Positions 1-64,000 of a DNA stretch of 64,000 bases are shown here, piece by piece; within the stretch, counting starts at the first letter, position 1; the number at the start of each line of letters is the position of its first letter. Source of the stretch: Candidatus Hydrogenisulfobacillus filiaventi (GTDB lineage Bacteria; Bacillota; Sulfobacillia; Sulfobacillales; R501). The position numbers were made by a program, and so were the translations under genes. A model generated the notes under the pieces. That model did no database searches and was not told the DNA's origin. It worked only from the letters and a program-made list of their open reading frames with translations. The stretch is taken from contig LR778114.1 in assembly GCA_902809825.1 (NCBI GenBank), forward strand, positions 2,356,001-2,420,000. Direction: 5' to 3'.

Positions 1-681
1 CTCGGCGTGCCGCAGGACCGTCTCCTGGACTGCCGCCGGGTCCACATCGCCGATCACCAGCAGGCGCATGTTGCTGGGATGATAGAAGGTGCGGTGACAG
101 CGGTAGAGGTCGTCGGGAGTGATGGCCCGGATGGATTCCACCGTACCGGCGATGTCGATGCGCACCGGATGTTCGCGATAGAGGGCATGCATGAGGTTGG
201 AGTGCAGGCGATCCCCCGGCATGTCCCAATACATCCGGATCTCCTGCTCAATGATGCCCTTCTCCTTCTCCACATTGGCAGGAGTGAAATAGGGCCGCGT
301 CAGCTGGCGCAATAGCACCTCCAGATTCTCGAACACATGTGCCGTGGTCGAGAACAGGTAGGTGGTGGTGGTGTAGTCGGTATAGGCGTTGGCGGACGCC
401 CCCAGCCGGGCGTAGTCGTCGAAAAAGTCCCCGCCGCCTTCCTTTTCGAACATCTTGTGCTCCAGGAAATGGGCAATGCCGTCGGTCACCGTCACCGTCT
501 CCCCGCTGGCCGGATCCACAAAGCGGTTGTCGATGGATCCGTAGTGGGTGGCATAGGTGGCATAGGTCTTGCGGTAGCCCGGACGCGGGACCACCGCCAC
601 CTGCAGCCCGGCCGCGGTCCCGAAGGTGTGGACCCGCTCCCCGATCGCCGGCAGTTCCCGGGTTTCCATCGCCGTCGCCAT
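1..681 (-). CDS. M16 zinc peptidase (YmfH-like), C-terminus cut by window edge
   Basis: Predicted processing metallopeptidase of the pitrilysin/M16 family, B. subtilis YmfH type. The inverted zinc motif HFLEH is at residues 71-75, followed by a Lys-rich helix reading EKEKGIIEQEI, which supplies the third family ligand (Glu). The start is ATG at 681, sharing its A with the TGA of the upstream M16 gene (TGATG), so the two are translationally coupled. The reading frame runs off the left edge, so the C-terminal half is not visible. The pair corresponds to catalytic and non-catalytic M16 partners. The substrate cannot be read from the sequence. Confidence 0.9.
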   Translation of the reverse strand, partial: MATAMETRELPAIGERVHTFGTAAGLQVAVVPRPGYRKTYATYATHYGSIDNRFVDPASGETVTVTDGIAHFLEHKMFEKEGGGDFFDDYARLGASANAYTDYTTTTYLFSTTAHVFENLEVLLRQLTRPYFTPANVEKEKGIIEQEIRMYWDMPGDRLHSNLMHALYREHPVRIDIAGTVESIRAITPDDLYRCHRTFYHPSNMRLLVIGDVDPAAVQETVLRHAE

Positions 682-1976
682 CAGGCCTTCCCCTCCTCCG
701 CACCCGCCGGCCCGCCCGAAGGCCGGGTCAGGAAGTAGCCGGCATCGAACACCACCTGCCGGGCGGCGTCGACGATGGCGGCCCGGTCCACTGCCTGGAG
801 CGCATGCGCCAGGTCCTCCCCCACCGGTCCCCCGCCTGCGAACCACCGCTCCAGCTGCCGGCCGATGATCTGCCCCGGCACGTCCTCCTCGGACCGGATC
901 TCATTCAGGTAGGCATCCACCGTCAGCCGCTGCTCCTCTTCCGTGAACCGCCCCTCCCCCATGGCCTCCACCTGCTCCGCGATGATGCGGCGGGCGGCAT
1001 CCCGGTTGCCGGTCTCGATGCCAGCTCCGATGAGCCCCATTCCGAGCACGGGATCCAGACGGGCATAGGCATAGTACGCCAGGCTGGCCCGTTCGCGGAC
1101 GTTGATGAACAGCTTGGAATGCGGGAAGGCCCCGAGGATGCCGGTGTAGAGCAAAAGGGCCGGGTACCCGGGATGGGCCAGGTTGCGTCCGCAGGCATAG
1201 GCCAGGTTGAGCTTGCCCTGGTTGACGTCCGCGGTCTCCTCCACCCAACGTCCGTGCAGCCGCGGCGTATAAGGTGCCTGCGGCGCCACCGGGTTGCGGG
1301 GCCCGCGGCCGCCCAGCCGGTCCAACGCGGCCTCCACGCGCCCGGGCTCGACGTCCCCCACCACCGCCACCAGCACCGCCGCCTGTTCCGCCGTCGTGCG
1401 GTAGAACGCCCATAGCCGCTCCGGGGTGATGCCGGGCAGGTCCTCCGCCCGTCCCAGCTTGCGCAAGCCGAAGGGGCGGCCGTCCGCTACCGTTTCCACC
1501 AGGCGCTGCAGGGCATATTGGCCCTTGTCGTTGATGAGGGCCTGGATGCGCCGGCCCAGCAGCGCCTTCTCCTGCTCCACCACCGCCGGATCGAAGTGCC
1601 CGTCCGGGGCGTAGGGGCGGTGCAGCACCTCCTCCAGGAACTCCAGGGCCGCCCCCAGGGTGTCCGGACGACCGGGCAGATACTGGCCGTCCACCACCTC
1701 CAGGCTGAAGGAGAGGAGCTGGTAGCCGCCCACCTTGCCGACATCGGCACGGAAATTAGCGCCATACAGGGACTCCAAGTGGGCATACAGGCTGGTGCTG
1801 TCAGGCCAGCGGGCGGTAGCCCGCCGCAGCACCTGGGGCAGCAGGGCCCCCAGGGCAGCGGTGTCGGCCGTAAGCGGCACCACCCACACCGCCTGCACGG
1901 TTACCGTCTTGAACTTCCGGGTGGGAAAGGCCAACCAGCCCCGTCCCTCCCGCATTTCCCCGGCGAATGCGGTCAT
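681..1976 (-). CDS. M16 peptidase-like protein, non-catalytic partner (YmfF-like)
   Basis: A 431-residue protein with the M16 fold. It carries typical family stretches such as SLYAHLESLYGANF near residues 60-75 and a C-terminal substrate-clamp region. No HxxEH zinc motif is present, as in YmfF-type partners of active M16 subunits. It lies directly upstream of, and overlaps, the HFLEH-containing gene, which fits a heterodimeric two-gene peptidase. Family assignment is good. Lack of catalysis is inferred from the missing motif. Confidence 0.87.
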   Translation of the reverse strand: MTAFAGEMREGRGWLAFPTRKFKTVTVQAVWVVPLTADTAALGALLPQVLRRATARWPDSTSLYAHLESLYGANFRADVGKVGGYQLLSFSLEVVDGQYLPGRPDTLGAALEFLEEVLHRPYAPDGHFDPAVVEQEKALLGRRIQALINDKGQYALQRLVETVADGRPFGLRKLGRAEDLPGITPERLWAFYRTTAEQAAVLVAVVGDVEPGRVEAALDRLGGRGPRNPVAPQAPYTPRLHGRWVEETADVNQGKLNLAYACGRNLAHPGYPALLLYTGILGAFPHSKLFINVRERASLAYYAYARLDPVLGMGLIGAGIETGNRDAARRIIAEQVEAMGEGRFTEEEQRLTVDAYLNEIRSEEDVPGQIIGRQLERWFAGGGPVGEDLAHALQAVDRAAIVDAARQVVFDAGYFLTRPSGGPAGAEEGKA

Positions 1977-2095
1977 GCCGCGCTCCCTTCCCCCGGCCCG
2001 CGCCCTTTCCCGGACGCGGGGGGTCGTCGTCCTTGCGCGTACGGCACGTATTCTAGCATGGCCGCGGGATGGCGTCCCATGCCCGGGGAAAGGCC

Positions 2096-2935
2096 TCAGC
2101 GGGGTTCGAGACTGACGGCGAGGTCGGCCGGCGGGGCATGATACATCACACTGGTCACCAGGGCATCCACGCCTGTGGCCGCGTAAGCGCCGGCGTTGGC
2201 GGCTCGGATTCCCCCGGCTGCAAACAGCCGCAAACCAGGATCCCGTTTCCGCAGCTCGGGCACCAGGGTCCGCAGTACCTCCGGCGGCAGCTTGTCGAAC
2301 TGGATGCCGTCCACCCCCCGCCCGGCCAGGTAACGGGCCGCCTCCGGGTCTTCCACCTCCACCAGCAGCCGCTGACCGGGCACCTGCCGGCGGAGAGCGG
2401 GCAGGCGGGCGACGAGCCCCTCCAGTCCGCCGATGAAGGCCAGATGCTGCGGGAACACCAGCACCGTTTCCGACAGGTGCAGGCGGTGCGGCCGGCCGCC
2501 CCCGGCCTGCACGGCCGCCCAGGCCAGCTTGCGCCCGCCGGGAAACGCCTTGCGGGTGGCTACGACCGCCACCTCCGGACGCACGGCCTGCGCGGCCTCC
2601 ACCAGCTGGCGGGTGGCCCCGGCAATACCGGCGGCATATTCCAGGACGATGCCCGCCGCCCGCCAGCCCGCGTGTAGAGCGGCGGCCGTCCCTTCCGCCG
2701 CCAGCAGCACCTGGCCGGGATCCAGCCGGGCCCCTTCCGCCGCGTGCGCCGTCACCCGGGCCCCCAGCCGTTCCAGCAGGCCGCCCGCGACGCCCACCGC
2801 CGCCACCAGCGGGATGCGGGCCCGGTAGGTGATGCGGGCGGGGCCGTCCCCCACGCCCAGCAGATCGGTCGTCAAATCCGTGGCAGGGACATCCTCCGCC
2901 AACAGCGCATCCAGTTCAGTCCCGGTAAAGATCAT
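2096..2935 (-). CDS. modD: ModD-like quinolinate phosphoribosyltransferase homologue
   Basis: A 279-residue protein of the nicotinate-nucleotide pyrophosphorylase fold, ModD subgroup. It begins with the ModD-type N-terminus MIFTGTELDALLAEDVP and carries VVATRKAFPGGRKLAW where NadC enzymes have DTRKTTPGLR. The true nadC is elsewhere in this window (22.5 kb), so this paralogue is unlikely to serve NAD synthesis. ModD proteins are linked to molybdenum use but their reaction is not settled, and no molybdate transporter genes lie beside it. It is a monocistronic minus-strand gene with an ATG start. Confidence 0.82.
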   Translation of the reverse strand: MIFTGTELDALLAEDVPATDLTTDLLGVGDGPARITYRARIPLVAAVGVAGGLLERLGARVTAHAAEGARLDPGQVLLAAEGTAAALHAGWRAAGIVLEYAAGIAGATRQLVEAAQAVRPEVAVVATRKAFPGGRKLAWAAVQAGGGRPHRLHLSETVLVFPQHLAFIGGLEGLVARLPALRRQVPGQRLLVEVEDPEAARYLAGRGVDGIQFDKLPPEVLRTLVPELRKRDPGLRLFAAGGIRAANAGAYAATGVDALVTSVMYHAPPADLAVSLEPR

Positions 2936-3109
2936 GCCGCCCTCACCCCCAGGTCCGGATGCTTACGGGATTGCGGCCAGCATACCTGACCCGATCCGGC
3001 CCGGTCAAGCCGGGCGCCGGCTGTCATGCGGGCGTGACCCGCCCGCCATGCCCGTGTCACCGTGCCGGGGTTAGACTGGACACAGCAGAGGAAAGGGGGC
3101 GGCAGCGGA

Positions 3110-3370
3110 ATGCCCGGATGGATGGGATGGATGTGGGGGATGATGGGCGTTTTCTGGCTCCTGTTCCTGGGCGGGGTGGGCGGGGCGCTCTGGTGGTGGT
3201 TCCGGGACAGCCGCCCGCCTCGCCCGGGCCCGCCGGCGGACGATCCGCTGGCCATCCTGCAGATCCGCCTAGCCCGGGGGGAGATCACGCCGGAGGAATA
3301 CGAAACCGTGCGCCGGCTGCTGCTACGCGACCATCCCGGCCGCGGCGGCCGTCCGCCCGCCGGATCCTAG
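3110..3370 (+). CDS. Small SHOCT-domain membrane protein
   Basis: An 86-residue protein. A Met/Trp/Gly-rich N-terminus (MPGWMGWMWGMMGVFWLLF) forms one membrane helix through about residue 28. A short cytoplasmic linker follows, then a SHOCT domain (DPLAILQIRLARGEITPEEY) near residues 47-75. ATG 3110 was chosen because a GAAAGGGGGC ribosome site lies just upstream; an in-frame GTG at 3062 has none. Its stop overlaps that of the convergent histidine kinase gene. SHOCT domains are oligomerisation modules and the role here is unknown. Confidence 0.75.
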   Translation: MPGWMGWMWGMMGVFWLLFLGGVGGALWWWFRDSRPPRPGPPADDPLAILQIRLARGEITPEEYETVRRLLLRDHPGRGGRPPAGS

Positions 3371-4374
3371 GCCGGCAGCCGCCAGCTGACCCGGGCCCCG
3401 CCCGGCTTGCCGGTGCCGACGGTAAGGCTGCCGCCGTGAGCCGTCACCAGCGCCGCCGCCACCGCCAGGCCCAGACCGGCACCCGGGGAGCGGGGATCGC
3501 GCAGGAAGGGTTCGGTGACCCGGTCCCGAAGATCCGGGGGGATTCCCGGCCCGCTGTCCTCCACTGCCCAGGCCACGCCGTCCCCGTCCGGGGCCAGCGT
3601 CAGCCGGATCACCCCGCCGGCGGGGGTGTGCCGGAGGGCATTATCGAACACGTTGGTCAGCACCTGCTCCAGGCGGTCCCGATCGGCCGACACCGTCACC
3701 GGCGCCAGCTCCGTCTCCACCCGGACCTGACGGGTCTCCAGCAAAGGCTGGAAGCGCAGCAGCAGTTCCTCCACCTGCGCCCGGGCATCGTAGGGGGCCG
3801 GATGCAGGGGCAACTGCCCGTTGCGGGCGGATTCTATCAGCAGCAGCTGGTCCACCAGCCGCCCCAGGCGGCGGACCTCCCGGTCCAGGGCCGCCAGGCG
3901 GGCGGCGTCCGGCTGTAGCACCCCGCTGCGGATGGCCTCCAGGTTACCGGCCAGGACGGTGAGCGGGGTCTTCAGCTCATGGGCCAGGCTGGCCAGGAAG
4001 CGGTCCCGCTGCCGGCTGCTCAACGCCAGGCGTGCGGCCATGCGGTTGAGGGCATAGGCCAGCTCCCCCCATTCCCCCGCTTCCGGGACGGGGAGGGGCT
4101 CCCAATGCTCCCCCTCCGCCGCGTCGATCCATTGCAGGATGCGGGGCAGGTCGGCTGCCAGGGTGCGGCCCATGGCCCGCGCCCCCCACCATACCGGACC
4201 GGCCGCCAGCAGCAGGACCACGCTACCCGCGCCCACAGCCGCCTGCCACACGGGACGGCCCGCGGCAGCCAGCAGGGTGGTGCCCGCCGCCATGAACGCC
4301 ACGGCCCCCGCCAGCGCCACCACCGCTAACAGCCAGATGCCTACGGCGATACGGGTGGACCAGCTCCGGCGCAC
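3367..4374 (-). CDS. Sensor histidine kinase
   Basis: A 335-residue two-component kinase. Two membrane helices (about residues 9-33 and 43-66) are joined by a loop of only about ten residues, so this looks like an intramembrane-sensing kinase without an external sensor domain. A HAMP-like linker is followed by the dimerisation box LAHELKTPLTV with phospho-acceptor His132. The ATPase domain has an N box (FDNALRHTP), a G1 box (DSGPGIP) and a G2 box (GAGLGLAVAAAL). It overlaps the upstream response regulator gene by 34 bases. Its signal is unknown. Confidence 0.93.
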   Translation of the reverse strand: MRRSWSTRIAVGIWLLAVVALAGAVAFMAAGTTLLAAAGRPVWQAAVGAGSVVLLLAAGPVWWGARAMGRTLAADLPRILQWIDAAEGEHWEPLPVPEAGEWGELAYALNRMAARLALSSRQRDRFLASLAHELKTPLTVLAGNLEAIRSGVLQPDAARLAALDREVRRLGRLVDQLLLIESARNGQLPLHPAPYDARAQVEELLLRFQPLLETRQVRVETELAPVTVSADRDRLEQVLTNVFDNALRHTPAGGVIRLTLAPDGDGVAWAVEDSGPGIPPDLRDRVTEPFLRDPRSPGAGLGLAVAAALVTAHGGSLTVGTGKPGGARVSWRLPA

Positions 4375-5054
4375 CAGCGGTACCCCACCCCCCGGACCGT
4401 TTCGATGTAGCGGCAGGCCTCGGCGTGATCCCCCAGCTTGCGGCGCAGGCGCACCACGGCGGTATCGACCGCCCGGTCAAAGGCCTCGCCGGCGTCTCCC
4501 CAGATGCGGTCAAGCAGCTCCTCGCGGGTCCAGACCCGGCCGGGGTGGGCGGCCAGGGTCCAAAGCAGGTCAAACTCCAGGGTGCTCAGAGCCAGGGCCC
4601 GCCCTCCCTGCCATACCTGACGGGCACTGCGGTCCAGCAGCAGGTCGGCACTGCCCAAGCGTTCCCCGGCGGCGGCCGGCGCCGCCCGCCGGTACACCGC
4701 CCCCAGGCGCGCCATCAGTTCCCCGGGGCTGAAGGGCTTTACGACGTAGTCGTCGGCACCCTCGGACAACGCGCGGATGACGTCCGCCTCGCGGTCGTTG
4801 ACCGTCAACAGCACCACCGGCGCGTCGGTGCGCGCCTTGAGCGCCATCAGGGCGGCGATGCCATCCGAGGCGTCGGGCAGGTTCCAGTCCAGCACCACCA
4901 CCGCCGGCTGCTCCCCCGCCCCCAGGCGGGCCATGGCGGGCCCGAGGGCCCCGAACCCCGCTACCCGCCACCCGGTCATGGCCCCGTAAGCGGCCACCAG
5001 GTCGACGACGCCCGGGTCGTCATCAATCACCCACAGGAGGGGCGGCGCGGCCAT
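4341..5054 (-). CDS. OmpR/PhoB-family response regulator
   Basis: A 237-residue regulator. The receiver domain (about residues 5-120) has the acidic pocket DDD at 11-13, phospho-acceptor Asp56 in VVVLDWNLPD and the conserved Lys in VVKPFSPGEL. A winged-helix DNA-binding domain follows (about 138-232), with FDLLWTLAAHPGRVWTREEL and the wing RGVGYRW. The start codon lies only 4 bases after the ftsH stop, so ftsH, this regulator and its kinase are probably one transcript. Confidence 0.94.
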   Translation of the reverse strand: MAAPPLLWVIDDDPGVVDLVAAYGAMTGWRVAGFGALGPAMARLGAGEQPAVVVLDWNLPDASDGIAALMALKARTDAPVVLLTVNDREADVIRALSEGADDYVVKPFSPGELMARLGAVYRRAAPAAAGERLGSADLLLDRSARQVWQGGRALALSTLEFDLLWTLAAHPGRVWTREELLDRIWGDAGEAFDRAVDTAVVRLRRKLGDHAEACRYIETVRGVGYRWCAGAGPPVSP

Positions 5055-5058
5055 GGCC

Positions 5059-6870
<1,812 letters not shown>

Positions 6871-6896
6871 GCGGGTTCTCCCCTTCCCCACTCCGG

Positions 6897-6935
6897 CCCC
6901 TGCCGGGACCGATGGTACCTCTACTGTAGGTTATA
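6897..6935 (-). promoter_or_regulatory. Possible sigma-A promoter for ftsH operon
   Basis: On the minus strand TACAGT lies 17 bases downstream of TTTCCC, and a second hexamer-like TATAAC overlaps the spacer. The -10 matches are fair but the -35 is weak. It occupies the 75-base gap upstream of ftsH, where a promoter is expected if ftsH is not read from the upstream gene. Boundaries are approximate. Confidence 0.3.
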
Positions 6936-6966
6936 CCATAGGGCAGGGAAAGGCCGGATCCCGCCC

Positions 6967-8652
6967 TCACGGGCCGGCCAGCAGCAATGCCCGGCCCAGC
7001 CGGGCCAGGGCCTGCCGGCGCCGCCGGTAATAACTGGCCCGGGACCAGTGCAGGGTGCGGGCCAGTTCCCGGTGCGGGCCCAGGCCTTCCAGGTCATACG
7101 CCAGCAGCATGCGGTGCCCCTCGGGGTCGGCGTCCCAGTCGGGGGCGGTCCAGGTATCCCGCACCCAGGCCCGTACCAGGGCCGGTGGCGCCACCCCGGC
7201 CAGCATCCGCCCCAGCTCCGCCCCGTCCGCCGCCGGGTCCCGCAGCCAGGCCAGGGCCTGCCGCCCCAGCTCCGCCCACGCCCCTTCCTCCCGGTCCGGC
7301 GCCGGGACCGGCGCCAGCGCCCGCAGCCAGGCCAGGCGTCGGGGCCCGCTGAGGTCGATGGCCCAGCCCCGCCGTTCAGGCCGGAACCCCAGCCGTCCCC
7401 AGACTGCCTGCAGCGGATCCCCCTCCTCAGGGCCGGCCGGGCTCCACACGCCCTCCCGGTCCAGCCAGGCCCGAGCCAGGGTCAGGCCAAGGTGCCAGAG
7501 CAGAGCCGGTTCCGGGCGGGCCAATACCCAGGCCCGCACGGTAAAGGTCCGGCCGCGGCCGCCGCCAGCTGCCCACGCGGCCACCGCCCCCGGCGCCTCC
7601 CGCAGCACCCAGAGGTGCCGGGGACAGCGCCGGACCAGGAGTCCTTCCAACCCCGGCTGCCAGCCGGGTGCCAGCCAGGCCAGCCCCTCCCCGCCGGGGA
7701 CGGAAAGGGGACCGCCCCGCCCGGCCCGCAACCCCGCGGGACCGCCAAAAGCCGCCTCGGCCGCAGCCAGCGCCAGGCACCAACGCGCCACGGAAGCGGC
7801 CGGCCCCTCCTCCAGCTGGGCCAGGCAGAAGGCCAAGGCCCGGCGGCGCAACCGCTCCAAGGTCCAGGGCCGGACGCGGAAGGCGTAGGGCAGCACTTGG
7901 CGCCGGAAGCCGGCCCGGAGCCCCACCGCCCCGGCACCATACCGCTGGACCACCGGCAGCGCCTCCAGCTCCCGCCAGGCCTCGGCAGCCGTCCGGCTGC
8001 CGATCAACCCCGCCAGGCCGGGCCCATCCACCGCCGGCAGCCACAACAGGGCTGCTAGCGCCTGGTCCAGGGGATCGCGACCGCCCGGCCGCCAGGCCAG
8101 ACGACGGGAACCGGGGTGCAACAGGTGCTCCACCAGGAATCCGATGCGCATGGCCGGGTCCACCCGCCCCAACCGCGGATGCCGGGGAACCGCCACCCGC
8201 CGCCAATGGGTCGCGGCCGCCGCCAGACGCTCCAGGGCCTGGGGATGTCCGCCCGTCAGCGCCCACCATTCCGGGGCGGGGCCGGTCCCCTCCGGCTTGC
8301 CCCAGGCGGCCAGCCAGGCGGCCACCGCGGCGGTTTCCGGTAGGGGCAGGCCGAAGGCCGGGGGCGGTCCCGCGGCCGGCCAGCCCGGGTCCCGCAACCG
8401 GAGACGGGCCGGGGGTTCCGCCCCCCAGAGCAGGCGGACCGGGGCCCCGGGTCCCGCCGGTACCAGATACCGAGATGGGCGCGCCTCCTGCTCCAGTCCG
8501 CCGTGGACGGCCATCCCGTGCGGCGGTCCCTGCACCTCCGCCGCCAGCCGCCCGGCTACACCCGGTTCCCCCCACAGATAAGCAACCCCCTCCCGGGCCA
8601 GGGCCGCCTCTAAGGCGGCCCGCAAGGCGCCTGCCGCCTCCGACTGCTGCAT
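6967..8652 (-). CDS. Large STAND-like regulator with degenerate nucleotide site and C-terminal HTH
   Basis: A 561-residue protein. The N-terminus has LWGEPGVAGRLA where STAND/AAA ATPases carry GPPGVGKT, so the Lys and Thr of the P-loop are missing. Around residue 150 the stretch WALTGGHPQALERL resembles the TGGHP motif of such ATPases. The last 50 residues (ELARTLHWSRASYYRRRRQA) form a helix-turn-helix with a following basic helix. ATG 8652 was chosen because GGAGGGG lies upstream; the open frame runs further 5' but enters the promoter region of a divergent gene. No specific family is recognised. Transcription control is inferred from the HTH only. Confidence 0.62.
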   Translation of the reverse strand: MQQSEAAGALRAALEAALAREGVAYLWGEPGVAGRLAAEVQGPPHGMAVHGGLEQEARPSRYLVPAGPGAPVRLLWGAEPPARLRLRDPGWPAAGPPPAFGLPLPETAAVAAWLAAWGKPEGTGPAPEWWALTGGHPQALERLAAAATHWRRVAVPRHPRLGRVDPAMRIGFLVEHLLHPGSRRLAWRPGGRDPLDQALAALLWLPAVDGPGLAGLIGSRTAAEAWRELEALPVVQRYGAGAVGLRAGFRRQVLPYAFRVRPWTLERLRRRALAFCLAQLEEGPAASVARWCLALAAAEAAFGGPAGLRAGRGGPLSVPGGEGLAWLAPGWQPGLEGLLVRRCPRHLWVLREAPGAVAAWAAGGGRGRTFTVRAWVLARPEPALLWHLGLTLARAWLDREGVWSPAGPEEGDPLQAVWGRLGFRPERRGWAIDLSGPRRLAWLRALAPVPAPDREEGAWAELGRQALAWLRDPAADGAELGRMLAGVAPPALVRAWVRDTWTAPDWDADPEGHRMLLAYDLEGLGPHRELARTLHWSRASYYRRRRQALARLGRALLLAGP

Positions 8653-8851
8653 CACGCCGCCATCCCCTCCTCCGGTACACGCCCGCCCGGCCCCGGAGGA
8701 TCCCGCCCGGCTCCGGGGCCGGGCACTGTTCAGCATAGTCGGAAGGAGGCCGGCCGGCCCTCGCCCGATAGCAGGATGAGACCGCGGACGAGACTCCCAA
8801 GGCCGGCCGCGGGCGGGCAGGGCACATATGCCGCCAGTGGAGGTGATTACC

Positions 8852-9231
8852 ATGGGGGCCCCGGTCATTCCCAGCCGGACCTACCAGGAGTCCCTGACCG
8901 ATATCCTGGATTCCATCGCCCTGAAGAGGCGTCCCTGGCCACCTTCCTCAATGCGGAACGGGAAAAGATTCAGGCGGTTGCCAATCAAAGCGGGATGAGC
9001 CCCGCCCAGCTGGTGCAGTTCCAGGAAAGCGTCACCCACGTCCTGCAGACGGGTATCAAGTGGCAGATGCTGCTGCAGTTCAAACTGGAGGCGGTAGCCC
9101 GCCTGGCCGCCCAGTCCCCACCCTCCGGCAGCGGAAGCTCCTCCGGCAGTTCCGGCGGCGGCGCCGGCAGGTCCTCCGGCTCCCCCGGGACCGGGACGGC
9201 CGGCATCGTCGGCAGCCCCTTCCTCCGCTAA
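8852..9231 (+). pseudogene. Small conserved Firmicute protein, split by a -1 frameshift
   Basis: A strong ribosome site (GGAGGTGAT) precedes ATG 8852, which opens MGAPVIPSRTYQESLTDILD and ends in SIALK near 8926. That frame then hits TGA at 8996-8998. One frame over, the sequence continues EEASLATFLNAEREKIQAVA up to the stop at 9231. Joined, this gives about 126 residues. It resembles small spore-former proteins with a SIAL.E..L..ILNAE.EKIQ core, followed by a Ser/Gly-rich tail. A single missing G (AAGGAGGCG read as AAGAGGCG) explains the break. It could be a mutation, a sequencing error or programmed slippage. Confidence 0.68.
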
Positions 9232-9237
9232 CAGCCA

Positions 9238-9266
9238 CAGGCCCGGCGGGATGACCGCCGGGCCTG
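9238..9266. terminator. GC-rich hairpin between convergent genes
   Basis: Perfect 12-base stem CAGGCCCGGCGG / CCGCCGGGCCTG with a five-base loop, placed 7 bases after the stop at 9231 and before the convergent gene end at 9287. No clear U-tract follows on either strand, so it may be a weak bidirectional terminator. Confidence 0.5.
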
Positions 9267-9286
9267 AATTGCTGCACCGGGTCGCT

Positions 9287-9505
9287 TTAGAGGGGCTTCT
9301 GCCCGCTCCGGAGGCGGAGGGGGGAGAGGACCCCTAGGGCCAGGAAGGTGCCTACCGCCAGCTCCCCCAGCCCTAACAGCAGCCCGCCGCCGTTGAAGGG
9401 CATCAACGCCAGGCTCAGGGTGCCGAATCCGACGATGCCGAGCACGCTGCCGAGCGTCATCCGCAGCAGGGCCACCACCCGTTCCAGCGACCAGGCGCTC
9501 CTCAT
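9287..9505 (-). CDS. Two-helix membrane protein at the end of the cytochrome b operon
   Basis: A 72-residue protein with two hydrophobic helices (about residues 16-34 and 40-62) separated by PFNGGG, and a basic C-terminus. Its ATG overlaps the stop of the cytochrome b C-terminal-like gene, so it is coupled to that operon. I do not recognise a family. Position and topology suggest an accessory or assembly subunit of the quinol oxidoreductase, which is inference. Confidence 0.62.
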   Translation of the reverse strand: MRSAWSLERVVALLRMTLGSVLGIVGFGTLSLALMPFNGGGLLLGLGELAVGTFLALGVLSPLRLRSGQKPL

Positions 9506-10473
9506 CGCGAACCCACCCCCTGCTTGGGCAGGGCGCCCTCATAGCGGTGGGCCCGGTAGTAGCCGGCCCAGATGAGCTTGTAGACGCCCAGGTAGCGCGG
9601 CAGCTTGTTGAGGCCCGGGATCCAGGGGATGAGGGCCAGCAGCAACCAGACCAGCATCCCGATACTGAGGGCGATGGCGTCGTTGGCCGGCGAGTTGGCC
9701 ACGAACGGCCACTGGTAAATCCAGGTCGGGATGGTCATCCACCACGGGCCGGGGTAGCCGGGCACCGCCGGGTGGATGATGCCCCACTGGGTCCCCTTCA
9801 TCTGCAGGGGCGCAGCCGCCTGATGCAGCGGGGTGCCCTGCAGGAACAGCAGGTAGTTCTGGTTGTTGAAGCGGGTCACCACGTTGGGGTTGCGGATGAG
9901 GGCGCCGGACATGAGTCCGCTCTGACCCAGCTTGAGGGTGGCGTTCATGAGGGTCTGCACCGGACCGTAGTTGCCGGGCGGCACCACCACCGTGCCGTTG
10001 ACGTAACGGGCCTTGGTCAGGGCCTTGGTGTAGTTGTCAGCCCACATCAGCTGGGTGGCGTGGCTGGCGTGCTCATACCGGGTCAGGGCCGGCTTGATGG
10101 CCGGGTCCAGCGACTCCGCCATGGCCAGCGGCTTCAGGATGAAGTCCTGAGCGGCGTTGATGGGGTGCCAAATGCCGGAAAGCTTCTGGAGCCCGGACTC
10201 CACATTGCCGGTGCCGTGGTTGTACGGCGGTCCGTAGTTGGCGATGCGGCCCTGGCCGTTCAGGTTGTTGACCGCCACCTGTTCAAAGGTGATGGGGTTG
10301 GCGGTGGCGTAGTCCTTGATGGTCAAGGGCTTCTTCTCCGGCACCCCGAAGAGGAGGGCCGCCACCAGCACCACCACCGACACAATGGCCAGGGTGGACA
10401 TCAGGTGCTTGACGAAGTCCTCGGGCACCAGCCGGTAGTCATGGACCATGTCGTCGTAACGTGCGGCCGCCAT
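9502..10473 (-). CDS. Divergent cytochrome b/b6 C-terminal-domain-like subunit with a large insertion
   Basis: A 323-residue protein, start ATG with AAGGAGGCG upstream. Helix 1 is near residues 25-46 and helix 2 near 265-285, with about 215 mostly hydrophilic residues between. Just before helix 2 is IPTWIYQWPF, at the place where subunit IV/QcrC proteins carry PEWY or PDWY. After helix 2, LIPWIPGLNKLPRY resembles the family VPF...N.P.RRP turn. There is no cysteine at all, so no haem c or Fe-S site. It follows the cytochrome b6 gene with a 3-base gap. Assignment rests on position, the helix-2 region and the altered motif. An unrelated membrane protein cannot be excluded. Confidence 0.6.
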   Translation of the reverse strand: MAAARYDDMVHDYRLVPEDFVKHLMSTLAIVSVVVLVAALLFGVPEKKPLTIKDYATANPITFEQVAVNNLNGQGRIANYGPPYNHGTGNVESGLQKLSGIWHPINAAQDFILKPLAMAESLDPAIKPALTRYEHASHATQLMWADNYTKALTKARYVNGTVVVPPGNYGPVQTLMNATLKLGQSGLMSGALIRNPNVVTRFNNQNYLLFLQGTPLHQAAAPLQMKGTQWGIIHPAVPGYPGPWWMTIPTWIYQWPFVANSPANDAIALSIGMLVWLLLALIPWIPGLNKLPRYLGVYKLIWAGYYRAHRYEGALPKQGVGSR

Positions 10474-10476
10474 CGG

Positions 10477-11100
10477 TTACGCCTCCTTCTTGACCTTGAC
10501 GCCCTGCTCGGACTCCAGCGGGTAGGGCGGCACCACGCTCTTCAGGCGCACGCGGGCGATGTGGGCGAAGATGATGGCGCCCAGGATGAGGGGCAGGACC
10601 ACCACATGGTTGCCGAACATCTGGCCGGCGTTAGGCAGGTTGACCCAGCCGAGGCCCAGGGCGTTGAGGCCGTCCTTGGCCTGCACCGCATTCCACTGCG
10701 AGAAGAAGTCGCCGTTGATCAGGTACCCGGTGAAAGCGGTGGGGATAGCAATGAACATCGCCAGAGCACCCAGGAACCAGGTGCCGCCCCGGCCGCCCCG
10801 CCAGGCGCCGGTGAAGAAGACCCGCCAGAGGTGCAGCATCATGAAGAAGAAGAACGCCTGCACGGCCCAGAAGTGCACCGCGGCCGCGAAGCGCATCAGC
10901 CCGTTGTAGGACCAGCTGGCCGGCCCGTTGGCGGCCAGGATGATGCCCGAAATTACCAGCACCACGAAGCTGGAGGCCGTGAGCGAACCCAGCATGTACA
11001 TGAAGCCCTGGGCGTACTCCGGCATTTTCTCCGGGAGCCAGGTGTCCACCGACATCAGCTCCGCGAAGTGCTTGCGTGAGGCCGTCGTCCAGTTAGCCAC
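10477..11100 (-). CDS. petB: Cytochrome b6-type N-terminal subunit of quinol:acceptor oxidoreductase
   Basis: A 207-residue, four-helix dihaem cytochrome b. Helix B carries VHFWAVQAFFFFMMLHLW, with two His 14 positions apart. Helix D carries NHVVVLPLILGAIIFAHI, with two His 15 positions apart, the spacing typical of b6 rather than bc1 cytochromes. The start is GTG with AAAGGAG upstream. It would oxidise menaquinol and pass electrons to a Rieske protein, but no Rieske or cytochrome c gene lies in this operon. Confidence 0.88.
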   Translation of the reverse strand: MANWTTASRKHFAELMSVDTWLPEKMPEYAQGFMYMLGSLTASSFVVLVISGIILAANGPASWSYNGLMRFAAAVHFWAVQAFFFFMMLHLWRVFFTGAWRGGRGGTWFLGALAMFIAIPTAFTGYLINGDFFSQWNAVQAKDGLNALGLGWVNLPNAGQMFGNHVVVLPLILGAIIFAHIARVRLKSVVPPYPLESEQGVKVKKEA

Positions 11101-11126
11101 GGCAGGTTCTCCTTTCCCGGACGGTC

Positions 11127-11219
11127 CTAGACCTTATGACGTGCCTGGAGGATAAGCCCAACGATGAACGTCAGCAGGAAGAGTCCTTCCACGATGTAGT
11201 TGCCGGAACCCGGCGTCAC
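11127..11219 (-). CDS. 30-residue single-helix membrane peptide leading the cytochrome b operon
   Basis: A micro-ORF starting at GTG 11219, with AAAGGGGGG seven bases upstream, and ending at TAG 11127, 26 bases before the cytochrome b6 start. The product begins MTPGSGNYIVEGLFLLTFIV and ends with a basic QARHKV tail: a short N-terminus, one membrane helix and a positive C-terminus. Size, topology and position resemble the small PetL/PetN/PetM subunits of b6f complexes, but I cannot assign homology. Confidence 0.6.
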   Translation of the reverse strand: MTPGSGNYIVEGLFLLTFIVGLILQARHKV

Positions 11220-11849
11220 GGGACGTCCCCCCTTTGCTTGCCGGTTGAGGTCCGGACCGCGTCCGGCGCCAGCCGGCGCCGGGACACCTGCCGTCCCTTG
11301 CTTCACGACACCTTGTTGTCTGATGACGCTTCTCACGTTAGAACTCGACACGTTGTAGAACAATGGACCATGGGCGTGGCCCAGGCTGCGTCCTTGGGCG
11401 CAAACTTGGGCGGTCCCCGGCCGTCCATCTGGGGTGCGCCGCCCTACCGCCGTGCCCCGGATGGCCCGGCGGCCGGCCGGGCCCAAACCACACAGCGTGG
11501 TACAAAAGATAGCCGTTTCCGGCTAGCTCACTGGGAGGGGCTGCAGAGGGGCCCGGCCGGCTCCGCGGTTGGCCGGCGGCGGTGCCGGCGTCCACCCGAT
11601 CGCCCGGCTGGGGTTCAGCATAACCGTGCGCAGGCGGCGTCTATGCGTGCCTGCCGAGGCAGCAGGTGTATCCGGCATGGTCCGCCCGGCGCGAATCCGG
11701 CGGGCAGACCGGTGGAGTCCTCGTGTCGCAAAGGGGGCTTGGGCTCCAGTGCGGGCGGGGCAGCGCGGCGGCTACCGGCGGGCGACAGCGTAGGGGGCGT
11801 GGGGACATCCGTCCGGGAAGGCGGCGGGGGCGTCCAGGGAGGAGCCTGC
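11220..11849. other. 630-base non-coding stretch upstream of the cytochrome b operon
   Basis: This lies between the tilS stop and the micro-ORF start. Open frames here have no ribosome sites or recognisable products. It contains several hairpins: TAGCCG/CGGCTA near 11510-11525, a CCAC/GTGG hairpin near 11489-11501 and a GGCGCC repeat near 11265-11280. It should hold the operon promoter and the tilS terminator, but neither has a clear consensus. Confidence 0.4.
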
Positions 11850-13268
11850 TTAGACCACGCGTGGCCCGGCCGGGGAGCCTTCGGGGGGCTCCTCCGACAC
11901 TGACGGGGGCAGGAAGCGGACCCCCAGCCGCCCGCAGCCGGGGGCAGGTGCCGCGCCGGCCGCCGTCGCGAGACCCGGCACGGCCAGCACCACCTCCCTG
12001 CCGCCAGCCTCCCGGGCCACCACCAGGGGCCAGCGCCGGCGCAAGGGCGGCGGGATCCGGTGCTCGGTAAAGAGGTCCTGCAGCTTCTTGTGGTGGCCGC
12101 CCAGGCCCGGGGCGGCCAGCCGGTCCCCGGGCCGCCAGAAGCGCCACCCTAAATCCATCCAGTGCCCGGGATCCAGCACCGTCTCCCCCGTTGCCGGCTC
12201 CTCTCCCGGCATCAACTGCCGCACGAGCAGGCGGCCGCCGTCGGCCGGCCAGCTTCCGGGAGCCAGAGGACGGGGCGGCTCGCGGTCCCAGGAGGGCAGC
12301 GGGGCCGGAGCCCGGACCCGCAGGGTCCCGTCCGGGCCCGGCTGCACGCGCCAGCCCCGGGGCCAGTTGACCCCGCCGGTCCGTGCGCCTTCCACCTGCG
12401 GCTGCTGCAGCGTGAGGCCCAGCTCCCGCGCCAGCCGCAACAGCACCGCCGTCTGCAGGGCCGGGGGCAAGGTCCGGAAACCGGCATCCAGTTCCCGGTC
12501 CGGTCCCCGGCGCCGGGCATGGGCCTCCAGCCAGCGTGCGGCCTCCATCTCCAGCCAGTCGGCGACCTCCGCACTCCGATCCGCCAGTCCGGCCAGGGCC
12601 CGGACAGCGGCCGGATTGACCGCGGAGCGGATCAGCGGCAGCAGCTGATGGCGGATGCGGTTGCGCAACATGGCCGGATCGGCGTTGGTGGGGTCCTCGA
12701 GCCAGGGGATGTCCTGCCGCCGGAGGTAGTCGCGCAACGTCGCCCGCCCCGTCCCCAGGAGCGGCCGCACCAGCAGGCCCTGCCGCGGACGCATGGCGGC
12801 CAGGCCGGTTATCCCGGTGCCGGTCAGCACCCGCATCAGCACCGTCTCCGCCTGGTCGTCCTGCTGGTGGCCGAGGGCGATGAGGGTATCCGGCCCCCAG
12901 GCGCGGGCCCGGGTGCGCAGGAGGGCGTAGCGGACCCTCCGGGCCGCCATCTCCAGGCTCTCGCCCGGCGCCGGCTGCACCGCCGCCCGCAGCACCTCCA
13001 GCTCCCGTCCCCAGCGGTCGCGGAACCAGCCGCGCAGGGTTTCCGCTTCCCTGGCGGACCCCGGCCGCAGGCCATGATCGACGTGCACGGGGAGCAGGGC
13101 CAGCTGCTCCGGGCCGGCCAGCGCGCTTAGCACCGCCCACAAGGCCATGGAATCGCCGCCGCCCGATACCGCCACCAGCAGGCGATCCCCGGGCCGCCAG
13201 AGGCCGCGCCGGGCGGCAAACGCGGCCACCGCCTCCTCCAGACTGTCCACCGCCGTCCCCTCCGGCAT
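11850..13268 (-). CDS. tilS: tRNA(Ile)-lysidine synthase TilS
   Basis: Adds lysine to the wobble C34 of the CAU-anticodon tRNA-Ile so that it reads AUA. The PP-loop signature VAVSGGGDSMALW is near residue 33, followed by PVHVDHGLRPGS and GHQQDDQAETVLMR (substrate ATP/tRNA region). The C-terminal TilS domains end near residue 470. ATG 13268 gives the usual short N-terminus. GTG 13304, overlapping the upstream stop as GTGA, is an equally possible coupled start. It lies between spoIIE and ftsH, as in Bacillus. Confidence 0.93.
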   Translation of the reverse strand: MPEGTAVDSLEEAVAAFAARRGLWRPGDRLLVAVSGGGDSMALWAVLSALAGPEQLALLPVHVDHGLRPGSAREAETLRGWFRDRWGRELEVLRAAVQPAPGESLEMAARRVRYALLRTRARAWGPDTLIALGHQQDDQAETVLMRVLTGTGITGLAAMRPRQGLLVRPLLGTGRATLRDYLRRQDIPWLEDPTNADPAMLRNRIRHQLLPLIRSAVNPAAVRALAGLADRSAEVADWLEMEAARWLEAHARRRGPDRELDAGFRTLPPALQTAVLLRLARELGLTLQQPQVEGARTGGVNWPRGWRVQPGPDGTLRVRAPAPLPSWDREPPRPLAPGSWPADGGRLLVRQLMPGEEPATGETVLDPGHWMDLGWRFWRPGDRLAAPGLGGHHKKLQDLFTEHRIPPPLRRRWPLVVAREAGGREVVLAVPGLATAAGAAPAPGCGRLGVRFLPPSVSEEPPEGSPAGPRVV

Positions 13269-13300
13269 CCATGGTAGGAGGCGCCGGCGGGGGCTGCAAG

Positions 13301-14056
13301 TCACGCTCCCGCCCGGCCCAGCGCCCAGTAGGTCTCCGGGCCCACCACCCCGTCGGCCAGGATCCCCTCGGTGGCCTGCAGGGCCCGTACCGCCCGTTCG
13401 GTTGCCAGGTCGAAGAACCCGTGCAGCGGGCCGGGATAGTAGCCCGCCGCCCGCAGGCGGTGTTGCATCCAGGCCACATCCAGTCCGGCATGGCCCACGA
13501 ACAGGACCCGCCCGCCGGCTCCGGTGCCGGTCCATAAGGCGTCATACGCCGCCCCGTCCAGACCCCGCTCCCCCGGCCGTTCACCCAGGAAGGCGGTCAG
13601 CGCCTTCCAGGTGGCTGCATCCAGGAAGCCGCTGGCGGGCAGGGTCAGGAGGCCACGGACGGGCGTGCAGTGCAGCCGGTTCTGCAGCACCGCCACATCC
13701 GCCCCCCGGTCGCCGGGCCGGAGGGGCCGGCTCCCGAAGACAGGCCCGCGCACCGCCGGCAGACGCACCGCCTGCCCCAGGCACAAATAGGTGGCCGCCT
13801 CCACCACCCCGGTGGGCGGCAGACGGAAATACGCCTGCAACCAGGCTACCGCCGCGGCCGTTTCCTCCAGATACACGCCAGTGACGGCGACCTCCCCCGG
13901 CCCCGGGCTGTGGCAGGACTCCAGCAGGCCGGCCGCCCGGTTCAGGAGGGACTGCAGCACCGCCACGTCCGTCCCCGCCGCCGGCGGCTCCCGCAGGGCC
14001 AGGGTGCGGGAGCCGAAAGCCACAAACGGGGCAAAGGTCGTTTCGAAGCGGCCCAT
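13301..14056 (-). CDS. Peptidoglycan-binding-domain protein
   Basis: About 251 residues with three peptidoglycan-binding (PGB_1-like) repeats. Two share an opening of the form FGSR.L.....G.DVAVLQ..L (residues about 15-40 and 107-135). The last is VAWMQHRLRAAGYYPGPLHG with FDLATERAVRALQ. No signal peptide or catalytic domain is visible. ATG 14056 and GTG 14059 are both possible behind GGGAGGCGG. The gene is coupled to tilS by stop/start overlap. A spore cortex or envelope role is plausible given the neighbourhood, but this is inference. Confidence 0.78.
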   Translation of the reverse strand: MGRFETTFAPFVAFGSRTLALREPPAAGTDVAVLQSLLNRAAGLLESCHSPGPGEVAVTGVYLEETAAAVAWLQAYFRLPPTGVVEAATYLCLGQAVRLPAVRGPVFGSRPLRPGDRGADVAVLQNRLHCTPVRGLLTLPASGFLDAATWKALTAFLGERPGERGLDGAAYDALWTGTGAGGRVLFVGHAGLDVAWMQHRLRAAGYYPGPLHGFFDLATERAVRALQATEGILADGVVGPETYWALGRAGA

Positions 14057-14172
14057 CACGTCCGCCTCCCCCCATCCCTCGCCCTACCATATGCGGGGAC
14101 GGGCTCTGCCCGCATAGCGTGTCCGGGGTCCGGCACCCTAAGCGGAGAGGCATCCGGAAAGGAGGCGGACCC

Positions 14173-14871
14173 ATGGGCCGACGCAGGTGGTGCGCGGTCC
14201 TGGCGGCATGCGCCCTGGCGGGGCTGGGCGCCGCGCCGGGCCGGGGAGCCCGGCATTCATCCCCGGTCCCGGCCCCGGTGGCGGGGGACGAACCGGCCTT
14301 GATCGCCGGCACCTGCCGCCTGGGCAGCGTGCTGCTGGTGGCGCCCCATGTCGATCCCGGCCGGCACCGCCCGAAGGTGCGGGCGGTCCTGCGGGTGGAT
14401 AACGGGCCGCCGGAGCCGGTGCGGGGGCCCGTCCGGGCACTGCCCGGCCTCCCCCCGGGTTCCCATACGGTGGAACTGGCGTTGGAGGACATCGGAGGCC
14501 GGCCGCTCACCGAGGCCGGCACCCGCTGCCGGTTTACGGTGAGCCTGCCGGCGCCGCGCACGGTCAACCCCGCCCCGCGCCTGGAGGCCGTCACCGCGCA
14601 GGCCCGGCCCGGCGGGGTGACGGTGCGGATCGCGGTGGAGCATTTCCGCTTCCCGGGCAGTCCGGCCAGGCGAACGCCCGTCCTGACCGGCTACCTCTGG
14701 GCCTTCGCCGACGGGCGGCCGGCCGGGGTCTACGCGACGCCCCGCTTCCGGCTGGCCCTGCCGCCGGGGCCCCACCAGCTGACGGTGGGTCTCTACGATA
14801 CCGAGGACATCCTGGCCGGTCCGCCGGCCGTGGTGCTGCGTACCCTGACAGTCACGGTGCCGGGGGCCTGA
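14173..14871 (+). CDS. Secreted protein of unknown function
   Basis: A 232-residue protein with an apparent signal peptide (MGRRRWCAVLAACALAGLGA, with a possible cleavage around Ala20-Ala27). The rest is rich in beta-type segments: VRAVLRVDNGPPEP, GSHTVELALEDIGG and GPHQLTVGLYDTED suggest two Ig-like/Big domains with internal similarity. A strong GGAGG lies 7 bases before ATG 14173. It is divergent from the peptidoglycan-binding gene. I recognise no family. Confidence 0.62.
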   Translation: MGRRRWCAVLAACALAGLGAAPGRGARHSSPVPAPVAGDEPALIAGTCRLGSVLLVAPHVDPGRHRPKVRAVLRVDNGPPEPVRGPVRALPGLPPGSHTVELALEDIGGRPLTEAGTRCRFTVSLPAPRTVNPAPRLEAVTAQARPGGVTVRIAVEHFRFPGSPARRTPVLTGYLWAFADGRPAGVYATPRFRLALPPGPHQLTVGLYDTEDILAGPPAVVLRTLTVTVPGA

Positions 14872-15318
14872 GCGGGGGTCGACCATTGCTGTAGCGGTGC
14901 TCTGCGCGGAAGCGCGGGGCCGAACCCGGGCCCGCTCCCGCGGGCCCTGGGGAAACTGGCGCGGCGGCAAGCAGGGAGCCGTCCCTGGACGGGGACCCGC
15001 CGCCAACCCACCGGGTGGTGCACATCCGGCCCAACGCCGGGCATCAGCTCGTGGCGGCGCCCGCGCGCAACCGGCGCCTCAGCGGGGCGCCTTGCTGAGT
15101 CCGCCGTAACCGCGGCCCGCCCCGGCTGGTGTACCAGGCGATGTAGGAGGGCTCCCGCCCGTGGGAGGCGGATCCGTCCCACCGCAGCCGGCGGCCCGGA
15201 TCGCCTGCCCCTGTGGGAGCGGCGGGAAGCCGGCTTGCGGGCATCCGCCCGTAGGCCGGAACCGCCGCCTGGCGACGGGCGGGTGCCGGAATGCGCTGGG
15301 TATGCTCTCGATAACGGG
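14872..15318. other. 450-base region without a convincing gene
   Basis: This lies between two convergent genes. Open frames are present on both strands but lack ribosome sites and recognisable products. The minus frame near 15044-15180 (EPSYIAWYTSRGG and onward) could be a decayed coding remnant. No terminator with a T-tract was found. Confidence 0.35.
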
Positions 15319-15858
15319 CTACTCGCCGGCGGTAGCCGGGGCCGGGAAGAAGCGGGTGATGTTGACCAGCCCTTCAAAGGGATTGCGGCAATGACGGCAA
15401 TAGTAGACCGACCGGCAGGCAGCCGGGCCGAACCGGCTCTGCAGCACCGTGTCGGTGGACCCGCAGTAGGGGCAGGCCACGACGTCCTGGCCCTCGGCCG
15501 GGGTATTCAAGGTCTGGCCGATGCCCAGGTTGAGGAGATGACGCCAGCCCTCGGGGGTCACCTTCTCCGCCGACCACAACGCCTCCAGCGACCAGCTGAC
15601 ATCAACGTCCTCCAGGTTGGTGGCGCGGCGGATGGCGGCAATCGCCCGCTGGCGCATGATAGCCTGGCCGGCGCAGGCGGCATAGGTGGGCAGCAGGGTG
15701 ACCCGCACCCGCGTCCCCCGGCAGCGGACCGACTCCACCATGCCGAGGGCCACAATGCTCACCCCCGGCATTTCGGGATCGCTGACCGTCTCCAATGCCT
15801 GCCAGACCGCCTTTTCCACCTCTTGGCCGCTACGCCGCGGATTCGGGAGCCGTCCCAC
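15319..15858 (-). CDS. PaaD-like protein (DUF59 domain plus zinc ribbon)
   Basis: A 179-residue protein. An N-terminal MIP18/DUF59 domain (about 10-100) carries ETVSDPEMPGVSIVALGMV. A C-terminal zinc-ribbon has CPYCGS and CRHCRNPFEG. This is the PaaD architecture: PaaD is thought to assist maturation of the metal/Fe-S parts of phenylacetyl-CoA epoxidase. It is the last gene of a three-gene run with PaaC-like and PaaA-like genes. No paaB, paaE, paaG, paaZ or paaK is in the window. Confidence 0.85.
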   Translation of the reverse strand: MGRLPNPRRSGQEVEKAVWQALETVSDPEMPGVSIVALGMVESVRCRGTRVRVTLLPTYAACAGQAIMRQRAIAAIRRATNLEDVDVSWSLEALWSAEKVTPEGWRHLLNLGIGQTLNTPAEGQDVVACPYCGSTDTVLQSRFGPAACRSVYYCRHCRNPFEGLVNITRFFPAPATAGE

Positions 15859-15896
15859 AGTTTTCGCCTCCTCCCCTGGTCTTGGCCGACCCCTGC

Positions 15897-16682
15897 CTAG
15901 CGGGCCGGCAACGGCACCCGATTCAGTGCCGTGAGCACTTCATCCAGATAGATGGTGTGGAAGCCCCGACGGCCGTCCGCCAGGGGATCAACCGGACCGG
16001 GGGCGGTCAGGGCCAGGCCCGTAGCCGCGGCCAGAGCCCCCACCCGTTGCTCCCACAGCCGCCGGGGCTGGTCCAGGGCGGGCACTGCCCCGGAGTCACG
16101 CAACGCCTCCGCCCCTTCACCCCAGGAGAACAGGTCGGCCAGGAGGGGCTGCAGCACCTCCACCGCCCGGGCCAATGCCCCCCGGGCAGCCGCCCCGTCC
16201 GCGGCCAGACGCCGCACCCACTGCTCATAGTGGCGGCTGAAGTAATACTGCTCGTGGGCCAGGCGGGCAGCGGTCTCCGCCAGGGGACGGTAAGCCGAGT
16301 GCTCCAGCGCCTCCAGGCGGCCCAGGTTGAATACGTCGAACACGTAATGGCGGACGACCGTCAAGGGCCAGTTGTAGGGGGGAGCCCCTTCCAGGCCGTT
16401 GGGCCATTCCACCAGCCGAGCGTTACGCCGCTCCCCTGCCCCGCGCATCTGGGCGAGACGGTCGGGGTCCCTTTCGCCCAGCTCGCCCAGCAGGCGGTAG
16501 AAAGCGGCCGCATAGCCGAACTCGTTCTGGCCCATGGTGGCCAGGGCCACATCCTCATCCAGGAAGGGAGCCAGGCCTAGCCACTGGCTGTCGCGCACCC
16601 CCAGTACCAGGAGGTCGTCCGCTATCTGGTAGAGGAGGTCCACCAGCGCGGCATGAAACTCCAGCGAGCGGTCGTTCGCCAT
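15897..16682 (-). CDS. PaaC-like ferritin-fold subunit
   Basis: A 261-residue protein matching PaaC, the structural partner of PaaA in phenylacetyl-CoA epoxidase. It shows the LVLGVRDSQWLGLAPFLDED segment, RLVEWPNGLEGAPPYNWPL and a C-terminal GRRGFHTIYLDEVL (family GKKGLHTEHL). Where diiron proteins have ExxH it reads QNEFGYA (Glu54, Tyr57), and the second site EQYYFSRHY lacks the His, consistent with a non-catalytic PaaC role. ATG 16682 has GGAGGGGG upstream. The open frame continues far 5' but overlaps paaA, so that extension is not used. Confidence 0.83.
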   Translation of the reverse strand: MANDRSLEFHAALVDLLYQIADDLLVLGVRDSQWLGLAPFLDEDVALATMGQNEFGYAAAFYRLLGELGERDPDRLAQMRGAGERRNARLVEWPNGLEGAPPYNWPLTVVRHYVFDVFNLGRLEALEHSAYRPLAETAARLAHEQYYFSRHYEQWVRRLAADGAAARGALARAVEVLQPLLADLFSWGEGAEALRDSGAVPALDQPRRLWEQRVGALAAATGLALTAPGPVDPLADGRRGFHTIYLDEVLTALNRVPLPAR

Positions 16683-16699
16683 TGCGGCCCCCTCCTTGC

Positions 16700-17662
16700 C
16701 TAGGGACGTGCCGGGCCGACGCCGGCCAGATGATCGCGGGCACTTTCGTAGCCGATGCGGCGCAACGCCAGCCGGCGCAGGACGGGCCCCTGGTCCGGGG
16801 GCGCGGCCAGACGCCCCCAGTCGGGGGCGGTGTAACGCCACACCCGCGCTGCCGGCTGGAAGGCCAGGTCCGCGTCCGGGGGCTGCAGGCCCAGGCTGCG
16901 CAGGCGGGGGACGTAGACGCTCAGGTACCGCTGCCGCAGTTCCTCGTTGGACTTGGTGCGCAGGCGGTAGCGGAGCGCCCGCAGCTGATGGGTACCGGGC
17001 CAGTGTTCCGGCGGTCCAAAAAAGAGCAGCAGGTCCTCCCACCAGCGGTTGAGGGCCTCCTGCAGCTGGCCGCGGTTGACGAGGCTGGCGTTGAGCCAGC
17101 GTTCGGCCAAGGTCTGACCCTGCTGGGCATGGAACTCCTCGCTCTGCACAATGCGGGTCAGTACACGGGCATAAGGGGCATAGGAGGACCCCACGAAGCC
17201 GCTGTGGAGGATAACCGCCGCGCCGCTGACCAGCCACAGCAGCACCACTACGTCGGCCCAGCCCGTGAGGGGCCGCCCGTACACCGTCTGGTAGCGGACC
17301 CGGCCCGCCGTCAGCTGCGCCAGCAGGCCCCCCGGTTCCGGCACCGGCTCCGGCAGCAGGTCCTCTGCCAGGCGCAGCACCATCTCCGCGTAGCCCAGGT
17401 TCTCCCGCACCATCGCCACCATGGCGATGCGATCCTCCAGCGAGGGGGCCGCCGCTACCCATTCCCGTTCGGCCATGGCCTCCACCAACCGGCTCATGGC
17501 GTGCATCAGCACCAGCCGCCGCGCCTCGTCCCGATACTCCTCCGGCATCCAATCCCCGGTCTCGACCTTCTCGCCACGATCGATCCGGGCTTCAAAAGCC
17601 AGGCGGAGGTCCTCCGTCTGCCAGGGCCCCGACCCCGGGACCCTCCCGTGGTCTGTCGCCAT
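16700..17662 (-). CDS. PaaA-like protein with degenerate diiron site
   Basis: A 320-residue protein clearly alignable with PaaA, the catalytic subunit of the epoxidase that activates the ring of phenylacetyl-CoA: GDWMPEEYR near 36, the APSL segment near 72, SYAPYARVLTRI near 150, KSNEELRQRYL and VPRLRSLGLQPPDADL. Against E. coli PaaA from memory, the four iron-binding elements appear as Arg58 (for Glu), Asn88/Tyr91 (for Glu-x-x-His), Ser136 (for Asp) and an intact Glu165-x-x-His168. Most of the site is therefore lost. GGAGGGAG precedes ATG 17662. It heads the PaaA-PaaC-PaaD-like run. Confidence 0.82.
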   Translation of the reverse strand: MATDHGRVPGSGPWQTEDLRLAFEARIDRGEKVETGDWMPEEYRDEARRLVLMHAMSRLVEAMAEREWVAAAPSLEDRIAMVAMVRENLGYAEMVLRLAEDLLPEPVPEPGGLLAQLTAGRVRYQTVYGRPLTGWADVVVLLWLVSGAAVILHSGFVGSSYAPYARVLTRIVQSEEFHAQQGQTLAERWLNASLVNRGQLQEALNRWWEDLLLFFGPPEHWPGTHQLRALRYRLRTKSNEELRQRYLSVYVPRLRSLGLQPPDADLAFQPAARVWRYTAPDWGRLAAPPDQGPVLRRLALRRIGYESARDHLAGVGPARP

Positions 17663-17731
17663 CGCGCACTCCCTCCGGCGCCGCCCGGGCGGCCGTACAG
17701 GTCCTTGCGACCGTCGGGTGTTTCCCTTCTG

Positions 17732-17747
17732 TACACTCAATGGTGTA
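17732..17747. promoter_or_regulatory. Small inverted repeat upstream of the PaaA-like gene
   Basis: TACAC TCAATG GTGTA: five-base arms about 70 bases before the PaaA-like start, in an otherwise non-coding gap. It could be an operator. The arms are short, so chance is possible. Confidence 0.25.
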
Positions 17748-17880
17748 AGAAGTCCCCCACCCGGGCAACGCGCCATTTGGGCCGAATTCCCGCAGCCGTT
17801 CGGGCTTATTGCCGGCCGGATGCCGCCGCCCGGCCCATCCTTCCCAGGCGTCCGGGCCCCTTTACTACACATCGTGACAG

Positions 17881-17904
17881 AAAAACGCCGGCCCGGCGGC
17901 CGGC
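17881..17904 (-). terminator. Intrinsic terminator after spoIIE
   Basis: On the minus strand GCCGGC, six-base loop, GCCGGC, G, then TTTTT, starting about 10 bases past the spoIIE stop. The stem is short but entirely GC. Confidence 0.55.
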
Positions 17905-17914
17905 CCGACATCCG

Positions 17915-20095
17915 TCATCCCCGGGCGGGACCCGGGGCCATTCGTTCCCATTCCAGCACCCGCGGCCGCCCTCCGCTATCCCAGCGCGCCCGGCGGAAGC
18001 CGTGACGGACCAGGCTCAGCACCAGCACAGCCGCATCGTCGCGTCCGTCCCCCTCCTGGCCCAGCATGAAGCTGAGCACGGTCTCGGCCAGCAGGCGGGG
18101 GTCCTCGATGTCGGCCGTGGTCAGGAACTGGCGCAGGCGCTCGACGCCCCGGGGCCCGTCCGGGTCCAGCACCCCGTCGGTGACCATCACCACCAGGTCG
18201 CCCGGCTCAAAGGTGTGAAAGATGGGCTCCACCGGCACCTCCGGCAGGATGCCCACCGGCGGGGTGTGGCCGCTGATGACCTCCACCGCGTTGCCCCGGC
18301 GCAGGAAGGTGGGGGCGGCCGCCACCTTGACCAGCTCCCCGCTGGCCCGGCGGCGGTCGACCAGGAGCAGGTCCAGGGTGGCAAAATGGTCTTCCTGGGA
18401 GCGCAACAGCAGGGTGGAGTTCACCGCCCGAACCGCCATGGCCTGCGAAAAGCCGGCCTGGAGCAGGCGATCGAGCAGGGCGACGGCGGTGCCGCTCTCC
18501 CAGGCCGCCCGGGGGCCCACCCCCATGCCGTCCGACAACCCGACCACCAGCCGGTCCCCCGGCAGGTCCCGCACCAGGTGGGCGTCCCCGCTGATGCTGC
18601 TGCCCTGCCGGGGCCGCTGCGCCACCGCCACCTCGCAGTCGAGCAGGGGCCGCTGGGCCCGCCGGCGGGGCGGGGGGTCGGCCGCCCACCGCTCCGCCAT
18701 CTCGCCCACCAGGGTGGCGATGCCGGCCAGCTGCCGCTCCGCCAGCTGGCGGCTTTCACGCATGCGTGCGCGGTAGCGCCGCCGTTCCCATTCCCGTCCC
18801 ACCACGGCGTTGACCTGCGCCAGCAGGGCATCGGCATGGATGCAATGCGCGAATGGCTCCCCCGGCACGTCCGCCAGGGTGAGGGTGCGGCCTCCGTCCT
18901 CCAGCGCCCCCTCAATGGCCTCGGCCAGGCCGCGGTAAGAGCGGTAAAACCCCCCTTCCCAGCAATGCCGCTGCAGGGAGCAGCGCCGGCAGACCTGCCC
19001 GCTGGCGTACTCCACCAGCCGGCCCTCCCGTTCGGCCTCGCCGTCCTCATAATGGAAGGCCCGCCCCATCTCCGCCAGCACCAGCGCCAGCTGACGCAGG
19101 CGGCGGGGCAGGGTTTCGGGCAGGGCACCCTGCGTGAGGTCACGCGTCCAGCGTCGGAAACGGCCGACCCAGGCCGGGGGCAGCACCTCGGACAGCCCTG
19201 CTCCCAGCGCCAGGGACACCCCCAGCGTGAGGATGTGGGGCGGGAAGCGCAGCAGGACGGCGTAGGCCAGGGTCCCGAGCAGCAGGCCGGGACCGGCCAG
19301 ACGCCAGTGATGCTGCCCGCCCCAGCCCGCGGCCACGCCGCCCGCCACCAGGATGCCGACCCCGCCCGCCGGGTCGGTCCCGCGCAGGGCCAGGGTCAGG
19401 CCCAGCACCCCGCCCGTCACCGCCCCTCCAGCCAGGCCCGTGGCCACGCTTCCCAGGATGACGACCAGGGAGCCTACCAGCAAGGCAGGGCTGACCAGTC
19501 CCACCCGCCAGCCCTCCATCCCGGCCAGCGCCGCGCCGGCCGCGCTCAACAGCAGCAGCAGGGTGATACCGTCGGCATCCCCCGTCAGCAGGCGGTCCCA
19601 TTCCCGCCGGGTCCAGCCGTAGCCGGCGGCGGCGGTGGCACCCGCCACCAGCGCCCAGAACAGGGCCAGGCGGTTCCAGGGCTGACCCACCAGGAACAGG
19701 CCCGCAGCCCCCCCGGCGGTGACCGGCCAGGCCGCCCACTCCCGCCGTCCTACCCGGCCCAGCAGAGGGATGAGGACAATCCCCAGGCCCAGCAGGGCCA
19801 GCCCGGTGCCCCAGCCGGAAGCCAGGGCGGCCCCGGCCGCCGCTGCGGCCAGAACGGGCAGGAAGCGGCGGCGGTCCCGTTCCCAGATCAGCACCAGCGC
19901 CATCCAGGCAAAGGGGGCCTCGTGGTGATACCAGAGGGCCTGTCCCAGGATGCACCCCAGGAGGCCGGCGGCAGCAGTGCCGGCCCAACGGCGTCCGCGC
20001 CCCGCCACCGCTGCCGGGGGCGTGCCCGGCTCCCCGGTGGAGGGCCGCTCCTCCCGTGTCACCGAATGCGCCACACCTCCGCCCCCCTTGTCCAC
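17915..20095 (-). CDS. spoIIE: Stage II sporulation protein E, PP2C-type phosphatase
   Basis: Membrane serine phosphatase that dephosphorylates SpoIIAA to release sigma-F in the forespore. About 726 residues. Residues about 35-310 form the multi-helix membrane domain. A central region has the conserved CRRCSLQRHCW cysteines. The C-terminal PP2C domain has LVVGLSDGMGVGPRAAWES, VMVTDGVLD and GRDDAAVLVLSL with the metal-binding Asp residues. GTG 20095 is used. GTG 20062, behind GGAGGTG, would remove 11 residues and is also plausible. Confidence 0.95.
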   Translation of the reverse strand: MDKGGGGVAHSVTREERPSTGEPGTPPAAVAGRGRRWAGTAAAGLLGCILGQALWYHHEAPFAWMALVLIWERDRRRFLPVLAAAAAGAALASGWGTGLALLGLGIVLIPLLGRVGRREWAAWPVTAGGAAGLFLVGQPWNRLALFWALVAGATAAAGYGWTRREWDRLLTGDADGITLLLLLSAAGAALAGMEGWRVGLVSPALLVGSLVVILGSVATGLAGGAVTGGVLGLTLALRGTDPAGGVGILVAGGVAAGWGGQHHWRLAGPGLLLGTLAYAVLLRFPPHILTLGVSLALGAGLSEVLPPAWVGRFRRWTRDLTQGALPETLPRRLRQLALVLAEMGRAFHYEDGEAEREGRLVEYASGQVCRRCSLQRHCWEGGFYRSYRGLAEAIEGALEDGGRTLTLADVPGEPFAHCIHADALLAQVNAVVGREWERRRYRARMRESRQLAERQLAGIATLVGEMAERWAADPPPRRRAQRPLLDCEVAVAQRPRQGSSISGDAHLVRDLPGDRLVVGLSDGMGVGPRAAWESGTAVALLDRLLQAGFSQAMAVRAVNSTLLLRSQEDHFATLDLLLVDRRRASGELVKVAAAPTFLRRGNAVEVISGHTPPVGILPEVPVEPIFHTFEPGDLVVMVTDGVLDPDGPRGVERLRQFLTTADIEDPRLLAETVLSFMLGQEGDGRDDAAVLVLSLVRHGFRRARWDSGGRPRVLEWERMAPGPARG

Positions 20096-20169
20096 CTGCG
20101 GCTTGTGCTGGCGCCAGCCTAGCAGAAAGCGGCGGGCGAGGGCCCGTAAAACCTGGCACCCCGCCCGCC

Positions 20170-20194
20170 AAAAAAGCCGGCACCCGTCGCCGGC
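20170..20194 (-). terminator. Intrinsic terminator of the manC-galU operon
   Basis: On the minus strand GCCGGC, seven-base loop, GCCGGC, then TTTTTT, about 33 bases past the galU stop and before spoIIE. Confidence 0.75.
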
Positions 20195-20226
20195 ATCCGA
20201 CGCCAGCCTCCCGCCTTCGCCGCCCC

Positions 20227-21117
20227 TTAGTGCACCTCCTCCTCCGCCATCTCCTGCAGCAGCTGCCGCAGGTAGTCGAGGAGGGGTTCCCGCAGGTCGG
20301 GCCGGTCCAGTGCCGCTTCGATGGTCGCCTTCACAAAGCCCAGCTTCTCCCCTACGTCATACCGTTTGCCGCGGAAGGGCACCGCCACCAGGCCTCCCTC
20401 CCGCGCCAGCTGGTCGAGGGCATCTGTCAGCTGGATCTCGCCCCCGGCCCCCGGCCGCAGCCCAGCCAGGGCATCAAACACCTCCGGGTCCAGCAGATAA
20501 CGGCCCATCACCGCCAGCGGCCGCGTCGGCACCCGCTGCGGGCCGGGCTTCTCCACCAGCCGCTCCACCACCAACCGCCCGCCTTCCCAGTTACCGAAGA
20601 CGATCCCGTACCGGCCGGCCTCGGCGCGAGGGACCTCCTGCACGGCCACCACCGACCGTCCGGGCTCCCAGGCCGCCATCAGCTGCCGCAGCACGGGGGG
20701 GTCGGCCACCATCACGTCATCCCCCAGCAGGACCGCAAACGGCTCCCGGCCCACATGCCGGCGCGCCGCCAGCACCGCGTGCCCGAGGCCCAGGGGCATC
20801 TTCTGCCGGATGAAGTGCAGGTCCGCCAGCCGGCTGACCGCCTGCACCACCTCCAGCAGGTCCTCCTTGCCGTGCTCCGCTAAAAACGCCTCCAGTTCGG
20901 GGGCGCGGTCGAAATGATCCTCGATGCTGCCCTTGTCGCGGCCGATGACCACCAGGATATCCTCGATACCGGAGCGCACCGCCTCCTCCACCACCAGCTG
21001 AATGGTGGGGGTATCAATCAGGGGCAGCATCTCCTTGGGCTGCGCCTTGGTCGCGGGCAGGAACCGGGTCCCCAGCCCGGCGGCCGGGATGACCGCCTTC
21101 GTGATCACTTGCCGCAT
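20227..21117 (-). CDS. galU: UTP-glucose-1-phosphate uridylyltransferase
   Basis: Makes UDP-glucose from UTP and glucose-1-phosphate for envelope glycans. About 296 residues of the GalU/GtaB family: nucleotide loop PAAGLGTRFLPATKAQPKEM at 10-29, IVVEEAV-type dimer region, FAVLLGDDVM (metal/UTP), GRYGIVFG and VEKPGP. The start ATG 21117 has GGAGGGG six bases upstream. It is read together with the upstream GDP-mannose pyrophosphorylase gene, 58 bases away. Confidence 0.94.
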   Translation of the reverse strand: MRQVITKAVIPAAGLGTRFLPATKAQPKEMLPLIDTPTIQLVVEEAVRSGIEDILVVIGRDKGSIEDHFDRAPELEAFLAEHGKEDLLEVVQAVSRLADLHFIRQKMPLGLGHAVLAARRHVGREPFAVLLGDDVMVADPPVLRQLMAAWEPGRSVVAVQEVPRAEAGRYGIVFGNWEGGRLVVERLVEKPGPQRVPTRPLAVMGRYLLDPEVFDALAGLRPGAGGEIQLTDALDQLAREGGLVAVPFRGKRYDVGEKLGFVKATIEAALDRPDLREPLLDYLRQLLQEMAEEEVH

Positions 21118-21175
21118 GCCATTCCCCTCCTGTAGTCGTAAGGTCCTGGCGTGACGCCGGCCGGCGGGATCCGCC

Positions 21176-22237
21176 TTACAGGAGGTGTTCGTTTTCCAGC
21201 CGCAGCTGCTCCACCACCGCCCGCACATCCTGGGCCCGGTCGGGCGGCAGGATCAGCACCGCGTCCGGGGTCGCCACCACCACCAGGTCCTGGACCCCGA
21301 TAAACGACACCACCGGCCCGTCACTAATCGCGGTCACATTCTGGGAATCGATAAACACGGCCTTGCCCCGGGCCGCATTCTGGTCATCGTTGCGCGGCAG
21401 CAGGCGGGCGAGAGCCGCAAAGGTGCCCAGGTCGTCCCACCCGATGTCAGCAGGGAGCACATACAGGGGCTGGACCCGTTCCATGACCCCATGGTCTACC
21501 GATATGGCCGGCAAGGCCGGAAAAATGTCCTCCGCCTGCCCGGGATCCTCGGCCAGGCGGTCGGCCGCCGCCCGCACCGCCGGCAGGTAGCGGCCTACCG
21601 CCTCCAGAAAGTCGGCGGCGGGGAAGACGAACATGCCGGAATTCCAGAAATAACGGCCGGACGCCACCATCTGGGCCGCCACGTCTGCCGGAGGCTTTTC
21701 CACGAAGCGGCGGGCGGCCAGCACCCGGGGCCCCTCCCCGCGGTCGGGGGCCACCGTCTCCCGGGTCTCGATGTACCCGTAGCCGGTTTCGGGGTGGGTG
21801 GGCTTGATGCCGAAGGTATAGAAACCGCCCCGCTGCTCGGCCTGCCACAAGGCCTCCCGGACCAGGCGCCGGAAGGGGGCTTCATGTTGAATCAGATGGT
21901 CGGACGGCAGCACCAGCATCACCGCCCGCGGGTCACTGCGGTGGATGACCGCTGCCGCCCACGCCAGCGAGGGGGCCGTATTGCGGCCCACCGGCTCCCC
22001 CAGGATATGGGAGGGCAGCAGTTCCGGCAGGTTTTCCCGCACCTTGCCGACATAATCCCGCCCGGTGACCACCAAGGTGTGAAAATCGTCAATCAGCGGC
22101 CGCACCCGTTCCCGGGTCCGGCGCAACATGGTCTGATTCCCCACCAAAGCCAGAAACTGTTTGGGTTGCACCGCCCGCGAGAGGGGCCAGAAGCGCTCGC
22201 CCCGCCCCCCTGCCAGGATTACCAGCCAGCGTGCCAT
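21176..22237 (-). CDS. manC: Mannose-1-phosphate guanylyltransferase
   Basis: Forms GDP-mannose from GTP and mannose-1-phosphate. A 353-residue single-domain enzyme with ILAGGRGERFWPLSR at 7-21, QPKQFLAL, the FVEKP signature (RRFVEKPPADVAA), YFWNSGMFVF and a hexapeptide-like C-terminus with VAVATPDAVLI-type strands. It lacks the phosphomannose isomerase domain of bifunctional ManC/AlgA enzymes. Pairing with galU points to exopolysaccharide or wall glycan precursors. Confidence 0.93.
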   Translation of the reverse strand: MARWLVILAGGRGERFWPLSRAVQPKQFLALVGNQTMLRRTRERVRPLIDDFHTLVVTGRDYVGKVRENLPELLPSHILGEPVGRNTAPSLAWAAAVIHRSDPRAVMLVLPSDHLIQHEAPFRRLVREALWQAEQRGGFYTFGIKPTHPETGYGYIETRETVAPDRGEGPRVLAARRFVEKPPADVAAQMVASGRYFWNSGMFVFPAADFLEAVGRYLPAVRAAADRLAEDPGQAEDIFPALPAISVDHGVMERVQPLYVLPADIGWDDLGTFAALARLLPRNDDQNAARGKAVFIDSQNVTAISDGPVVSFIGVQDLVVVATPDAVLILPPDRAQDVRAVVEQLRLENEHLL

Positions 22238-22540
22238 CGCCTCTGCCCGCTCCTTTGACCATCCGCCCCGGCCGGGGCCGGCGGCGGACCGCCCGTCTGT
22301 CCGGGCCGCAGCCCGGCTGCCTCAGCGGATTCCCCGGCTGTCGCACCGGCCCGGGGCCCGCCCGCCCCAACCGCCGGCGGGTCGTCCCGGGCACTGTCGC
22401 CTAAGCCCCATCCTACCGGATTCAGACCGGGATCGGCAATTGAATGGGGCAAACTGGTTTTCCACACCTGTCAAGACTGGTGTAAACTCTGGGTATCCGT
22501 CCCGGACCGGCCGCGGACGCTGGATGAAGGAGGTGGTCCC
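22238..22540. other. Divergent promoter region between manC and nadC
   Basis: About 300 bases with no gene. The left two thirds is very GC-rich with no recognisable signal. The right third is AT-richer and holds the 20-base palindrome at 22464-22483 and the nadC ribosome site AAGGAGGTGG at 22527-22536. Confidence 0.5.
22464..22483. promoter_or_regulatory. Candidate NiaR (YrxA) operator upstream of nadCBA
   Basis: ACACCTGTCAAGACTGGTGT is a 20-base imperfect palindrome (8 of 10 arm positions match), 58 bases before the nadC start. NiaR, the niacin-responsive repressor of Firmicute NAD genes, binds palindromes of about this type, as I recall them. TGGTGTAAACT at its right end could be an extended -10, so the site would overlap the promoter. 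Confidence 0.45.
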
Positions 22541-23386
22541 TTGCTGCCGGCGCGCTGGATCTGGGAAGCCGTGATTGATCAGGCGCTGCGGGAGGACATC
22601 GGCCACGGGGACGTCACCACCTTGGCCCTCATCCCGCCGGAACAGCGGGGACGACTGCGCGTGCTGGCGGAGGCGCCCCTGGTGGTGGCAGGCCTGCCGG
22701 CGCTGCCGCTGATCTTTGCCGTCCTGGGGGAGACGGTGACGGTGACCGCCCGGGTGACCGACGGGACGCCGGTGGCGGCCGGAGCGGAGCTGGCCCGGCT
22801 GGAGGGCCCTGCCCGGGCACTATTGACCGGGGAGCGGGTGGCCCTGAACCTGATCGAGCACCTGTCCGGCATCAGCACCTTCACCCGCCGGGTGGTGGAG
22901 GCAGTAGCCCCCTGGGGCACCCGCATCCTGGACACCCGCAAGACCACTCCCGGTCTGCGGGCGCTCGAGAAATACGCCGTCCGCGTAGGCGGAGGGACGA
23001 ATCACCGGATGGGGCTGGACGCCGCCGTCCTCATTAAGGACAACCACATCGCGGCGGTGGGCTCGGTGGCGGAAGCCGTCCGCCGGACCCGGGCCGCCGT
23101 CGGCCCCACCCTGTTCGTGGAGGTGGAGTGCGACTCCCTGGAGCAGGTGGCGGAAGCCCTGGAGGCGGGGCCGGATGGCATCCTGCTCGACAACATGACC
23201 CCTCCACAGCTGCAGGAAGCGGTGCACCTCATCGGCGGGCGGGTGTTTACGGAGGCCTCCGGCGGGGTCTCGCCCGCGAATGTGGCCGAGGTGGCTGCCA
23301 CCGGAGTGGACGCCATCTCCTTGGGCGCCCTCACCCATTCCGCCCCCTGGGCCCCGGTGACCGCTGAATGGGAGGACCTGCCATGA
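22541..23386 (+). CDS. nadC: Nicotinate-nucleotide pyrophosphorylase (quinolinate phosphoribosyltransferase)
   Basis: Converts quinolinate and PRPP to nicotinate mononucleotide in de novo NAD synthesis. A 281-residue enzyme with EDIGHGDVTT near 21, the substrate-binding DTRKTTPGLRALEKYAVRVG, TNHRMGLDAAVLIKDNHI and the C-terminal barrel ASGGVSPANVAEVAATGVD. It starts at TTG with a full AAGGAGGTGG site. Its TGA overlaps the nadB ATG (ATGA), so nadC-nadB-nadA is one operon. Confidence 0.96.
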   Translation: MLPARWIWEAVIDQALREDIGHGDVTTLALIPPEQRGRLRVLAEAPLVVAGLPALPLIFAVLGETVTVTARVTDGTPVAAGAELARLEGPARALLTGERVALNLIEHLSGISTFTRRVVEAVAPWGTRILDTRKTTPGLRALEKYAVRVGGGTNHRMGLDAAVLIKDNHIAAVGSVAEAVRRTRAAVGPTLFVEVECDSLEQVAEALEAGPDGILLDNMTPPQLQEAVHLIGGRVFTEASGGVSPANVAEVAATGVDAISLGALTHSAPWAPVTAEWEDLP

Positions 23387-24900
23387 GCGAGCACTTCGAT
23401 GTGCTGGTGGTGGGGGCCGGCCTGGCCGGCACGACCGTAGCGCTGGTGGCGGCCGCGCGCGGGCTTGAGGTCGCCCTGGTCTACCGGGAGCCCCGGCGGG
23501 AATCCAGCAGCTGGTATGCCCAGGGCGGGATGGCGGCAGCCGTGGGCGCGGAGGACAGCCCGCGCACACACGCGGAGGACACCCTGGCGGCCGCGCGCGG
23601 GCTCGCCGACCCCGCCAGCGTGCGGCGGTTGACGGAAGAGGCCGGCGAGGCGGTGGCCGCTCTGGACCTGTGGCCCGCCTTCGTGCGGGATGCCGACGGC
23701 CGCCCGCGGCCGGGCCTGGAGGCCGGCCACCGCCATGCCCGCATCCTCAAAGCTGCCGACGGCTTCACCGGCCGCGCCCTGATGGAGCTCCTGTGGCCGC
23801 GCGCGTGGGCGCACCCCCGCATCCATCCCCTGCCGGGGACCGCAGAGGCCCTCATTACCGGACCCGGCGGGGTGTGGGGCGCCTGGGTGACCCCCGGCGT
23901 CAGCGAGGATCCCCTGCCCGTGCTGGCGGGCGAAACCGTGCTGGCCACCGGCGGCTATGCCGGGCTCTATCCCGCCAGCTCCAATCCCCCCGCCAACCGC
24001 GGGCAGGGCCTGATCCTGGCCTACCGGGCGGGCGCGCTCCTGGCCGACCTCGAATTTGTGCAGTTCCACCCGACCATCTTCCATCCCCCGGCGCCGGCCC
24101 GGCCGCTCCTCCTGACGGAAGCCCTGCGGGGAGCGGGGGCGCACCTGGTGGACCGCCGCGGGCGCCGCATCATGGACGGCATCCCCGGGGCCGAACTGGC
24201 CCCCCGCGATGTGGTGGCCCAGACCATCTGGCGGCACCGGCAGGCCACCGGCGAAGAGGTGTACCTCACCCTGGCCCACCTGCCCCCCCATCGCATCCGC
24301 GCCGGCTTCGCCGCCCTGGTGGAGGCGGTGGCAGCCTACGGGCTCGACCTGACCCGCGATCCGCTGCCGGTGCGGCCGGGCGCCCATTTCACCATGGGCG
24401 GAATCTGGGCCGGTACCCGCGGGCAGACCACCGTGCCCGGGCTGCGGGCCGTGGGAGAGGCAGCGGTGAGCGGCATCCACGGCGCCAACCGCCTGGCCTC
24501 CAATTCCCTACTGGAAGCGGTGGTGTTCGGGCGGCGCGCCGCCGCCGACCTCGTCCCCCGGCCCCTCCCGGCCGGCTTCCACCCCGGGCCGGCTCCCGCA
24601 CCCCTGCCGGCCGCGCCGGCCTGGCTGGGGGAGGCGCTGGAAGCCGGGGCCGGGGTGGCACGGGATGCCGCCGGCCTGGAGGCCTTGGCCGCACGCCTGG
24701 AGACCGCGGGCCGGGCCCCGGAGGTGGAGCTGGCCCGCCTGCTGACCCGCGCCGCCCGGGCCCGGGCGGAAAGCCGAGGCGGTCATTGGCGCACCGACTT
24801 TCCGGTCGCCCGCCCCCGGTGGCAGGGGCATCTCGTGCATCAGGTTAATGCCGGCATGCGCTTCGCGACCCCGGGAGCATTGCCCGCCCCCGACGCCTGA
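23383..24900 (+). CDS. nadB: L-aspartate oxidase
   Basis: FAD enzyme oxidising aspartate to iminoaspartate, the first step of quinolinate synthesis. 505 residues. N-terminal Rossmann FAD loop VVGAGLAGTTVALVAAARG, SSWYAQGGMAAAVG (flavin/substrate), HRHARILKAADGFTG, FVQFHPTIFH, ARDV-type catalytic region APRDVVAQTIW, HFTMGGIW and NRLASNSLLEAVVFG. The helical C-terminus is shorter than in many NadB proteins. The start ATG 23383 is set by GGGAGG and by the overlap with nadC. Confidence 0.95.
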   Translation: MSEHFDVLVVGAGLAGTTVALVAAARGLEVALVYREPRRESSSWYAQGGMAAAVGAEDSPRTHAEDTLAAARGLADPASVRRLTEEAGEAVAALDLWPAFVRDADGRPRPGLEAGHRHARILKAADGFTGRALMELLWPRAWAHPRIHPLPGTAEALITGPGGVWGAWVTPGVSEDPLPVLAGETVLATGGYAGLYPASSNPPANRGQGLILAYRAGALLADLEFVQFHPTIFHPPAPARPLLLTEALRGAGAHLVDRRGRRIMDGIPGAELAPRDVVAQTIWRHRQATGEEVYLTLAHLPPHRIRAGFAALVEAVAAYGLDLTRDPLPVRPGAHFTMGGIWAGTRGQTTVPGLRAVGEAAVSGIHGANRLASNSLLEAVVFGRRAAADLVPRPLPAGFHPGPAPAPLPAAPAWLGEALEAGAGVARDAAGLEALAARLETAGRAPEVELARLLTRAARARAESRGGHWRTDFPVARPRWQGHLVHQVNAGMRFATPGALPAPDA

Positions 24901-24944
24901 TCGTCGTATCCCGCCCGGCTTCACCCGTGAGAAGGAGGAATCCC

Positions 24945-25931
24945 ATGGCCCTTGAAACCGGCCTGCCGGCCACCGGCGAAGAGGCCCGGCTGATTGCGGA
25001 AATCCAGGAGCTGAAGCGGGAACGCGATGCCCTCATCCTGGCCCACAACTATGAACTGGGACCGGTCCAGGACATTGCTGATGCGACCGGCGATTCCCTA
25101 GCCCTGGCCCGTTATGCGCAGAAGTCCTCCGCCCGCACCCTGGTGATGTGCGGGGTCTACTTTATGGCCGAAACCGCCTCCATTCTCTGCCCGGATAAAA
25201 CGGTACTCATCCCCGATCCCGAGGCCGGCTGCACCCTGGCGGACGCCATGACCCCAGAGCAGCTCCTGGCCTGGAAGGCGGAGTACCCCGACGCGGTGGT
25301 GGTCTCCTACGTGAACACCTCCGCCGCGGTCAAGGCCCTCTCCGACTATTGCTGCACCTCGGCCAACGCGGTGGACGTGGTGCGGGCCATCGACCCGGAC
25401 CGGCCGGTCCTGTTCGGCCCCGACTTCTTCCTGGGCTCCTATGTAGCCCGGGTGACCGGACGGCCCAACCTGCACGTATGGCCCGGCGAGTGCCACGTTC
25501 ATGCCGCGATCCTGCCGGAGAAGATGGAGGAGGAGGTAGCCCGCAACCCCGGCTCGGAGCTGCTGGTGCACCCGGAATGCGGATGCACTACCCGCGCCCT
25601 GGCCCTGCCCCCCCGGAAGGTGGCCGCCCGCGTCCTCTCCACCGACGGCATGCTGCGCTACGCCCGAGAATCCTCCGCCACCACCTTCGTGGTCGCCACC
25701 GAGCTCGGCCTGCTACACCGCCTGCGCAAGGAGAACCCCGGGAAGGCCTTTCTGCCCGCGCATGAAGGGGCGGTGTGCCCTTTCATGAAGATGATCACGT
25801 TGGAGAAGATCCGGGATGCACTCCGCGACAACCGCTATGAGGTCCGGGTGCCGGACGATATCCGCCAACGGGCCCTGCTTCCACTGGAGCGGATGGTGGC
25901 GATCAGTCCACCCCAGCGGCACGACATTTAG
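24945..25931 (+). CDS. nadA: Quinolinate synthase
   Basis: [4Fe-4S] enzyme condensing iminoaspartate with dihydroxyacetone phosphate. 328 residues. The three conserved cluster cysteines are in LVMCGVYFMAETA, HPECGCTTRAL and EGAVCPFMKMITL. Also seen are AHNYELGPVQDIAD near 34 and VSYVNTSAAVKA. AAGGAGGAA precedes ATG 24945. It is the third gene of nadCBA, 44 bases after nadB. Confidence 0.97.
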   Translation: MALETGLPATGEEARLIAEIQELKRERDALILAHNYELGPVQDIADATGDSLALARYAQKSSARTLVMCGVYFMAETASILCPDKTVLIPDPEAGCTLADAMTPEQLLAWKAEYPDAVVVSYVNTSAAVKALSDYCCTSANAVDVVRAIDPDRPVLFGPDFFLGSYVARVTGRPNLHVWPGECHVHAAILPEKMEEEVARNPGSELLVHPECGCTTRALALPPRKVAARVLSTDGMLRYARESSATTFVVATELGLLHRLRKENPGKAFLPAHEGAVCPFMKMITLEKIRDALRDNRYEVRVPDDIRQRALLPLERMVAISPPQRHDI

Positions 25932-26057
25932 TAGTTCCGTGGGGGGCTTGCCGGTGAACCAGCGCGGGGCTAGGATGAGCCCAAGCGGAAGCTAGCGGAG
26001 CGGGGGGAACCGCCCCGGTTCACGCGGGAAACGAAGCCGCGGGAGGAGGGAAGTGCG

Positions 26058-26273
26058 ATGCGGGTCAATGAGGGCACTACCGATCGCGTCATCCGGGTTG
26101 TGCTCGGTATTGTATTGATCGTCCTGGCGGTAGCCGGCTGGCTCAAGCCCGCCGGTCCCTGGGTCTTCGGCATCCTCGGCGCGGTAAGCCTGTTGACCGG
26201 CTTGACCGGCTTCTGTGCCCTGTACCGGCTCTTCGGCATCAGCACCTGTCCGGTGCCGCAACAGAAGAAATAA
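26058..26273 (+). CDS. DUF2892 small membrane protein
   Basis: A 71-residue protein starting MRVNEGTTDRVIRVVLGIVL: an N-terminal amphipathic segment, then two membrane helices (about 14-32 and 36-55). It ends FCALYRLFGISTCPVPQQ, with the conserved C..Y...GI.TC pair. This is the YgaP-tail/DUF2892 family, often linked to sulfur-handling membrane proteins, though its function is not established. GAGGAGGGAAG precedes the ATG. Confidence 0.88.
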   Translation: MRVNEGTTDRVIRVVLGIVLIVLAVAGWLKPAGPWVFGILGAVSLLTGLTGFCALYRLFGISTCPVPQQKK

Positions 26274-26278
26274 CGGCC

Positions 26279-26308
26279 GGCGGCCGGTCCCTGCGCGGGC
26301 CGGCCGCC
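26279..26308. terminator. Bidirectional terminator-like hairpin
   Basis: Perfect nine-base stem GGCGGCCGG / CCGGCCGCC with a 12-base loop, then CCATTTTG on the plus strand. It sits 5 bases after the DUF2892 stop and 11 bases before the end of the convergent gene. Confidence 0.6.
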
Positions 26309-26318
26309 CCATTTTGCC

Positions 26319-27203
26319 TTACGGCTCCTTGCGTGTGGCCCGGATCCAGAACCCGGCGAATACCGCCAGCAGGATGCCCCCTGCCACCCACGGGAAGCGG
26401 GGATTGCTGAAGAGGCCGCCGCCCACCGTCCCCCGGGCCGCCCGGCTCACCTCGTAGGCCGCCTGCAGGGGACCCGATGCCGCCTGTCCGTTCCGGCTCA
26501 CTTGCACCGGCAGGGCATAGGTGCCATCCCGCCCCCGGGTGGCAAGGGTGAGCCGGGCCCGCCCCAGGCTATCGGTTACAGCGGTCCCCTCCGCCCCGAA
26601 GCGCACCCGCGCCCCGGCCTCCGGCCCCTGGGGCCCCAGCACCTCCAGGCTGAAGTGCACCGGCACCCCCGGCGGCACCGCCCGCATCAGCGGGTCCAGG
26701 AGGGCCTCGGTGCCGGGGGCGGGGCGGGACCCGGGGGCGGCCCACCAGGCGGTGGCGGCCGCCAGCATGCGGTTGGCTGCGGCGTCATAGGTGTCCAGCC
26801 CGCCCACCCGCAGCCCGACCCACACCTCCGTGCCCGCCGGCTCCCCGTAGAGGCGGATGCGGGCCCGGCCGTCCTGGCCGGTAATGGCGTCGGCATAGGC
26901 CACGTAACGGTCCGCCCCCGGGGTACCGGCGGCGTACCAATGAACCGGTGCCCGCCCCGGGCGGGCCCGCCCCACATAGAAGTGCACCTCGGCGCCGGCC
27001 GCCGGCACCCGCCCCGGGGCCTCGGCCGTGAAGGTGAAGGTGACCTCGTGGCGGGTGGAGCGGGGCTGCGCGGCTGCCGCCGTCACCACCGCCGCCGGGT
27101 CCGCCAGGATGCGGGTGACCGCCGCCTGGGCCCGGACCGGAACCCCGGCCGCCAGCACCAGCACCGTCGCCGCCGCTGCCGCCGTCCCCCACTGCACCCG
27201 CAT
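26319..27203 (-). CDS. Exported, membrane-anchored Ig-like-domain protein
   Basis: A 294-residue protein. A signal peptide (residues 1-27, ending VRAQA) is followed by two beta-sandwich-like domains with HEVTFTFTAEAPGRVPAAGA and VPVHFSLEVLGPQGPEAGA, each ending in a DGRARIRL / SLGRARLTL strand typical of invasin/Big_1 domains. A C-terminal membrane anchor (WVAGGILLAVFAGFWI) and basic tail follow. It probably sits outside the membrane. No enzymatic motif or specific family is recognised. Confidence 0.65.
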   Translation of the reverse strand: MRVQWGTAAAAATVLVLAAGVPVRAQAAVTRILADPAAVVTAAAAQPRSTRHEVTFTFTAEAPGRVPAAGAEVHFYVGRARPGRAPVHWYAAGTPGADRYVAYADAITGQDGRARIRLYGEPAGTEVWVGLRVGGLDTYDAAANRMLAAATAWWAAPGSRPAPGTEALLDPLMRAVPPGVPVHFSLEVLGPQGPEAGARVRFGAEGTAVTDSLGRARLTLATRGRDGTYALPVQVSRNGQAASGPLQAAYEVSRAARGTVGGGLFSNPRFPWVAGGILLAVFAGFWIRATRKEP

Positions 27204-27349
27204 GGCTCTACCCCTCCGTACGGACTAGTACGTTTACCTTATCAGTTTGCGGACCGCCGGCCTAGGCCCTGTCGAAGTAGGGATGGCGGGTACCCCCGCC
27301 GTCCGGTACACTCATCTAGAACGGTTCCGGTCCAAGGAGGCAGGGTGGT

Positions 27350-28579
27350 ATGGGCAGGCGCAATGTGGTGATCACCGGCATGGGGGCGGTCACCGCCTTC
27401 GGACGCTCGGTGGAGGCCCTGTGGGCGGGGCTGCTGGCCGGGCGGCCGGCGCTGGCCCCGGAGCGGGTGCTGGGCGTGCCCCGGCCGGTCGTCATGGGAC
27501 GGGTTCCGGATGGGGCGGCCGAGGACGGGCTGGATCCCCGCCTGGTCCGGCAGACCGACCGCTTCATCCGTTTCGCCCTGGTGGCAGCGGAAGAGGCGGT
27601 GCGTCAGGCGGGCGACCCCTTCGCGGCCGTCCCCGCCCGCCGGGTGGGGGTGGTGCTGGGCAACTCGGCCGGCGGGCTGGAGACGGTACGGGAGGGAACC
27701 CTCACCCTGGAACGGGGCGGGCGGCTGCATCCCCACTTTGTGCCCGCCTTCATCCCCAACCTGGCCGCCGCCCACATCGCCATCCGGTTCGGCCTCGAAG
27801 GGCCCAACCTGACCGTCTCCACTGCCTGCGCGTCCGGCACCGACGCCCTGGGGGTGGCGCTGGACTGGATCCGGGCCGGACGCGCCGACGTGGTGGTAAC
27901 GGGCGGGGCGGAAAGCCTGCTGGTCCCGGAGATGATCGGGGGCCTCAGCGCCACCCGGGCGGTCTCCCCGGTCGGGGACCCCGAAATCGCCTGCCGCCCC
28001 TTTGACGCCCACCGTAGCGGCATGGTGATGGGGGAAGGCGCCGGCATCCTCATCTTCGAGGCCGAGGAGACCGCCCGGGCCCGGGGCGCCCGCCCCCTGG
28101 CCCGGGTCCTGGGGTACGGCACCCACGGCGACGGCACCCATCCGGTGGCCCCGGCCGCCGACGGCCACGGTGAACGGGCCGCCATGGAGGACTGCCTGGC
28201 AGACGCCGGCCTGGACCCCGCGGCGGTGGACTACATCAATGCCCACGGCACCGGCACCCTGCTCGGCGATCGCATCGAATGGGAATCCATCGCCGCCGTG
28301 GTCGGCACCCGCCCCCTGGTCTCCTCCATCAAAGGCGCCACCGGGCACCTGCTGGGGGCAGCCGGGGCGGTGGAGGCTGTGGTGACGGTGGAGGCCCTCA
28401 CCCGCGGGTGCATCCCGCCCACCACCGGGCACCGGATCCCCGACCCGGCCTGCCCCCTGCGCGTCGTCGCCGGGCAGGCCTATACCGGACCTGTGCAGGT
28501 GGCGCTGTCCAACTCCTTCGGCTTCGGAGGCCAGAATGCCACCATCGCCCTAGCCCGCTATGAGGGATCCGGGCTATGA
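27350..28579 (+). CDS. FabF-like beta-ketoacyl-ACP synthase
   Basis: A 409-residue condensing enzyme of the KAS II type. Catalytic Cys in STACASGTDAL, the two His in INAHGTGTLLGD and SIKGATGHLLGAAG, and the C-terminal NSFGFGGQNATIAL are all present. It starts at ATG with AAGGAGG. The stop overlaps the start of a malonyltransferase-like gene, and a hotdog thioesterase follows, so the operon looks like a small dedicated acyl-chain unit. No acyl-carrier-protein gene is present, so it is not the standard fab operon. Confidence 0.92.
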   Translation: MGRRNVVITGMGAVTAFGRSVEALWAGLLAGRPALAPERVLGVPRPVVMGRVPDGAAEDGLDPRLVRQTDRFIRFALVAAEEAVRQAGDPFAAVPARRVGVVLGNSAGGLETVREGTLTLERGGRLHPHFVPAFIPNLAAAHIAIRFGLEGPNLTVSTACASGTDALGVALDWIRAGRADVVVTGGAESLLVPEMIGGLSATRAVSPVGDPEIACRPFDAHRSGMVMGEGAGILIFEAEETARARGARPLARVLGYGTHGDGTHPVAPAADGHGERAAMEDCLADAGLDPAAVDYINAHGTGTLLGDRIEWESIAAVVGTRPLVSSIKGATGHLLGAAGAVEAVVTVEALTRGCIPPTTGHRIPDPACPLRVVAGQAYTGPVQVALSNSFGFGGQNATIALARYEGSGL

Positions 28580-29535
28580 CCCTCGCCTGCCTGTTTCCCG
28601 GCCAAGGCACCCAGAGCCCGGGCATGGGCCGCACCCTGGCAGCGGCCTACCCCGCCGCCGCCCGGATCTACGCCGAAGCCGACGCCCGGCTGGACTTCCC
28701 CCTCAGCCAGGTGTGCTGGAGCGGGCCCGACAGCCGCCTGGGGGATATCACCATCCAGCAGCTGGCCATCTTCACCACCAGCGTGGCCGCCTTCCAGGCC
28801 GCCCGCAGCGAGGGCTTCCATCCCCGCTGGGTGGCCGGAATCTCCCTGGGCGGGTTTGCAGCAGCCGTGGCGGCCGGGGCCTTAAGTTTCGCCGACGGCT
28901 TGCGAGCGGTGGCGGCGCGCGGGCGCTGTATGGCCGCCCATGCCGCCGCCGGAGGCATGTACGCCATCTGGGGCCTCCCCCGGCCGCTGCTCAACGCCGT
29001 GCTGGAAGACCTGGCCCGGCGGGGCGTGGCGGCCTACCGGGCGGTCCGCTACGGCACCGCCGAGCACCTGGTCGCCTGTCCGCCGGAAGGCGGTGAGCCC
29101 TTAAGCCAGGCGGTGGCCGGCCACGGCGGCCGGATCCGCCGCCTGCCCATCCCCATCCCCTCCCACAGCCCGCTGATGGCCGCCTCGGTACCCTGCCTGC
29201 GCCGGGCGCTGGAGGAGCTGGAATGGACCGACGCCGTCCGGCCCTGGATCGACGACGTAAACGGTCGCGTCCTCACCAGTGGGGCCGCCATCCGGGAAGC
29301 CCTCACCGTCCAGCCGGTGCGGGAGGTGCGGTGGCCGCTCCTGTTCCGGGCCCTCGTCCGCACCGGGGCCCGGACCTTCCTCGAGTGCGGCCCCGGTACC
29401 AGCATCAGCCGCCTGCTCCGCCGCCGGCGTCCGCAGCTGGCGGTGACGGCGTTCGACGAGTGTCTGCACTGGGTGGCCCCGCCGGCGGTGTTGGGCGCCG
29501 CCGGTACGGCGCCGCCGGGCCGGGTATCGCCATGA
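28576..29535 (+). CDS. FabD-like malonyl-CoA:ACP transacylase with altered GHSxG
   Basis: A 319-residue acyltransferase-fold protein: LFPGQGTQSPGMG near residue 6, the nucleophile elbow GISLGGFAAAVAAGA (family GHSLGE, so the His before the catalytic Ser is Ile), conserved Arg in RAVAARGRCM, the catalytic His in PIPSHSPLMAA and the C-terminal FLECGPGTSISRLL. The Ser/His dyad is intact. Translation is coupled to the FabF-like gene (ATGA) and to the next gene. Confidence 0.87.
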   Translation: MTLACLFPGQGTQSPGMGRTLAAAYPAAARIYAEADARLDFPLSQVCWSGPDSRLGDITIQQLAIFTTSVAAFQAARSEGFHPRWVAGISLGGFAAAVAAGALSFADGLRAVAARGRCMAAHAAAGGMYAIWGLPRPLLNAVLEDLARRGVAAYRAVRYGTAEHLVACPPEGGEPLSQAVAGHGGRIRRLPIPIPSHSPLMAASVPCLRRALEELEWTDAVRPWIDDVNGRVLTSGAAIREALTVQPVREVRWPLLFRALVRTGARTFLECGPGTSISRLLRRRRPQLAVTAFDECLHWVAPPAVLGAAGTAPPGRVSP

Positions 29536-30302
29536 CCCCGCCCGCCTTCCGCTTCCTGGGGCTGGACGCCGGCGGCCGGGTAGTCCTGCTCGATCACACC
29601 GGGCGGCCGATCTGGTGGGGACCGGCGGCGGGGCCCTGGCCGGAACCGGACGGGCCCCTATGGGCGGCGGCCGACCTCAGCCGGCTCACGACGCCCGGCC
29701 TGGGCCACCTGCCATGGGGACCCGCCGGAGGCGGGCTGCTGCTGGCCCCCGGCGCCCGCGGCTGGTCCGCCTACCGCCTGGCCCGCTGGGCCTGGCGCCT
29801 GCACCGGCGGGGGAGCGCACCAACCGGGACGGGTGCCGCCCTCCCCCAGGATCCTGGGTGCCATACCTGCGGCCACTTGGGCCTGATCTGGCAGGCGGAA
29901 GCCGGACGCGTGCGCGTGCAGGCCGCGGGGCCACTGTGGGCGGAGGCCGGCCACGGGCTGGTCTATGCCCTGTTGGATGAGACCATGGCCTGGGCGGTAG
30001 CCCTGCGGTGTGCCCGCTACCCCATCACCACCGGCCTGGCGGTGCGCTGGACCGCCCTCCCCTGGGGCCGGGCGCAGGACCGCCCGCTGGTGGTGGAAAG
30101 CCCCCTGCCGGAGGGCCCCTGCCGCCGCCTGATGCAGGCCCAGGCCCTGGCCCGATGGAACGGGGGCCCTCCCCTGGCCGCGGGCCGCGGCCGTTTTCTG
30201 CTCCGGGACCGCCGGGCCACCCTGGCGGTGGATGCCGGCTTCCGCTATGGGCCGGGCACCCTGGATCCCCTGGCCCCCATCCGTCACCCCATGACCGAAT
30301 AA
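29532..30302 (+). CDS. Hotdog-fold (PaaI-like) thioesterase with N-terminal extension
   Basis: A 256-residue protein. The first roughly 110 residues are not recognised. Then comes CHTCGHLGLIW, resembling the C..CG....GL motif that opens some hotdog thioesterases. The core GHGLVYALLDETMAWAVALR then matches the helix with the catalytic acidic residue, followed by GLAVRWTALPWG. The start overlaps the FabD-like stop, giving a KAS-acyltransferase-thioesterase operon. The 3' end overlaps the convergent fabL gene by 19 bases. Confidence 0.72.
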   Translation: MTPPAFRFLGLDAGGRVVLLDHTGRPIWWGPAAGPWPEPDGPLWAAADLSRLTTPGLGHLPWGPAGGGLLLAPGARGWSAYRLARWAWRLHRRGSAPTGTGAALPQDPGCHTCGHLGLIWQAEAGRVRVQAAGPLWAEAGHGLVYALLDETMAWAVALRCARYPITTGLAVRWTALPWGRAQDRPLVVESPLPEGPCRRLMQAQALARWNGGPPLAAGRGRFLLRDRRATLAVDAGFRYGPGTLDPLAPIRHPMTE

Positions 30303-31039
30303 CCGCCGTCCACCACCAGGGTGTGGCCGGTAATCATGGCTGCATCCGGGCCGGCCAGGAAGCGGACCGCCGCCGCCACGTCCGCAGGCTGGAGCGGCCG
30401 GTGCAGAGCGCTGCGGGTCACGAAGTCCTCCAGCATGGTATCGCGGGCGGGGTAATGGGACAGAGCCTCGGTGTCGACGGGGCCCGCCGACACGACGTTG
30501 ACCCGGACCCCCGCCGGTCCCAATTCACGGGCCAGGTGACGGGCCAGCGACTCCAGGGCCCCCTTGGAGGCCCCCACCAGGCCATAGTCGGGGTACGCCC
30601 GGATGCCGCCCAGGCTGCTGACGGCCACCAGCGCTGCCGGCCGGCGCCACCAGGGCGCGCAGGCCTGGGCCAGGGCCACCAGCCCGAAGGCGTTGGCCCC
30701 CAGGGTATAGGTCCAGTGGCGCAGGGTCGCCACCGACAACGGCCGGGCCACCCCCGAAGCGGCGTTGTGCACCGCCGCATCCACCCCGCCCCAGTCCTGC
30801 GCCACGGCTGCCACGAAGGCAGCCATGGCCTCCGGATCCCCGGCGTCCACCGCCTCCGCCCGCACCAGGGCCCCCGCCCGGCGGAAGGCCTCCACCGCCT
30901 CCCGGGCGGCCTGGCGGTGGCGCCGGAAGGTCAGGGCCACCCGCGCTCCTTCCTCCACGAAGGCCCGGGCGATGGCCAGCCCGATGCCCCGCGTGCCGCC
31001 CGTCACCACCACCACCTTGCCCTCCCAGCTGCCCGCCAT
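30284..31039 (-). CDS. fabL: Enoyl-ACP reductase III (FabL-type SDR)
   Basis: A 251-residue short-chain dehydrogenase. The cofactor loop VTGGTRGIGLAIA is near residue 12. NNAASGV-type HNAASGVARPL, ISSLGSIR-like VSSLGGIRAYPDY, then the Tyr...Lys pair (YGLVGASKGALE), and C-terminal MITGHTLVVDGGYS align closely with B. subtilis FabL rather than FabG. FabL catalyses NADPH-dependent reduction of enoyl-ACP. ATG 31039 has GGAGG upstream. It is convergent with the KAS-acyltransferase-thioesterase operon. Confidence 0.86.
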   Translation of the reverse strand: MAGSWEGKVVVVTGGTRGIGLAIARAFVEEGARVALTFRRHRQAAREAVEAFRRAGALVRAEAVDAGDPEAMAAFVAAVAQDWGGVDAAVHNAASGVARPLSVATLRHWTYTLGANAFGLVALAQACAPWWRRPAALVAVSSLGGIRAYPDYGLVGASKGALESLARHLARELGPAGVRVNVVSAGPVDTEALSHYPARDTMLEDFVTRSALHRPLQPADVAAAVRFLAGPDAAMITGHTLVVDGGYSVMG

Positions 31040-31179
31040 GGCTGTCCCTCCTCCGCAAGGTTCCGGGCGCAAATTGTACCTGCCCCCCGGGCGGGGGGCA
31101 ACCGCCGTTGATGGACGCGCCGGCCCGCTTAGGATAGCCTAAGACGCATGAGACCGACTCCGGCCGGGGCGTCCCCGGC

Positions 31180-32784
31180 ATGACCGGTGGCCTGTTGCTG
31201 GAACTGCTGGCGGGCCTAGCTCTTTTCTCCTTCGGGCTCACCGAAACCGCAGACGGGGTGGGCCGCCTGGCCGGCGGCTGGCTGCGCACCCTGGTGCTGC
31301 GCCTGGGCCGCACGCCCTGGGGCGCAGTGGCCCTCGGCACCCTGACCACGGTGCTGGCGGGCTCCTCCAGCGCCATCACCGTCATGGCGGTGGGCTTCAC
31401 CAGCGCCGGCGTGCTGACCCTGGCCCGCACCCTGGACGTAATGCTGGGCGCCGCCATCGGCACCACCCTCACCGTGCAGCTGGTCTCCTTCGACTGGATC
31501 CGCTATGCCCCCCTGCTGCTGCTGGCCGGGATGGTGCTCCACTTCGCCGAGCGGGGACGCCGGCAGCCGGGGGCGGCCCGCCTGGTGCTGGGCTTCGGCC
31601 TACTGTTCTACGGCATGCTGGAGATGATCGGCGCGGTGCACGGCCTCGCCGGGTCCGCCGCCTTCCGGCGCGGGCTAGCTGCCATGGCCGCCGCGCCGGC
31701 CGCCGCCTTCCTGGCCGGACTGGCGGTGACCGCCCTCATCCAGAACTCCGCCACCGTCATCGCGCTGGCGGTGACCTTCAGCCTCCACCATCTGCTGCCC
31801 CTCGACAGCGGCCTCCTGGTGGTGCTGGGCGCCAACGTGGGCTCCACCGCGGCCGTCACCTATTCCGCCTTTTTGGGCGGTCCCGCCGCCGCTCGCCGGG
31901 CGGCCATGGCTTACGTGTTCATGAAAGCGGGCGGGGCCGCCCTCGCCGTCCTGGCCCTGCCCTGGTTCGCACGCCTGGACCTGGCCCTCAGCCCCGCCCC
32001 CGGCCGCGTCCTGGCGGACGCCCATACCCTTTTCAACCTCCTCAACGCCCTGCTCTTTCTGCCCTGGACCGGGCGACTGGCGGCGGCGGTAAACCGGCTG
32101 GTCCCCGACCGCACACAACGCCCGGTGGCGCCTCTGCTGGATCCGCGCTACCTCGACGACCCCCGTGAAGCCCTGGAGCGGGCCCGCCGGGAGGTGGAGC
32201 GCATGGCCCGCCTCATAGGCCAGGACATCCTGCCCCCCTGGCTCGGCTACCTGCACCAGCCCGCGGAAGGCACCGCCCGTGCCCTCCACCAGGCGGAGGC
32301 GGATGTCGACCTCCTCCATCACGCTGTAGCCGTCTTCCTCATCGCCATGGCCCACCGGCGGGCCGGCCTGGCCGAAAGCGAGCGCCTGGAGCAGATCCGG
32401 CTGCTCTATCTGGCCAACCACCTGGAACACCTGGCCGACGGCCTGCTCAAGGCCGCCGCCACCCGGGCCAAGCTGGCCCAGCGCGGGTTCTGGTCCCCGG
32501 ATGTGGACCGGGGCATGGGGGAGATCGCGGAGGACATCCGCCGGCAATACGGGCGCTTCCTGGAAGCGCTCACGACCCGCGACCCCGGGGTGGCCGCCGC
32601 CCTGGTCCAGGCCCTGCCCGGCATCCTGCGCAAGGAGACGGAAGTCCGCCTCTACATCCTCACCCGTTTGGCGGAACAGGAAGGGGTACCGGCCATCGGC
32701 ACCGTGCTAGAGCTGTCCGACGACCTCGCCGTCATCGGTCAGCGCCTGGCCACCCTCGGCCGGGTCCTGCTCGGCATCTACTGA
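31180..32784 (+). CDS. Na+/phosphate cotransporter with PhoU-like domain
   Basis: A 534-residue NptA/YjbB-type symporter. The two inverted repeats each carry the signature: TTVLAGSSSAITVMAVG near 65-80 and TALIQNSATVIALAV near 183-200. About nine membrane helices run to residue 310, followed by a cytoplasmic helical PhoU-like domain (about 330-534). It would import phosphate with sodium. The start ATG 31180 has no strong ribosome site. Confidence 0.9.
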   Translation: MTGGLLLELLAGLALFSFGLTETADGVGRLAGGWLRTLVLRLGRTPWGAVALGTLTTVLAGSSSAITVMAVGFTSAGVLTLARTLDVMLGAAIGTTLTVQLVSFDWIRYAPLLLLAGMVLHFAERGRRQPGAARLVLGFGLLFYGMLEMIGAVHGLAGSAAFRRGLAAMAAAPAAAFLAGLAVTALIQNSATVIALAVTFSLHHLLPLDSGLLVVLGANVGSTAAVTYSAFLGGPAAARRAAMAYVFMKAGGAALAVLALPWFARLDLALSPAPGRVLADAHTLFNLLNALLFLPWTGRLAAAVNRLVPDRTQRPVAPLLDPRYLDDPREALERARREVERMARLIGQDILPPWLGYLHQPAEGTARALHQAEADVDLLHHAVAVFLIAMAHRRAGLAESERLEQIRLLYLANHLEHLADGLLKAAATRAKLAQRGFWSPDVDRGMGEIAEDIRRQYGRFLEALTTRDPGVAAALVQALPGILRKETEVRLYILTRLAEQEGVPAIGTVLELSDDLAVIGQRLATLGRVLLGIY

Positions 32785-35165
32785 ACCGCGGCCTCCGCCG
32801 CCCAGGCGGCTTCGCTCTCGGCCAGCATGCGGTCGAGGTACGCCACCAGGTCGCCGGCCAGAGGGAAGCGGCGGTCCTGCACCGGCCGCCAGCCGAACCC
32901 GCCCCCCGGGCGGGCCACCACCGCTCCCGCCCGCCGCGCCTGCTCCCAGCTGCGCACCAGAGCGGCCTGCGGATCCCGCAACAGAGGGGCTGCCAGGGCC
33001 CTGCGCGGCAGCCGATCCACCAGGGCCAGCGCCGCCTTCAGGGCCTGCTGCCGGTCCGCCACCCCCTGCGGATGCCGGCGGAAGACCCGGGCCCAAACCT
33101 GGCTCGGCACCACCGGACGCGCGGCCGCCAGCCGCTGTTGTAGGTCCGCCCCGGCAGGGATGGGTATCAGCCGGCAATAGCAGGTGAGGGGACCCGGCGC
33201 CCAAGGATCATAGGTCACCGCCACCCCCACCACCGCCCGTGCCAACGGGGCCAAGCGGTCCCACAGCAGGCGCAGCCGGCCAATGGCACCGGAGGCGCTC
33301 ATCCGGCCCTCGGGGGTCAGGAACAGGATGCCGCCCTGACGGAAGCGGGCGGTGATGGCGGCCAGTTGCGCCTCCACCCGCGGGCGCAGGCTGGCGATCA
33401 CCTCCGCCCGGTAGGGGCTCTGCAGCACAGCTGGGGTCACCTCCGCCCGGGCGGCACGGGCTCGGTCGCCCCACAGCACCCGCAGGGGGGCCGCCGGATC
33501 GAGCCCGTCCAGGGCCCGGGGCAGAAAGACCGTTCCCAGAGGGCGGTCGCCGTGCCGCTGGTAGACCTCATAGGCCACACTCCGCAGCGGGCGGCGATGG
33601 AGCTGATTCTCTACCGGCAGCACGCCCAGGGCCGTCAGCACCTGGGGCAGGGGGACCCACGCCAGCAGCCGCCCCCAGGTCCCCCCCAGACGGTCCCCCA
33701 AAAACCCCGGCTCGAAGAGCCGCTGCGAAGCCACCAGGTACAGGGGAAGGCGCCAGGGGCGGGCCAGGCCCAGCCAGGCCGGCAGGACCAGACCTTCCAG
33801 ATCGTGGAGGTGATTGGCCACCACCAGCACCGGACCGGGACCGGCCGGGAGGCGGCCCTGCAGATGGATGCGGTAGCGCAGGCGGGCGTAGGTCCAGATG
33901 GCGGCAGCCAGCGCCCGCGCCAGCAGGGCCCGTCCCCAGGGCAGGCGGGGTTCCGCCCCGGCCTCCCGCCGTCGGCCGACTGCCAGGGCGGCGCCGGACG
34001 CGGTCAGGAAACTGGCCGCCGCCAGCAGGAAGAGCACCCGGTATCCGGTTGCGGGACGCGGGAAACGGCCCAGGATCCAGCCTCCCACCAGCGGCGCCAC
34101 CACCGCCGGCACGTTGGAGGCGGTCCCCCACCACCCGAGGTCCTGGCCCATGTGCTCGGCCCGGGGCAGGGTATCGAGCGCCAGCGCCCAGCCGGTGGAC
34201 AGGAAGGCCCCGTACCCCAGGCCGTACAGGACCGCAAACCCCAGCATAGCGTCCAGCCGCGGCCAGAGGGCGAAGCCGAGCACCGCTGCCGCCATGGGCA
34301 GGCCTGAGAGGGCCACCACCAGGGGACGGCCGCTGCGGTCGGACCACCGGCCCATGCCCAGGCTGGCCAGCACCGCCCCCAACAGGGCCAGGATGGCGAT
34401 GCCGGCGGTTCCCGAGGCCGGCCGGGTCAGGTGAAGGACATCCCGCACAAAGTACAGGATGAAGGTCATCAGCAATACCTGGCCGAAGGTGACGAGGAAG
34501 CGGACCAGAAACGCGAGGGCAAAGTCCCGCGGCACCCCGCCCCGCCCCGCTGCAGCCGGGGCGGCCGGGACGGCTGCCCCCGGCCGCACCCCCAGCCAGA
34601 CGGTGACCGCCCCGGCTGTCACCGCCAGCATCATCAGCCGCAGCACGGCGGCGGCAGGCAGCAGGGCCCCGGTGCCCAGGCCCCCGATGGTGCCGAGCAG
34701 CACCGCCGCCCCCATATAGCCGGCGGCCTGGCCGCGCTGGTCGCCCGGCACCCATTCCGGCAGCAGCACCTCATAGGCGGCCTCGGCCACGTTAGATCCC
34801 ACCGCCACCAGCACGAAGCCCCCTACCAGGTCCCGCAAGCCGCCGGTGACGGCCATCAGATACAGCCCGCCGGTATCCAGGAGTGCGCCCGCCGCCACCA
34901 TGTGCTGGCGCCGGCCGCCCCGGCGCCGGATGCGGTCCGACAGCCAGCCGGCCAAAGGCCGGCCGGTCACCGCCACCGCCGCAGCCAGCGCCGCCAGGCG
35001 GGCCAGGTCGGCGGTATGAGCCGGACCGGCCCGTCGCAACAGGGCCTCCGGCAGCACAATCGTCATCAGGGCCGAGCCCTGGAAGTTGAGGCTGAACCAG
35101 AAGGAAGCCAGCACCATCTGCTGCGCCAGGGTGCCCCGCCACACCGCGGGTTCCGGTACCCGCAC
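32778..35165 (-). CDS. MFS transporter fused to a PlsC-type acyltransferase
   Basis: A 795-residue two-domain protein. Residues 1 to about 400 form a 12-helix MFS transporter with GRPLAGWLSDRIRRRGGRR (motif A) and a second motif GMGRWSDRSGRP. Residues about 425-795 form an acyltransferase domain with VLVVANHLHDLEGLVLPAW (NHx4E in place of the usual NHx4D) and FLTPEGRMSASG (in place of FPEGTRS). Such fusions recall LplT-Aas systems that flip and re-acylate lysophospholipids. No AMP-binding ligase domain is present. It starts at GTG behind GGGAGGG. Confidence 0.83.
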   Translation of the reverse strand: MRVPEPAVWRGTLAQQMVLASFWFSLNFQGSALMTIVLPEALLRRAGPAHTADLARLAALAAAVAVTGRPLAGWLSDRIRRRGGRRQHMVAAGALLDTGGLYLMAVTGGLRDLVGGFVLVAVGSNVAEAAYEVLLPEWVPGDQRGQAAGYMGAAVLLGTIGGLGTGALLPAAAVLRLMMLAVTAGAVTVWLGVRPGAAVPAAPAAAGRGGVPRDFALAFLVRFLVTFGQVLLMTFILYFVRDVLHLTRPASGTAGIAILALLGAVLASLGMGRWSDRSGRPLVVALSGLPMAAAVLGFALWPRLDAMLGFAVLYGLGYGAFLSTGWALALDTLPRAEHMGQDLGWWGTASNVPAVVAPLVGGWILGRFPRPATGYRVLFLLAAASFLTASGAALAVGRRREAGAEPRLPWGRALLARALAAAIWTYARLRYRIHLQGRLPAGPGPVLVVANHLHDLEGLVLPAWLGLARPWRLPLYLVASQRLFEPGFLGDRLGGTWGRLLAWVPLPQVLTALGVLPVENQLHRRPLRSVAYEVYQRHGDRPLGTVFLPRALDGLDPAAPLRVLWGDRARAARAEVTPAVLQSPYRAEVIASLRPRVEAQLAAITARFRQGGILFLTPEGRMSASGAIGRLRLLWDRLAPLARAVVGVAVTYDPWAPGPLTCYCRLIPIPAGADLQQRLAAARPVVPSQVWARVFRRHPQGVADRQQALKAALALVDRLPRRALAAPLLRDPQAALVRSWEQARRAGAVVARPGGGFGWRPVQDRRFPLAGDLVAYLDRMLAESEAAWAAEAAVQ

Positions 35166-35257
35166 CGGAATCCCTCCCGTCCATCCATGTTCCTCGCGAT
35201 TCCTTGCCGGTACGAAACATCGCGTTCATTCTACTGCGGGTCCGCCGCCGCCGGCGC

Positions 35258-35294
35258 AAAACGCGGCAGTCCCCGCGCGGGAGCGGGGACTGCC
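35258..35294 (-). terminator. Intrinsic terminator after aspartate kinase
   Basis: Perfect 12-base stem GGCAGTCCCCGC / GCGGGGACTGCC followed on the minus strand by GCGTTTTGCG, 11 bases past the lysC stop. The T-tract is short. Confidence 0.7.
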
Positions 35295-35305
35295 GGCCTC
35301 AGCGC

Positions 35306-36538
35306 TTACTCCTCAACCTGGATGGCGCCCTCCCCCAGGTTGAAGGCCTCATGGACCGCTTTCAGGGCCCGATGGGCATGTTCGCGCGCAATCAGGCAGG
35401 AAATCTTGATCTCGGAGGTGCCGATGAGCTCAATGTTGATACCCGCATCCGCCAGGGCGCGAAAGACCCGGGCCGCCACCCCCGGCCGGCCCAGCATCCC
35501 GGTGCCCACCGCCGACACCTTGGCCACCCCGCGGTCCACCACCACTGCACGCCCGTGCAGTTCCGCCAGCACCCGCTCTGCTTCCGCCACCGCCCGGTCG
35601 GTGTCAGCCTCCGCCACCGTGAAGGCCATGTCGTTGAGCTGGTCGTGGGACAGGGACTGGATGATAAGGTCCACGTTGATGCCCTTGGCCGCCAGCGCCT
35701 CGAACAGCCGGGCCGCCACCCCGGGGGCGTCGGGCACCCCGGTGAGCCCGATCTTGGCGATGTGGGTGTTGAGCGCCACGGCCGTCACCGGGCTCAAGGT
35801 CACCGACGGATGGCCGTCGATGACCGTCCCGGGGTCCTCCTCCTCGAAGGTCGACCGGGCATGGATGGTGACGTTGCGGTCCCAGGCGTATTCGACTGCC
35901 TTAGTCTGCAGCACCTGCGCGCCCTGGGCCGCCAGTTCCAGCATGTCCGAATAGGGCAGGTGGGCCAGTTTGGCGGCATCCGGGACCACCCGCGGATCAG
36001 CGGTGAAGACCCCCGCCACGTCCGAGTAGATCTCGCAGCGGTCGGCCTCCAGGGCACCGGCCAGGGCGATCGCGGTCAGGTCGGACCCGCCCCGCCCCAG
36101 GGTGGTGATGTCGCCGTCGGGGCCCTCCCCTTGAAAGCCGGCCACCACCGGGGTGAGGCCGAGGGCCAGGGCCTGCCGCAGCCGTCGGGGTTCCACCCCC
36201 GTGATGCGGGCGTTGCCGTGCTGCCCATCGGTGCGGATGCCAGCCTGCGGCCCGGTGAAAGAGCGCGCCGGTACCCCGGCCGTCTCCAGGGCCATGGCCA
36301 TGAGGGCGATGCTCTGCATCTCCCCCGTCGCCAGGAGGGCGTCCATCTCCCGCGGAGGCAGGGTGGTACTGAGGTCCCGCGCCTTGGCCAGAAGGTCGTC
36401 GGTGCTGTCCCCCATGGCCGAGACCACTACCACTACCTGGTGACCTTCCGCCACCGTGCGTGCCACCCGTTCTGCCACCCGCCGGATATGGTCGGTGGTG
36501 GCCAATGAACTGCCGCCGAACTTCTGCACTAACAGCAC
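35306..36538 (-). CDS. lysC: Aspartate kinase
   Basis: First enzyme of the lysine/threonine/methionine/diaminopimelate pathway. A 410-residue enzyme with VQKFGGSSLA at 4-13, VVVSAMGDSTDDLL, TLGRGGSDLTAIALA and DVAGVFTADPR. Two C-terminal ACT domains (GVPDAPGVAARLFEALAAKG and LGRPGVAARVFRALADAG) should bind the feedback inhibitor. It starts at GTG behind AAAGGGAG. It is single-gene, with its own terminator. Confidence 0.96.
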   Translation of the reverse strand: MLLVQKFGGSSLATTDHIRRVAERVARTVAEGHQVVVVVSAMGDSTDDLLAKARDLSTTLPPREMDALLATGEMQSIALMAMALETAGVPARSFTGPQAGIRTDGQHGNARITGVEPRRLRQALALGLTPVVAGFQGEGPDGDITTLGRGGSDLTAIALAGALEADRCEIYSDVAGVFTADPRVVPDAAKLAHLPYSDMLELAAQGAQVLQTKAVEYAWDRNVTIHARSTFEEEDPGTVIDGHPSVTLSPVTAVALNTHIAKIGLTGVPDAPGVAARLFEALAAKGINVDLIIQSLSHDQLNDMAFTVAEADTDRAVAEAERVLAELHGRAVVVDRGVAKVSAVGTGMLGRPGVAARVFRALADAGINIELIGTSEIKISCLIAREHAHRALKAVHEAFNLGEGAIQVEE

Positions 36539-36738
36539 GGGCCCTCTCCCTTTCCTGCAACCGCCGGCCTGCCGCGTCCTTCCCCATCATGCCACAACCG
36601 CATACCGGCTCCGATACTCCAGCACTTCATTTTACGATGCCGAGACGCCGCCGGCCGCCGACATTTGGGCATGCATCCGGGGCCCGATGGTCCGGCCATG
36701 CTAAGGGTGGCGCCCCGGCGCGCCGGAAGGAGGCGGCG

Positions 36739-37173
36739 ATGCGGCATCTGCTGGTGCTGGACCCTGCGCTGCGGGCCCGTCTGGAGGCGGGCAGCCGCCA
36801 GCCGCTGGTGTGGTGGGCGGCCGACCGCCGGCCCCCTTACGGGGTGGTGCAACCCGGGGACCTGGTCTACCTGCGGGCACCCGGCCGGCCCTTATCCGGC
36901 CTCGCGACCGTCGGCCGGGTCCTCTTCCTCCGCAACCTTTCCCCCGCTTTCCTGCGCCGGCTGTGGCCCGTGCTAGCCCCCTTGACAGGGGCCGGCCCGG
37001 CGCCGGGACCTGCCGAGCTGGGCGCCCACTATGCGAGCGTGATCTGGTTTGCTACCCTGGATGCCATCCGGCCTCCTCTGGAGCCTGCCGAGGCCCTGGC
37101 CCTGGGCCTGCCGCCCCTGCCGGGCGGCCGCGGGGCCTGGCGGCTCTGGGAGGATGGGACCGCAGCACCCTGA
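36739..37173 (+). CDS. Small PUA/ASCH-like hypothetical protein
   Basis: A 144-residue protein. The segment VVQPGDLVYLRAPGRPLSGL followed by ATVGRVLFL resembles the beta-barrel of ASCH/EVE (PUA-like) domains, which bind modified bases or RNA. AGGAGGCG precedes ATG 36739. It is followed by a thioesterase gene 15 bases on. The PUA-like call rests on pattern only. Confidence 0.55.
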   Translation: MRHLLVLDPALRARLEAGSRQPLVWWAADRRPPYGVVQPGDLVYLRAPGRPLSGLATVGRVLFLRNLSPAFLRRLWPVLAPLTGAGPAPGPAELGAHYASVIWFATLDAIRPPLEPAEALALGLPPLPGGRGAWRLWEDGTAAP

Positions 37174-37188
37174 AGGGGAGGGCGTCCG

Positions 37189-37683
37189 ATGCCCTGCGAC
37201 CGCGAGGAAGGCTTCGTGGACCTGGAGCGGGACGGCCATCGCTGGATTTACCTGGTACCCATGCGGGTCCGCTTCGCGGAGACCGACGCCAACCGCCACG
37301 TGAGCCAGGCCAGCTATGTGCTCTACTTTGAGGACGCCCGCACCCGCTTCCTGGAGGCTATGGCCCGCCGCCTGGGGGATGAAAGCGGTAACACCTTCTC
37401 CTGGTGGGGTCAGGGCAGTTCCACTGTGATTGTCAACCAGTTCGTGGAATACGTGCGCCCGGCCTTCTACGGCCAATGGCTGCTCGTCCTGGTGCGGCCG
37501 GAACGCGTGGGCCGCTCCAGCCTCGACCTCGCCTATTTGATCGTGCCCTGCGACCGCGACCAGGAGGTACTGACCCGCGGCACCACCCGGGTGGTACGCA
37601 TCGACGCCGCCAGCGGCCATAGCCTGCCCTGGCCCCCTGCCTTCGCCCCCGCGGTCGCCGCCCTCATGGGCAGGGAACCCTGA
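37189..37683 (+). CDS. Acyl-CoA thioesterase, 4HBT hotdog family (YbgC/FadM-like)
   Basis: A 164-residue protein. VRFAETDANRHVSQASYVLYF (quoted in part: the AETDANRHVS core) matches the catalytic Asp motif (D.x.GHVNN.Y) of 4-hydroxybenzoyl-CoA-type thioesterases. Conserved strands are VIVNQFVEYVRPAFYG and RSSLDLAYLIV. It probably hydrolyses acyl-CoA or aryl-CoA esters. GAAGGGGAGG precedes the ATG. It is convergent with the HAD phosphatase gene, overlapping it by 20 bases. Confidence 0.85.
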   Translation: MPCDREEGFVDLERDGHRWIYLVPMRVRFAETDANRHVSQASYVLYFEDARTRFLEAMARRLGDESGNTFSWWGQGSSTVIVNQFVEYVRPAFYGQWLLVLVRPERVGRSSLDLAYLIVPCDRDQEVLTRGTTRVVRIDAASGHSLPWPPAFAPAVAALMGREP

Positions 37684-38368
37684 GACGGCGGACGGCGCCG
37701 GCCCGCGCCACCAGCAATAACCCCAGCACCCGGGCCTGCTCGAGGTCCTCCACCGTCAGATCCGGCGCCACCCGCTGCGGGGCCAGGGGATCGAGCGGGG
37801 CATCCTGGACCAGGTGCAGGATCTGCATGGCCGGCACCCCGGCGCGGCGGGCACCCAGCACGTCCTGATACAGCTGGTCCCCCAGGTGCCAGGCCAAGGG
37901 CCGCCCCGCCGCCGCAAAGGCGCGCGGGTCGGGCTTGGCCACCCCGGTGCGGTCGGGGGTGACCACCCCCGCAAATACCTCCAGCCAGCCCAGGGCCTCC
38001 AGATACGGGCGCTGGTTCCGCCAGAGGCCGTTGGAGACCAGCACCAGACGCAGGCCGCGCGCGGTCCAGTGGAGCAGCAGGCGGTCGGCCCCCGGCATCA
38101 CCAGCCGGCTCACCGCCCCCGCCGGCGGCCGCCCCGGATCCGGGAGGTGGAGCCCCAGCCCGGCTGCCATGGCCGCCCAGTCCATCGCCCCCAGCCAGTC
38201 GCCCGCCCGCCACCGGCGGCGGGACTCGGCCTGCAGCCGCTGCCACAGTGCGGTACGGTCCAGACCATGGCGGCGGGCGGTCCGGGTCAGCCAGGGCGAC
38301 AGGTGCAGGTGCCAGTAGGGATGGTCGAGCAGGGTGCCGTCCAGGTCGATGCCCACCCACACCGCCAC
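37664..38368 (-). CDS. HAD-superfamily hydrolase
   Basis: A 234-residue phosphatase-like protein. Motif I IDLDGTLLDH near residue 7 (nucleophile and acid Asp), motif II LVLVSNGLW, motif III VAKPDPRAF and motif IV WHLGDQLYQDVLGARRAG are all present, with a helical cap between I and II. GTG 38368 was chosen. The frame stays open further upstream only because it crosses the tRNA-Leu gene. The substrate is unknown. Confidence 0.85.
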   Translation of the reverse strand: MAVWVGIDLDGTLLDHPYWHLHLSPWLTRTARRHGLDRTALWQRLQAESRRRWRAGDWLGAMDWAAMAAGLGLHLPDPGRPPAGAVSRLVMPGADRLLLHWTARGLRLVLVSNGLWRNQRPYLEALGWLEVFAGVVTPDRTGVAKPDPRAFAAAGRPLAWHLGDQLYQDVLGARRAGVPAMQILHLVQDAPLDPLAPQRVAPDLTVEDLEQARVLGLLLVARAGAVRRLRVPCP

Positions 38369-38393
38369 GCCCGCCCCAGCCCCCTCCGGACAC

Positions 38394-38417
38394 AAAAAAA
38401 CGCGGCGCCGCCGCGTT
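38394..38417 (-). terminator. Intrinsic terminator after tRNA-Leu
   Basis: On the minus strand AACGCGGC / GCCGCGTT around a three-base loop, followed by TTTTT. It lies about 19 bases beyond the tRNA 3' end and closes the divIC/S1/tRNA transcript. Confidence 0.78.
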
Positions 38418-38435
38418 CCGCCGTTGCCATATCCA

Positions 38436-38524
38436 TGGTGCCGGGAGCCGGATTCGAACCGGCACGGAGGTCCCCCTCCGGAGGATTTTAAGTCCCCTGC
38501 GTCTGCCTGTTCCGCCATCCCGGC
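38436..38524 (-). tRNA. tRNA-Leu (anticodon UAA)
   Basis: An 89-base type II tRNA with encoded CCA. The acceptor GCCGGGA pairs with TCCCGGC. The anticodon loop is CTTAAAA (anticodon TAA). A long variable arm (CCTCCGGAGGGGGACCTCC region) and a T arm GCCGGTTCGAATCCGGC are present. The 5' end is 6 bases after the stop of the S1-domain gene, so it is probably cut from that mRNA. Confidence 0.97.
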
Positions 38525-38530
38525 CTGCCG

Positions 38531-38971
38531 TCAGCGTCCTGCGCCGCGCCCTCCGCGCTTGGCATCGGTGCTGCGCCGCAGGTCATGTAGGCGATCCTCG
38601 CTTTCCCGCATAAAGCGGGCCAGCTTATCCTCGAACGAAGCATGGCCGCCGGTGCCCCGGTCGCTCCGCCCGCGCCGGGCCCGCCGGTCGCCCTCCCGTT
38701 CCCGGGTGGCGCTGGCGCCCGGTTGGGCCTGTCGAATCGAGAGGCCAATCTTGCCGTTCTCGTCCATCGAAAGGATCTTGACTTTGACGCGGTCGTTTTC
38801 CTTCACAAAGTCCTTGATATCGCGCACATAGACGTCCGCGATCTCCGAGATGTGGACGAGACCCGTCTTGCCGTTGGGAAGGGCGACGAACGCACCGAAC
38901 GGCGCAATGCCGGTCACGGTGCCCTCTACAATTTTGCCGACCCCAACTTCTTCAATTTCTTCAGGCGCCAT
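38531..38971 (-). CDS. S1 RNA-binding-domain protein (YabR-like)
   Basis: A 146-residue protein. The S1 domain (about 8-80) reads GKIVEGTVTGIAPFGAFVAL, GLVHISEIADVYVRDI and VKVKILSMDENGKIGLSI. A basic, low-complexity Arg-rich middle and a short helical C-terminal segment (FEDKLARFMRESEDRL) follow. It corresponds to yabR, downstream of divIC in Bacillus, and probably binds RNA or ribosomes. Confidence 0.92.
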   Translation of the reverse strand: MAPEEIEEVGVGKIVEGTVTGIAPFGAFVALPNGKTGLVHISEIADVYVRDIKDFVKENDRVKVKILSMDENGKIGLSIRQAQPGASATREREGDRRARRGRSDRGTGGHASFEDKLARFMRESEDRLHDLRRSTDAKRGGRGAGR

Positions 38972-39077
38972 GCCCGGTTGGATGCCCCCTGCCCCTCGAT
39001 ACGACTATGCCGTAAGTATAAGCGGGCCTGAAAACTCCTGTCAATGGAGGACCGGCCCCTGCCCGGCTTCCGCCGGC

Positions 39078-39350
39078 CTACGGCCAGGAGGGGGGCGTGA
39101 CCGGCAACGGCCGTTGCCCGGTCAACATGGCCTTGAGGTCCGCCGGGCTCTGGACCTCCCGGATGGCCTGGTTCAGGGCCGCCGTCTGGGCCCGCGTCAC
39201 CGCCAGTCGGCGCTCCAGCACCGCCTGCTGCTGCTGCAACCGCCACCAGGCGGCCAGCGACCGTCCGCTATCCACCGCAAAAGACCCCAGGATCAGGATA
39301 CCCGCCAGCCGCCACCACCGGACCCGCCAACGCCGCTTACGCTTCACCAT
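39078..39350 (-). CDS. divIC: Septum formation protein DivIC (FtsB-like)
   Basis: A 90-residue bitopic division protein: basic N-terminus, one membrane helix (about 13-32), then a short coiled coil (WWRLQQQQAVLERRLAVTRA and on) and a C-terminal segment. ATG 39350 overlaps the end of the upstream HTH gene. Position between yabQ and yabR fixes the identity better than sequence, because the family is weakly conserved. Confidence 0.82.
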   Translation of the reverse strand: MVKRKRRWRVRWWRLAGILILGSFAVDSGRSLAAWWRLQQQQAVLERRLAVTRAQTAALNQAIREVQSPADLKAMLTGQRPLPVTPPSWP

Positions 39351-39591
39351 CCGTCCCCTCCTCGTCCCCGCCGTCCTCCGCACCCGGGAAGAGGGCCAAG
39401 GGATCGCCCTCCACCACCAGGACCACCTGGTAGCCCTTGCTCTTGGCGCGGGTATAGAGGGTGGCAACCGTGGCCGGGGAGAGGCCCAGCCGGCGGGCCA
39501 CCGTCTCATTGTTGGCCCCCGTTTCCTTGAGGGCCACCACCTGCCGTTCCCGGAAGGACAGGCGTTCCAATCCCCGGATCTCCAGCCGCAT
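39337..39591 (-). CDS. Small sigma-70 region-4/LuxR-like HTH protein
   Basis: An 84-residue protein. LSFRERQVVALKETGANNET followed by VARRLGLSPATVATLYTRAK is a helix-turn-helix like sigma-70 region 4. The acidic tail is GAEDGGDEEGTDGEA. ATG 39591 is preferred because GAGG lies just upstream; ATG 39621 would lie inside a palindrome. No gene of this type sits here in B. subtilis. Nested inverted repeats lie immediately upstream, which suggests autoregulation (inference). Confidence 0.72.
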   Translation of the reverse strand: MRLEIRGLERLSFRERQVVALKETGANNETVARRLGLSPATVATLYTRAKSKGYQVVLVVEGDPLALFPGAEDGGDEEGTDGEA

Positions 39592-39602
39592 AGCCGCCTC
39601 AT

Positions 39603-39644
39603 CTATCCACAGGTTGTGCATAACCTGTGTACGAAATTCGTACA
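39603..39644. promoter_or_regulatory. Nested palindromes with DnaA-box-like sequences
   Basis: Three elements are packed into 42 bases. An inverted repeat CACAGGTT-6-AACCTGTG lies at 39608-39629. A perfect 17-base palindrome TGTACGAAATTCGTACA lies at 39628-39644. Two DnaA-box matches are TTATGCACA (minus, 39615-39623, fits TTATNCACA) and CTATCCACA (39603-39611, one mismatch). They lie between yabQ and the small HTH gene. Confidence 0.6.
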
Positions 39645-39700
39645 GCGTGAGTACGCGGTTATTACGTTTCGCCGCGAATCCGGGAATCCCTGCCCCGGGG

Positions 39701-40126
39701 TCACAGGGAGGGCGGGGTTTTTGGGCGGCGGCGCAGCAGGCGCGAGAGGCGGCGGCCCCCGGCGGCGACGCCCCGCACGGCCCAGCGCACGGGGGCCCCC
39801 GCCCACGCCGTCAGCCGCACCTGCCAGCGGAAGCCGGTCTCCAGCACCGGCAGGGCCCAGGGCCGGCCGGCCGCGACCCACAGGGCGTAGCCGGCGGCCA
39901 CGGCCGCCAGGTACCAGGCCCGGATGACCAGCCAGTCCACCCAGGCGAGGGCCGCCACCGCCACCAGTCCCGCCGTCAGGCCGCTCAGCGCATCCAGGGC
40001 ATGAGCCACCAGCGCCGGCATCCGCCAGACGCCCCGCGCCGCCTCCCACACCGTCAGCAGCAGGCCGCCTGCCATACCGGCCAGGACCAGCTGCGCCATC
40101 ACCGCCAGCGCCGCCGCCGTGGTCAT
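39701..40126 (-). CDS. yabQ: Spore cortex biosynthesis protein YabQ
   Basis: A 141-residue membrane protein with about three to four N-terminal helices (from AVMAQLVLAGMAGGLLLTVW) and a basic C-terminus, including RLSRLLRRRPK. YabQ is a mother-cell membrane protein required for spore cortex formation. The sequence is diverged but size, topology and position after yabP match. The start is 5 bases past the yabP stop. Confidence 0.8.
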   Translation of the reverse strand: MTTAAALAVMAQLVLAGMAGGLLLTVWEAARGVWRMPALVAHALDALSGLTAGLVAVAALAWVDWLVIRAWYLAAVAAGYALWVAAGRPWALPVLETGFRWQVRLTAWAGAPVRWAVRGVAAGGRRLSRLLRRRPKTPPSL

Positions 40127-40131
40127 GGCCG

Positions 40132-40404
40132 TCAGCGCAGCAGCCGTTGCCAGCCGGTGCGCGGCTTGCCCTGCCGCCGCTGGCTATAGTCGAGCCCGTT
40201 GAATTCGCCCGCTGCCTGGAAGGTCCCGTGCTCGAGGTCCAGGTGCTGAATGCGCAGGTTGTGGCCGTGAATGGCCAGGGTACCCATCTCGGTGGCCAGG
40301 ACGATGGTGTCGTCATCAAAGCTGTCTACGTGGGTGACGCCATCAATCTCGAGCAGCTGCCGGCTCACCAGGCGCAACTGGTGGGGACGCTTGTCTTCGG
40401 CCAC
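40132..40404 (-). CDS. yabP: Sporulation protein YabP
   Basis: A 90-residue YabP/YqfC-family protein: HQLRLVSRQLLEIDGVTHVD followed by FDDDTIVLATEMGTLAIHG and LRIQHLDLEHGTFQAAGEFN. GTG 40404 was chosen because GGGAGG lies upstream. It is mother-cell expressed in B. subtilis and coupled to yabQ here. Confidence 0.9.
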   Translation of the reverse strand: MAEDKRPHQLRLVSRQLLEIDGVTHVDSFDDDTIVLATEMGTLAIHGHNLRIQHLDLEHGTFQAAGEFNGLDYSQRRQGKPRTGWQRLLR

Positions 40405-40474
40405 GTGCGATGCCTCCCGCGGGCTCCATGTTCGCACTGCAGCCTATGCCACCCCCGACAGGCTTGAGAACGTC

Positions 40475-40714
40475 CTAAAGGCGCCGGTACAGGGAATCAG
40501 CTTCCACCGCCGGTACGTGCTCCCGCACCGCCGTCACCTCCACCGTCACCGGGCCCCGGGGCGTGTGCAGCTCGATGCGGTCCCCCACCTCCACCTCGGT
40601 AGCGGCCTTGGCCAGGTGACCATTCACCCAGACCTGGCCCGCGTCGCATAATTCCTTGGCTACCGTCCGCCGCTTCACCAGCCGGCTCACCTTCAGGTAC
40701 TTGTCCAGGCGCAT
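40475..40714 (-). CDS. rqcP: S4-domain RNA-binding protein RqcP (YabO)
   Basis: A 79-residue S4 protein: MRLDKYLKVSRLVKRRTVAK, then DAGQVWVNGHLAKAATEVEVG. RqcP/YabO acts with RqcH on stalled 50S subunits in C-terminal alanine tailing during ribosome quality control. ATG 40714 has GGGAGG seven bases upstream. It follows the hup terminator, so it should have its own promoter. Confidence 0.92.
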   Translation of the reverse strand: MRLDKYLKVSRLVKRRTVAKELCDAGQVWVNGHLAKAATEVEVGDRIELHTPRGPVTVEVTAVREHVPAVEADSLYRRL

Positions 40715-40771
40715 GGTCTCGCCTCCCAGGCCCATCTTACCGCCCGGGGATCCCGCCGCGCGGCCGGCAGC

Positions 40772-40801
40772 AAAAAACCAGGCCGCCCGCAGGCGGCCTG
40801 G
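40772..40801 (-). terminator. Intrinsic terminator of hup
   Basis: Perfect ten-base stem CCAGGCCGCC / GGCGGCCTGG with a four-base loop, followed by TTTTTT on the minus strand, 19 bases past the hup stop. Confidence 0.88.
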
Positions 40802-40819
40802 CGGCGGCAGCAGTCCCGG

Positions 40820-41098
40820 CTAGCGGGCAGCCACCGAATCCTTCAGGGCCTTGCCGGCCTTGAAGGCGGGGACCTTGCTGCTCGAAATCTCCAGGGAGGC
40901 CCCGGTCCGCGGGTTGCGGCCCACCCGCGCCGCCCGGGTCCGGACCTCAAAGGTGCCGAACCCCACCAGGGATACCCGCTCCCCGTTGGTCAACGCCTGT
41001 TCGATGGACTCCACCATGGCGTTGACCGCCCGTTCGGCATCCTTCTTGCTCATCCCCGCACGCTCGGCCACGTCCGCGATCAGCTCGGCCTTATTCAC
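40820..41098 (-). CDS. hup: HU-family DNA-binding protein
   Basis: A 92-residue nucleoid protein. [20 protein letters not shown] opens it, [12 protein letters not shown] is the dimer core and the beta arm reads [11 protein letters not shown], with the intercalating Pro in RNPRTG. It ends [17 protein letters not shown] 41098 is used, with a G-rich ribosome site. It is monocistronic, between the SpoVB gene and rqcP. Confidence 0.96.
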
Positions 41099-41509
41099 AG
41101 GCAACCCCCCCTGTCGTGCTCTCTCCGGCAATCGCTGCAGTATTCGCTAGTAAGGGCGAAATTCCTCCAGCCATCCAGGCGGTTGTGCGATTCCGGCGGG
41201 CGCCGGCATCCCCGGCCGGCGGGGCTCCCCCCGGGACAGCGCCCGCCTCCGCCGCCGGCCGGGATTTCCTTCATTTTCCCCCGGCGGCGCCGGCTGTAAA
41301 CTCCCGCAGCGCGTGAAGCCGCGGACACCTGCCCCCCTGCCGACTATATACGCCAGGCGGATGGACCGTGTAAACCGCCAATCCGGGCCGCCCGGCCCCG
41401 GGCACCGGGGACCCTCGTCCGGGCGGGGCCGCTGCCCCGGCCCGCCGGGGAATGAGGGGCCGGCCGGCACCTTCCGGGGAGCGGCCTCACTACCGCGGGC
41501 ATGGCCAAC
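41099..41509. other. Non-coding leader region upstream of hup
   Basis: About 410 bases between the SpoVB stop and the hup start. It holds the candidate promoter at 41345-41374 and a long GC-rich leader with repeated CCGGC runs. No gene was seen. Confidence 0.5.
41345..41374 (-). promoter_or_regulatory. Candidate sigma-A promoter of hup
   Basis: On the minus strand TTTACA, 18-base spacer, TATATA: five of six matches in each hexamer. It lies about 250 bases before the hup start, implying a long untranslated leader. Confidence 0.55.
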
Positions 41510-43036
41510 CTAACGCCCGGCCCAGATCCGGGCCAGGACCCCGGCCTGGCCCACCGCCACCAGGGTCAGGCCGTACACCGCCGCTCCCACCGCCACCGCC
41601 CCCAGCGCCCAGAGCCCCGCCGTCGCGCCCGCCGCCGGAGCGGCGGCCATCCAGAGCTGTACCGCCGTCCCCATCACCACCGTCGCCGCCAGCGGCCAGG
41701 CCGCCGGTGCCAGCAGGGTGGTCCAGTCGGACGGCCGCTGGCACTGGCGGCGCCACGCCCGCCAGTTCAGCAGTGCCGCCACCACCGCCGCTGCCACTGT
41801 GCCGGCCGCTGCACCCCGGATCCCCAGCCAGGGGGTAAGGGCCCAGCTGAGCGCCAGCTTCAGCAGCGCCCCCCAGACCAGGTTGGCGACCGGCGCCCAG
41901 CCCCGGCCGGCTGCCTGCAGCGCCGCCGCCAGCACCTGCTGCAGGGACAGGAAGCCGACGCCGGCGGCCAGTACCCGCAGGGCCGGGGCCGCACCGGCAC
42001 CCCCGTACAGAAGGCGGGTCAGGGCAGGGGCCAGCACCATCAGCCCGCCGCTCATGGGGAGGGCAGCCGCCCACACCAAGGTCACCACCTGCTGCACCCG
42101 CTCCTCCGCCCGTCCCCCTTCCCCCCGCGCCACCGCCTGCGCCACCTCGGGCACCAGGGAGGCAGCCAGGGCCGCCCCTGCAATCAGGGTCAGGTTGACG
42201 AGGGGCATGGCCTCCCCGGACAGGCGGCCGTAAGCGGCGGTGGCCTGCCGCAGGCCGAGGCCGGCGGCCGCCAGCCGGGCCGGCACCACGACCGAGTCCG
42301 CCAGCATGAGAAGGGGGAAGAGGAGGCCGGACAGGGACATGGGGGCGGCATCCGCCGCCAAGCGAAGCAGCGCCGCCCGCGGCCAGGGGCCCCGGGGACG
42401 GGGACCGCGACGCCGGTTCAGGATCAGCAGTAGTAGGGTGCCGGCCAGGGCCCCCGCAGGCGCCCCGGCGGTCGCCCCCGCCGCCGCCCAGTGCACGCCC
42501 CGTGGCAGGAGGGCCAGCGCCAGGGGGAACATCACCGCCACCCGCACCAGCTGCTCCAGGACCTGGGAGGCGGCAGCGGGCCCCGTCCGGCGCTGGCCCA
42601 GGAACGCCCCGCGCAGGGCCGCCTCCCCGGCCACAAAGGCGAGGGCCGGGGCCAGGGCGCGGATCGACCAGGCAGCCGCCGGTTCCCGGAAGACAACCCG
42701 GGCCAGCCAGGGCGCCCCTAGACCCACCACCGCCGCCAGGAGACTGCCGACACCCAGCAGGATGCGAAAGGTCCACGCCGCCAGCCGGTCGGCCTCCGCT
42801 GCCCGGCCGGCGGCCCGCTGCGCGGCGGTGGCCTTCGCCAGCGCCACCGGCACCCCGTTGATGGACAGCGCCAGCAGGACCGCATAGAGCGGGTAGGCCA
42901 TCTGAAAGAGGCCCACCCCGTAGTCTCCCAGGATCCGGGGCAGGAAGATGCGGTACACCGCGCCTAACAGGCGAGATACCAGGGATCCCAGCGACAGCCA
43001 CAGGGCTCCCGACCACACGCTTCCGCCCACCTGCAT
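41510..43036 (-). CDS. spoVB: SpoVB/MurJ-type polysaccharide flippase
   Basis: A 508-residue MOP-superfamily membrane protein with about 14 helices. SLGSLVSRLLGAVYRIFLPR near residue 16 and GDYGVGLFQMAYPLYAVLLA are typical of SpoVB/YabM. Family members export lipid-linked wall or cortex precursors. Located between spoVT/mfd and hup, as yabM is in Bacillus. Which of SpoVB or YabM it equals cannot be told from sequence alone. Confidence 0.88.
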   Translation of the reverse strand: MQVGGSVWSGALWLSLGSLVSRLLGAVYRIFLPRILGDYGVGLFQMAYPLYAVLLALSINGVPVALAKATAAQRAAGRAAEADRLAAWTFRILLGVGSLLAAVVGLGAPWLARVVFREPAAAWSIRALAPALAFVAGEAALRGAFLGQRRTGPAAASQVLEQLVRVAVMFPLALALLPRGVHWAAAGATAGAPAGALAGTLLLLILNRRRGPRPRGPWPRAALLRLAADAAPMSLSGLLFPLLMLADSVVVPARLAAAGLGLRQATAAYGRLSGEAMPLVNLTLIAGAALAASLVPEVAQAVARGEGGRAEERVQQVVTLVWAAALPMSGGLMVLAPALTRLLYGGAGAAPALRVLAAGVGFLSLQQVLAAALQAAGRGWAPVANLVWGALLKLALSWALTPWLGIRGAAAGTVAAAVVAALLNWRAWRRQCQRPSDWTTLLAPAAWPLAATVVMGTAVQLWMAAAPAAGATAGLWALGAVAVGAAVYGLTLVAVGQAGVLARIWAGR

Positions 43037-43102
43037 GGCCTCCCCGTCGAATGCTGCTGGCGGAACCTATGCAGGCCGGGGCGCAAAGAGGACGGGCCGG
43101 CT

Positions 43103-44404
43103 TCAGGGCAACGCGGCCAGGGCCCGCTCCGCCGCCGCCAGGGTGCGGCGGATGTCCTCCGGCTGGTGCTGGGCGGAGACGAACCAGGCCTCAAAGCGGC
43201 TGGGAGCGAGGTAGACCCCTTCGTCCAACATGGCGCGGTGGAAGCGGGCAAAGCGGTCCGCATCGGCTGCGGCCGCCTCCCGGAAGTTGGTGACCGGTGC
43301 CGTCCGCCCGAAGTAGACGGTGAAGGCCGACCCCACCCGGTTGATGGTGAGCGGAACCCGGACCCGTTCCGCCAGCGCGCGCAGCCCCGTTTCCAGCTCT
43401 GCCGCCAGCGCCTCCATACGGGGATAGGGGTTCTCATCCCGCAGCACCGCCAGGGTGGCCAGCCCGGCGGCCGAGGAAAGAGGATTGCCGGCCAGCGTGC
43501 CGGCCTGAAAGACCGGGCCCTGGGGGGACAGCAGGCGCATCAGGTCCCGGCGCCCGCCGTAGGCGCCGGCGGCCAGGCCGCCCCCGATGGTCTTGCCCAG
43601 GCAGTAAAGGTCGGGCACCACCCCCAGGCTCTCCGCCACCACCCCGTAGCGGAAACGGAAGGCGGTGATGACCTCATCGAAGATGAGCAGGGCCCCGTAC
43701 TGATCGGCCAGGGACCGCATGGTCTCCAGGTAGCCCGGCTGCGGCGGGACGATGCCCATGTTGCCCACCACCGGCTCGGTAATGATCGCCGCCACCTCGC
43801 GCCCTTCGCGCGCCATCACCGCCCGCAGCGCCTCAGGGTCGTTGAAGGGCAGGGTGATCACGTCCGCCTGCACGGCCGGGGGAATGCCACCCCCGATGGC
43901 GGGTCCGGCGGTGGCCGCCCCGGAGCCCGCCTCCACCAGCATGGCGTCGCTGTGCCCATGATACGTCCCGGCAAATTTGATGAGGCGCCGGCGGCCGGTG
44001 GCGGCCCGGGCCAGGCGCAGGGCGGACATCACCGCCTCGGTGCCGGTGGTGACGAAGCGCAGCTGGTCGAGCCCGGGAATCACCCGCACCAGCTCCTCGG
44101 CCAGCTCAATCTCCGCCGGGGCCGGGGTCCCGTAGAGGGTACCCGCGTCCAGCTGACGGTGCACCGCCTCCAGCACCCGCGGGTGGCCGTGCCCCAGCAC
44201 CAGGGGCGCAAAGGCCGCCAGGTAGTCGATGTAGCGGTTGCCGTCCACGTCCTCCAGGTAAGCCCCCCGGGCCCGGGCCATGACCACCGGGGGGTCGCCC
44301 CCCACCGCCTTGAAACTGCGGGCGGGCGAGCTCACCCCGCCGGCGATCACCGCCTGCGCCCGCTCAAACCAGGCCCGGGATCCTGCCCGCCGTTCTGTTG
44401 TCAC
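43103..44404 (-). CDS. hemL: Glutamate-1-semialdehyde 2,1-aminomutase
   Basis: PLP enzyme making 5-aminolevulinate from glutamate-1-semialdehyde (C5 haem pathway). About 433 residues: GGVSSPARSFKAVGGDPPV near 20, FVTTGTEAVMSALRLARAAT, LIFDEVITAFRF and the PLP Lys in LGKTIGGGLAAGAYGG. GTG 44404 was chosen because GAGGTGG is upstream; GTG 44416 is also in frame. No other hem gene is adjacent. Confidence 0.95.
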   Translation of the reverse strand: MTTERRAGSRAWFERAQAVIAGGVSSPARSFKAVGGDPPVVMARARGAYLEDVDGNRYIDYLAAFAPLVLGHGHPRVLEAVHRQLDAGTLYGTPAPAEIELAEELVRVIPGLDQLRFVTTGTEAVMSALRLARAATGRRRLIKFAGTYHGHSDAMLVEAGSGAATAGPAIGGGIPPAVQADVITLPFNDPEALRAVMAREGREVAAIITEPVVGNMGIVPPQPGYLETMRSLADQYGALLIFDEVITAFRFRYGVVAESLGVVPDLYCLGKTIGGGLAAGAYGGRRDLMRLLSPQGPVFQAGTLAGNPLSSAAGLATLAVLRDENPYPRMEALAAELETGLRALAERVRVPLTINRVGSAFTVYFGRTAPVTNFREAAAADADRFARFHRAMLDEGVYLAPSRFEAWFVSAQHQPEDIRRTLAAAERALAALP

Positions 44405-44535
44405 GCGCCCTGCCACCTCTGCTTCCTTGTCCCTTCAGGCGGCGGCCTGCCGCCCGGCCTCCATCTTAGCCGTCCCCGGCCCCGGCCGCACCCCCGAGCG
44501 GTTGTAAGCCGCTCGCGACTGCGTATGATGAAGGG

Positions 44536-45150
44536 GTGAAGGGGGGCCGGAGGATGACCGGGGCGGCGCAAGGGCAGCCGGCCGCGGGTTCGGGGGCCCG
44601 CCGCCGGCGGGCGGCCTGGGCGGGCCTGTTCCTGGCCGGGGCGTTGGCAGCGGCTGCGGGCCTGGCGTGGCGGGCCGGCCGCCGGGCCCCGGTCGTAACC
44701 GGGGCCCGGGCCGCTCTGGCGTGGCTGGCGGCCCTGGGGCCGGGCTCGCCGGCCCGCTGGGCGGTTCCGGGCAGCCAGGCGGCCCAGCTGGGGACCTACC
44801 TGCAACGGCAGGCCGCCGCCGCGGCGGCGGGACCGCTCACCCTGCGCGGGGGCCGCCTGGAGGCCTTCCGGCTGCAGGGGCTGCAGTTTACCACCGGGGG
44901 GGCCAGCCTCGACGCCGCTTTCGTGTGGGTGCGGGAGCTCCGGGTCCGGGGGCGGCCGGACCTGCTGACGGTCCGCATCCGGGGGCAGGCCGACCTGCAG
45001 CTGGTACCCGGCCCGGACGGGTGGCGGGTGGTCTCGGCGGGGCTCAGCTTCGGGACGCCTGCCAGCCCGCTGGCACCGGATACGTTCTCCCTGCCCGCCC
45101 TGGCCCGTCAGGGGAGTCCTCCCTTGCCCCAGGGCGCACCGGGGTACTAA
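44536..45150 (+). CDS. Hypothetical membrane-anchored protein
   Basis: A 204-residue protein with one N-terminal hydrophobic helix (about 27-46) and an extracytoplasmic domain with alternating strands (LTLRGGRLEAFRLQGLQFTT and PDLLTVRIRGQADLQLVPG), similar in layout to small NTF2-like export proteins. The GTG start has a weak ribosome site. I do not recognise it. It is convergent with spoVT and its end overlaps the spoVT terminator. Confidence 0.5.
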   Translation: MKGGRRMTGAAQGQPAAGSGARRRRAAWAGLFLAGALAAAAGLAWRAGRRAPVVTGARAALAWLAALGPGSPARWAVPGSQAAQLGTYLQRQAAAAAAGPLTLRGGRLEAFRLQGLQFTTGGASLDAAFVWVRELRVRGRPDLLTVRIRGQADLQLVPGPDGWRVVSAGLSFGTPASPLAPDTFSLPALARQGSPPLPQGAPGY

Positions 45151-45185
45151 AAAACCGCAACGGCCCGGCGTCCCGGTCGTTGCGG
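45149..45185 (-). terminator. Intrinsic terminator after spoVT
   Basis: On the minus strand CCGCAACG...CGTTGCGG with an inner CCGG/CCGG extension, followed by TTTTTT. It begins about 78 bases past the spoVT stop. Confidence 0.8.
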
Positions 45186-45262
45186 ACTTCCATCCCGGCC
45201 TGTTGCCGCAGGCCGGAGCTTGGGGGTATGTTCCGGTCTCTCCTCCAGGGGCGCGGAAAGAC

Positions 45263-45817
45263 TTACTGTTCCATCTGTTTGGCCAGGAAGCCCGCCGCCG
45301 TTTCCGCCAGCTTGATCTCCATCTCCCCCATGCGCGCATCCGGCTCCCGGCTGCACAGCACCACCGCCCCGATGGGGTCGCCCTCGGCAATGATAGGGGC
45401 GATCACCTCGGCCGTAAACTTGTCCTCCTCCTCGTCCCCCACCAGGGAGCCCTTAGGCCGGTGGTCGTTGCGGTTGTAGGTCAGGGTCTTGCGCTCCTCC
45501 ATGGCCTTTTCCATCAACGCCCCCACCGGCTTGTTCAGGAACTCCTTTTTGGCCGCCCCGGCCACCGCGATGACCGCATCCCGATCCGCGATGAGGGTGA
45601 TGTGCCCCACCGCCTCGTAGAGAGAATCCGCGTATTCCTTGGCAAAATCGCCGAGTTCCCCGATGGGGGAGTATTTTTTGAGGATGACCTCCCCGTCGCG
45701 GTCGACGAAGATCTCCAGCGGATCCCCTTCGCGGATGCGCAGGGTGCGGCGGATTTCCTTCGGGATGACCACCCGGCCCAGGTCATCGATGCGGCGCACG
45801 ATCCCGGTTGCCTTCAC
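45263..45817 (-). CDS. spoVT: Stage V sporulation protein T
   Basis: Forespore transcription regulator. A 184-residue protein: N-terminal AbrB-type swapped-hairpin domain (MKATGIVRRIDDLGRVVIPK through about 50) and a C-terminal GAF domain (about 60-180) with PVGALMEKAMEERKTL and GDPIGAVVLCSR. SpoVT modulates sigma-G genes and spore germination properties in Bacillus. It is downstream of mfd in the conserved order, here with a foldase gene between. Confidence 0.96.
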   Translation of the reverse strand: MKATGIVRRIDDLGRVVIPKEIRRTLRIREGDPLEIFVDRDGEVILKKYSPIGELGDFAKEYADSLYEAVGHITLIADRDAVIAVAGAAKKEFLNKPVGALMEKAMEERKTLTYNRNDHRPKGSLVGDEEEDKFTAEVIAPIIAEGDPIGAVVLCSREPDARMGEMEIKLAETAAGFLAKQMEQ

Positions 45818-45849
45818 CTGGCAGACCCTCCCTTCCCTCTTGCCGCCAG

Positions 45850-45876
45850 TATATTGACGGCCCCGGCGGCCTATGC
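45850..45876 (-). promoter_or_regulatory. Possible sigma-G promoter of spoVT
   Basis: On the minus strand GCATA, 15 bases, CAATATA (consensus for sigma-G -10 near CATnnTA, one mismatch), about 33 bases before spoVT. B. subtilis spoVT is sigma-G dependent. TATACT also resembles a sigma-A -10. Confidence 0.4.
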
Positions 45877-45943
45877 CCGGCCCTCCGGGCGGGGAGCGGC
45901 TCCCCGCCCGCAGAACCCGGGGCCGGAGGGGACGGGTCCCCGG

Positions 45944-46954
45944 TTACCCCTTGCTCCGGGAGGCGGTGGAGGAGCCCGTGATGGTGACATGGCTCTGCTG
46001 ACGGATGCGGGCGACAAACGCATTGTAGGCGTTATCGCGGGCCGTTTGCGTGAGCTGCTGCTCCACCTGCGCCTCAACCGCATTCAACGGCATGACCTGC
46101 CCCGCCCTGACGGCTTGAACTTCGATGATATGGTAGCCATATCTGGTATGGGCTATACCGTACTGGCCCGGCTGGAGCTGGTCCATCACCTCGTAGAAGT
46201 GGGGCACCAGGCCCGACTGCGGGCCCCGCAGCACCCAGCCTAGCTCCCCCCCGTGCACAGCACTGGCCTTGTCCAGGGAGTAGCGCCGGGCCAGCGCCGA
46301 AAAGCTGGCCCCGTGCCGGATCTGGTTCAGGAGTTTCTCGGCCTCAGCCTTGGTCTTGACCAGGATGTGGCGGACCTCGATTTCCGGCGGCTGTATGAAT
46401 TGCCCGGGATGCTGGTGGTAGTAGGCGGCGGCCTGGGCGGCGGTGGCCGCCGGCACCGGGGCCGTGACGCGGTTGTAGACCTCCTGGACGATGATCTGCT
46501 GGGTGACGTATTGCCGGAAGGCCGCCGGGCTGAGATGGAAGCGGGCCAGGGAGGCCTTGAGGGCCTTAGCCCCGCCCAGCCCGGGCGCGATATCCTGGTT
46601 GAGCACCTGCTCCGCCTGCCGGCTGGCGGCGGCTTCGGTGGTCCAATGATGGGCCAGGGCCCACTGCGTCACCAGGTCGTCCTGCACCAGATCCTGCACC
46701 CCCGCCTGCTGGACCTGGGCAGTGACCTGGATAGGGGTTCCCTGCAGCACCTCGGTGGCCGCCAGGAAGGTGTGCCAGTCGGCGGCGGTGACCGGCCGCC
46801 CGTTTACCACCGCCAGCGGCCGGGCCGCCGCCGACGGGGCGTGCCCGCACCCGGCCAGAAGACCGGCTCCCGCCGTCAGGGCCGCCAGCCAGCCGACGGC
46901 ACGCCGTCCCCGCCCGGACCGCCTGCCCGCGCGTTTATCCTTGTGATAGGGCAC
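45944..46954 (-). CDS. PrsA/SurA-like peptidyl-prolyl isomerase lipoprotein
   Basis: A 336-residue foldase. The signal peptide ends in the lipobox LLAGC (Cys36). An N-terminal SurA-like helical region (about 45-200) is followed by a parvulin domain with EIEVRHILVKTKAEAEKLLN, SFSALARRYSLD, GGELGWVLRG and YGYHIIEV. It helps fold exported proteins at the outer face of the membrane. The GTG start overlaps the mfd 3' end by 20 bases. In B. subtilis no prsA lies here. Confidence 0.9.
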   Translation of the reverse strand: MPYHKDKRAGRRSGRGRRAVGWLAALTAGAGLLAGCGHAPSAAARPLAVVNGRPVTAADWHTFLAATEVLQGTPIQVTAQVQQAGVQDLVQDDLVTQWALAHHWTTEAAASRQAEQVLNQDIAPGLGGAKALKASLARFHLSPAAFRQYVTQQIIVQEVYNRVTAPVPAATAAQAAAYYHQHPGQFIQPPEIEVRHILVKTKAEAEKLLNQIRHGASFSALARRYSLDKASAVHGGELGWVLRGPQSGLVPHFYEVMDQLQPGQYGIAHTRYGYHIIEVQAVRAGQVMPLNAVEAQVEQQLTQTARDNAYNAFVARIRQQSHVTITGSSTASRSKG

Positions 46955-49900
46955 CCGCCCACACTCCTTTCAGGATATCCAATGCCGTTTCGGCCACGTC
47001 CGCCGCTTCCCCGGGGCGCGCCGGCCGGCTGAGCCGGATGGCCAGCTCCGCCTGATCGGCCCGGCCCGGCAGCAGCCGGCCGCTGAAAACCTGACCCAGC
47101 TGGCGCAAGGCGTCGGGCTGCAGCGGGGACTGGGGGGTGGCCTTCAGCACCACCCGGTCCGGCCGTTCGCTCACCGCTGCCAGCCGCAACGCCCGCGCCA
47201 GCGTGCGGATGCGGGCCACCTGCAGCAGGCGGTGCGCCGGCGGCGGGAGGGGCCCGTAGCGGTCGGCCAGCTCCGCCGCCACCTGATCCACCTCCTCCGG
47301 GGTCTGCAGCTGGGCCAGGCGCTTGTACCACCCGATCTTCTGCCCCACCTCCGGGATATACCCTTCGGGCAGGTAGGCCTCCACGGTCAGGTCGAGCTGC
47401 GGATCCGGCACCGGGGCGGGGGCCGCCTCCCCCTTGAGCTCCCGCACCGCCTCCGCCAGCAGCTCGGTGTAGAGGTCAAAGCCCACCGCCGCGATATGGC
47501 CATGCTGCTCCGCCCCCAAGAGGTTGCCGGCACCCCGGATCTCAAGGTCCCGCAGGGCAATCTGATACCCGGACCCCAGTTCGGTGAACTCGCGGATGGT
47601 CTCCAGCCGCCGCTGGGCGGCGGGGGTGAGCACCCGTTCCGGCCGGTAGGTGAAGAAGGCGTACGCCAGCCGCGCCGAACGCCCCACCCGCCCGCGCAGC
47701 TGGTAGAGCTGCGCCAGCCCCAGCTGATCAGCGTCCTCCACGATCAAGGTGTTGGCGTTGGGGATGTCCAGGCCGGACTCGATGATGGCGGTAGCCACCA
47801 GCACGTCGTATTCGTGGGCCACAAACCGTGCCATCACCTCCTCCATCTGGTCCTCCCCCACCTGGCCGTGCACCACCCCGATGCGCAGGCCGGGCAGCAG
47901 GCGCTCCAGGCGCGCCACGATGCGGTCGATGGCATGGATGCGGTTGTGGACGTAGAACACCTGCCCGCCGCGGTCCACCTCCCGCCGGATGGCCTCCCGC
48001 ACCACCTCGTCCTGGTAGGGCAGCACCACCGTTTCCACCGGCAGACGGTCCTCGGGCGGGGTTTCGATTACGCTCATATCCCGGATGCCGACCAGGGCCA
48101 TATGCAGGGTGCGGGGGATGGGGGTGGCGCTCAGGGTCAGCACGTCCACGTTAGCCTTCAAGGCCTTGATGCGCTCCTTGTGCGCCACCCCGAAACGGTG
48201 CTCCTCGTCCACGATCAACAGCCCCAGGTCCCGGAAGCGCACGTCCTTGGCCAGCAGGCGGTGGGTCCCGATGACCAGGTCCACCCGGCCGGAGGCCAGC
48301 CCCTCCAGGATGCGGCGCTGTTCGCGCGGGCTGCGCAGGCGGCTGAGCGCCTCCACCGTCACCGGGTAGCCGGCCAGGCGGCTCTTGGCGGTGGCGTAGT
48401 GCTGCTCGGCCAGCAGGGTGGTGGGCACCAGGAAGGCCACCTGCTTCCCCGCCAGCACCGCCTTGAACGCAGCCCGCAGGGCCACTTCGGTCTTGCCGTA
48501 GCCTACGTCGCCGCAGAGCAGGCGGTCCATGGGCCGCGGCGCCTCCATGTCGGCCTTGATGGCCCGCAAGGCCGAGAGCTGGTCGGGGGTCTCCTCATAG
48601 GGGAAGGCCGCCTCGAAGTCCGCCTGCCAGGGGGTGTCCGGCGGAAAGGCGAAGCCGGCCTCGGTCTGACGGCGGGCGTACAGGCGGATCAGCTCCTCCG
48701 CCAGTTCCCGCACCGACCGCCGCACCCGCTCCTTGACCCGGGCCCATTCCCCGCCGCCCATGCGGGAGAGGCGAGGCTCCTGCCCCTCCACCCCCACATA
48801 CTTCTGGACCAGCCCCACCTGCTCCACCGGCACGTACAGGGTGTCCTGCCCGGCGTAGGCGATGTGCAGATACTCCTTGTGGCGTCCGTCCACCTCCAGG
48901 GTGGCCAGGCCCAGGAACCGGCCGATGCCATGGGTGACGTGCACCACGTAGTCCCCGGGCTTGAGGTCGGTCAACTTGACCGCCGGCCCCCCCGGCCGCC
49001 GGCGGGCGGCCGGAAGGGGCTGCACCTCCCGGCCGCTGATCTCCCCCTGAGCCAGCACCACCAGCCCCAGTTCCGGCAGCCAGAAGCCCTCGCCCAGGAG
49101 CCCCAGCAGGAATCCCACTTCGCCCGGCACCCCCAGTCCCGGGCGCGGGTTGATGCCCCGGTCCAGCAGCTCGCGGCCCAGCACCTGCGCCTGTTCCGGG
49201 TCCCGTACCGCCAGCACCACCCGCTGCCGGGCCTTGCGCAGGCGGCCCACCTCGGCTGCAAAGCGGTCGGGCTGCCCATGCACGCGGGGGGCCGGGCGGC
49301 CGGCCAGGGCCAGCACCGCCCCGCCCTGGGTGCGGGCATGGGGCAGCAGGGACAGGTACAGGCGCGCCCGCCCGTCCAGGGCCTCCGCCCAGGCCTCGGG
49401 GTCCCCCAGGCTGGTCTCCGCCTCCACGGGCAGGATCTCCCCCCGCTCCAGGCGGGCCGCCGCCTCTTCCCGCTCCAGGGCCGCCTGCCCCCGCACCGCC
49501 TCCGCGATGCGGGGCCAGTCATCGTAGACGACCAGCGGGGGCTCCCGGAAACGCCGGGAAAGGACCACCCCCGGACCGCAGGCCGCAGCCAGGCGCTGGG
49601 CGGCGGCCCCGGCCAGGTTCCCTTCCTCCAGCTCCCGCAGCACCCGGCTGTACCGCTCCTCCAGGGCCTCAGCCTGGCTGCGCCGGCCGGTGGCCAGCAG
49701 CGCGGTCCGCGCGGTGTCCAGCTCCCCGGCAATCCGCCGGCGCACCGCCTCCAGGCGCTCCCCCTCCAGCACCGCCTCCCGGGCCGGGGCCACCCGCACC
49801 CGGTCCACCCGCTCCACGCTGGTCTGAGTGACCGGATCGAAGCGGCGCAGGGACTCGATCACCACGTCCCACCATTCAATGCGCACCGGATCCGCCCCCG

Positions 49901-50462
49901 GCGGCCAAACATCGAGGATGCCGCCCCGGCGGCTCATCTGGCCGGGCGCCTCCACTGCCGGCGCCGTCCGGTAGCCGAGCGCATCCAGGCGCGCCGCCAC
50001 CACCTGCGGCTCCACCTCCTGCCCTGCCGTCAGCTCCAGCGCGGGGGCCCCGGCCGGCAGCAACAGCTCCCGGGCGGCCTGCACGGGTGCCACCAGAATG
50101 GCGGACCCGGCCCCTGCCACCGCGTCCAGAGCCGCCAGGCGCATGGCGGCCCATTCCCCGCTCTCGGCGCTGACCTCCCCCCAAGCAGGCGGGCGGGGCG
50201 GGAAGAAGAAGCAGGGACGGCCGGGCAGCAGCACCTCCAGCTGGGCTTGCCAGCGGCGGGCCTCCTGGGAACCGGCGGTCACCACCAGGACCGGCAGTGC
50301 CAGGTCCCGGGCCAGGGCGGCGGTGAGGAATGCCGGCAGGGACCCGGACAGGCCCGAGGCCTCCCCCCGGCCCCGGGCCAGGAGCTCCTCCCGGAAGGTG
50401 CGGTAGGCGGGATATGCTGCCCACAGGTCCAACAAGCCGGCCAGACTCGGGATCTCGGTCAT
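46935..50462 (-). CDS. mfd: Transcription-repair coupling factor Mfd
   Basis: A 1175-residue translocase that removes stalled RNA polymerase and recruits UvrA. UvrB-like N-terminal modules run to about 350. The RNAP-interacting CarD-like domain (LKPGDYVVHVTHGIGRFLGL) starts near 495. Walker A LLCGDVGYGKTEVALRAAFK is near 652 and the DEEH box IVDEEHRFGV near 754. The second RecA lobe has GQVFYVHNRIHAI and QLRGRVGRS, then the TRCF C-terminal domain. ATG overlaps the pth stop. Confidence 0.98.
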   Translation of the reverse strand: MTEIPSLAGLLDLWAAYPAYRTFREELLARGRGEASGLSGSLPAFLTAALARDLALPVLVVTAGSQEARRWQAQLEVLLPGRPCFFFPPRPPAWGEVSAESGEWAAMRLAALDAVAGAGSAILVAPVQAARELLLPAGAPALELTAGQEVEPQVVAARLDALGYRTAPAVEAPGQMSRRGGILDVWPPGADPVRIEWWDVVIESLRRFDPVTQTSVERVDRVRVAPAREAVLEGERLEAVRRRIAGELDTARTALLATGRRSQAEALEERYSRVLRELEEGNLAGAAAQRLAAACGPGVVLSRRFREPPLVVYDDWPRIAEAVRGQAALEREEAAARLERGEILPVEAETSLGDPEAWAEALDGRARLYLSLLPHARTQGGAVLALAGRPAPRVHGQPDRFAAEVGRLRKARQRVVLAVRDPEQAQVLGRELLDRGINPRPGLGVPGEVGFLLGLLGEGFWLPELGLVVLAQGEISGREVQPLPAARRRPGGPAVKLTDLKPGDYVVHVTHGIGRFLGLATLEVDGRHKEYLHIAYAGQDTLYVPVEQVGLVQKYVGVEGQEPRLSRMGGGEWARVKERVRRSVRELAEELIRLYARRQTEAGFAFPPDTPWQADFEAAFPYEETPDQLSALRAIKADMEAPRPMDRLLCGDVGYGKTEVALRAAFKAVLAGKQVAFLVPTTLLAEQHYATAKSRLAGYPVTVEALSRLRSPREQRRILEGLASGRVDLVIGTHRLLAKDVRFRDLGLLIVDEEHRFGVAHKERIKALKANVDVLTLSATPIPRTLHMALVGIRDMSVIETPPEDRLPVETVVLPYQDEVVREAIRREVDRGGQVFYVHNRIHAIDRIVARLERLLPGLRIGVVHGQVGEDQMEEVMARFVAHEYDVLVATAIIESGLDIPNANTLIVEDADQLGLAQLYQLRGRVGRSARLAYAFFTYRPERVLTPAAQRRLETIREFTELGSGYQIALRDLEIRGAGNLLGAEQHGHIAAVGFDLYTELLAEAVRELKGEAAPAPVPDPQLDLTVEAYLPEGYIPEVGQKIGWYKRLAQLQTPEEVDQVAAELADRYGPLPPPAHRLLQVARIRTLARALRLAAVSERPDRVVLKATPQSPLQPDALRQLGQVFSGRLLPGRADQAELAIRLSRPARPGEAADVAETALDILKGVWAGALSQG

Positions 50463-51097
50463 ACGCCTCCCCCATCACCGCCGCCCGCCCGGCCGCCCCC
50501 GGGCAGGAGGGAGGTGGCGTTGTAGCGGGTGGCAGCCTGGTCCCAGCCCCGGGTCAACACCGTTTCCACCGCTTCGGCCGCGGTGTCCACCGCCGCCTCC
50601 AGCCGCGCCCGGTCCTCCCCCCAGGGCACCCCCAGCACCCAGTCGATGACCGGCATGCGTCCCTGAGGGTGCCCGATGCCGATGCGCAGACGGGGGAACT
50701 CTTCGGTACCCAGGGCCTCAATCAGGGACTTGAGCCCGTTGTGGCCGCCGGCCGAACCGCCCGCCCGCAGCCGGATCTGCCCGGGCGCCAGGGCCAGGTC
50801 GTCCACCACCACCAGCACCGCCGCCGGCGGCCAGCCGTGGCGGCGCACCAGGGGGCCCACCGCCTGGCCGCTCAGGTTCATGAAGGTGTGAGGCTTCAAC
50901 AGCAGCACCCGCCCGTTGCCGGGCACAGCCCATTCCGCCTCCTCCCCCCGCCGGGTGAGACGGAAGACCAGTCCCTGCCGCTCCGCCAAGCGGTCCAGCA
51001 CCCGAAAGCCGAGGTTGTGCCGGGTCAAGCGGTACTGGGGACCGGGGTTGCCGAGCCCCACCACCAGGCGGATGGGAGCCGGACCCGGGCCGCTCAT
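50459..51097 (-). CDS. pth: Peptidyl-tRNA hydrolase
   Basis: Releases peptides from prematurely dropped peptidyl-tRNA. A 212-residue enzyme: LVVGLGNPGPQYRLTRHNLG near residue 10 with the catalytic His, LLKPHTFMNLSGQAV, VVDDLALAPGQIRLRAGGSA and GHNGLKSLIEALGT. The C-terminal tail is Gly-rich and longer than usual. Start and stop overlap prs and mfd (ATGA each), so prs-pth-mfd is a coupled unit. Confidence 0.96.
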   Translation of the reverse strand: MSGPGPAPIRLVVGLGNPGPQYRLTRHNLGFRVLDRLAERQGLVFRLTRRGEEAEWAVPGNGRVLLLKPHTFMNLSGQAVGPLVRRHGWPPAAVLVVVDDLALAPGQIRLRAGGSAGGHNGLKSLIEALGTEEFPRLRIGIGHPQGRMPVIDWVLGVPWGEDRARLEAAVDTAAEAVETVLTRGWDQAATRYNATSLLPGGGRAGGGDGGGV

Positions 51098-52038
51098 TCG
51101 AACAGCTTGGAGACCGAGAGGTCCTCATGCACGCGCATGATGGCCTCGGCCAGCAGGGGGGCGACGGAGATGATGCGGGTGCGGGCCGGCGGCGACGGCT
51201 GGGGAATGGTGTCGGTCACCAGGATCTCGGACAGGGGGGCCTCGCTCAGCACCTCCCGCGCCCGTCCGGAAAAGACGGGATGGGTGGAGGCGGCATACAC
51301 CGCCCGCGCCCCCAGGTCCATGATGGCCTGGGCGGCCTTGGCCACCGTGCCGCCGGTGTCGATCATGTCGTCCACGATCACCACCGTTTTATCCCGCACC
51401 TTGCCGATGACGTTCACCACCTCGGACACATTGGGTTCCGGCCGCCGCTTGTCGACGAAGCCCAGGGGCACCCCCAGGATCTTGGCCATCTGCCGCGCCC
51501 GGAACACCCCCCCGGCATCCGGGGAGAAGATCATGAGGTTCTCCAGCCGCCGTTCGTAGATGGCCTCGGCCAGGATGCGGGCGCCCGACAGGTTGTCGAC
51601 CGGGATATCGAAGAACCCCTGGATCTGGGGGGCATGCAGGTCCATAGTCAGGAGCCGCCGCGCCCCGGCTACGGTAATGAGGTTGGCCACCAGCTTAGCG
51701 GAGATCGGCTCCCGGCCCCGCTCCTTGCGGTCCTGGCGGGCGTACCCGTAAAACGGCACCACCGCGGTCACGCGCCGGGCGGAGGCCCGGCGGGCGGCAT
51801 CGATAAGCAGCAGGAGTTCCATCAGGTTATCGTTTACCGGCGAGGAGGTCGGCTGCACGATAAAAACGTCGGTGCCGCGGACGTTCTCCTCCAGGCGGGC
51901 CCGGATTTCGCCGTTGGAGAAGCGGCCCACGGTCGCCGTCCCCAGCCGCATGCCTAAATGGTCGGCAATCTTTTGCGCCAGCTCGGGGTTGGCGGTGCCG
52001 GTGAAGATCTTCAACTCCCCCGCGCGTTCAAAGCTCAT
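51094..52038 (-). CDS. prs: Ribose-phosphate pyrophosphokinase
   Basis: Makes PRPP from ribose-5-phosphate and ATP. A 314-residue class I enzyme: FTGTANPELAQKIADHLG, NGEIRARLEENVRGTDVFIV, YGYARQDRKERGREPISAKL, the metal site MDLHAPQIQGFFDIPVDNL and the PRPP loop VIVDDMIDTGGTVAKAA. It is downstream of glmU (48-base gap) as in Bacillus. Its product feeds NadC and PurR-regulated pathways in this window. Confidence 0.98.
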   Translation of the reverse strand: MSFERAGELKIFTGTANPELAQKIADHLGMRLGTATVGRFSNGEIRARLEENVRGTDVFIVQPTSSPVNDNLMELLLLIDAARRASARRVTAVVPFYGYARQDRKERGREPISAKLVANLITVAGARRLLTMDLHAPQIQGFFDIPVDNLSGARILAEAIYERRLENLMIFSPDAGGVFRARQMAKILGVPLGFVDKRRPEPNVSEVVNVIGKVRDKTVVIVDDMIDTGGTVAKAAQAIMDLGARAVYAASTHPVFSGRAREVLSEAPLSEILVTDTIPQPSPPARTRIISVAPLLAEAIMRVHEDLSVSKLFE

Positions 52039-52086
52039 GGCTGCAAACGTCGTCTCCTTCCGCCTTTTCCACCCTGGCGCTTCGCA

Positions 52087-53484
52087 CTACCGCCGGCGGG
52101 CACTCCAGCCCGGCTTGTTCTCCTGGCGGGCACGCGCGATCCCCAACGCGTCGGCCGGCACGTTTTGGGTAATGGTGGAACCGGCGGCGACATAGGCGCC
52201 GGCTCCGATTTCCACCGGCGATACCAGGTTGCTGTTGCAGCCGATGAACGCCTGATCACCGATGAACGTGCGGTGCTTTTCCTTGCCGTCAAAATTGACG
52301 ATGACGGTACCCGCCCCAATATTAACACGGCTGCCGATGGTCGCATCGCCCAGATAGCTATGATGCCCGGCCTTGCTCCCGATCCCCACCTGGGTGTTCT
52401 TGAGCTCCACAAAGTTGCCGATGGCCACATCCCGGTCGAGGCGGGTCCCTGGGCGCAGATGGCTGAAGGGCCCCACCCGGGACTTGGTGCCCAGCACGCT
52501 GGATTCCACCACCGACTGCTGCACGGTCACCCCGTCGGCCAGACGGCTGTCCACAATGGTGGTCATGGGGCCGATGCGGCACTCACGTCCGATCCGGGTG
52601 CGCCCACGCAGGAAGGTCAGGGGGTAGATAATCGTATCCTGCCCCACCTCCACCGTAGGGTCCACATAGGTGGTAGCCGGATCCACCACCGTCACCCCGG
52701 CCGCCAGCAGCCGTTCCAGGGTCAGCTCCCGCAGGCGCGCCTCGGCCTGGGCCAGCTCCCGGCGGGTGTTGATCCCCATCACCAGGCCGGGGTCCTCAGC
52801 CTCCACCACCTCGACCTGCCCGCCTTCGGCCAGGATGGCCCCCAGGGCCTCGGTCAGGTAGCGCTCCTCCCCGTGCCAGGGCAGGTGGGGCAGGACCCGC
52901 CGCAGGCGCTCCACCCGCCAGACCCCGATGCCGGTGTTGACCTCGTGCACCGCACGTTCCTCGGGCGTGGCCTCCCGCTCCTCCACAATGCCCCGCACCC
53001 GGCCGGCGGCGTCGCGCAGGATGCGCCCGTACCCGCGCGGGTCCGGCATCAGGGTGGTAAGCAGGGTGACGTCCGCCCCGCTCTCCCGGTGGCGGGTCAC
53101 CACCCGCCGCAGGAGGTCGGCAGGGATAAGGGGGCAGTCGGCATACAGCACCAGCACGTCCGTCACCGCCGGCCCCAGGCGCTCCACCGCCTGCATAACG
53201 GCGTCCCCGGTGCCGTGCATGGCCGGCTGTTCCACCAGCAGAGCCCGTTCCTCCAGCAGCTCGGCCAGGCGTTCCTTCTGGTAGCCCACCACCACCACCG
53301 GCCGCCCCAGTCCGGCCTCCTGCACCGCCCGCAGCACGTGCTCCACCAGCGGTTGGCCCCCCAGCTCATGCAGCGCCTTGGCCAGCCGGGAATTCATGCG
53401 GGTGCCCAGCCCCGCGGCCAGGACCACCGGCACCGTCTCCCCGGCCGCCCGCAGCTCCGGGCCCGCGCCCGTTTCCGGTCCCAC
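52087..53484 (-). CDS. glmU: Bifunctional UDP-N-acetylglucosamine pyrophosphorylase/GlcN-1-P acetyltransferase
   Basis: Makes UDP-GlcNAc for peptidoglycan. With GTG 53484 (465 residues) the N-terminal pyrophosphorylase has VVLAAGLGTRMNSRLAKALH near 18, VLYADCPLIP and GYGRILRD. The C-terminal left-handed beta helix from about 260 has FLRGRTRIGRECRIGP and GHHSYLGDATIGSRVNIGAG with the acetyltransferase His. AAGGAGGCG lies nine bases before GTG 53484. Upstream in-frame starts would run through the spoVG terminator. Confidence 0.97.
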   Translation of the reverse strand: MGPETGAGPELRAAGETVPVVLAAGLGTRMNSRLAKALHELGGQPLVEHVLRAVQEAGLGRPVVVVGYQKERLAELLEERALLVEQPAMHGTGDAVMQAVERLGPAVTDVLVLYADCPLIPADLLRRVVTRHRESGADVTLLTTLMPDPRGYGRILRDAAGRVRGIVEEREATPEERAVHEVNTGIGVWRVERLRRVLPHLPWHGEERYLTEALGAILAEGGQVEVVEAEDPGLVMGINTRRELAQAEARLRELTLERLLAAGVTVVDPATTYVDPTVEVGQDTIIYPLTFLRGRTRIGRECRIGPMTTIVDSRLADGVTVQQSVVESSVLGTKSRVGPFSHLRPGTRLDRDVAIGNFVELKNTQVGIGSKAGHHSYLGDATIGSRVNIGAGTVIVNFDGKEKHRTFIGDQAFIGCNSNLVSPVEIGAGAYVAAGSTITQNVPADALGIARARQENKPGWSARRR

Positions 53485-53562
53485 GATTGCGCGCCTCCTT
53501 CGGCGGTCCGGCGGTCTTCTGGCGTCCCCCCGCCGGCCCTCCCTCCATCCTACCGGGGAGAC

Positions 53563-53597
53563 AAAAAGAAAGGCAAGGGCGGACAAGCGCCCCTGCC
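53563..53597 (-). terminator. Intrinsic terminator between spoVG and glmU
   Basis: On the minus strand GGCAGGGGCG / CGCCCTTGCC (one G-U pair) with a six-base loop, followed by TTTCTTTTTG. It lies about 53 bases past the spoVG stop, so glmU is not simply read from the spoVG promoter. Confidence 0.8.
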
Positions 53598-53649
53598 GCA
53601 GGGCCACGCCTCGCTACCGGGGGGAGCCGCCCCGGCGGAAGTCGGATGA

Positions 53650-53934
53650 CTATGAGACCTCGCTGGCGTCCTCCGCCGCCGCGCTGGTGTCCCAGAACAC
53701 CTTCAGCACGGCTTCCTGAATCCGGTCGCGGGCGGATTGGGTGATGGGATGAGCAATATCCCGAAACACCCCGTCCGGCGTCTTGCGGCTGGGCATGGCC
53801 ACAAACAGCCCCTTCTGCCCCTCCACCACCTTGACGTCATGGATGACGAACTCGCCGTCCAGGGTGACCGAGGCCACCGCCTTCATCTTGCCCTCGGTCT
53901 GCATCCGCCGCAGTCGTACGTCGGTAATTTCCAC
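53650..53934 (-). CDS. spoVG: Septation/sporulation regulator SpoVG
   Basis: A 94-residue nucleic-acid-binding regulator: [40 protein letters not shown] and [15 protein letters not shown] are strongly conserved. GTG 53934 behind GGAGGATC gives the standard N-terminus. SpoVG affects asymmetric septation and many stationary-phase genes. A good sigma-H-type promoter lies upstream and a terminator downstream, so it is probably monocistronic. Confidence 0.97.
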
Positions 53935-54032
53935 GCTGATCCTCCTCGCTTGCTGCCGCCTCCCGCCGCCGGGCAAGCATCGGCCGGTCAGGGGGATTAC
54001 GGCTCCCGGGCCGGTAACGGAACGCGGCCAGG

Positions 54033-54060
54033 ATTCGCTCCCAAGCGGGGAAAACCCTTC
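54033..54060 (-). promoter_or_regulatory. Sigma-H-type promoter of spoVG
   Basis: On the minus strand GAAGGGTTT, 12 bases, AGCGAAT. The sigma-H consensus is RnAGGAwWW and RnnGAAT, so there is one mismatch in the -35 and a full -10 match, with the usual spacing. It starts about 100 bases before spoVG, whose B. subtilis orthologue is the classic sigma-H gene. Confidence 0.65.
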
Positions 54061-54101
54061 GCTTTGTCGAAATTTTGTGTCCGAATGGTTCTTTCGGGTC
54101 C

Positions 54102-55361
54102 CTAGGTTTTGTTCCCGCCGGTGGCCGGACTTAACACCTCTACCGGGTACCCCGCCTGGCGGAGGCTGTCGAGGATGGCGGCCACATGAGCGGCATCGCG
54201 GGTTTCCAGCACCAGGTGGACCAGGGCCTCGGTGGGGGAAAGGCCGGGGTACCACCGCTCGTGCTCCACCCGCACCACATTGGCCGCCTGGGCGGCCACC
54301 AGCTGCAACAGGCGGGAAAGCTGGCCGGGACGGTCCACCAGCACCGTCTTCAGGTGTACCTGCCGCCCCTCCTCCACCAGGCCCTTTTCGATGATGCGGG
54401 CCAGCAGGGTGACATCGATATTGCCGCCGCTGACCACGGCCGCCGCCACCGCCCCGGGGGCGGCCTTGCCCTCCAGCAACGCGGCCAGGGCGGCCGCCCC
54501 CGCCCCCTCCACCACCAGCTTGGTGCGCTCCAGCAGGAGCAGGATCGCCCGCGAAATGCTGCGCTCGTCGACGGTCACCACCTCGTCCACGTAGCGCTGC
54601 ACCAGGGCGAAGGTGAGGTCTCCGGGCCGCTTGACGGCCATGCCGTCCGCCAGGGTGTGCACCGCCGGCAGGGTCACCACCCGGCCGGCCTCCAAAGAGC
54701 GCAACATGGCCGGCGCTCCTTCCGCCTGCACCCCAATCACCCGGATCTGGGGATTGACCGCCTTGACGGCCAGGGCCACCCCCGCCGCCAATCCTCCGCC
54801 CCCGATCGGCACCCAGAGGCTGTCGAGGGCCGGGCGTTCCTCCAGGATTTCCAAGGCGACCGTGCCCTGGCCGACAATGACCGCCGGATCGTCAAAAGCG
54901 GGAATGAACACCCGGCCCTCGGCCGCCGCCAGGCGATGGGCTTCGGCGTCGGATTCATCGAAGCTGTCCCCGGCCAGCGCCACCTCCGCCCCGTAGCGGC
55001 GGGTGGCCTCGATCTTGGTGAGGGAGGCGGCCTCGGGCATAACCACCGTGGCCCGGGTGCCCACCAGCTGCGCCGCCAGCGCCACCCCCTGGGCATGATT
55101 GCCGGCAGAGGCCGCCACCACGCCCCGCTCCAGTTCAGCCGGGCTCAGCTGACGCAGGCGGTTGTAGGCCCCCCGCAGTTTGAAGGACCCCGTCCGTTGC
55201 AGGTTCTCCAGCTTCAGGAAGACCCGCGCCCCTACCTGCTCGTTGATGTGCACGGACTCCTGCAGGGGGGTGCGGTAAGCCACCCCTTCCAGGGCCCGGG
55301 CGGCCGCCCGGACCTCCTCGATCCCCGGCCGGCCGGCCGCCCCGAGTCCCGATTCCGCCAT
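54102..55361 (-). CDS. ilvA: Threonine ammonia-lyase (biosynthetic/catabolic type with ACT domain)
   Basis: PLP enzyme deaminating threonine to 2-oxobutanoate via an enamine. A 419-residue protein: PLP Lys in [14 protein letters not shown] near 60, [13 protein letters not shown], the phosphate loop [13 protein letters not shown] and a single C-terminal ACT domain (about 330-419). It sits between purR and spoVG, the place held by yabJ (ridA) in Bacillus. RidA removes the reactive enamine made by this very enzyme class. Confidence 0.93.
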
Positions 55362-55364
55362 GCC

Positions 55365-56207
55365 CTACGCCTCCGTTCCGCTTCCGGCCTCCAGCCAGCT
55401 GCGCACCCAGGGGGTCTCCCGCACCCAGGGCGGTGGCTCCTCGGCCCCTTCCCGCCATTCCAGGCAGGCCCAATACTCCGGAATGAGCTTGCGGGCGGGA
55501 TCCGGGGTGGCCACCAGCACCCCCACCCCCACCACCCGGGCGTCAAACTCCCCCAGGAGGTCGGCGGCGGCCCGGGCGGTGCCACCCGCCTTCAGAAAGT
55601 CGTCCACAAACAGCACCCGTTGCCCCCGCACCGGCGACCGCCGGGCCAGGGACATGGACTGGATGCGGTGTGAGGACCCTGAAAAGTAGTTGAGGGAGAG
55701 GGAGGAGCCCTCCGAGAGGCGGTTGTCCCGGCGCAGCAGCAGCGCCGGGCGTCCCAGGGCGCGGGCGGTGGCCAGGGCCAGGGGGATGCCCTTGGTCTCC
55801 ACCGTGGCCACCAGCCCCACTTCCCGGTCCTGAAAACGCGCCGCCAGCAGCTCCCCCATGGGGTCGACCAGCCGCGGGGTAAAGAGGAGGTCGGTCATGT
55901 AAAGGAAGCCTTCCGGGGTCAGCCGGTCGGGGCTGTTAAGGCGTGTGATCCACTCCGCCACCGCCCGCCCGATGCGTTCGCGATCGGGCTCCGGGCGGAA
56001 GGTGACGCCGCCTTGCGCTCCCAACTGGGTGGCGACCTGCCCCTGCCCCGCCTCCTCCAGCACCTGCCGGACCAGGAGGAGGTCCTCGCTGAGGGTGGAC
56101 TTGGCTACCCCCAGCCGGCGGGCGAGGTCCGCCAGCCCCGCCTGCTCGCCGGGATGCGACACCAGGTACTGGGTCAGCAGCACCAGCCGCCGCTGGCGGT
56201 CATGCAT
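55365..56207 (-). CDS. purR: Purine operon repressor PurR
   Basis: A 280-residue PRPP-sensing repressor: N-terminal winged helix (RQRRLVLLTQYLVSHPGEQ and LARRLGVAKSTLSEDL) and a C-terminal phosphoribosyltransferase-like domain with the PRPP loop VLFVDDFLKAGGTARAAADL and the flexible-loop region RDNRLSEGSSLSLNYFSG. PRPP binding relieves repression of purine genes in Bacillus. The gene ends 3 bases before ilvA. Confidence 0.95.
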   Translation of the reverse strand: MHDRQRRLVLLTQYLVSHPGEQAGLADLARRLGVAKSTLSEDLLLVRQVLEEAGQGQVATQLGAQGGVTFRPEPDRERIGRAVAEWITRLNSPDRLTPEGFLYMTDLLFTPRLVDPMGELLAARFQDREVGLVATVETKGIPLALATARALGRPALLLRRDNRLSEGSSLSLNYFSGSSHRIQSMSLARRSPVRGQRVLFVDDFLKAGGTARAAADLLGEFDARVVGVGVLVATPDPARKLIPEYWACLEWREGAEEPPPWVRETPWVRSWLEAGSGTEA

Positions 56208-56231
56208 GCCGTCCCCCCTCCTCCCCTGCCC

Positions 56232-57008
56232 TCAGCGCCCGCTGCCGGCCTCCGGCCCGGCCGCCGCCACCTCCAGCAGCCGCGCGGCCAGGCTGAGGTC
56301 GCCCGGCTTGTCGACATCCACCCCGATGGCCGGCTCCTCCAGGATGACCGCCCGCCCGCGGATGCCCCACCGGGCCGCCACGCGGGCCTCCACCGCGGCG
56401 ATCCGCAGCCGGCCCGTCACCAGGCCCCACAACAGGCCGGGCCCGAGGTCCCGTGCCAGTTTCCAGGGATCCTTGCGGTGCCCAAGCAGGGCGCGTGCGG
56501 TCCCCTCCACCGCCAGTAGCGCCTGCGGCCGCACCAGGAACAGGTTGCCCCCCGTGAAGACCCCGTCCGCCATCCGCACCCAGGTGCGCTGCACCCCGGG
56601 ATAGGCAGCCTCCACCGCCGCCCGCGGGACAATGGGGTAGACCACGTCCATCCCCACCGGGGCCGCCTCCAGAAAGCGGCTCACCACCGCCGGGGTCAGG
56701 AAAGGCAGGTCGGCGGTCGCAATCAACAGGGCCGGGGCACCCGGGTCGTGGGCCAGCACCGCCTCCAGCCCGCGGCGCAGGTTATCCCACAGGTTGTCTG
56801 CTGCCGGCAGCACGGTCAGGCCGGGGCGTTCCGGAACCGGCCCTACCGCCCACAGCCGGTCGACGCCGGGGGTAGCGGCCAGGGCATCCACCACATAGTC
56901 CACCAGGGGGCGGCCGGCCACGGGGATGAGTGCCTCCCACGCCACAGCCGGAAAGGCCTCCCGCAGCCGGCCCCGGTTGGGTTGGCCGGCCAGAATCAGG
57001 GCGTGCAC
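56232..57008 (-). CDS. MobA-like NTP transferase
   Basis: A 258-residue nucleotidyltransferase-fold protein: MHALILAGQPNRGRLREAFP has the LAG loop, VAGRPLVDYVVDALAATPGV follows, and LLIATADLPFLTPAVVSRFL carries the metal-binding Asp. The loop departs from LAGGxSxRMG, so the base and sugar specificity are unclear. GTG start with GGAGG. A homologue lies between ispE and purR in several clostridial genomes, as I recall, but its substrate is unknown. Confidence 0.82.
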   Translation of the reverse strand: MHALILAGQPNRGRLREAFPAVAWEALIPVAGRPLVDYVVDALAATPGVDRLWAVGPVPERPGLTVLPAADNLWDNLRRGLEAVLAHDPGAPALLIATADLPFLTPAVVSRFLEAAPVGMDVVYPIVPRAAVEAAYPGVQRTWVRMADGVFTGGNLFLVRPQALLAVEGTARALLGHRKDPWKLARDLGPGLLWGLVTGRLRIAAVEARVAARWGIRGRAVILEEPAIGVDVDKPGDLSLAARLLEVAAAGPEAGSGR

Positions 57009-57041
57009 GCCCTCGCCTCCTTTGTCAGGGTGCCGGGTCAG

Positions 57042-57929
57042 TCAGGCCCCGCAGCGGGTGAGCCGGAACCAGGGGGCCACCGGTGCCATCGCCGCCTCCA
57101 GCACCGCCGCCGCCGCGCTTCCGGGCGGGGCTTCGGGCACCAGCGCCACAAAGGTGGGCCCGCTGCCGGACAGGCCCAGCACATAACGGAGGCCGGTGGC
57201 GGCCAGGGCGGCATTCAGCCGCTCCCGGAAACCGCTGAGCTCGGGGTGGGCGGCATACAGGGCCGACTCCAGGTCGTTGGGCAACGCCTCCGGCAGCCGG
57301 CCGGTGGCCAGGGCCGCCGCTACCGGGTCCACGGACGCCGACGGCCCCAGCCCGGCCGCGTCGTAAGCGGCAAACACCCGCGCGGTGCTGACCGCCAGGG
57401 CCGGGCGGGCCAGCAGCACCCCCCACGCGGCCGGCGGCCCGGGCGCCGGTGCCACCCGTTCCCCGAAGCCACCCACCCGGGCCGCCGGCCGGCCGCTCAA
57501 AAAAAAGGGGACATCCATGCCCAGGGCCGGCCCCGCCCGTGACCCGTCCAGCCAGGGGGCGTCCGTCCGGCCCCCGGCCAGGCCCCGCAGCAACGCGGCC
57601 GCATCGGAGCTGCCCCCGCCCAGGCCAGCCGCCACCGGAATGCGTTTGTGCAGCACCACCCGCAGGCCGGTCGCCGGACCGCCCAGCTCCCGGTACCAGC
57701 GCCAGGCCCGTTCCACCAGGTTGGGACCGGGAATGGCCGCGCCCTCCACCACCAGCAGCAGACCTTCCCCCGGCCCCGGCTCCACCGCCAGCTCATCCGC
57801 CAGGTCGAGGGCCACCATCAGGCTGTCCAGCGGGTGGTAGGGGGAGCCGGCGGCCCGCCGTCCGACGCGCAGGCCCAGGTTCACCTTGGCCGGGGCTCGC
57901 CAGATTTGCCCCGCGCCCGGTTCTGTCAT
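57042..57929 (-). CDS. ispE: 4-diphosphocytidyl-2-C-methyl-D-erythritol kinase
   Basis: GHMP kinase of the MEP isoprenoid pathway. A 295-residue enzyme: APAKVNLGLRVGRRAAGSPY near 12, the ATP loop PVAAGLGGGSSDAAALLRGL near 100, and GLSGSGPTFVAL near the C-terminus. GGGAGG precedes ATG 57929. It heads the ispE-MobA-like-purR-ilvA run of closely spaced minus-strand genes. Confidence 0.96.
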   Translation of the reverse strand: MTEPGAGQIWRAPAKVNLGLRVGRRAAGSPYHPLDSLMVALDLADELAVEPGPGEGLLLVVEGAAIPGPNLVERAWRWYRELGGPATGLRVVLHKRIPVAAGLGGGSSDAAALLRGLAGGRTDAPWLDGSRAGPALGMDVPFFLSGRPAARVGGFGERVAPAPGPPAAWGVLLARPALAVSTARVFAAYDAAGLGPSASVDPVAAALATGRLPEALPNDLESALYAAHPELSGFRERLNAALAATGLRYVLGLSGSGPTFVALVPEAPPGSAAAAVLEAAMAPVAPWFRLTRCGA

Positions 57930-57999
57930 TGCCGGCAGCCTCCCCCGGCGCCCTGCGCCGCTGTATCGCTATCACCATATCCGACCGGATCCGCACGGG

Positions 58000-59814
58000 T
58001 CAACCGCCGCCCGCCGTCCCTTCCCCGGCGGCGTACTCGAGCACCGCCATCAGCAGGCCCAGGTGGGAGAAGGCCTGGGGAAAGTTGCCACGGGGCGCCC
58101 CCGTTTCCCGGTCGGTATGCTCCCCCAGCAAGCCCAGGTCGGTGGCCTGGGCCGCCAGGCCGTCGATAACCCGCGCCGCCTCCTCCCGCCGGCCCTGACG
58201 CAGGTAGACCCGCGCCAGCCAGGAGGAGGCCAGCAGAAACGGATGCGCCGCGCGGCCCAGCATGTCGGAGCGGTAGCGGTAGACGAGCACCCCCTCCACC
58301 AGCTCCCGTTCGATGGCCTCCAGGGTGCGCCGGAAGCGGGGGTGGTCGGCCGGCACATAGCCGTAGAGCGGCATCAGGAGGAGGGCAGCGTCCAGGGTGG
58401 CCGTCCCGGGGGCCTGGACGTAGAACCCGCCGGCGGGGTCTACGGCTGTGGCCTCGATCGTGGCCTGCACCGCCTCAGCCTCCGCCCGCCAACGCGCCGC
58501 CGCATGGGCATCCCCCATCCACTCCGCCATACGCGCCCCTTGGGTCAGGGCCACCCAGCACATGAGCCGGGAGTGGGTATAGGGGCGGTCCCGGTCCCGG
58601 AACTCCCATAAACTGGCGTCACTTTCCCGCCAGTGGCGCCGGACCCATTCCACCATCGCCCGCACCACCGGCCAGTAGAACCGCAGGAAGGCGCGGTCGC
58701 GGGCCTGCTCCACATAGCGGGCCAGCACCCACAGGAAGTCGCCTTCCACGTCCAGCTGCTGCTGGTGGCTCGCGGCATTGCCTTCCCGGCAGGGCCGGGA
58801 ACGGCGGAAACCCGGCAACCACCCCAGCTCCCGCTCCCCGCGGATGAGGGTGCCGTCCACATGGAAGAAGGGGGCCGGGAAGGGCTTGCCCTGGATGTCC
58901 ACCGAATTCAGCAGGAAGGCCAGAAAGCGGCGGCCGCTGATGACGTCGCCGGCGGCAATCAGGGCTTCGGCCGCATAGGATCCGTCCCGGATCCAGGCGA
59001 AACGGTAGTCCCACTGCCGGGTCCCCCCGATCTCCTCCGGCAGGGAGGTGGTCGGGGCGGCGATGATGGCCCCGTTGGTGCGGTAGGTGAGCCCGTACAG
59101 GACCAGCAGGGAGCGCGCCCAGGCCTCCCGCCAGCGGCCCTGATAGGGCCGGGCGCAGGCCAGGCGTTCCCGCCAGTAGCAGACGTTTTCGGCCAGCGCC
59201 CCGGAAAGACCGGTCGCGGGCGCTGCCGGCGGCCCGGCCGTCTGGGCGGCCAGGGCCGCCACCGCCTCTCGCTGCTCACGCAGGTCATCGGATATGTACC
59301 GCAGGATCAGGTGATAGCGGCCGGGGGGTAGGATCCAGCTGCCGTCGCACAACGCGTCCACGCTCAGGGGCGGGGCCGGTCCCGCCACGGCCAGGACCAG
59401 GGCCTCCCCGGCCTGGGGATTGCTGAACACGGCCCCCTGTTCCGTCAGCTCCACCGCCGCCGCCACCAGCCCGTACCCGAACACCGGCCGCAGACAGACG
59501 CGCATCGGCAGGCGGGTGGTGAGCACCCGCCGCAGCTCCGGCCGGCCTACGGTCAGGAAGTCGTGCAGGATGGCGCGGCGGCCGTCAGCGGCGACGAAGG
59601 TGGTGGCCAGCACATTGGAGTCCCGCACATAGGCCTGGCTGACCTGAGCCGGCGCTTCCGGGAAGATCCGGAAACACCCGTGCCGCTCATCCCCCAGGAG
59701 ACGGGTGAAGACCGACGGACTGTCAAACCGCGGCACCGGCCACCAGTCGACCGAGGCATCCGGGCCGACCAGGGCGGCGGTGGTGCCGTTGGACAGGAAG
59801 CCGTAGAATTGCAT
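58000..59814 (-). CDS. GH15 glucoamylase/trehalase-like glycoside hydrolase
   Basis: A 604-residue GH15 enzyme. N-terminal beta domain starts MQFYGFLSNGTTAALVGPDA. The (alpha/alpha)6 barrel has RQWDYRFAWIRDGSYAAEAL near 290, QQLDVEGDFLWVLARYV, and LGLLGEHTDRETGAPRGNFP followed by QAFSHLGL. The last Glu-containing segment matches the family catalytic region. No signal peptide, so it acts in the cytoplasm, probably on trehalose or short glucans. It lies between the veg terminator and ispE. Confidence 0.9.
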   Translation of the reverse strand: MQFYGFLSNGTTAALVGPDASVDWWPVPRFDSPSVFTRLLGDERHGCFRIFPEAPAQVSQAYVRDSNVLATTFVAADGRRAILHDFLTVGRPELRRVLTTRLPMRVCLRPVFGYGLVAAAVELTEQGAVFSNPQAGEALVLAVAGPAPPLSVDALCDGSWILPPGRYHLILRYISDDLREQREAVAALAAQTAGPPAAPATGLSGALAENVCYWRERLACARPYQGRWREAWARSLLVLYGLTYRTNGAIIAAPTTSLPEEIGGTRQWDYRFAWIRDGSYAAEALIAAGDVISGRRFLAFLLNSVDIQGKPFPAPFFHVDGTLIRGERELGWLPGFRRSRPCREGNAASHQQQLDVEGDFLWVLARYVEQARDRAFLRFYWPVVRAMVEWVRRHWRESDASLWEFRDRDRPYTHSRLMCWVALTQGARMAEWMGDAHAAARWRAEAEAVQATIEATAVDPAGGFYVQAPGTATLDAALLLMPLYGYVPADHPRFRRTLEAIERELVEGVLVYRYRSDMLGRAAHPFLLASSWLARVYLRQGRREEAARVIDGLAAQATDLGLLGEHTDRETGAPRGNFPQAFSHLGLLMAVLEYAAGEGTAGGG

Positions 59815-59842
59815 TGCGACGCACTCCCCGCGACCGGATATG

Positions 59843-59867
59843 AAAAAGCCGACCGCAAGCGGTCGGC
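59843..59867 (-). terminator. Intrinsic terminator downstream of veg
   Basis: Perfect nine-base stem GCCGACCGC / GCGGTCGGC with a two-base spacer (loop formed by the inner bases), then TTTTT on the minus strand. It is 180 bases past the veg stop and just before the GH15 gene. Confidence 0.78.
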
Positions 59868-60046
59868 CACCCCCCGGCGGAACCGGGCCATCGACAAATC
59901 CCCACACCCGCAACGGAATCCGCCGCCACCCGCAGGCGCGGCACAACCGTTCCCCGTCTCCCGCGTGGGGAACCCGCTATCCACGTTTGCGGAAACCCGA
60001 AAAATCCTGGTGCTGCACGCATCCGCCGGCGCCCGGGGAGGCACCC

Positions 60047-60304
60047 TTACCCGTTGGCCAGCGATTCAGGGAGGATGAGCTCGACGGTTTCGGTCAGGAC
60101 GTCCGTGTAGGAGAAGGAAATGCGCCGCTCGGCGAGATGGCCCTCTTCAATCCGGACCACAAAGATGTGCGGGTAGGTCCGCTCCAGAATGCCTTCCTTT
60201 TCGTCCACCTTCTTGCGGCCCTTGTTGGCCTTGATGCGGATTTTCTCGCCGACGTGAGCCTCGAGTTCCTTCTTAATGTTGTCGAGGACGCTCTTGGCCG
60301 CCAC
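60047..60304 (-). CDS. veg: Veg protein
   Basis: An 85-residue protein: AAKSVLDNIKKELEAHVGEK, then IRIKANKGRKKVDEKEGILE, then TYPHIFVVRI. This is the Veg family, which in B. subtilis stimulates biofilm gene expression and is made from a very strong promoter. Here too a near-consensus promoter lies upstream. The sequence is a small SH3-like fold by family. Confidence 0.96.
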   Translation of the reverse strand: MAAKSVLDNIKKELEAHVGEKIRIKANKGRKKVDEKEGILERTYPHIFVVRIEEGHLAERRISFSYTDVLTETVELILPESLANG

Positions 60305-60403
60305 TCATATCACATCCTTCCTCAGCCGACCGGCCGTCACGTCCCCTGCACGGTGCGCGACCGCCCCCCGCAACCGGCCGGGCCTGCCGGCCACGCCAGA
60401 GGT

Positions 60404-60432
60404 AGCATATCATGGCGAGGGGTGTTTGTCAA
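60404..60432 (-). promoter_or_regulatory. Strong sigma-A promoter of veg
   Basis: On the minus strand TTGACA, exactly 17 bases, TATGCT: full -35 and four of six -10 matches, in an AT-rich patch of an otherwise very GC-rich region. It lies 100 bases before the veg start. Confidence 0.85.
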
Positions 60433-60562
60433 GAAATTCATCAATTCTACCAGGGAGCCATCCCCCGGTCAATAGGGATTTCGCTCCGGCAGCCGTTTTC
60501 GGTCCTACCCAGGTGGGCACACCTGATTAAACGCCGGCTGCCCGCGACGGGTTACGGCTAGG

Positions 60563-61045
60563 TCACTTCGTATAGCGGTCGGCCACCTTGGAAGCGCCAA
60601 AGGAATCCGGCTTGATGCTGGCATGGTATCCGCTGCCGGTGACCATGCCGACGATTTCGCGGATAAGGTCCTTGGTCTCCCCCTGCTCGCCCACATCGAT
60701 GTGGATCTCGATATCCAGGTCGCCCTGGCCGGACGCCTGCAGGAGTTCCGTGAGCCGGGCCGCTACCCCCAGGCTGACCGAGGTCTCGTACAGGATTTTC
60801 TGACGCAGGCTGCGCACCGCCCGGTGGGTGGCCTTGTGGAAGAAGAAACGGCCCCCATGGCCGATGCGGTGAATGACCACCGCGGTCACGAACAAGGTTT
60901 CCGTCCGCGTGTGCGAATCGGTGCCCACGATGAGCTTGTACCGGGCCTCCGGGTCCTCCGACAGATAGGCCAGGAGTTCGCGGAACATGCCATGGAAGGT
61001 CAACCGGCCCCGGGTAGGGTTCTCAAACATCATCTCGCCCGCCAT
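60563..61045 (-). CDS. DUF458/YkuK-family RNase H-like protein
   Basis: A 160-residue protein: YKLIVGTDSHTRTETLFVTA near 37 has the first acidic residue of an RNase H-like fold. Also seen are IEIHIDVGEQGETKDLIREI and a C-terminal GYHASIKPDSFGASKVADRY. The family (YkuK) is conserved in spore formers with no proven activity. It takes the place of yabG between ksgA and veg. The start lies 16 bases after ksgA. Confidence 0.9.
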   Translation of the reverse strand: MAGEMMFENPTRGRLTFHGMFRELLAYLSEDPEARYKLIVGTDSHTRTETLFVTAVVIHRIGHGGRFFFHKATHRAVRSLRQKILYETSVSLGVAARLTELLQASGQGDLDIEIHIDVGEQGETKDLIREIVGMVTGSGYHASIKPDSFGASKVADRYTK

Positions 61046-61061
61046 GGTCGCCTCTTCCCGC

Positions 61062-61949
61062 TCACGGAGACGGGGCCGGCGCGGCCGCCACCAGCCCGAT
61101 GACCCGCTCCCATTCCCCCAACTCCAGCCGCTCGGCCCGGCGGCCGGGATCGATAGCCAGTGCCTGCAGGCGGGCGGCCCACGTCTCGTGATCCCACCCC
61201 GCCACCCGCCGGTCGCCTAAGGCCCGGGCCAGGGTCTTGCGCCGGGCTCCGAAGGCCGCCGCCAGCACCCGGCGGGCAGTCTCCATGGGGACCGGGGGAG
61301 GACCGGGCCGGCGGCGGATGCTGAAGATGGCGGAATCCACCGCGGGCGGCGGGTAAAAGAGGCGACGGGAAACCGTCGCCACCTCCCGGGGTATTCCGAT
61401 GAGGTGCAGCTCCACTGAAAGGGCGGTCGTCTCCCGGCTGCCGGGCGCAGCCGTCAGGCGCGCCGCCGCCTCCCGCTGAACCATCAGCACCGCCTGATCC
61501 CAATATAGCGCATCCTCCCAAAGCTTCGCCAACAACGGCGCGGTGGCGTAGTAGGGGAGGTTCCCCGTCACTGCCCAGGGTGCGTCCGGCCCTGCCGCCC
61601 CCAGGTCCGCCCAGGAGAGGTGGAGCGCATCCCCCATCACCACCGTCAACGCCCGGGGGAAGCGGCGCTTCAACGCCAGCAGACCCGGCTCCCATAAGGG
61701 ATCAATCTCCACCGCCCACACCTGGTATCCCGCCTCCAGCAGGCTCACGGTCAGCCCGCCCGGGCCGGCACCCACCTCCAGCACCGGGCCCCGTTCCGGG
61801 GGATGGGCGGCGGCCAGGACGCTGACCATGCGCATAAAGATGTTGCGGTCCACCAGGAAATGCTGGCCCCACCGCTTGCGTGGGCGGGCGCCGGCCTGCG
61901 CCAGCGCAGCTTTCAGGGCCAGGGGGCTGCGGGGATCAATCCAGTCCAT
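61062..61949 (-). CDS. rsmA: 16S rRNA dimethyladenosine transferase
   Basis: KsgA/RsmA dimethylates A1518 and A1519 of 16S rRNA. 295 residues. RWGQHFLVDRNIFMRMV near 27, SAM-binding LEVGAGPGGLTVSLLEAGYQ, and the catalytic NLPYYATAPLL are present, with a C-terminal helical domain. ATG 61949 gives the usual N-terminus; the frame stays open upstream without a ribosome site. No rnmV gene lies before it. Confidence 0.96.
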   Translation of the reverse strand: MDWIDPRSPLALKAALAQAGARPRKRWGQHFLVDRNIFMRMVSVLAAAHPPERGPVLEVGAGPGGLTVSLLEAGYQVWAVEIDPLWEPGLLALKRRFPRALTVVMGDALHLSWADLGAAGPDAPWAVTGNLPYYATAPLLAKLWEDALYWDQAVLMVQREAAARLTAAPGSRETTALSVELHLIGIPREVATVSRRLFYPPPAVDSAIFSIRRRPGPPPVPMETARRVLAAAFGARRKTLARALGDRRVAGWDHETWAARLQALAIDPGRRAERLELGEWERVIGLVAAAPAPSP

Positions 61950-62024
61950 GCTCCGTCGTCCTTCCGGGCCCGGCCGGACCGGCCGGGTTCTGGCTCCATG
62001 ATACGGCATCCGGCCGCGGACACG

Positions 62025-62054
62025 CCGGGGGCCCGGCCGTAGCCGGGCCCCCGG
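62025..62054 (-). terminator. GC hairpin between yabE-like gene and ksgA
   Basis: Perfect 13-base stem CCGGGGGCCCGGC / GCCGGGCCCCCGG around CGTA, 14 bases past the stop of the 3D/G5 gene. No T-tract follows, so termination is uncertain; it may attenuate or protect the mRNA end. Confidence 0.4.
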
Positions 62055-62067
62055 GATCCCTGTACCC

Positions 62068-63063
62068 TCAGGGCGCCAGTTCGAAGACCGGCACCGTCTG
62101 CACCCCGAAGTCCTGGGCCTGCCAGGCGGTGTTGTAACAGAGGTCGATGCGATCGCCGACAATGGCGGATCCGGTGTCGGCAGCCACCGCAAACCCGTAG
62201 CCGGGGATGTAGAGCCGCGTCCCCAGGGGGATGACCGAAGGGTCCACCGCCGCCACCCCGTAGTGCGCGGGAATCCCGGTCGCGGTGATCCCGTCCGACC
62301 AGGCGGGGTTGGGCCAGTATGCCGTGGCTACCATGGTGATCTCGCGGGTATATTGCAGGACCTGGCCACCACGCGCCACCAAAGGGGCAGTGCCATATCG
62401 GATGATCTCCGGCTGCGGAGGGCGGATGACCTTCCGGGCCAGAGACCGCGTCTGGACGGGCTTGCCGTCCGCCATAAGGACGTCGCGCACTGTTTGGGCC
62501 AGACCGTCCCGGCCGGTCTGCGCGATCTCCTGGTGGCCCTTGTACAAGGCAGGGTCCGGTTGGTACTGCACGCTAAACGGCAGCGTGCTGGTCGTGACTT
62601 CCTGCTGCCACCACCGCCGGGTCACGGTGATCACCGCCCCGTTCTGAAGCCGGGCGCCCGGGGCGGGCTGCACGAGGTCCAGCGGATGCAGGCGAACGGC
62701 CATGGAAGCCAGCACTGCCCGCACCCGGTAGTCGGTGGTCCAGCGGATCCAGTGATGATGTGGGGTATTCACCGTAACCTGAATTGCCCGGGAGACCGTG
62801 ATCGGAACGGCACTCAGCCGGGCGCCCAGACCCGGGCGCACCCGATCATGCGCCCCCAGCCGGATTCCCGCCTGCGCCAACGCGCCGCGGACATGGGACC
62901 GGAAGCTCCATAAGCGTAAACGCCGCGTGCCTTGCGGCCCTTGAATCTGGATGGTGACCCGATGCAGTTGTGTGCCGACAAGCCCGGTGCCTATGGCAAC
63001 GACCGCCGCCGTACCGGCCAGGACGCGCCGGCCGGGGACGACGGGCGATTTCCATATCCCCAA
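62068..63063 (-). CDS. YabE-like 3D-domain protein (G5/DUF348)
   Basis: With TTG 63063 (331 residues, AAAGGAGG seven bases upstream): one N-terminal membrane helix, two DUF348 ubiquitin-like repeats (about 35-140), a G5 domain (TSTLPFSVQYQPDPALYKGH) and a C-terminal 3D domain (about 235-331) with VATAYWPNPAWSDGITATG, GVAAVDPSVIPLGTRLYIPG and ADTGSAIVGDRIDLC. The three Asp residues resemble MltA/RlpA-type lytic enzymes. It is a cell-wall hydrolase of the Rpf/Sps group. Confidence 0.93.
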   Translation of the reverse strand: MGIWKSPVVPGRRVLAGTAAVVAIGTGLVGTQLHRVTIQIQGPQGTRRLRLWSFRSHVRGALAQAGIRLGAHDRVRPGLGARLSAVPITVSRAIQVTVNTPHHHWIRWTTDYRVRAVLASMAVRLHPLDLVQPAPGARLQNGAVITVTRRWWQQEVTTSTLPFSVQYQPDPALYKGHQEIAQTGRDGLAQTVRDVLMADGKPVQTRSLARKVIRPPQPEIIRYGTAPLVARGGQVLQYTREITMVATAYWPNPAWSDGITATGIPAHYGVAAVDPSVIPLGTRLYIPGYGFAVAADTGSAIVGDRIDLCYNTAWQAQDFGVQTVPVFELAP

Positions 63064-63217
63064 AACCTGTCCTCCTTTACGTCTACCTCCCCACAAGGCA
63101 GCATCCGATTACGGTTACGGCAGTCCCGTCCGCGCCCCCTGCCGGGCAGACGCAGCCGGGATTAGGGGTTTATTCGCCATCCGCTCCCGATCTCCTGCTT
63201 TGATCCCGGCGGGAGAT

Positions 63218-64000
63218 TCACGCCTCCCCCAGGCGGAAGACGGATCGGGTATTGGCCGCGGTCAGAGCCAGCACGGTCTCCGTCTCCTGGCCCCGTACCG
63301 CCGCCAGCACTTCCGCCACCCGCAGCACCCGCACCGGCTCGTTGCGCCGGCCGCGCCACGGCACTGGGCTCAGGTAGGGGGCATCCGTCTCGATGAGCAG
63401 GCGATCCGCCGGCACCGCGGCCGCCACCTCGCGCAGGGCACCGGCATTTTTGAAGGTCAGGACGCCGGCGAAGGACAGGGCAAACCCCCGGTCCAGGCAC
63501 AGCCGGGCAAAGCCGGCGCTGCCGGTGAAGCAGTGGATGACCCCGCTGGCAGGAGGGGTGGCCTCGGCCAGGATGGCAGCGGTGTCCTCCTCCGCCTCGC
63601 GGGTATGGATGGCCACCGGCCGGCCGAGGCGGGCCGCCAGCGCCAGCTGCCGCCGGAAGACCGTCCGCTGCACCTCGCGCGGGCTGTGGTCGTAATGGTA
63701 GTCGAGCCCGATCTCCCCGATCCCGGCCACCCGGGGCTGCCCCGCCAGCGCAGCCAGACGCTCCTCCCAGTCGGGATGTTCCGCCAGGGTCTGCGCGGCC
63801 TCGTGGGGATGCACCCCCACGAGGGCCCACACCCCGGCGTGGCCGGCAGCGAAGGCCACCGCAGCCTCTGAGCTTGCCAGGTCGTAGCCCGCCACCACCA
63901 GGTTGAGGCCTGCGGCCCGGGCCCTTTGGTATACCTCCTCGCGGTCGGGGTCGAAGGCCGGATCCTGGAGATGGCAGTGGCTGTCAAACGCCTGGACGCT
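63218..64000 (-). CDS. tatD: TatD-family metal-dependent hydrolase/DNase (N-terminus cut by window edge)
   Basis: About 260 residues are visible; only a few N-terminal residues are missing. Metal ligands appear in FDSHCHLQDPAFDPDREEVY near the edge, GIGEIGLDYHYD, HTREAEEDTAAIL, GVIHCFTGSAGFA and LIETDAPYLSP. TatD proteins are 3'-5' exonucleases and amidohydrolase-fold enzymes. It starts the conserved tatD-yabE-ksgA order. No start codon is visible in the window. Confidence 0.95.
   Translation of the reverse strand, partial: SVQAFDSHCHLQDPAFDPDREEVYQRARAAGLNLVVAGYDLASSEAAVAFAAGHAGVWALVGVHPHEAAQTLAEHPDWEERLAALAGQPRVAGIGEIGLDYHYDHSPREVQRTVFRRQLALAARLGRPVAIHTREAEEDTAAILAEATPPASGVIHCFTGSAGFARLCLDRGFALSFAGVLTFKNAGALREVAAAVPADRLLIETDAPYLSPVPWRGRRNEPVRVLRVAEVLAAVRGQETETVLALTAANTRSVFRLGEA

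Follow-up and report, generated by a model that had tools for sequence, protein, structure and literature searches.

A PaaA-PaaC-PaaD operon with replaced diiron ligands in Candidatus Hydrogenisulfobacillus filiaventi, a possible non-catalytic derivative of the phenylacetyl-CoA epoxidase core

The window analysed here, the whole 64,000-nucleotide stretch of contig LR778114.1, holds three adjacent genes homologous to paaA, paaC and paaD. These genes and their products are referred to below as those of the window, and the features are as follows.

17887..17904, minus strand: terminator-like hairpin after spoIIE, parting spoIIE from paaA (sequence).
16700..17662, minus strand: paaA, PaaA homologue of 320 aa (open reading frame, profile, alignment and AF2 evidence).
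16683..16699, no strand assigned: paaA-paaC junction of 17 bp, the position of paaB in relatives, holding the Shine-Dalgarno-like AAGGAGG of paaC.
15897..16682, minus strand: paaC, PaaC homologue of 261 aa with the site L/E/Y/D/Q/F (AF2 pLDDT 92.2).
15319..15858, minus strand: paaD, PaaD homologue with MIP18/FeS_assembly_P and zinc-ribbon parts, all conserved Cys retained.

The spoIIE gene lies upstream of paaA and tilS lies farther downstream of the operon, and a Shine-Dalgarno-like purine run is found ahead of each of the three genes. On the opposite strand, the gap between paaD and tilS holds a predicted protein of 250 aa (14119-14871, plus strand) with a weak, sub-threshold match to DUF4399.

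Window PaaA matches the PaaA_PaaC family PF05138 with 171.7 bits (E 2e-50), far above the gathering cut-off of 28.5 bits, and its score of 226.9 bits with the PaaA equivalog profile TIGR02156 is under the cut-off of 280 bits. The closest PDB sequence is PaaA 4iit_A (E 5e-46). The AF2 model (pLDDT 86.9) has the PaaA fold, the best PDB structure found by Foldseek being 3pw8_C, PaaA of a PaaAC complex (E 2e-20, TM 0.85/0.90). The initial annotation had aligned the whole protein with PaaA and had proposed a structure model; full-length homology and the predicted fold bear this alignment out. Also its PaaC- and PaaD-like partners are well founded, with 172.4 bits for window PaaC in TIGR02158 (cut-off 133.35) and 128.6 bits for window PaaD in TIGR02159 (cut-off 108.15), and in PaaD every conserved cysteine of the MIP18 and zinc-ribbon parts is present. 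Window PaaA shares 39-44% identity with its relatives, which share 54-75% among themselves, and in trees it sits on a long branch indicating fast evolution.

The diiron ligands of E. coli PaaA are E42, E72, H75, D126, E155 and H158, and a lysine bridge links K68 to E49, E72 and D126 (PMC4498308). Alignment to E. coli PaaA shows that four of the six ligands are replaced in window PaaA, E42 by R58, E72 by N88, H75 by Y91 and D126 by S146, and that only E155 and H158 are retained, as E175 and H178. The bridge has lost K68 (now M84) together with E72 and D126, and keeps only E49 as E65. The codons concerned, all placed by alignment, are these.

17489..17491, minus strand: R58 (E. coli PaaA E42).
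17411..17413, minus strand: M84 (E. coli K68, lysine bridge).
17399..17401, minus strand: N88 (E. coli E72).
17390..17392, minus strand: Y91 (E. coli H75).
17225..17227, minus strand: S146 (E. coli D126).
17129..17140, minus strand: E175-x-x-H178, the sole intact ligand pair (E. coli E155/H158).

At the eight ligand and bridge positions the signature E-E-K-E-H-D-E-H was identical in 67 of 69 aligned PaaA, drawn from Bacillota, Chloroflexota, Deinococcota, Bacteroidota, Ignavibacteriota and Thermomicrobiota together with E. coli, the only exceptions being window PaaA and the PaaA of a third operon (L103) in genome G111. Since the affected positions are the invariant catalytic ones, the loss of ligands in window PaaA is not a matter of chance. 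The initial annotation had read R58, N88, Y91, a Ser for the Asp and an intact E-x-x-H correctly, but its numbering of Ser136, Glu165 and His168 was ten off, these residues being S146, E175 and H178. It had also considered that the ligands might be shifted and present; pairwise and multiple alignments place the replaced residues at the ligand positions, and the ligands are truly missing. That the whole observation is an artefact of misalignment, of sequencing error or of an overlooked intact PaaA at another locus is a reading to which we give almost no credence: pairwise, multiple and HMM alignments are concordant, the closed genome of 2,570,337 bases shows no frameshift here, its only two PF05138 proteins are window PaaA and window PaaC, which leaves no intact PaaA elsewhere, and nothing was found in favour of it. 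Elsewhere in the alignment, both degenerate PaaA have a histidine (H153) for an invariant Gln, and the pocket positions of window PaaA show the conservative changes K103>R and F108>Y.

The metal site of window PaaC reads L/E/Y/D/Q/F, and that of most relatives E/E/H/D/E/H. Both subunits of the window have thus lost their site. An apparently complete diiron set (E or D, E-x-x-H, D, E-x-x-H) was seen at the PaaC loci in L003-L089 in most non-proteobacterial phyla sampled; most PaaC of the sampled phyla have the apparent full six-ligand set, 33 as E/E/H/D/E/H and 10 as D/E/H/D/E/H, E. coli PaaC being without it. Judged by these ligands, a full-ligand PaaC might add a second diiron centre to its complex.

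Profile search of the whole genome gave no PaaB (PF06243). This subunit is present in 61 genomes of the class and in every listed class genome with a full PaaA operon, and paaB lies between paaA and paaC in the class operons inspected. Nor did the genome give a match to PaaE (TIGR02160), PaaK or a full-length PaaZ, with only weak aldehyde-dehydrogenase-type matches for the last. The absence of these three is by itself weakly informative on the operon, because two relatives whose paaABC is intact likewise have no PaaK, PaaE or PaaZ scoring over the cut-offs. In these two relatives (L092 of G129 and L094 of G091) an intact paaABC(D) has a TetR gene beside paaA, with PaaK, PaaE and PaaZ under the cut-offs, and their operons may act on a substrate other than phenylacetyl-CoA. 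For window PaaA, the claim of the initial annotation that it cannot be an ordinary epoxidase is strengthened by the replaced ligands and lysine bridge, the lost PaaC site, the deletion of paaB and the absence of PaaE, PaaK and full-length PaaZ.

The other break of the signature lies in an operon of the order tetR-paaA-paaC-paaD without paaB (L103; G111:C1:2518000-2537000, 8517-10603, minus strand), in a genome with a chromosome of 3,472,898 bases that is probably Sulfobacillus acidophilus DSM 10332, of the same order as the genome of the window. PaaA and PaaB are intact in two further operons of this genome. The L103 operon has L/E/E/A/H/A/E/S at the eight PaaA positions and E/G/H/D/V/R at its PaaC site, both sites being broken. 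Its paaC starts directly after AAGGAGGTGG at the end of paaA with a strong ribosome-binding site, its open reading frames are intact and its PaaD cysteines are all retained. The TetR-family gene upstream of its paaA is likewise found in intact operons of the class. Both degenerate operons thus lack paaB, have broken PaaA and PaaC sites and keep an intact PaaD and intact open reading frames; L103 differs from the window operon in that its PaaA retains H91 and not H178, in the TetR gene upstream and in the two further intact operons of its genome. Among the class loci whose ligands were read, L103 was the only further degenerate PaaA; none was found among the new genomes of a 398-genome sample of the phylum, and all aligned PaaA from loci found in the contigs of further genomes keep the signature. 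Further third copies of PaaA-like genes in class genomes (L108-L119) were rejected as degenerate cases, having kept their iron ligands and belonging to other subfamilies. Among these, L109:8495-9758, L110:6802-9102, L111:8034-9297 and L112:8355-9618 encode PaaA-like diiron proteins that lack the lysine bridge but have intact ligands; each lies beside a PaaD-like gene and without paaB, and L110 also has a PaaC-like protein.

The residues kept in the two degenerate PaaA bear on the proposal, also made in the initial annotation, of a single-metal enzyme. Such a re-purposed enzyme would use a mononuclear or other site built from E175, H178, E65 and perhaps H153 on another substrate, and could draw on the retained E175-x-x-H178 and E65, on the histidine for the invariant Gln in both degenerate PaaA and on the retention of PaaD, a proposed iron-maturation factor. 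The proposal is disfavoured because the sole similar operon found keeps a different ligand subset, H91 without H178, and no common metal set results. Window PaaC has a broken site as well, no PaaE was found, and in E. coli the product or activity falls more than 100-fold when PaaB is lost (PMC9493321). We regard a metal enzyme as improbable.

The distribution of losses within window PaaA is strongly regional. Among 115 positions that do not vary in relatives, window PaaA has lost 35 of the 69 in residues 58-196 versus 3 of the 46 elsewhere (p 2.6e-7), with 0 of 18 lost in residues 197-253, and L103 PaaA has the same regional bias to residues 58-196 (p 1e-4), both p-values being somewhat flattering as this boundary was set after the losses had been inspected. 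The initial annotation held that the parts outside the catalytic site are under constraint, and these counts agree with that, as do the kept PaaD cysteines. Codon-position GC of the three window genes is like that of neighbour genes, and neither they nor the three L103 genes contain a stop or frameshift. On this indirect evidence, even decay of window paaA is disfavoured, although selection may have relaxed recently, and most likely the operon has been under selection up to recent times at least.

The main rival to a selected non-catalytic role is a decaying relic, in which this autotroph, with its narrow range and its genome of 2.57 Mb, has lost the phenylacetate pathway, and paaACD, now with no current function, gathers missense changes and would in time break. 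The missing rest of the pathway, the fast evolution and long branch of PaaA and the reported narrow substrate range of the hydrogen-oxidising autotroph Candidatus Hydrogenisulfobacillus filiaventi R50 (PMC10080006) all fit a relic. Neutral simulation on a related paaA to equal loss gave about 3 stops and a probability of no stop of 0.035-0.05, frameshifts not counted, so that a stop-free paaA at about 0.04 is only moderately unlikely under neutrality. Against a relic stand the regional losses, the absence of stops and frameshifts in all six genes, the normal codon-position GC, the intact cysteines and zinc ribbon of PaaD, and the persistence of the L103 state in G111 beside two operons with intact PaaA and with a TetR gene. 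On balance we consider a relic rather unlikely.

A separate question of history, compatible with a non-catalytic scaffold, is whether both degenerate operons have one origin before the split of R50 and Sulfobacillus and represent an old pseudo-PaaACD family, for which we see a substantial chance that stays below even. The PaaA tree groups window and L103 PaaA with 96/96 support, the tree of PaaA and PaaC groups both operons with 96/99 support, jointly novel columns have the same residue in 12 of 64 cases versus 3.8 by permutation (p 0.0002), and paaB is missing from both. Both are however long branches that meet in the tree, and the shared novel residues of PaaA are nearly all core residues, which may plausibly have converged. 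In the tree without PaaA residues 58-196 they were never grouped (0% of bootstraps), although the AU test did not reject the grouping (p-AU 0.37). Tree support for one origin is present with the core and gone without it, and parallel loss is equally possible.

We lean slightly towards the view that paaA-paaC-paaD of the window derives from the 1,2-phenylacetyl-CoA epoxidase core, has lost catalysis and has been kept for a non-catalytic job. In a fuller version, a metal-free complex of the PaaAC type would have arisen when paaB and both metal sites were lost, either on one occasion or independently in the two lineages, and selection would have retained it for a role without catalysis, be it as an acyl-CoA sink, as a sensor or as a chaperone acting with PaaD; this we hold as a tentative explanation that falls a little short of probable. 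In favour of such a scaffold we would count the two signature breaks in 69, the loss of paaB, the regional losses, the normal GC, the simulation, L103, the fold and the stability of PaaAC, E. coli PaaAC being a stable subcomplex without PaaB (PMC4498308). Against it count the fast evolution of window PaaA and the fact that the two cases keep different residues and are ungrouped once the core is omitted. In the proposed scaffold, PaaA and PaaC of the window would still pair as a PaaAC heterodimer with no diiron centre, which would accept no electrons and perform no epoxidation. Its job would most simply be that of a sink or sensor which binds an acyl-CoA in what was the PaaA pocket, and PaaD may act on this complex or on another client. 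Acyl-CoA binding is perhaps the simplest positive guess, from the conservative changes at K103 and F108 only, and a regulatory role is a guess as well.

No report of a ligand-less PaaA was found in the searched literature. If selected, the operon would add to the bacterial multicomponent monooxygenase fold a pseudoenzyme branch in which neither of the two paralogous subunits is active, and a role of PaaA, PaaC and PaaD would be separable from epoxidation, which bears on the function of PaaD. In any case the three genes are likely auto-annotated as epoxidase subunits and are not evidence of aromatic degradation in this autotroph.

Compared with PaaA of E. coli (3PVR/3PW8) and Klebsiella (4IIT), window PaaA is alike in full-length homology, in fold and in an operon with PaaC and PaaD homologues, and unlike in its four replaced diiron ligands and bridge Lys, in having no PaaB or PaaE partner and in scoring under the TIGR02156 cut-off. 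The PaaA/PaaC-like SSO1313 of Sulfolobus (4MUD) has the PaaA_PaaC family fold in common with window PaaA, but is distant (E 9e-8) and has another genomic setting. That selection can maintain a PaaA fold without activity has a precedent in E. coli PaaC, a PaaA homologue without metal or diiron ligands that serves as a structural subunit (PMC4498308) in a scaffold role; unlike there, the degenerate protein of the window is the PaaA orthologue itself, with a degenerate PaaC beside it.
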